From IMG/VR virus record IMGVR_UViG_3300034417_000027, positions 1 to 20,056 of that record: a DNA stretch of 20,056 nucleotides. One strand, given 5' to 3'. This document shows positions 1 to 20,056 of this stretch, one piece after another. The stretch is from a virus. The notes under the pieces were generated by a model. The model worked only from the letters and a program-made list of their open reading frames with translations. It had not been told where the DNA came from and did no database searches. The position numbers were made by a program, and so were the translations under genes. Position 1 is the stretch's first letter; each line of letters starts with the position of its first letter.

Positions 1-562
1 GTGCCGGTTCTGGATTCCGGAGGCGGTGCTTAAGAAACGCCGCGACGAGGTCGTCCAGGTCAGCTACCGGCAGTGGATCAAGGACGGCTGGCTGACGGTC
101 CTGCCCGGCGACACGCTCGACTACGCCGCGATCCGGACCGCGGTCCTGGCGGACACGCGAACGTACGGCGTCGCGGAGCTCCGGTACGATCCCTGGAACG
201 CGCAGCAGCTCGCCGGCGAGCTCGAGGCGGAAGGCGTCGTCATGGTGCCGCTGCGGCCCGGGTACCCGACGCTGCACGATCCGACGTCCGCGCTCGGCGA
301 GCGCGTCACGGCCGGCACGCTGCGGCACGGCGGGCACCCGGTGCTCAGGTGGAACGCGAGTAACATGGTGGTCACCCGCGACCCGGACGGCCGCCTGAAG
401 CCGGATCGCAAGCGGGCTACCGAAAAGATTGATGGGGTGTACGCATTGATTCTGGCCCTCGACGGCTTGAACCGGGCGACCGCTCCAGGCACGGCCTACG
501 ACGATCACCGGCTGATCGTGCTGCCCTCGCAACCCGCCGCCGACGAGGACCTCTGGACATGA
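1..562 (+). CDS. terL: Terminase large subunit, C-terminal nuclease part (5' truncated)
   Basis: This is the end of the phage DNA-packaging motor, the subunit that cuts concatemeric DNA and pumps it into the prohead. The reading frame is open from the window edge (first full codon at base 2), so only about the last 186 residues are present and the ATPase domain lies upstream. The visible part matches the HK97-type large terminase nuclease region: an FWIPE start, a YDPWNA motif, HGGHPVLRWNASN, a KPDRKRATEKIDG stretch and a VYALILAL helix. The Asp of KIDG is probably one of the metal-binding nuclease residues, judged from family knowledge. It overlaps the next gene by ATGA at 559-562. The GTG at 26 is an internal valine codon, not a start. 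Recognition of the family is secure. Confidence 0.93.
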   Translation, partial: CRFWIPEAVLKKRRDEVVQVSYRQWIKDGWLTVLPGDTLDYAAIRTAVLADTRTYGVAELRYDPWNAQQLAGELEAEGVVMVPLRPGYPTLHDPTSALGERVTAGTLRHGGHPVLRWNASNMVVTRDPDGRLKPDRKRATEKIDGVYALILALDGLNRATAPGTAYDDHRLIVLPSQPAADEDLWT

Positions 563-756
563 GCACGCCCAAACGGCCGGATCCGTCCGCGCGCGGCTAT
601 CGCATTCGCGAGCTCGCCGCCCGCGAGCAGGTCACGACGCGGACGGCCTGGCGCTGGGTCGAGAAGGGCGTCCTCGAGGTCTCGCGGCTCGGGCCGCGGA
701 CGGGCGTCCGCGTGCAGTACGTCGATCCGGCGGACACGGACCGGAAGCGACAGTAA
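559..756 (+). CDS. Small helix-turn-helix DNA-binding protein
   Basis: A 65-residue basic protein whose ATG overlaps the terminase stop (ATGA), so it is probably translationally coupled to packaging. Residues about 13-50 read like the helix-turn-helix of the excisionase/MerR-like (HTH_17) group: YRIRELAAREQVTTRTAWRW for the helices, then VEKGVLEVSRLG and a basic wing (RTGVRVQYV). Such proteins bind DNA as small regulators or excisionases. Its place between terminase and portal is not that of a normal excisionase and is too late for a small terminase, which would be expected upstream of the large subunit. The role could be regulation of late genes or help in packaging, but neither is shown. 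The fold call is moderate and the function is unknown. Confidence 0.72.
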   Translation: MSTPKRPDPSARGYRIRELAAREQVTTRTAWRWVEKGVLEVSRLGPRTGVRVQYVDPADTDRKRQ

Positions 757-764
757 GCGACAGT
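745..764 (+). repeat. Two tandem 10-bp copies of AAGCGACAGT
   Basis: The sequence AAGCGACAGT occurs twice in direct succession (745-754 and 755-764), followed by AAGCGG. The first copy contains the stop codon of the helix-turn-helix gene, and the second lies in the 72-base gap before the portal gene. The surrounding block (741-782) is also bounded by CCGGAAG and CTTCCGG, which could pair as a 7-bp stem with a 28-base loop. A binding site for the adjacent DNA-binding protein is possible but unproven, and a simple replication-slippage duplication is equally likely. Confidence 0.5.
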
Positions 765-828
765 AAGCGGCATTCCTTCCGGCACCCTCTAGTCAGACCC
801 GGGCCCGCCCGGCGACGCTGCCCGCGGC

Positions 829-2139
829 GTGGCCGCCCTTCCCCTTCTCACGCGCGCGACGAACACGATCCGCCGGGTCTGGGGCCCGTGGCGCGCCACG
901 TACGAACCGATCGCGCTGAATCTGACCTACTCGGTCCTGCCGGAATCGGTCAGCGGCTCGGCCTGGACGCAGACGTACGCGGACCTCTATCGCCGCGAGC
1001 CCGCGGTCCGGACCTGCGTGGACTTCCTCGCGCGCAACATCGCGCAGGTTGGCGTGCACATCTACCGCCGCCTCGAGGACGACAGCCGGATCCGCGAACG
1101 CGATCACGCCGCGGCGCAGCTGCTCGCGCATCCCAATCCGCTCGAGACCGCCTACACGTTTCTCGAGCGCACCGTCCAGGACCTCGGGATCTATGGCGCG
1201 GCGGTCTGGATCAAGGTGCCGACCGGCCGGCGCGATCGCCCGCTCGACCTGTACGAGCTCTCGCCGGCCAGCATTAAAGCGCGCTGGGAATCGCTCGCCG
1301 GCCAGCAGCGGCAGCGCGTCTATGACCTGACCTGGCCCGATGGCCGCGTCGAGACCGCCGCGCGCGATCGCCTGGTGCTGTTCCAGTTCTATGACCCCAA
1401 CGGCGGGCTCGGGCTGTCGCCGCTCGAGACGCTGCGGCCGCTGCTCGCGCAGAGCCGCGCCGCGCTGCGGTACCAGGAATTCTTTTTCCGGAACGGCTCG
1501 CGCATGTCGGGCGTGATCGAGCGGCCCGCGGGCGCGCCGCGCTGGACGCCCGAGCAGAAGACGCAACTGCTCACCGACTGGCACGCCCAGTACAGCGGCC
1601 CCGAAGCCGCCGGCCGCACGGCCATCCTCGAAGACGGCATGACCTACAAAGGCATGTCGTACTCGGCCGAGCAGTCACAGCTGAACGAAACGCAGAAGCT
1701 CGCGCGGGAACAGGTCGCGGCGCTGTTTCACATCCCGCTGACGATGGTCGGGAACCTCGAGCATGCGACGTTCTCGAACATGGGCGAGCAGCACAAGCAG
1801 CTCTATCAGGACTGCCTCGGCCCGTGGTTCTCGATGTTCGAGCAGGAGATCAACCGCGGGATCCTGGCCGGGTTCACCGACAGCGCAAACCTGTACGCCG
1901 AGTTCAACATCGCCGAGAAGCTCCAAGGCTCCTTCGAGGAGCAGGGCCAGGCGCTGCGGGCGACCTGCGGCGCGCCGCCGATGACGATCAACGAAGGCCG
2001 CGCCCGCCTCAACCTGCCGCGCATCGACGACGCGATCTACGACCGGCCGATTCTGCCGCTGAACACCGACGTCGGCCAGGCGGAAGCCGCCCGCGCGGAA
2101 GCCGTGGCGGCGAAGCCGGCCGCGCCGGTGGTGCACTGA
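829..2139 (+). CDS. Portal protein (HK97 family)
   Basis: A 436-residue portal protein. It forms the dodecameric ring at one capsid vertex through which DNA enters and leaves, and which docks the terminase and the head-tail connector. Family hallmarks are AVRTCVDFLARNIAQVGVHIYRR near residues 60-85, HPNPLETAYTFLERTVQDL, a GLGLSPLETL segment, RMSGVIE, and AREQVAALFHIPLTMVGNLEHATFSN in the C-terminal half. The length is normal for the family. The start is GTG at 829. The frame is closed upstream by TAG at 790-792 and no ATG lies in between, but I see no good Shine-Dalgarno sequence ahead of it. The C-terminus ends in an Ala-rich tail. The prohead protease follows after one base. The call is secure and the exact start is less so. 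Confidence 0.93.
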   Translation: MAALPLLTRATNTIRRVWGPWRATYEPIALNLTYSVLPESVSGSAWTQTYADLYRREPAVRTCVDFLARNIAQVGVHIYRRLEDDSRIRERDHAAAQLLAHPNPLETAYTFLERTVQDLGIYGAAVWIKVPTGRRDRPLDLYELSPASIKARWESLAGQQRQRVYDLTWPDGRVETAARDRLVLFQFYDPNGGLGLSPLETLRPLLAQSRAALRYQEFFFRNGSRMSGVIERPAGAPRWTPEQKTQLLTDWHAQYSGPEAAGRTAILEDGMTYKGMSYSAEQSQLNETQKLAREQVAALFHIPLTMVGNLEHATFSNMGEQHKQLYQDCLGPWFSMFEQEINRGILAGFTDSANLYAEFNIAEKLQGSFEEQGQALRATCGAPPMTINEGRARLNLPRIDDAIYDRPILPLNTDVGQAEAARAEAVAAKPAAPVVH

Positions 2140-2140
2140 C

Positions 2141-2827
2141 ATGGCGATCGAATTCAAGAAGGCCGTGCTCGAGGAGCCGGTGGATGCCAGTGGGCAGTTC
2201 GTCGCGCGCGTCGCCGCGACCGGCAACGTGGACGCGTACGGCGACCGGATCGTGCCGGGAGCCTTCGCCGACACGCTGGCCGATTGGGAAGTGCGCGCCG
2301 CGAAGATTCCTGTCGTCTATGCGCACGCCTGGAGCGACCCGAACGCGTTGATCGGGCATGTCCTCGAGGCGCGCGAGGACAGCGCTGGCCTCATCGTGAA
2401 GGCGCAGCTCGACCTCGAGCACGCCCCGGCCGCCCACATCTTCCGCGCGATGCAGGCGCGGGCCCTGGTGGAGTTCTCGATCGGGTTCCAGGCGAAGGCC
2501 TTTCAATTCGTGCGCGACAACGAGCAGGGCCTCGTCCGTGAGCTGACCGCGGTGGACCTGATCGAAGTCGGGCCCTGTCTCATCGGCGCGAATCCCGAGA
2601 CGACGCTGCTCGCCACGAAGGCCGGGCGCGTGATCTCGCGCGCGAACCTGACGCGCCTGCAGACGATGGCCGACGAGCTCGCGGCGTTCGTCACCGATCA
2701 CGCCGCCGCGGCGGATCCGCCGCCCGCGCCAGAGGAAGTGAAAGCCGTCCCGGCACCGGTGATCGTCGTGCCGGATCTCACCTGGCTCGGTCCTATCGAA
2801 GCGTTACTACAGGAGTCCCGACGATGA
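2141..2827 (+). CDS. Prohead protease (HK97 type, peptidase family S78)
   Basis: A 228-residue serine protease that cleaves the capsid scaffold-like arms during head maturation. Visible features are the GNVDAYGDRIVPGAF segment near residues 28-42, the probable catalytic His in VVYAHAW (H62), the IGHVLEA strand, the probable catalytic Ser in EFSIGF (S113), and the DLIEVGPCLIGANPET region near 139-153. A C-terminal extension rich in Ala and Pro (about 190-228) follows the protease core. ATG at 2141 lies one base after the portal stop. The C-terminus overlaps the capsid gene by ATGA, which is typical of the portal-protease-capsid order and suggests coupled synthesis of protease and substrate. 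Confidence 0.92.
   Translation: MAIEFKKAVLEEPVDASGQFVARVAATGNVDAYGDRIVPGAFADTLADWEVRAAKIPVVYAHAWSDPNALIGHVLEAREDSAGLIVKAQLDLEHAPAAHIFRAMQARALVEFSIGFQAKAFQFVRDNEQGLVRELTAVDLIEVGPCLIGANPETTLLATKAGRVISRANLTRLQTMADELAAFVTDHAAAADPPPAPEEVKAVPAPVIVVPDLTWLGPIEALLQESRR
2811..2815 (+). promoter_or_regulatory. Ribosome binding site of the capsid gene
   Basis: AGGAG lies eight bases ahead of the ATG at 2824, inside the end of the protease gene. It is one of the best Shine-Dalgarno matches in the window, in keeping with the high output needed for the major capsid protein. Confidence 0.65.
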
Positions 2828-4092
2828 GCACGCTGCATGAAGATTTGCGATCGGCGCTGACGGAGATCCGGAATCTGGGGCGCGTGCGCGTCGAGGACAA
2901 TCGCGACCTGACGACCGAGGAACAAACCCGCTTCACGAACGCCGAGACGAAGGCGAAGGAGCTCGGTGGCCGGCTGCAGGCGCAGAAGGAAGCGATCGAC
3001 TTCGCCGAACGCTACACCGGGTACTTGAGCGAATCCGGCGTGGCGCTCGAGCCGGCCGGCAAGGGCCGCTCGTCGGTCGTCGATCCCTTCGCGGGGATGT
3101 CGCTCGGCGAGCAGTTCGTCAGCGCGCCGGAATACAAATCCTGGCGCGGCGCGAACCCGGCGACCCGCGGCCGCCTGCGGATCGATTCCGAGTTCAAGGC
3201 ACCGCCGACCGTGGCGCCCGCCGGCGGCATTCTGCCCGGCGCGATCGTGCAGCCGAGCCCGCTCGAATCGCTCTGGCGCCGGGTGGCCTCGCTGCCCGCC
3301 CAGGGCCGCACCGATGCCGGCGCGGTGCCGGTGATCACCGAGACCACCTTCGTCAATGCGGCCGACGCGGTGGCTGCGGGCGCGCCGAAGCCCGAGAGCG
3401 AATGGCAGTTCACGCAGGGCACGCTCCCGCTGTCGAAGATCGCCACGATCCTCCGGGTGCCCGATGAAGTGTTCGAGGACGAGCCGTTGCTGCGGTCGTA
3501 TATCGACTCGCGGCTGATGACGGCGATCGCCGACAAGCTCGATGCGGAGGTCCTCGACGGGACCGGCGTCGCGCCGCACATGCTCGGCATCATGCGGACG
3601 CCCGGCATCAATGCCGACTACGCCAAGCCGGCCGCGCCGGCCACGAACGCCGATGCGCTGCTCACGATGATCATCACGATCATGGAGCAGGGCAAAGCGC
3701 TGCCCGATGGGATCGTGCTGTCGCCGGCCTCCTGGGGCGCGCTGATGTCCGAGAAGGCGACCGGCTCGGGCGTGTTCCTCAATGGCGGGACCACGATCCA
3801 GACGCCGCCGATGTCCATCTGGGGGATTCCGCTGGTGCTCTCGCCGGCGAAGGCGGCGCAGACCGCGCTCGTCGGCGCGTTCGCCGCGCACTCGATGTTG
3901 ATCAGCAAAGGCGGGATCCGCATCGACTCCACCAACAGCCACGGGACCGACTTCGCCTCGAACATCACGGCGCTCCGCGCCGAGGTGCGCGCGGTCGTCG
4001 TCGTGACGCGGCCCAAGGCGTTCGGCGAGGTGACCGCGCTCACGGCGCCGGCGGTGCTCGCGACCAACGGCGGCAGCGACCGCAAGAAGTAA
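2824..4092 (+). CDS. Major capsid protein (HK97 fold)
   Basis: A 422-residue major head protein. Residues about 1-65 are charged and helical (LRSALTEIRNL, TEEQTRFTNAETKAKELGGR), like the N-terminal delta/scaffolding domain removed by the prohead protease in HK97. Then come the MSLGEQFVSAPEYKSW segment (about 92-107), the PAGGILPGAIV strand, SLPAQGRTDAGAVPVITETT, a KIATILRVPDEVFED helix, and the C-terminal GTDFASNITALRAEVRAVVVVTRPKAF strand region typical of the family. Cleavage would be expected somewhere between the coiled arm and about residue 125, but I cannot place it. The start ATG at 2824 has a strong ribosome binding site and a 4-base overlap with the protease. The call is secure. Confidence 0.94.
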   Translation: MSTLHEDLRSALTEIRNLGRVRVEDNRDLTTEEQTRFTNAETKAKELGGRLQAQKEAIDFAERYTGYLSESGVALEPAGKGRSSVVDPFAGMSLGEQFVSAPEYKSWRGANPATRGRLRIDSEFKAPPTVAPAGGILPGAIVQPSPLESLWRRVASLPAQGRTDAGAVPVITETTFVNAADAVAAGAPKPESEWQFTQGTLPLSKIATILRVPDEVFEDEPLLRSYIDSRLMTAIADKLDAEVLDGTGVAPHMLGIMRTPGINADYAKPAAPATNADALLTMIITIMEQGKALPDGIVLSPASWGALMSEKATGSGVFLNGGTTIQTPPMSIWGIPLVLSPAKAAQTALVGAFAAHSMLISKGGIRIDSTNSHGTDFASNITALRAEVRAVVVVTRPKAFGEVTALTAPAVLATNGGSDRKK

Positions 4093-4103
4093 AGCGAGCG
4101 GCG

Positions 4104-4703
4104 ATGTCGGGATCCAGGCTGACAGGGCCGCCGGCGGCCGAGCCGGTGTCGGTGGCCTTCCTCCGGGAGCTGCTGCGGTATCCGCCGAGCGATCAGGACG
4201 CCGTGATTGGCAGCCTGATCGCCGCGGCCCGCCAGGCGACCGAGGACTACACCGGGCGCGCGTGGATCACGCAGACCTGGGAGCAGGCGTTCGACACCTG
4301 GCCGACGGCTGAGGGGCTCGTCCTGGTGCGGCCGCCGGTTCAGGCCGTGACCAGCGTCGTCACGTTCGCGCCGGGCGCCAGCGTCGGCGTCGTGCTGGAC
4401 CCGGCGACCTACGTGGTGGACCTGTGGGCCGCGCCGGCGCGGCTGCTGCTCACCGGCGCACCCTCGGCGCTGCGCGTCGCCTCAGGCCTCGTAGTGACGT
4501 TCACGGCCGGGTATGGCGCGGCGGCCGCGGTCCCGCCGGCGGTCGCGAATGAAATCGCGACGCTCGCGATGATCGGGTTCAAGCAACGGCCGCCGGCGCT
4601 GCCCGACCAGGGCGCCTGGCCGGCCGCGACGCTGGATGTGCTGCGGTCGTATCGCGTCGAGTATCCGTCGCGGATCAGCCTGGGCGATTGGGTCGTGGAG
4701 TAA
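4104..4703 (+). CDS. Head-tail connector protein (gp6-like adaptor)
   Basis: A 199-residue protein of the phage gp6-like connector family (Phage_connect_1 / phiE125 gp8-like), which forms a ring under the portal and makes the first link to the tail. Evidence is the N-terminal helix pair (VSVAFLRELLRYP, DQDAVIGSLIAAARQATEDYTGRAWITQTWEQAFDTWP), the following RPPVQAVTSV strand, ATYVVDL, an LVVTFTAGYG strand, and the closing helix PPAVANEIATLAMIGFKQRP. The C-terminal YRVEYPSRISLGDW patch is also usual at the end of such proteins. It starts 11 bases after the capsid stop. Position directly after the capsid gene supports the call. Confidence 0.85.
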   Translation: MSGSRLTGPPAAEPVSVAFLRELLRYPPSDQDAVIGSLIAAARQATEDYTGRAWITQTWEQAFDTWPTAEGLVLVRPPVQAVTSVVTFAPGASVGVVLDPATYVVDLWAAPARLLLTGAPSALRVASGLVVTFTAGYGAAAAVPPAVANEIATLAMIGFKQRPPALPDQGAWPAATLDVLRSYRVEYPSRISLGDWVVE

Positions 4704-4708
4704 GGGCG

Positions 4709-5050
4709 ATGCCGAACCCCGGCCAGATGGATCACTTGATCACGGTCGTCGGCCTGACGCTGGTGGACCGGCCCGATGGGGGGCAGACGCCCGTGGAGGT
4801 CACGGTGATCGACGGGGCGCCGTGCGAATTCATCCCGGTGTCCTTCGAGGAACGGATGCAGGCGAGTGTGCAGTACGCGACGGCCACGGCGCATGCGGTC
4901 CTCTGGTTCGATCGCGCGGTGAACGTGACGCCCGCGATGAAGGCGGCCATCACCGATCCGCAGCGAGGCCTGACCACCGAGTATGAAATTGCCGGGAAGA
5001 CTGAAACAGCGGAAGACCTCGACCTCTTACTGATCGAGCGGGTGACCTGA
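4709..5050 (+). CDS. Head closure / head-tail adaptor protein
   Basis: A 113-residue protein like the Phage_H_T_join family (SPP1 gp16, HK97 gp9-like), which closes the bottom of the head connector after packaging. The sequence shows the family's beta-strand pattern: MDHLITVVGLT, a short loop with DGGQTPVEVTV, CEFIPVSFEERMQASVQYATATAHAVLWFDRAVNVTPAMKA, then TTEYEIAGKTETAEDLDLLLIERV. The ATG at 4709 is preferred over the in-frame TTG at 4688 because it follows the previous stop by five bases and has GGAG just upstream (about 4697-4700). Its place between connector and gp10-like genes fits. Confidence 0.82.
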   Translation: MPNPGQMDHLITVVGLTLVDRPDGGQTPVEVTVIDGAPCEFIPVSFEERMQASVQYATATAHAVLWFDRAVNVTPAMKAAITDPQRGLTTEYEIAGKTETAEDLDLLLIERVT

Positions 5051-5458
5051 TTGGCGGCGAAGACCGCGCTCGGGCGCGTCGATGGCACCGACGAGCTGAT
5101 CCGCCGGATGAAGGCGATCTTGAAGATCGTGAATAAAGAAATGGGGCGCATCAATCGGGAGAACGCGGAGCGCGGCGCGGATCGCGCGCGGCAACTGGTG
5201 CCCTATGACACGGGCGCCCTGGCCGAGTCGATCACCATCAGGGGCCAGGGCTCGACGTGGCGGTTCGGATCGTTCGCGCGCGAGAACGTGAATGAGACGC
5301 GCGCCTTCACGATGGTCGCGGTCTGGGTCGAGTACGGCGCCCGCAAGATTCCGGCGCATCCGTATCTGCGGCCCGCATCGGAGTTCGCGCGGGCGCTCGT
5401 CCCGAAGGACACGAAGACCTTTGCGCGCGAGCTGCCGTTCCTCGTGAAAAACGTGTAA
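5051..5458 (+). CDS. HK97 gp10-like head-tail joining protein
   Basis: A 135-residue protein of the HK97 gp10 family, thought to act in the head-tail junction or tail completion. The hallmarks are an N-terminal helix (TDELIRRMKAILKIVNKEMGRIN), an AERGADRARQLVPYDTGALAESI segment in which VP.DTG.L..SI is the signature of the family, and VEYGARKIPAHPYLRPASEFA near residues 95-115, also a family signature. The start appears to be TTG at 5051, immediately after the TGA of the previous gene. No in-frame ATG gives a full-length N-terminus. Its TAA overlaps the ATG of the next gene (TAATG). The family call is secure. The TTG start is inferred. Confidence 0.88.
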   Translation: MAAKTALGRVDGTDELIRRMKAILKIVNKEMGRINRENAERGADRARQLVPYDTGALAESITIRGQGSTWRFGSFARENVNETRAFTMVAVWVEYGARKIPAHPYLRPASEFARALVPKDTKTFARELPFLVKNV

Positions 5459-5904
5459 TGACGCTCTGGCCCGAGGCGGTCCGCGACGCAGAGCCGCTCG
5501 AGCTCGTCGAGACGGAAATCGTCTGGCAGTTGCGGCAGGACCCGCGCATGACGGCGCTGGTCGCGGGGCGCGTGTATACCGCGATCCCGCCAGGCGCGCC
5601 GTTCCCGCTGGTGCTCGTCGGCGACAGCACGGGCGGCAACTTCAATCGCTGCCGGCATGCCGGCGTGAATGCGACCGTCACCGTCCGGGCGAGCTCGCAG
5701 GCAAGGGGCACATGGGAGGTGCATCGCATCGCCGGCCTCGCGCGGATGGTCCTCGAGGGCCTGACCGTGACGCCGCTCGGGCCCTACCGCTGGGCAACGT
5801 GGACGCACGACGAGCTCGTGGGGCCGGTCTACACCGACGACCTCGGGGGCATCGTGACGGTCCACCGGCCGGTGACCTTCCGGGTGCGCGTGACGGTCGC
5901 CTGA
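5458..5904 (+). CDS. Tail terminator / tail completion protein (DUF3168-like)
   Basis: A 148-residue protein matching the DUF3168 type, which caps the head-proximal end of the tail tube and stops tube growth. Features are an N-terminal helix VETEIVWQLRQDPRMTALVAGRVYTAIPPGAPFPLVLVGD, a central strand VNATVTVRASSQARGTWEVHRIAGLARMVLEGLTVTPLG, and a closing GGIVTVHRPVTFRVRVTV strand. In the family the first block sits next to a proline-rich turn and the last is the conserved '.h....fRv.v' strand. It starts by TAATG overlap with the gp10-like gene and ends by TGATG overlap with the next small gene. Position just before the tail tube gene supports the call. Confidence 0.8.
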   Translation: MTLWPEAVRDAEPLELVETEIVWQLRQDPRMTALVAGRVYTAIPPGAPFPLVLVGDSTGGNFNRCRHAGVNATVTVRASSQARGTWEVHRIAGLARMVLEGLTVTPLGPYRWATWTHDELVGPVYTDDLGGIVTVHRPVTFRVRVTVA

Positions 5905-6128
5905 TGGCGACGATCGCCGTCGAGTTGCAGGCCGAAGTGAAGCGGCTGCAGGGCCTCGCGGATCTGCTGCTCGGGATCGTGGGGGCGCCCGCCGCGGCGC
6001 CGGCGATCGTGGCCTGGGATCCCTCGATGCCGTGCCCGCATCCGGCGGCGGCGCGGGTCGTCCGCGGCACGCTCGCGCGGCCGCAACGATCGTTCTGTCA
6101 ACAGTGCCAGGAATTCCTCGAGGAGTGA
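5904..6128 (+). CDS. Small putative zinc-binding protein
   Basis: A 74-residue protein starting by TGATG overlap with the tail terminator. Residues 1-25 form an amphipathic helix (VELQAEVKRLQGLADLLLGI). The C-terminal half holds C44-P-H46-P and FCQQCQ (C65, C68), a Cys/His set that could bind one zinc ion with the two halves about 18 residues apart. Small proteins with a CPHP...CxxC pattern occur in tail regions of other phages, but I cannot name this one. It lies between tail terminator and tail tube, so it could be an accessory tail factor, or a head-tail junction protein. Coupled start and GC-rich third positions support it as a real gene. Confidence 0.7.
   Translation: MATIAVELQAEVKRLQGLADLLLGIVGAPAAAPAIVAWDPSMPCPHPAAARVVRGTLARPQRSFCQQCQEFLEE
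6121..6125 (+). promoter_or_regulatory. Ribosome binding site of the tail tube gene
   Basis: AGGAG lies ten bases upstream of the ATG at 6136 and overlaps the last codons of the small zinc-binding protein gene. It fixes the start of the tail tube protein and agrees with a highly expressed structural gene. Confidence 0.6.
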
Positions 6129-6135
6129 CGCCACC

Positions 6136-6610
6136 ATGCCAGCAACCGTCCTGACCGGCGAACCGACCACCGGCATCAACACGTACTTCGCCCTGGGCTC
6201 GTCGGCGACGCCCTCGACCGTCCAGGACATTTCCGACTTCCTCACGGGCGTCGATGCGTCCGAGGACACCGACGAGCAGGAGGCAACCACCTTCCGCCGG
6301 CAGTCGAAGCGGATCCTCGCCGGGTTCTCGAATATCGGCTACACGCTGAACGGCTATTACTCGGAGGAGGCGTACGAATTCTTCGCGCCGCTGCGGAAGA
6401 TGGAGAACGTCGCCTTCGAGTACGGGCCCGGCGGCAACGAGGTCGGCCAGACGTTGATCTCGGGCCTCTGCACCGTGTTCGCCTTCGCCGACCATTACGG
6501 TGGAGTTGAAGATCACCGATCGCACCGTGGGCACCTTCCCGGTGGTCGCCGGCGCGGAAGCCACCGCCGCGAAGGCGGGCATCCCGGCGCGCCGCACGAA
6601 GGCCGCCTGA
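6136..6610 (+). CDS. Major tail tube protein, with a +1 frame change near its end
   Basis: Probable tail tube subunit, the hexamer that stacks to form the DNA conduit. The first frame reads MPATVLTGEPTTGINTYFAL, DISDFLTGVDASEDTDEQEATTFRRQSKRILAGFSNIGYTLNGYYSEEAYEFFAPL, then VAFEYGPGGNEVGQTLISGLCTVFAF. This is the beta-rich layout of siphophage tube proteins. After about base 6498 this frame (to a stop at 6619-6621) turns into a His/Arg/Gly-rich string that is not protein-like. In contrast, frame +1 from 6500 to the TGA at 6608-6610 reads VELKITDRTVGTFPVVAGAE and on to RRTKAA, with almost only G or C in third positions. The intact product is thus about 157 residues across two frames. Whether the shift is programmed, a mutation or a read error cannot be told here. 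Confidence 0.75.
6493..6502 (+). promoter_or_regulatory. Apparent +1 frame junction in the tail tube gene
   Basis: Upstream codons end GAC CAT TAC in the first frame, and the good downstream frame opens with GTG GAG TTG AAG from 6500. The two frames differ by one extra base in CATTACGGTG. No rare codon, stop codon or obvious slippery run is visible. Removing one T would give GAC CAT ACG GTG GAG TTG, which reads straight through as ADHTVELKIT. Confidence 0.5.
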
Positions 6611-6657
6611 TCATCAGCTGACGCGGCGACGGACCGAGACGCCCGCGAGGACCCCGT

Positions 6658-7050
6658 ATGGAATTGCGCTTACCCGTGTCGGGCCTGGTGCTGCGGTATC
6701 TGAACGCAAACATCCGGGCCCTCATCGACGAGCTCGCGGCGAACGATCGCACGCTGGATGATCTCTGGAAGGATCCCTTCCTGAGCGCGGCGCGGCTGGT
6801 GCAGGTCGGCCGCGCCTGGGAGCAGGCGATCACGGTGCAGGAGGGGGATGCGATCGTGGATCGCGAGAAGGCCGGCGGCGTGAACTTCAACGAAATGGTC
6901 AACGCGATGGGCAAGGCCTTTTGGGGCAATCGCGCGCCGCGCCTGAAGATCCATCCCGCGATCGAGGAGGAGCCGGAGGCCGCCGCGGAGGACGGGACCG
7001 CGCCCAAAAAAAGCGACTACCAGCCCGCGGCCCTGGTCCGAGTCTCTTAG
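6658..7050 (+). CDS. Tail assembly chaperone, short form (G-like)
   Basis: A 130-residue tail assembly chaperone. Such proteins coat the tape measure protein and recruit tail tube subunits before tail assembly. Visible are a helical core, LVLRYLNANIRALIDELAAND, DLWKDPFLSAARLVQVGRAW, and FNEMVNAMGKAFWGN, then an acidic linker EEEPEAAAEDG around residues 102-113. The start ATG at 6658 has GAGG (6647-6650) seven bases ahead. The zero-frame product ends in SDYQPAALVRVS just past a run of seven A. The following open frame is entered only by a -1 shift at that run, as in lambda G/G-T and other siphophages. The gene lies just upstream of the tape measure gene, where this pair is almost always found. 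Confidence 0.85.
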   Translation: MELRLPVSGLVLRYLNANIRALIDELAANDRTLDDLWKDPFLSAARLVQVGRAWEQAITVQEGDAIVDREKAGGVNFNEMVNAMGKAFWGNRAPRLKIHPAIEEEPEAAAEDGTAPKKSDYQPAALVRVS

Positions 7051-7340
7051 AGCAGCACGAGCGGCTCGCCCTGCGCGAGCTTGGGCTGTTGCCGTGGGAA
7101 TTCGACGCGCTGGATCAATGGCAGTTCCGGCAACTGCTCGCCGGCCAGCGCGCCCGGCAGCGCGAACGCTGGCAGCAACTCGCGCAGCTCGCCGCGTGGC
7201 TGCTCGCGCCCTATAGCCGCCGGAAACTGTCAGCCAAACACTTCATGAAGTTCAGCCCGGATCCGCTCGACGCCGACGACACGGCCGAGGCGCGTCCGGT
7301 CCCGCGGCCGCGCCGGCCGCGCGTGGGGACTCGTGGCTGA
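6658..7340 (+). CDS. Tail assembly chaperone, long frameshift form (G-T-like)
   Basis: A fusion of about 227 residues: codons 1-118 of the short form (to base 7011), then 109 codons of the -1 frame from base 7011 to the TGA at 7338-7340. The T-like part reads KRLPARGPGPSLLEQHERLA, then helices LRELGLLPWEFDALDQW, FRQLLAGQRARQRERWQQLA and LLAPYSRRKLSAKHFM, and a basic Pro/Arg tail. This part has no good start codon of its own near the shift site. The GTG/ATG starts upstream in that frame would give only shadow sequence. The long form is known in other phages to be made at a low ratio and to bind the tape measure protein, whose GTG start overlaps the end of this gene by eight bases. Confidence 0.8.
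7006..7012 (+). promoter_or_regulatory. Slippery run for -1 frameshift (seven A, then G)
   Basis: Codons in the G frame read GCG CCC AAA AAA AGC GAC. A ribosome on the second AAA (7009-7011) can slip back one base with perfect re-pairing on 7008-7010 and continue with AAG CGA CTA in the T frame. RNA polymerase slippage adding one A would have the same effect. The site sits about 40 bases before the zero-frame stop (TAG 7048-7050). I did not identify a clear downstream pseudoknot by eye. Confidence 0.75.
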
Positions 7341-10300
7341 TGTCGCGACCCTGACCGTCCGCATCAACGCCGCGACCGGCGAATTGGTCGCGGAGTTGAA
7401 GGCGCTGCAGAGCACGGCCACGCAGGCGCTCGGCAACCTCTCGACGATGGCCGTCGCCGCCGGGACGGCGCTCGGCAACTTCGCGACGCAGGGCGTGAAC
7501 GCCGCCGCGTCGGCCGCCGCGGAATTCGTCGGCGACATCTTCGAGCTCGGCGGCACCCTGAACGATCTCACCGCGCAGACCGGCGTCGGCGCCGAGGCGC
7601 TGCAGAAGTGGGGCTTTGCCGCCGAGCAGAGCGGGTCGAGCCTCGAGGCGGTCGCGGCGGCCAGCGTCAAACTCGGGCAGAACCTCGCGACCGGCAATGA
7701 GACCGCGATGAAGGCCGTGAAGGCGCTCGGCCTGTCCTTCAAGGACCTCGAGCAGGCCACGCCCCAGGAGCGATTCGAGCTGGTCGCCGCCGCCATCGGG
7801 AAGATTGAAGACCCGGCCAATCAGGCGGCCGCCGCGGCCGCGCTGCTCGGGAAGGCCGGCGTCGATCTGCTGCCGACCATTCAGGGCTTCGAGGACCTGA
7901 CCGCGAAGGCCGAGGCGCTCGGCGTCGTGATCTCCGGCGAGACGCTCGCGGCGGCGGGGGACTTCGGCGATCTGATGGATGTGTTGTCGGCGCAGGCGCG
8001 CGCCTTTGTCGCGCAGGGCCTCGGGCCGATCTTGCCGCTGCTCGGCGAGGTCGCCACGTCGATTACCAGCGTCGTCGGGCCGGCGCTCCAAACCTTTAAC
8101 GCCATCCTGCAGGACCCGGGCGTCACGCGCGCGATCGCGGCCATCGGGACCGAGGTCCGCGCGGCCTTCGGGAGTGACTCGTCGGCGGTCGTGAAGACCC
8201 TCACCGGGTTCGTGATCGAGTTCGCGCGGCAATCGATCGGCGCCCTGTCGGATCTGGTCAGTGCGTGGTATCTCCTCAAATCCGTCGTGCTGGGCGTGAC
8301 GGCTGTCGCGATCCGCGGGATCGAATTGGCGGCCCTGGCGAAGTCGAAGGTCACCTTCGGCGAGACCAGCCGCCTCGCCAAGGAAGCCGCCGATGCGTAT
8401 GGCGCGATGGGCGCGAGCCTCGAGAAAAGCGCCGGCGAAGCCTACGCCGCGGCGCAGGGCCAGACCGGCCTCACGGCCGCGCTAAATCAGACGTACGACG
8501 CGCTCGGCCGGGCGAAGGCGAATCTCGATGCCGGCGTGGGCAGCAACATCATCGCCGGGACGACGATGCGCGAGCTCGATGCCGCGACGCGCGGCCAGGC
8601 GGGCGCCTTCGATCAGTTCAACACGGGGGCGGATAAGGCGAAAAAGAAGGTCGAGCTCCTGCTGACGCCGCTGCACAAAATGCAGGCGCTCATGAGCGCG
8701 GTGGTCCCGACCGGGATCGCCGGCGACTGGATCGCGGACGCCGGCAAGCTGCCCATCGAACCGACGCGCGGGCCGTTCATTGGGACGGGCGCGCCGACCA
8801 TCCCGACCGGCGACCGCGTGCGAAAGGCGCTCGACGCGCAGGAGGAGGAGGCGCGGAAGGCCTCGCTGCAGAAGTGGGAAGGCTACGGCGCGCAGATCGC
8901 GCAATCGATCATGGGCGCCATCCAGGGCGGCGGGAGCGTGTGGAAGGCGGCGGGCAGCAGCATCGGGAACCTGGCCGGCGCGGAGCTCGGGAGGAGCCTC
9001 GCGACCAAGGTGACGACGAACATCACCGGCACGCTGGGCAAGACGCTCGGCGGCGCGCTGTCCTCGACGATCCCGGTCCTGGGCGCCATCGGCGGCGAGT
9101 TGCTCGGCGGGCTGATCGGGAAAGTGTTTGGCCCGAGCGAGCACTCGAAGGTCAATGACATGCGCGACGGGTTCGTCTCCGCCGCGGGCGGGCTCCACGA
9201 ATTGAACGTGAAGGCGCACGAGTCGGGCGTGACGCTCGATGCGCTGCTGAACGCGAAGACCGTGAAGGCCTACGAGACCGCCGTCAAGAACCTCGAGGCC
9301 GCCTTTGCGCTGACCGCGAAAAAGGCGCACGACTTCGCGGAGGGCCTGAAGGCCGCCGGTGAAAAGAGTGAGTTGATCAGCCCGGCGCTCCTGGCCGGCC
9401 TGAAAGAGATCAAGCCCGGCACTGAGGGCGCCGCGGCCGCGATGCAGTTCTTCAAGGACCAGACCGCGCTCGCGAGCGGCGGCCTCGACACGTTCCTGCA
9501 AAACGCCAAGGTCACGTCGAAAGAATCGGGCGCCGCGCTGGTCGGCGCGCTCGGCTCGGTGTTCGCCGACCTGCAGGCGCAGGGCTTGTCCTCGAGCGAG
9601 GTCTTCGCGCAACTGCAGCCGACGATTACCACGCTGGCCGAGCAGCTGAAAAAGGCTGGGTTCGACGGCGGCGCCGCCTTCAATGAGCTCGCGGCGCAAG
9701 CGCAGTTCGCCTCCGATACGGTCGCGGGCCCGCTGTTCACGGCGGCCGGCGGCCTCGGCGATCTGATGGTCGGGATGTCGAACACGGGCAACCTGACGCA
9801 GGAGATGTTTGCGGGCCTGACGAAAGAGGTCACAGCCACTTGGAAGGAAATCGAGCAGGCGGGCGCGGGCGGGACGGCGGGGCTGAGAAATATGCAGAAG
9901 CCCCTGCAGACCATCTATGAGCTCTGGAAAGATCAGGGACTCCAGATCGACGACACGACCGCGGAGCTCCTGAACTTCGGCCTGCAGAACCACATCATCG
10001 GCGAGGACTTCCGTAGCGAGCAGGACAAGTCGAAAAAAGCGATGGATCTGCTCATCGAGCGCATCGACAAGCTCGTGAAGGTCCTGACCGAGAACCTGCC
10101 GCGGGCCGCGGCGATCGGCGCGCAGGGCATCGAGAATGAACTGGGCGGCATCGAGGCGCCCGAGATTGTCGTCCCGTATCGGTATGAGGCGCAGAACGAG
10201 CTCCCCGACGGCGGCAGCACGGGCGGCGGCGGCGGCGGTTCGGTCGGGACGATGAGCGCGCCGATCGCGCTCGCGCCGAGTGCCTTAACTGGCGCCGCGA

Positions 10301-10401
10301 CCGTCAGCGTCGCCGTGCAGATCGACGGCGAGCGCATCGCCGAGGCCGCCGCGCGCTATAGCGGGCGCGTGATGACGCCCTATGGCGTCGGGGTCGCCTG
10401 A
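7333..10401 (+). CDS. Tape measure protein
   Basis: A 1022-residue tape measure, the extended protein inside the tail tube that sets tail length and passes into the host envelope on infection. By family knowledge the length would correspond to a tail of roughly 150 nm. The N-terminal third has the family motif: TLNDLTAQTGVGAEALQKWG (about 75-94), a SVKLGQNLATGNETAMKAVKALGLSFKDL block, and ERFELVAAAIGKIEDPANQAAAAAALLGKAGVDLLPTI. A hydrophobic stretch at about 285-337 (DLVSAWYLLKSVVLGVTAVAIRG) and another near GAIGGELLGGLIGKVFG could insert in the membrane. Ala-rich helices follow and a Gly-rich linker (six Gly) lies near residue 960. The start is GTG at 7333, overlapping the T frame by eight bases. 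It ends by TGATG overlap with the next gene. Confidence 0.93.
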   Translation: MADVATLTVRINAATGELVAELKALQSTATQALGNLSTMAVAAGTALGNFATQGVNAAASAAAEFVGDIFELGGTLNDLTAQTGVGAEALQKWGFAAEQSGSSLEAVAAASVKLGQNLATGNETAMKAVKALGLSFKDLEQATPQERFELVAAAIGKIEDPANQAAAAAALLGKAGVDLLPTIQGFEDLTAKAEALGVVISGETLAAAGDFGDLMDVLSAQARAFVAQGLGPILPLLGEVATSITSVVGPALQTFNAILQDPGVTRAIAAIGTEVRAAFGSDSSAVVKTLTGFVIEFARQSIGALSDLVSAWYLLKSVVLGVTAVAIRGIELAALAKSKVTFGETSRLAKEAADAYGAMGASLEKSAGEAYAAAQGQTGLTAALNQTYDALGRAKANLDAGVGSNIIAGTTMRELDAATRGQAGAFDQFNTGADKAKKKVELLLTPLHKMQALMSAVVPTGIAGDWIADAGKLPIEPTRGPFIGTGAPTIPTGDRVRKALDAQEEEARKASLQKWEGYGAQIAQSIMGAIQGGGSVWKAAGSSIGNLAGAELGRSLATKVTTNITGTLGKTLGGALSSTIPVLGAIGGELLGGLIGKVFGPSEHSKVNDMRDGFVSAAGGLHELNVKAHESGVTLDALLNAKTVKAYETAVKNLEAAFALTAKKAHDFAEGLKAAGEKSELISPALLAGLKEIKPGTEGAAAAMQFFKDQTALASGGLDTFLQNAKVTSKESGAALVGALGSVFADLQAQGLSSSEVFAQLQPTITTLAEQLKKAGFDGGAAFNELAAQAQFASDTVAGPLFTAAGGLGDLMVGMSNTGNLTQEMFAGLTKEVTATWKEIEQAGAGGTAGLRNMQKPLQTIYELWKDQGLQIDDTTAELLNFGLQNHIIGEDFRSEQDKSKKAMDLLIERIDKLVKVLTENLPRAAAIGAQGIENELGGIEAPEIVVPYRYEAQNELPDGGSTGGGGGGSVGTMSAPIALAPSALTGAATVSVAVQIDGERIAEAAARYSGRVMTPYGVGVA

Positions 10402-12149
10402 TGGCGCCCGCGCTCGCGCAGCCCTGGCGGCCGCCGGTCGTCCCGCGCACCATCGACGGGACCAGTCTCCTCATCGGCGGGCGCGAGACCACCGACACCG
10501 ACCTCCGCGCGCGCTCGCTGCGCTGTGAGTTGATCCTTGATGCGCGCGGGAAATTCTCCTGTCAGCTGATCGCGCCGCCCGTGCGCCCGACGATCGACAT
10601 GGATGTCCTGTTCACGCTCGAGGGCACGCCGGTTTTCGGCGGGGTCGTGGTGGAGCTCGCGCAGAACGCCGACCTCTGGACGGTGACGGCGGCCGACAAC
10701 CTGGCGATCTGCGATGGCCTCCTCATCAACGCGGTCTCACCGGCCGGCACGCTGAAGGCGGTGCTCGACTGGATGGTGGCGACGGCTCTCGGCGCGTATG
10801 GCTTTACCGTCGATCCCGCGATGACGGCCGCGCCCGGGCCGGCCGTGCCGATGATCGCGTTCCCGTTCCAGAGCTACGCCGCCGCGCTGAAGCAGCTCGG
10901 GACGATCAGCGGGTGGACCTGCGTCATCTCGCCGACGCGCGTGATCCACATGTATGCCGGCGGCGCGGTCCCGGCGCCCTGGCCCATCGACGAGGTCACC
11001 GACACGATCCAGAGCCTGACCGCGCGCACCTCGCGGGAGGGCCACGCCACGCACGTCTGGGTGCGGTTCGGCCAGGGCGCGCCGACCGATAAGACGTGGA
11101 CGATCGTCGGCGACGGCACGGCCGTCAGCTGGCAGGCGCCGTATTACGTCGCGACGCCGCCAAACGTCGTGACGGTGAACGCGGTCACGATGCCGATGTT
11201 CCCGTATCCAGATCCGGGCTGGTCCTGGGAAACCAACGGGCCGGTCGGCATCCTGCACGCGCCGCCCGCGGACCCGCCGCGCACGGCCGCCGATACGATC
11301 AGCGTCCTGTTTCAGGCCGCCTGGCCGTCGGTGGTCGTCGCGGTCGACTTTACGTATCCGCTCTATACCGGCGTCGTGATCGACTATCCGGACATCTTCG
11401 ACGTCGCGACCGCGCAGGCGCTCGCCGACGGCGAGCTCGCGCGCCGCCAGGGCTTCCCGCAGAAGTTCACGCTGCGGACGCCGCGCGTCGGCCTGCAGCC
11501 CGGGCAGACCGCGGCGCTCGACGTCCCGCGGCTGGGCCTCGATACCGCGGCGCTGGTCACCGGCGTCCGGCTCACGCATGCGAACAACGTGGGCCCGAGC
11601 GGCACGCCCTGGTGGGCCTTTGACGTGGAGCTCGTCGAGGCAAACGCGAGCCGGGGCAACTGGCTAACCTTCTGGTCCCAACTAAAGGCCGGCGGCGGAT
11701 CCGGCGGCGGCACCGGCTCGAGCGTCACCGGCACGATCCCGCCGAGCCCGCCCGGCGGCGGCGGGACCGGGAGCGCCGCGGACTATGCGACCTGGCCGCT
11801 CGGCGGCGACCATGACGCCGGCTATCCGAGCGCGACGGGTGCCGACTGGCAGGGCATCGCGAATGGCTGCTTCCCGGTGACGCCGGCGACCTTCACCGGG
11901 CGGACGTGGACCGTGTACGCGACGGTCAAGCGGCTGATGGGATCCGGCACGTTCCGCCTGGCGCTCTACAACGCCGCCGGGTCCAGCATCGCGACCTCCG
12001 CGGTCGTGACGTTCGCCAGCGGTGAGTTTGCCGCGGTGAGTTTTACGGCGCCCGTCACGCCGGGGCAGACGTACCACCTGCGCGGGCTCACGTCGAACGC
12101 GAGCACGATCGTCGGCACGACCGGCTATCTCGAGGCGGTGCGCACATGA
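10401..12149 (+). CDS. Baseplate hub / tail tip protein with C-terminal accessory domain
   Basis: A 582-residue protein directly after the tape measure gene. Residues about 18-420 fit a phage hub fold of the gp27/gpD kind: an N-terminal strand region ending LEGTPVFGGVVVELAQNADLWTVTAADN, then the CDGLL...GTLKAVLDWMVATALGAYGF helix, and the late segment QALADGELARRQGFPQKFTLRTPRVGLQPGQTAALDVPRLGL followed by LVTGVRLTH. These are the usual trailing parts of hub proteins. A natural Gly/Ser linker (GGGSGGGTGSS at 431-441) and a second Pro/Gly-rich stretch lead to a separate domain of about 120 residues (460-582) rich in predicted strands. This looks like a small jelly-roll, perhaps sugar-binding. 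No separate distal tail protein is seen, so this gene may carry most tail-tip functions. The start overlaps TMP by TGATG and the end overlaps the next gene by ATGA. Confidence 0.75.
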   Translation: MAPALAQPWRPPVVPRTIDGTSLLIGGRETTDTDLRARSLRCELILDARGKFSCQLIAPPVRPTIDMDVLFTLEGTPVFGGVVVELAQNADLWTVTAADNLAICDGLLINAVSPAGTLKAVLDWMVATALGAYGFTVDPAMTAAPGPAVPMIAFPFQSYAAALKQLGTISGWTCVISPTRVIHMYAGGAVPAPWPIDEVTDTIQSLTARTSREGHATHVWVRFGQGAPTDKTWTIVGDGTAVSWQAPYYVATPPNVVTVNAVTMPMFPYPDPGWSWETNGPVGILHAPPADPPRTAADTISVLFQAAWPSVVVAVDFTYPLYTGVVIDYPDIFDVATAQALADGELARRQGFPQKFTLRTPRVGLQPGQTAALDVPRLGLDTAALVTGVRLTHANNVGPSGTPWWAFDVELVEANASRGNWLTFWSQLKAGGGSGGGTGSSVTGTIPPSPPGGGGTGSAADYATWPLGGDHDAGYPSATGADWQGIANGCFPVTPATFTGRTWTVYATVKRLMGSGTFRLALYNAAGSSIATSAVVTFASGEFAAVSFTAPVTPGQTYHLRGLTSNASTIVGTTGYLEAVRT

Positions 12150-14005
12150 CGGCCCGCCGCGACGACGGGATCGTGCTGCTGCTGATTCTGCTCGGCCTGC
12201 TGCTGCTCATGCTCTGTATCGCGCGGCCGGCGCATGCGCAGGTGACGATCGCGGATCAGATCGTGGCGCGGCAGAAGGCGGTCATCGGGACCACGACGGC
12301 CTCGAGCTCGCCGCTGACGGTCGTGGGCCTGCCGGGGAGCGGCGACATCCTGCGGGTCGGCGCCGGCGGCAGCATCGGGATCGGGTCGATCGGGCCGGCG
12401 GACATCCCGGCCGTCTTCACACGGCGCGACCTCAATGAAGCCATCAGCGGCGCCTGGTCGTTTAACGGCGCGCCGCTGACGGTGAGCGGCGGCACGCTGG
12501 CGCTGACGAATGCGACCAGTAATGTGATCACGTTTCCGGGCGCGTCGGCGACGCTGCCGACCATCGGCGCGCGCAGCCCGGGCACGCGCCTGCTGCTCTG
12601 GCCGGATACGGCGCCGACCGCGCTGGAATACGCGATCGGCATGGGGCCGTCGACGCTCTGGACGTCGGTGCCCGCGGGCGCCCGCGTGGCGTGGTTCGCG
12701 AGCGATGGCGATGCGGCCAGCGAGACGGGCACGCCGGGCGAGGACCTGCTCGCGGAACTGACGAGCGTGCGCAATTTCCTGCCGGGCGTCGGCTACAGCG
12801 GCAACCTCGGCCTGCTGAATCGCAAATGGCTGACGTTGCACGCGGCGGAACTGTGGGTGGAGACCCTCGTCGCGCAGGAGACGATCGCGACCATTGGCGG
12901 GCGGATCCTGGTCGGGCCGACGACGCAATTGACGACGGATATCCCGGCGGCCTCGGGCTCGATCAACGTCAAACACAACAACCTCGTGTCCGGAGACGTG
13001 ATCTACCTCGAGGCGAACGGCCGCGTGGAGTTCATGCGGGTCACGAGCAGCGCCGGCGCGGGCACGCCGCTCGGCGCGTTTGCGTATACCGTGACGCGCG
13101 ATCTCGACGGATCGGGGGCGAATGATTGGGCGGCCGGGGATGCGGCGTTCAATACCGGCCAGGCCGGGTCGGGCTTTATTGACCTGTATTCGATCCGCGG
13201 CACCAAGGCCGCGACCGAGCTCGGGCCGACCATCGTCGGCAACGTGCGGACCTCGACGGCATTCAATGGCTGGGCGCCGCGCTGGGCCATCGGCAACCTC
13301 CAAGGGCTTTACGGCTACAGCAGCACGACCTACGGATCCGCGTTCGGCGATCCGTCGGCCACGTTTGTCGCGATCGACGCGACCAACGGGTTTCGCGTCC
13401 TCAACGGCGGCACGACGATCGGGCAATGGGACACGGCCGGCGTTGTCACGATCGGTCCGGCGACGTCGAGCACGACCGGAAAGATGGTGATCGACAGCGA
13501 CAGCGTCGACGTGTCCTATCGCGGATCGACGCTCTTTTCGATTTACAGCAGCTCGGGCTCGAGCCTCGCCCAGTTCAACACGCCGCTGTGGACGATGAGC
13601 GGCCTCTATACGCCCTCGATCACCTGGCTGAGTAGCAGCATGACGATTGCGACCTCGCCGACCTTCTCGAATATCACATTGCAGCCGGGCGCGGCGGCGC
13701 CGACGAGTGGCGCGGTGTTGCCGGGCCTGGACGCGGCGTCGCCGCTCGGGAGTGCGAGTAAGCGCTGGAATAATGTGCACCTGGTCCTGCCAGTGCAATC
13801 CGCGAGTGGGGCCTCGGCCGCGTCGCCCGGATCGGGATTCCCCTATCTCGTGACGGGTGACCGGACGGAGCTGTCGCGCCTGGGCTACTACTGCGGGTCG
13901 ACGACCTATAACTTTCCCATTCAAGCGAATTCCGCGTGCGTGAGCGGCTACGCGCTGATCTCGTTTCATTGCGGGGTCGTGAGTGCGTTGGTGTGTTCTC
14001 CGTAA
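12146..14005 (+). CDS. Tail-fibre-like protein with N-terminal signal peptide
   Basis: A 619-residue protein. Residues 1-32 are basic then strongly hydrophobic (IVLLLILLGLLLLMLCIARP) and end in AHA|Q, a standard Sec signal peptide with a likely cut after A31. The rest is Ser/Thr/Gly-rich with short strands, as in phage fibres and adhesins, and contains two copies of a fibre-type motif: LGLLNRKWLTLHAAEL (about 221-236) and LGSASKRWNNVHLVLP (534-549). The C-terminal 40 residues hold four Cys (583, 598, 609, 617) although the mature chain before them has none. It starts by ATGA overlap, with GAGG ten bases upstream. A signal peptide is unusual for a virion part assembled in the cytoplasm. It may instead be an exported cell-surface or envelope protein, or the hydrophobic segment may stay uncut. 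Fibre-like character is inferred. Confidence 0.7.
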   Translation: MTARRDDGIVLLLILLGLLLLMLCIARPAHAQVTIADQIVARQKAVIGTTTASSSPLTVVGLPGSGDILRVGAGGSIGIGSIGPADIPAVFTRRDLNEAISGAWSFNGAPLTVSGGTLALTNATSNVITFPGASATLPTIGARSPGTRLLLWPDTAPTALEYAIGMGPSTLWTSVPAGARVAWFASDGDAASETGTPGEDLLAELTSVRNFLPGVGYSGNLGLLNRKWLTLHAAELWVETLVAQETIATIGGRILVGPTTQLTTDIPAASGSINVKHNNLVSGDVIYLEANGRVEFMRVTSSAGAGTPLGAFAYTVTRDLDGSGANDWAAGDAAFNTGQAGSGFIDLYSIRGTKAATELGPTIVGNVRTSTAFNGWAPRWAIGNLQGLYGYSSTTYGSAFGDPSATFVAIDATNGFRVLNGGTTIGQWDTAGVVTIGPATSSTTGKMVIDSDSVDVSYRGSTLFSIYSSSGSSLAQFNTPLWTMSGLYTPSITWLSSSMTIATSPTFSNITLQPGAAAPTSGAVLPGLDAASPLGSASKRWNNVHLVLPVQSASGASAASPGSGFPYLVTGDRTELSRLGYYCGSTTYNFPIQANSACVSGYALISFHCGVVSALVCSP

Positions 14006-14010
14006 GGGGG
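14004..14010 (+). promoter_or_regulatory. Ribosome binding site choosing ATG 14018
   Basis: AAGGGGG (14004-14010) sits seven bases before ATG 14018 and only four before the in-frame GTG at 14015, so the ATG is the better start. It also overlaps the stop of the fibre-like gene (TAA 14003-14005). Confidence 0.55.
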
Positions 14011-14017
14011 TTGTGTG

Positions 14018-14473
14018 ATGCGCTCTGTGGTGATCGCGCTGCTGCTGATCGCGGCGCCCGTGGCGGCGCAGACGTCGACGCCGGGCACCTATATCGATCG
14101 CTGGACACTCTCGACGACGCCGACCTTCGTCGGGCGCATCCAGATTGCCTCGGCGTCGACCGCGCGGATCGTGCTCGAGGAGCCGCCCGCGACCGCGAAA
14201 CACGAGACGCGGTTTGCGCTGGCGCAACGGGTGCTGAATGAGCCGCAGTTCCTGGCGATCCGCCTGGCGCCGATGATTGCGGCGTCGGTGCCGGTGACGA
14301 GCACCGACCACGACCAGAACCCGGCCACGCCGCCGATCGTGGACACGACCTGGACGGACGAGCAGATCCAAACCCTGATGACGCAACAGTGGAATTTGTT
14401 TGCGTCCGCGTTCGTCCCGGCGACCGCCCCGCCGCTGACGGTGATGCAGGGCGCCGCGCCGGTGCGGCGATGA
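14018..14473 (+). CDS. Small exported protein of unknown function
   Basis: A 151-residue protein. Residues 1-18 (MRSVVIALLLIAAPVAAQ) form a clear signal peptide with likely cleavage after VAA. The mature part begins with TSTPGTYIDRWTLSTTPTFVGRIQIASAS and then has a helical section RFALAQRVLNEPQFLAIRLAPMIAASVPV, and TDEQIQTLMTQQWNLFASAFV near the C-terminus. This last layout resembles small proteins seen in phage tail regions, where a helix of the type ALAQRVLNEP precedes an acidic DEQI...W helix. I cannot name the family. No Cys is present, and the C-terminus is Pro-rich (ATAPPL). ATG at 14018 was chosen on the ribosome binding site. It overlaps the next gene by ATGA. A role at the virion or in the envelope is equally open. 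Confidence 0.68.
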   Translation: MRSVVIALLLIAAPVAAQTSTPGTYIDRWTLSTTPTFVGRIQIASASTARIVLEEPPATAKHETRFALAQRVLNEPQFLAIRLAPMIAASVPVTSTDHDQNPATPPIVDTTWTDEQIQTLMTQQWNLFASAFVPATAPPLTVMQGAAPVRR

Positions 14474-14832
14474 GGATCCGGCTTGGCCTGCAGGCGTTCG
14501 TCCTGGGAACAGTGATCCTCGGCGGATCGCTGTCGGCGCAGCCGTCGGCGCCGGGGCCTGGCGCCCCGCCGGGTTCGCCCGCGTCGGCGCTCGCCGAGTG
14601 CGATCGCTTGCGGGCCGAGAACCTGAAATTGCGCGCCCAGGTGCTCGACCTCCAGCGCGCGCTGGCGCAGCTGCAGCTCGAGACCGAAGCCGCCCGGCTG
14701 CAGGCCGACCGGCAGCAGCTCGAGGCCACCTTTCGCGCGCTGCTGAAGCCCGCGGCGACCGACGTGTTCGATTGGTCCTCGCTCACCTTCGGCCCGCCGA
14801 AGCCGATTCCGGCGCCGGCCACGCAGCCGTGA
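14470..14832 (+). CDS. Small exported coiled-coil protein (spanin-like?)
   Basis: A 120-residue protein. Residues 1-24 (MRIRLGLQAFVLGTVILGGS plus LSAQ) are a signal peptide or membrane anchor. A Pro/Gly/Ala-rich stretch (PSAPGPGAPPGSPA) comes next. It is followed by a long coiled coil of about 55 residues (CDRLRAENLKLRAQVLDLQR, ALAQLQLETEAARLQADRQQ, LEATFRALL) and a Pro-rich tail (FGPPKPIPAPATQP). An N-terminal hydrophobic helix with a periplasmic coiled coil is also the layout of an inner-membrane spanin, but the Ala-X-Ala-Gln cleavage motif argues for a processed, soluble protein. The start ATG at 14470 overlaps the previous stop, and the stop overlaps the next ATG (TGATG). The reading frame continues upstream but those codons belong to a shadow of the preceding gene. 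Function unknown. Confidence 0.68.
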   Translation: MRIRLGLQAFVLGTVILGGSLSAQPSAPGPGAPPGSPASALAECDRLRAENLKLRAQVLDLQRALAQLQLETEAARLQADRQQLEATFRALLKPAATDVFDWSSLTFGPPKPIPAPATQP

Positions 14833-17800
14833 TGTACGTCTCGCACTCACAGGGCTGGTGGCACGCGCAGGTCTCGCCCGATGGGACGCTCGTCGCCGCC
14901 GGCAATGGCCGCATCAAGCTCCTGGCAAATCAGACGGAGTTCGACCTCGGGCCCGGCTACGCCCCGCAGTGGATCCAGGCCGACGCGCTGCTCATCGCGC
15001 AGCAGGACGAGACGCACCAGATCATCGACCTGGGCGGCCGCATCCTCGAGCAGCTCGGGCCGCTCGGCGCGAACCAGCAGCGCGCCGCGATCGGCCGGTA
15101 TGCGCTCGCCGGCATGAAACGGACGGACAACCGCACGGTCCTCACGAACTTCCGGCCCGAGATCGCCGACGCCACGCTGCCAGGCCTCGCCGGGTCGCAC
15201 GTCGCGTACGTGACGCTGCGCGAGCAGGGCCGCGCCGACTACTGGCCCGATCGCCTGATCCTCGACGACCAGCCGCTGTGGACGTTTCGTGAGGTGACGC
15301 GATTTGACCCGCGCACCGACCAGCCGGTCTGGACCTTCAGCGGTGGGACCGGCTTCCCGTCGCTGCTCGCCTCGGGCGCGATCGCGTGGCTGGACGGCCG
15401 CGCCAACTACGGCCGGTATGCGGCAGGCCTCCAGGTGGACGCGCTCTCGGTCGATCCCGCGCGCCGCGAGTCGCCGCCGGTGCTCGTCCGCATGGCGCAC
15501 CAGGTCTGGGTGCTCAGCCATCAGGACGATCGGCTGCTGTTTCGCCCGTGGGGCCAGACGCACGGCCAGCACTGGCCGATCGACGTGCCTGAGAACGGCG
15601 GCACGAACGCCGATCCCGGCACGCACGGCCCGCACGGGGTCGGCCTCGATGAGACGCATGCGCGTCTGGCCTGGAACGATTCGGATGGCTATCTGCACAC
15701 GCTGATCGTGGACGACAGCACGCCGATCGATTTGACGATCCCGCTCGAGCAGCCGACGCGGCCCGAGCCGCCAGTCATCATCATCGAACCACCGATCGAG
15801 CCACCGATTGATCCGCCCGTCGAGCCACCGATCGACCCGGAGCCGCCCATGCCAGATGAAGCCCTGACCGCGCGCGTCGCGGCGCTCGAGCAGCACGTCG
15901 CGATCCTCGACGCTCAGGTCCGCGACCTCGAGGCGCAGGCGATCCGCGACGGCCAGACGGTCGGCCTGCAGGATCACTGGCGCGGCTATGTGCGCTCGCC
16001 GGATGCGCCGGTCGCGATGGCGCCGGATGCGGCCGGCCTCGGTGCCTGGGAGCAGTGGCGCCTGGTGCGCGTCGCGCAGCCTGATCCGATGCAGGACCGG
16101 CCGCGGCCGCCGCTGCCCGTGCCGGGCGTCGTCTGGCCCACGCCAGGCGCGGCCGATATCGGGATGAACCGCGAGTGGCTGGCGCAGGTCCGCGGCATCG
16201 GGATCGCGACGATCCGCACGAATGTCTCGATCCTGCGCAACCGCGAGAACGTGCGTGCCCAATGTCTCGCGGTGCTCGAGAGCGGCCTGGCGCTGCTGCC
16301 GATCCTCGAGTGGCCGTACGACACGACGGATCCGGCCGTCGCCGTCGAGTTCCTGCGGTGGTTGCTGGACGAGACCGGGGTCGGGATCGTCGAGCTGCAG
16401 AACGAACCCTGGATTCTCGATGACGTCACCGGCCACGAATACCTGCGCGTGGCCGCGCCGCTGGCCGCGGCCGCCGAGGCTCACGATCCCGACACGCGCG
16501 TCGTGCTCGCGATGGATCTGTTCGATCACAGCTCTGGACATTCCCGGCTCTGGCCTGGTGTGCAGGACGTGATCGCCTGCATCGCCGAGAGTCCGCGCCG
16601 ACTGGCCGCCATTCATAACTACCGCAATCCGCAGCCGGCGGACTGGTCGGCGTGGGGCTCGCGCCAGGCCGAGCACGAGGCGATCTGCGCCGCCCTCGGG
16701 CATGCGCGGTATGTCATCACGGAAACCGGGTGGAAGCCGAGCGAGGGCGAGCGCCAGGCGTCCGGCGCCGATCACATCCGCGAGCTCGAGATCCTCGGCG
16801 CGCAGGGGATCCCGATCGCGGTGATCTACGCGCACCTTGAGGACCCGCACGATCGCGCGTATGACTTCGGGCTCTTCGCGCTCGGCGCCGATCCGAATGG
16901 GCCGCTCGTGCCGCGGCCGGCCGCCGAGGCGCTCGGCGCGTTCCTGCCGCAGCTGCCGGTGCTCCCGACCGAGCCCGCCCCGGGCCCGCTGCCGGACCTG
17001 CCGCTGACCGCGCTGGGCTGCGTCGACGGCGTCCACTACGTGCAGGCCTGGCTCGGCGACGCGGAGCCGAGCATCACGGCCGAAGCCACGGAGGCCGAGG
17101 AATGGGAGCAGTGGGGGCTTGCCTGGCTGACGCGCGGCGCCGCGCCGACGGTCGCGCTAATGGCCGCCAATGGCTGTTGGCTGACCGCGGAGCTCGACGC
17201 CACGCTGACGCTGCGCCAACCTGCCACTGAGGCGCCCGGCCCGTGGGAGACGTGGACGCTCGAGGCCGTCGACGCGACGCACGCGTCGCTGCGCTCCCAT
17301 CACGGCGGGTACCTGCGGCCCGAAGGCGGCGGCGGGAGCACGGTCGCGGCTGACGGCGCGGCCGCGGGCCCGTGGGAGGTCTTCGCGTTCAGTCTGGACC
17401 TGACCGATCCGATTGCGCCGCCGACTGCCGGCGGCCTGCCCTCGATGGCCGCGGCGCTCGACGTCCGCGGGGAGTTCCTCTGCGCGCCCGGCTTCGAATG
17501 GGCGTTCATGTATCCCGGGTGGTCAGCGGAGGACCGGCGCGCGTATCGCGTCTGGTGCCGGGACCAGGGCCACACGCATCTGTTCTTCGCGCCGTGGGGC
17601 GCGTATCGCAACGAGCCGGCGTTTGACTTCAGGCGCGATCCGATCGGCTTTCGCGCGCTCATCGACGAGGCGCAGGCGGAAGGCTTCGTCGTCGTGCTCT
17701 TCTGTCTGACCGACTCGCTGCCGGGCGACGAGGGCTACACCGAAGATGAGGCGCACCGCTTCATCCGCGACTGGCTCGCGCCGTTCAATGACATCGTGCG

Positions 17801-18482
17801 GGCCTGGGTACTCGGCTGGGAGTGCGTGCAGATCAACGCGGGGTTTGATCGCCATGTGAAGGGCGATCCGGTCGTGCAGACGATCGTCCGCGAGTTCTCG
17901 CAGCCGCTGACACCGGAGGAGGCCGCGTTCAATCGGCGGCGCGTGCAACGCGATCAGCAGGAACCCGGCGACCATATGGGCGTGCCCGTGCCGCAGCCCG
18001 ATCCGCGCGGTTATCAGCCGCTGCCGCCCGGGAGCGATCGGCTGTACTGGCTCTGGAGCGGCGACGCGCAGCATCGCATCCTCCAGACGATGCGCGCGAC
18101 CTTCGGGCCCGATCGGTTGCTGGGCATTCACTACACGCCTGAGCGCATCACCGGCTGGCCGGACTACGGCCACACCAACACCGACCCGCGCGGCGAGCCC
18201 GATTGGTGGCACCGCGCCGGCGCGACGGTGAACTGGATCCTGTATCAGCGATCGCCCGATGAAGCCGACGACGAGACGGTCGCGCATACGACCGGCGGAC
18301 GGACATCAGACGGCGTCGACATCGGCGACGCGAATCGCATCGCCGGCGCCTGCACCTGGCAGCTGGCTGGAAAGTTCTTCACGGCCTTCGAGCAGTCGCG
18401 GGCTCTCGCGCGCTGCCAGTGGCTGCGCGAGCACTACGACACGGCGGTCCTTAGCGGGAACGGCAACCTCGGGGAGTTCTGA
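14832..18482 (+). CDS. Giant multidomain glycoside-hydrolase protein, tail-spike or exoglycosidase candidate
   Basis: A 1216-residue protein starting by TGATG overlap. Domains as seen: residues 1-305, repeated strands with W/D motifs (HAQVSPDGTLVAAGNG, ARLAWNDSDGYLHTLIVDD), likely a beta-propeller; 313-341, Pro-rich linker (PPIEPPIDPPVEPPID); 342-374, coiled coil; 379-413, one fascin-like lobe (GYVRSP...AWEQWRLVRV); 433-705, a TIM barrel of clan GH-A type with VELQNEP (acid/base E525) and YVITETGW (nucleophile E631), plus IHNYR before it and a GIPIAVIYAHLE strand after; 727-856, three further fascin-like lobes; 880-1205, a second barrel-like domain (AFMYPGWSAEDRRAY, VLGWECVQIN, LLGIHYTPERI, TVNWILYQRS) where E997 and E1104 could be catalytic. 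The closest named groups are GH5/GH39-like hydrolases, but the exact family is unknown. The likely job is cleavage of a host or soil polysaccharide. No signal peptide. Confidence 0.78.
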   Translation: MYVSHSQGWWHAQVSPDGTLVAAGNGRIKLLANQTEFDLGPGYAPQWIQADALLIAQQDETHQIIDLGGRILEQLGPLGANQQRAAIGRYALAGMKRTDNRTVLTNFRPEIADATLPGLAGSHVAYVTLREQGRADYWPDRLILDDQPLWTFREVTRFDPRTDQPVWTFSGGTGFPSLLASGAIAWLDGRANYGRYAAGLQVDALSVDPARRESPPVLVRMAHQVWVLSHQDDRLLFRPWGQTHGQHWPIDVPENGGTNADPGTHGPHGVGLDETHARLAWNDSDGYLHTLIVDDSTPIDLTIPLEQPTRPEPPVIIIEPPIEPPIDPPVEPPIDPEPPMPDEALTARVAALEQHVAILDAQVRDLEAQAIRDGQTVGLQDHWRGYVRSPDAPVAMAPDAAGLGAWEQWRLVRVAQPDPMQDRPRPPLPVPGVVWPTPGAADIGMNREWLAQVRGIGIATIRTNVSILRNRENVRAQCLAVLESGLALLPILEWPYDTTDPAVAVEFLRWLLDETGVGIVELQNEPWILDDVTGHEYLRVAAPLAAAAEAHDPDTRVVLAMDLFDHSSGHSRLWPGVQDVIACIAESPRRLAAIHNYRNPQPADWSAWGSRQAEHEAICAALGHARYVITETGWKPSEGERQASGADHIRELEILGAQGIPIAVIYAHLEDPHDRAYDFGLFALGADPNGPLVPRPAAEALGAFLPQLPVLPTEPAPGPLPDLPLTALGCVDGVHYVQAWLGDAEPSITAEATEAEEWEQWGLAWLTRGAAPTVALMAANGCWLTAELDATLTLRQPATEAPGPWETWTLEAVDATHASLRSHHGGYLRPEGGGGSTVAADGAAAGPWEVFAFSLDLTDPIAPPTAGGLPSMAAALDVRGEFLCAPGFEWAFMYPGWSAEDRRAYRVWCRDQGHTHLFFAPWGAYRNEPAFDFRRDPIGFRALIDEAQAEGFVVVLFCLTDSLPGDEGYTEDEAHRFIRDWLAPFNDIVRAWVLGWECVQINAGFDRHVKGDPVVQTIVREFSQPLTPEEAAFNRRRVQRDQQEPGDHMGVPVPQPDPRGYQPLPPGSDRLYWLWSGDAQHRILQTMRATFGPDRLLGIHYTPERITGWPDYGHTNTDPRGEPDWWHRAGATVNWILYQRSPDEADDETVAHTTGGRTSDGVDIGDANRIAGACTWQLAGKFFTAFEQSRALARCQWLREHYDTAVLSGNGNLGEF
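15768..15854 (+). repeat. Proline-rich codon array in the giant protein
   Basis: This stretch codes for residues 313-341, a run of PPIEPPIDPPVEPPIDPEPP-like units, with the 12-base string CGAGCCACCGAT repeated at about 15797 and 15821. It separates the putative propeller from the coiled coil and glycosidase barrel and is a probable flexible or rigid linker. Confidence 0.7.
15839..15842 (+). promoter_or_regulatory. Possible internal ribosome binding site ahead of ATG 15849
   Basis: GGAG lies six bases before an in-frame ATG (15849, residue 340), exactly where the Pro-rich linker ends and the coiled coil begins (MPDEALTARVAALEQ). Translation from here would give an 877-residue product without the propeller. 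Chance is possible as this sequence also codes for EPPMP. Confidence 0.3.
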
Positions 18483-18493
18483 CGGAGGCGTCC

Positions 18494-18670
18494 ATGATCA
18501 GTCTGGTCCTGACCATCGCGATCGTCGGCGTGCTCGTGTACCTGCTCGAGACCTACGTCCCGATGCCGCAGCCGTTCAAGATCGCGATCCGGGTGATCGT
18601 GGTGGTGCTGCTGGTGCTGTGGATCGTGCGGCTCTTCGGCCTCGACGTGCCGCTCCCGTCGCCGCGCTGA
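18494..18670 (+). CDS. Small membrane protein, Thivi_2564-like
   Basis: A 58-residue protein with two membrane segments (MISLVLTIAIVGVLVYLL and IAIRVIVVVLLVLWIVRL) joined by a short ETYVPMPQPFK loop, and a short polar tail. The order of hydrophobic helix, Y.PM..PFK, and a V-rich helix ending in LW...FG is like the Thivi_2564 family of small membrane proteins, often found in phage and prophage sequences. The family's function is not established. GGAGG (from about 18484) sits just upstream, and the start lies 11 bases after the stop of the giant protein. In position it corresponds to a lysis gene, so a holin-like or anti-holin-like role is possible but not shown. Confidence 0.68.
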   Translation: MISLVLTIAIVGVLVYLLETYVPMPQPFKIAIRVIVVVLLVLWIVRLFGLDVPLPSPR

Positions 18671-18675
18671 CCGTC

Positions 18676-18816
18676 ATGTGCTGGCTGCTGGCTCTCGGGC
18701 TGCTCGGGAGTTGGGTGTTCACCGTGTGGGTGCTGACGGTCGTGCGCATGGTCGACAGTGATCTGCGCGCCGTCGCCGCCCGCCTCGAGGCCCTGGATCG
18801 GGAGCTGCGCGGGTAG
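18676..18816 (+). CDS. Tiny membrane protein with charged C-terminal helix
   Basis: A 46-residue protein: MCWLLALGLLGSWVFTVWVL forms one membrane helix, followed by an amphipathic charged helix (DLRAVAARLEALDRELRG). It starts five bases after the stop of the preceding membrane protein, so the two are probably co-translated. Hydrophobic helix plus short charged cytoplasmic or periplasmic tail is the minimal layout of a small holin or spanin, but no family match is recognised. It is the last + strand gene of the operon. Very short, so moderate confidence that it is expressed. Confidence 0.5.
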   Translation: MCWLLALGLLGSWVFTVWVLTVVRMVDSDLRAVAARLEALDRELRG

Positions 18817-18887
18817 CACTGGGGCTCTGACGCCCGGCCCTATGGCTGATGGTCTCAATGCCCAGCACGTCACGCAGTCGCGACTAA
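18817..18887. other. Short convergent intergenic stretch
   Basis: The 71 bases between the + strand tiny membrane gene and the - strand unknown gene hold no gene. A transcription stop would be expected here for two converging units, but only a 4-bp GGGC/GCCC pair (18822-18835) is visible, with no U tract, so no terminator is called. Confidence 0.4.
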
Positions 18888-19775
18888 TCACGCATCATCG
18901 TCGTCGGCGTCCCCCCGTCGCGGGTCGGTGAAGAGCTCGCCCTGTACTTTCTCCAGGTCGTACACGTCCACGGCGGTCGGCTTCAGGTTCTCGTCCATGT
19001 AGGCGACACACTCGATGCGCAGCGGCCCATCATGCGCAATGAGTCGATAGAGCTTCACTGGATCCTCACCCCGATAGGTGTAGGACACGCGCGTGCCGTC
19101 CAAGAGATACAAAAACCCGCGATTGGTGCTCTTGGTCACCGAATTCAGCCGGACGACGAGCGAGGTCCGTTGCGTGCTGACGGTGACCGACTCCGTCACC
19201 TCAAAGTAGGGGCGCTCGGCCACCTCGACGCGCTCGCGAAGGACCACCCCGTCGGCGGATCGTGCTTCGATTTCGGCGGCATCGATGTGACCAACTCGCA
19301 AGGGGCTGACGATCTTGGCTAGGTCGGCATCGAGCGTCCCCGCCTTGAACACCTCGTACACATGCAGCGGCATTTCAATCGACACGTTCTGCGAGTTCGT
19401 CACCGTGATCGTGTTCGGCGTCTGACTAATCTGCTCGCGATAGGGTTCATTGCGAACGTGCTTCTTGACGCGGATCAGCCGGATGATGGTCGCCACGATC
19501 GCCGTCGCCGCGCCACCAATCACGCCGGCGGCCTGAATCACGCCCGCGTTCTCGTTCAAGTACGTCCACACATCGAGCGCGAACAGCACCGAGCCGGGCT
19601 TGACGGCCACAATCCGGAGGTGGTGTGTGGAGGAAGGGTCCTCGAAGGCTGCGAGCTTGCCGTAGGCGCTGGCAAAGCCTTGCAGGACGGGCACCGCATC
19701 CTGCAGCGACATCGTGCCGTCCTTGACGTTGGGACCCTCGTAGCGAAGGCTGATGTCGACCTGCTCGCGTGGCAT
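18888..19775 (-). CDS. Conserved-looking protein of unknown function with central hydrophobic segment
   Basis: A 295-residue protein on the opposite strand, converging on the phage operon. The N-terminal part has DISLRYEGPNVKDGTMSLQD then AVPVLQGFASAYGKLAAFED, and a strand-rich HHLRIVAVKPGSVLFALDVW block. A hydrophobic stretch at 78-102 (AGVIQAAGVIGGAATAIVATIIRLIRV) is followed by a basic KKH. The second half has TNSQNVSIEMPLHVYEVFK, RLNSVTKSTNRGFLYLLDGTRVSY and ECVAYMDENLKP, ending in an acidic tail (DADDDDA). These blocks have the feel of a well-conserved family, but I cannot name it. The base composition is less GC-rich than the late genes. The ATG at 19775 (MPREQ) is preferred over the TTG at 19784, although the upstream Shine-Dalgarno is weak. 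Options include an accessory cargo (moron) gene or host flank. Confidence 0.72.
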   Translation of the reverse strand: MPREQVDISLRYEGPNVKDGTMSLQDAVPVLQGFASAYGKLAAFEDPSSTHHLRIVAVKPGSVLFALDVWTYLNENAGVIQAAGVIGGAATAIVATIIRLIRVKKHVRNEPYREQISQTPNTITVTNSQNVSIEMPLHVYEVFKAGTLDADLAKIVSPLRVGHIDAAEIEARSADGVVLRERVEVAERPYFEVTESVTVSTQRTSLVVRLNSVTKSTNRGFLYLLDGTRVSYTYRGEDPVKLYRLIAHDGPLRIECVAYMDENLKPTAVDVYDLEKVQGELFTDPRRGDADDDDA

Positions 19776-19830
19776 GGGGCGCAAGAATACACCGACTTCC
19801 AGCCACCCCCGCGGCGACGTCCTGTGGGAC

Positions 19831-20046
19831 CTATCGCGTTGCCGTGGTCGGGACCGTCTTCATCAAGGCGACGCGATCCTTCTGGCCGATCTTGCACCGG
19901 CGTTCACCCGCCGCGGTGACCAGCACGACATCCACGTCTCCGGGGGGCAGCGCCCGGAACGCGTCCAGGGCGAAGAGCGCGACCGCATGGTTGCCCTGAA
20001 CCGTTCCGCCGAGCAGGTTTTTCCATTCCGCGGGCTCGAGGGCCAT
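19831..20046 (-). CDS. Small unknown protein at window edge
   Basis: A 71-residue protein on the - strand, ending 55 bases before the preceding gene's start. It begins at ATG 20046, ten bases from the window end, with AGAGAC just ahead as a weak ribosome binding site. The frame is open upstream, so a longer N-terminus cannot be excluded. Third positions are mostly G or C. The sequence reads EWKNLLGGTVQGNHAVALFALDAFRALPPGDVDVVLVTAAGER, then RCKIGQKDRVALMKTV, with no recognised motif. Lower confidence because it is short and at the edge. Confidence 0.45.
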   Translation of the reverse strand: MALEPAEWKNLLGGTVQGNHAVALFALDAFRALPPGDVDVVLVTAAGERRCKIGQKDRVALMKTVPTTATR

Positions 20047-20056
20047 CGTCTCTGGC

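What the first reader, a model, noticed from the sequence alone, without database searches (positions are those of the whole stretch)
14832..18482. 1216-residue protein combining propeller, coiled coil, fascin-like lobes and two barrel-like domains
Clan GH-A catalytic signatures are visible in the first barrel (NEP at E525, TETG at E631), and a second barrel-like region follows the fascin-like lobes. I do not recognise this architecture from a known phage depolymerase or tail spike. It is a candidate virion-borne or released enzyme acting on a polysaccharide, and the second barrel may be an undescribed glycosidase family.
Basis: partly seen in the sequence, partly recalled or inferred. Interest (0 to 1): 0.78.

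Follow-up and report, generated by a model that had tools for sequence, protein, structure and literature searches.

The report
Two-barrel sugar-cutting phage tail protein
This phage gene, the last of a tail operon, appears to encode a sugar-binding protein with two predicted enzyme barrels, probably used to cut through the polysaccharide coat of the host; one barrel looks like a common glycosidase clan and the other matches no catalogued family that I could search.

Summary
The 1216-residue ORF is real: codon usage is phage-like, and its last 444 residues are shared (34-45% identity) with single proteins of two other uncultivated phages. It closes a conserved tail operon (tape measure, tail proteins, two small secreted-looking proteins, this gene, a Thivi_2564 membrane protein). 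Residues 432-705 fit a clan GH-A barrel: in a shallow-alignment AlphaFold2 model Glu525 (NEP) ends strand 4 and Glu631 (TETG) ends strand 7, and the closest structures are GH39, GH5 and GH1. The 'fascin-like lobes' are a beta-trefoil closest to carbohydrate-binding family CBM92 (profile E 7e-14), with Trp-Glu in each lobe. The C-terminal barrel is the family's conserved core: Glu997 and Glu1187 are invariant and probably end strands 4 and 7. No relative was found in Pfam, NCBIfam, PHROGs, sequenced phages or PDB sequences. The GH-A barrel is absent inside both relatives; one encodes a similar barrel as a separate downstream gene. The propeller could not be confirmed; catalysis, substrate and virion location are inferred. 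Best reading: a tail-associated polysaccharide depolymerase of unusual build, a new variant of a known kind.

The parts
14832..18482 (+). CDS, 1216 aa, putative tail-associated polysaccharide-degrading protein
   Evidence: translation; homologues in L004 and L006; syntenic tail operon
14832..15749 (+).
   Evidence: no Pfam match; corresponding N-termini of relatives also without a match
15750..15854 (+). Pro/Glu/Ile-rich linker (307-341)
   Evidence: sequence; the same kind of linker lies in P0002 and P0003
15858..15947 (+). coiled coil (343-372), probable oligomerisation stalk
   Evidence: V349-L352-V356-L359-V363-L366 heptad spacing, read from sequence
15954..16085 (+). orphan trefoil lobe (375-418) with W406-E407
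   Evidence: resembles the other window lobes, shuffle z 3.0-5.3
16125..16946 (+). GH-A type TIM barrel (432-705)
   Evidence: AlphaFold2 model and PDB matches; separate-gene counterpart L006:9125-9910
16404..16406 (+). E525, candidate acid/base (NEP, end of strand 4)
16722..16724 (+). E631, candidate nucleophile (TETG, end of strand 7)
17004..17402 (+). CBM92-like beta-trefoil (725-857), Trp-Glu in all three lobes
   Evidence: profile vs PDB: 7zoh E 7e-14, 7zoi E 3e-13; WE at 758/759, 805/806, 848/849
17442..18452 (+). second barrel (871-1207), conserved core of the family, no catalogued family found
   Evidence: alignment; model; fold searches; no family match
17820..17822 (+). E997 (GWE), candidate acid/base of barrel 2
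   Evidence: invariant in three phages, end of predicted strand 4
17847..18041 (+). insert after strand 4 of barrel 2 (about 1006-1070), present in L006, absent in L004
   Evidence: alignment
18390..18392 (+). E1187 (AFE), candidate nucleophile of barrel 2
   Evidence: invariant in three phages, end of the last predicted strand, which is strand 7 if the strand inside the insert is set aside
18494..18670 (+). Thivi_2564 family small membrane protein, next gene
   Evidence: NF041949, 41.3 bits against a cut-off of 33

Best explanation
A tail-associated polysaccharide depolymerase of a tailed phage. The N-terminal part and coiled coil would attach and oligomerise it. The CBM92-like trefoil would hold glucan-type chains through Trp-Glu pockets. 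The GH-A barrel would hydrolyse a beta-linked host surface polysaccharide with retention, using E525 as acid/base and E631 as nucleophile. The C-terminal barrel would be a second catalytic domain, the one common to the family, probably using E997 and E1187. Shown here: ORF, homology, synteny, trefoil family, order of strands and position of the Glu residues in models. Inferred: attachment, trimerisation, catalysis, substrate, virion location.
For: Tail operon synteny across three phages: tape measure, P4 and P1 homologues in both relatives, P5 and the two small genes in L004. GH-A signature residues in the right place; VIA Z 13.7 over 223 residues to PslG, a GH39-type exopolysaccharide glycosidase, then GH5 and GH1. 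Trefoil: CBM92 E 7e-14, with the Trp-Glu motif that binds glucose in CBM92 (PMC11039641). Barrel 2: Foldseek GH164 E 2.5e-4, VIA best Z 8.5 to GH140, then GH5, GH42 and GH164; invariant Glu pair.
Against: Models are low confidence (mean pLDDT 49.5 and 48.5), with 2-4 sequences. Many TIM barrels that are not glycosidases also match the first barrel (epimerases). Barrel 2 lacks the Asn before its strand-4 Glu that is usual in clan GH-A (Trp instead), and its strand 8 is not resolved. No catalytic or virion evidence exists.
Confidence: 0.6

Rival explanations
1. Receptor-binding tail protein in which one or both barrels have lost catalysis and only bind sugar.
For: Low similarity to any characterised enzyme; the GH-A barrel is dispensable, as it is absent inside both relatives; barrel 2 has Trp before the strand-4 Glu.
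Against: Both Glu residues are kept in both barrels, and polar residues at strand ends are invariant at about 50% identity.
Confidence: 0.2
2. A released enzyme, made late and freed at lysis, that degrades matrix polysaccharide around the cell; not part of the particle.
For: It is next to a small membrane protein and secreted-looking small genes; one relative carries a GH-A-like barrel as a separate gene.
Against: No signal peptide on this protein (sequence); it lies in the tail operon in all three phages; it has a coiled-coil stalk as in fibres.
Confidence: 0.2
3. Barrel 2 is not a glycosidase at all but another TIM-barrel protein.
For: Best VIA Z is only 8.5, near the typical best for models without clear matches; mean pLDDT 49.5; aldo-keto reductases and isomerases appear lower in the Foldseek list.
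Against: The top of both lists is glycosidases; the domain is fused to a sugar-binding-type trefoil in all three phages.
Confidence: 0.15

Closest known systems
CBM92 (CpCBM92A/B, PDB 7ZOI/7ZOH)
   Same: beta-trefoil with a Trp-Glu motif per subdomain, appended to glycosidases
   Different: in a phage tail operon; the two relatives lack the Glu in the third lobe; the window adds a fourth, separate lobe; ligand unknown
Clan GH-A glycosidases, nearest GH39-type PslG and GH5
   Same: predicted barrel, NEP Glu on strand 4, Glu on strand 7, conserved Arg and His-x-Tyr
   Different: no sequence match to any Pfam, NCBIfam or PDB family; no Trp seen on the presumed strand 8
GH164 (Bs164) and GH42
   Same: GH164 is the top Foldseek match of barrel 2; insert between strand 4 and the next helix; candidate Glu pair probably on strands 4 and 7
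   Different: Trp, not Asn, before the strand-4 Glu; about 11-14% identity; the L004 member lacks the insert; low-confidence model
Phage tail depolymerases (beta-helix, propeller, triple helix)
   Same: modular, probably oligomeric, at the end of a tail operon, polysaccharide target
   Different: two TIM barrels in one chain; in the DepoScope survey only 10 of 984 phage depolymerase-fold hits were TIM barrels (PMC11326577)

Membership tests
Clan GH-A (residues 432-705) | (beta/alpha)8 barrel | tested here: met
   strand/helix alternation, most of the barrel core pLDDT 60-86; VIA Z 13.7 to PslG; strand 1 not resolved
Clan GH-A (residues 432-705) | acid/base Glu after Asn at the end of strand 4, nucleophile Glu at the end of strand 7 | tested here: met
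   N524-E525 and E631; conserved in L006
Clan GH-A (residues 432-705) | retaining hydrolysis of a beta-glycoside | not testable with these tools
   needs an assay
A named GH family for residues 432-705 | sequence match to the family | tested here: inconclusive
   no Pfam, NCBIfam or PDB sequence match; CAZy models not on hand
CBM92 (725-857) | beta-trefoil with significant sequence similarity | tested here: met
   profile E 7e-14 to 7zoh, fascin next at 1e-12
CBM92 (725-857) | Trp-Glu binding motif in each subdomain | tested here: met
   W758-E759, W805-E806, W848-E849; two align with the CBM92 motif
CBM92 (725-857) | binding to beta-1,6-glucan or glucose ends | not testable with these tools
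   needs binding assays
GH164 (871-1207) | Glu pair on strands 4 and 7, insert after strand 4 | tested here: inconclusive
   E997 and E1187 invariant, insert in two of three members; model too weak to number the strands securely
GH164 (871-1207) | sequence similarity to family members | tested here: not met
   no match to Bs164 or any other GH by phmmer or profile search of PDB sequences
Beta-propeller (1-306) | repeated four-stranded blades | tested here: inconclusive
   no profile match; not modelled

The most novel reading that the evidence does not exclude
Residues 871-1207 found a new clan GH-A-like glycosidase family, so far seen only in uncultivated phages and kept in the tail operon with its own CBM92-like module, while a second GH-A barrel moves between a separate gene and a place inside the chain.
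Probability: 0.35. Interest if true: 0.65.

Novelty: new variant of a known kind. Interest (0 to 1): 0.5.

Why it matters
TIM-barrel enzymes are rare among known phage depolymerases. A two-barrel tail protein with a glucan-binding-type module would widen the known kinds of enzyme that phages carry against host polysaccharides. The comparison of three phages also suggests that enzyme modules are swapped: a GH-A barrel is a separate gene in one phage, part of the chain in another and not found in a third.

Tried and rejected
Whole-chain and single-domain searches of INPHARED and PLSDB gave nothing beyond trefoil-only hits and noise. Peptide-seed scans of genome contigs found no relative. A pattern hit, L005, was chance. 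The near-identical contig L001 is the same virus population and carries no extra information. Profile comparison of the two barrels with each other found no relationship, with too few sequences to decide. A last GH-A profile scan of viral contigs found nothing. Mixed-domain alignments were discarded as misaligned. The viral structure library gave no significant match for barrel 2. PHROGs knows none of the relatives' copies. Literature searches for fascin-like or CBM92 modules in phages found nothing relevant.

Full report
Setting. The window is a complete IMG/VR record of 20,056 bases, a linear fragment of a tailed phage. It holds a portal protein, capsid protein, head-tail adaptor, major tail protein and tape measure, two larger tail genes, two small genes, the target, a small membrane protein and a convergent gene. 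A second contig, L001, is 99.8% identical and is the same virus population.

The ORF. It runs from an ATG at 14832 to a stop ending at 18482, 1216 residues, with a TGATG overlap to the gene before. An in-frame GTG at 14598 would lengthen it, but it lies inside the upstream gene. Codon third-position GC matches the phage structural genes.

Relatives. Pfam, NCBIfam, PHROGs, INPHARED and PLSDB gave no relative of the whole chain or of the barrels. A degenerate motif from the C-terminal domain found L004, and a profile from those two found L006. L004 carries an 880-residue protein, 34% identical over 773-1216. L006 carries a 951-residue protein, 45% identical over 773-1212. Both have an N-terminal domain, a Pro-rich linker, a further domain of about 100 residues in the middle (it looks PKD/Ig-like by eye, unverified: no Pfam match), a trefoil and the C-terminal barrel. 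Neither has the GH-A barrel inside. The family may be wider than the three members found, since the collection scans rely on short seeds.

Synteny. Tape measure, P4 and P1 have homologues in both relatives, and P5 and the two small genes in L004. L006 also has a small membrane protein after its copy, as the window has; the window's is a Thivi_2564 family member. In L006 a separate 261-residue gene lies between the two. It resembles the window's GH-A barrel (pairwise E 2e-4 in a one-against-one comparison) and keeps the Asn-Glu, His-x-Tyr and Thr-Glu motifs. A barrel of this kind may therefore move between a separate gene and the chain; common descent is likely but not certain, and the direction is not known.

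First barrel. The AlphaFold2 model of 426-870 has a mean pLDDT of 48.5, but 60-86 in most of the barrel. Its strands place N524-E525 at the end of strand 4 and E631 at the end of strand 7, as in clan GH-A. The best structural matches by VIA-align are PslG (GH39-type, Z 13.7, 3.9 angstrom, 223 residues), then GH5 and GH1. Foldseek also lists sugar epimerases with the same barrel, so the fold alone does not decide; the Glu positions do most of the work.

Trefoil. A profile of the three trefoils matches CBM92 structures at E 7e-14 and fascin at 1e-12. In CBM92 each subdomain binds glucose with a Trp-Glu motif (PMC11039641). The window has Trp-Glu in all three lobes and in an extra lobe before the GH-A barrel. 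That extra lobe resembles the window's others (z 3.0-5.3 against shuffles). It follows a coiled coil directly, so three chains might each give one lobe to a shared trefoil; this is speculation.

Second barrel. Residues 871-1207 are about half identical among the three phages. The model is weak (pLDDT 49.5, pTM 0.53), with alternating strands and helices. Foldseek ranks GH164 first (E 2.5e-4, but poor superposition, TM 0.35); VIA gives GH140 Z 8.5, with GH5, GH42 and GH164 close behind. Z of that size is common for models without a clear match, so this is support, not proof. If the predicted strand inside the long insert is set aside, E997 ends strand 4 and E1187 ends strand 7. Bs164 uses Glu160 and Glu297 on strands 4 and 7 and has a helical insert after strand 4, as GH42 does (PMC7105311). 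The window and L006 have an insert at that place; L004 does not. E889 of the GFEW motif is not conserved in L006 and is not a catalytic candidate.

Reading. The best-supported explanation is a tail-associated polysaccharide depolymerase. TIM barrels are only 10 of 984 depolymerase-fold hits in one phage survey (PMC11326577), so two in one chain is unusual. Attachment, oligomerisation, catalysis and substrate are inferred. The undescribed-family idea for barrel 2 is open: no listed family matched, but CAZy models were not available and the model is weak.

Noticed in passing
window 12146-14005, 14015-14473, 14479-14832 (+): Three consecutive tail-operon genes begin with signal-peptide-like stretches (for example MTARRDDGIVLLLILLGLLLLMLCIARPAHAQ on the fibre-like protein), which is odd for virion proteins; all three have homologues in L004.
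   Followed up: partly
L006:4438-6261 (+) and L004:4783-6495 (-): Both relatives carry a similar protein of about 570-607 residues just before the target homologue (apparently an IPT/TIG-like N-terminus and a lectin- or lyase-like domain, by eye); the window lacks it.
   Followed up: no
L006:11388-12545 (-): A tyrosine-recombinase-like gene lies close to the tail operon, suggesting a temperate relative; recognised by eye only.
   Followed up: no
window 18888-19784 (-): Convergent 298-residue gene matching phrog_3243, function unknown (E 4.5e-16).
   Followed up: partly
window 12125-14386 and 14847-17036 (-): Long antisense open frames with a shifted GC pattern, best read as shadows of the GC-rich sense genes.
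   Followed up: yes
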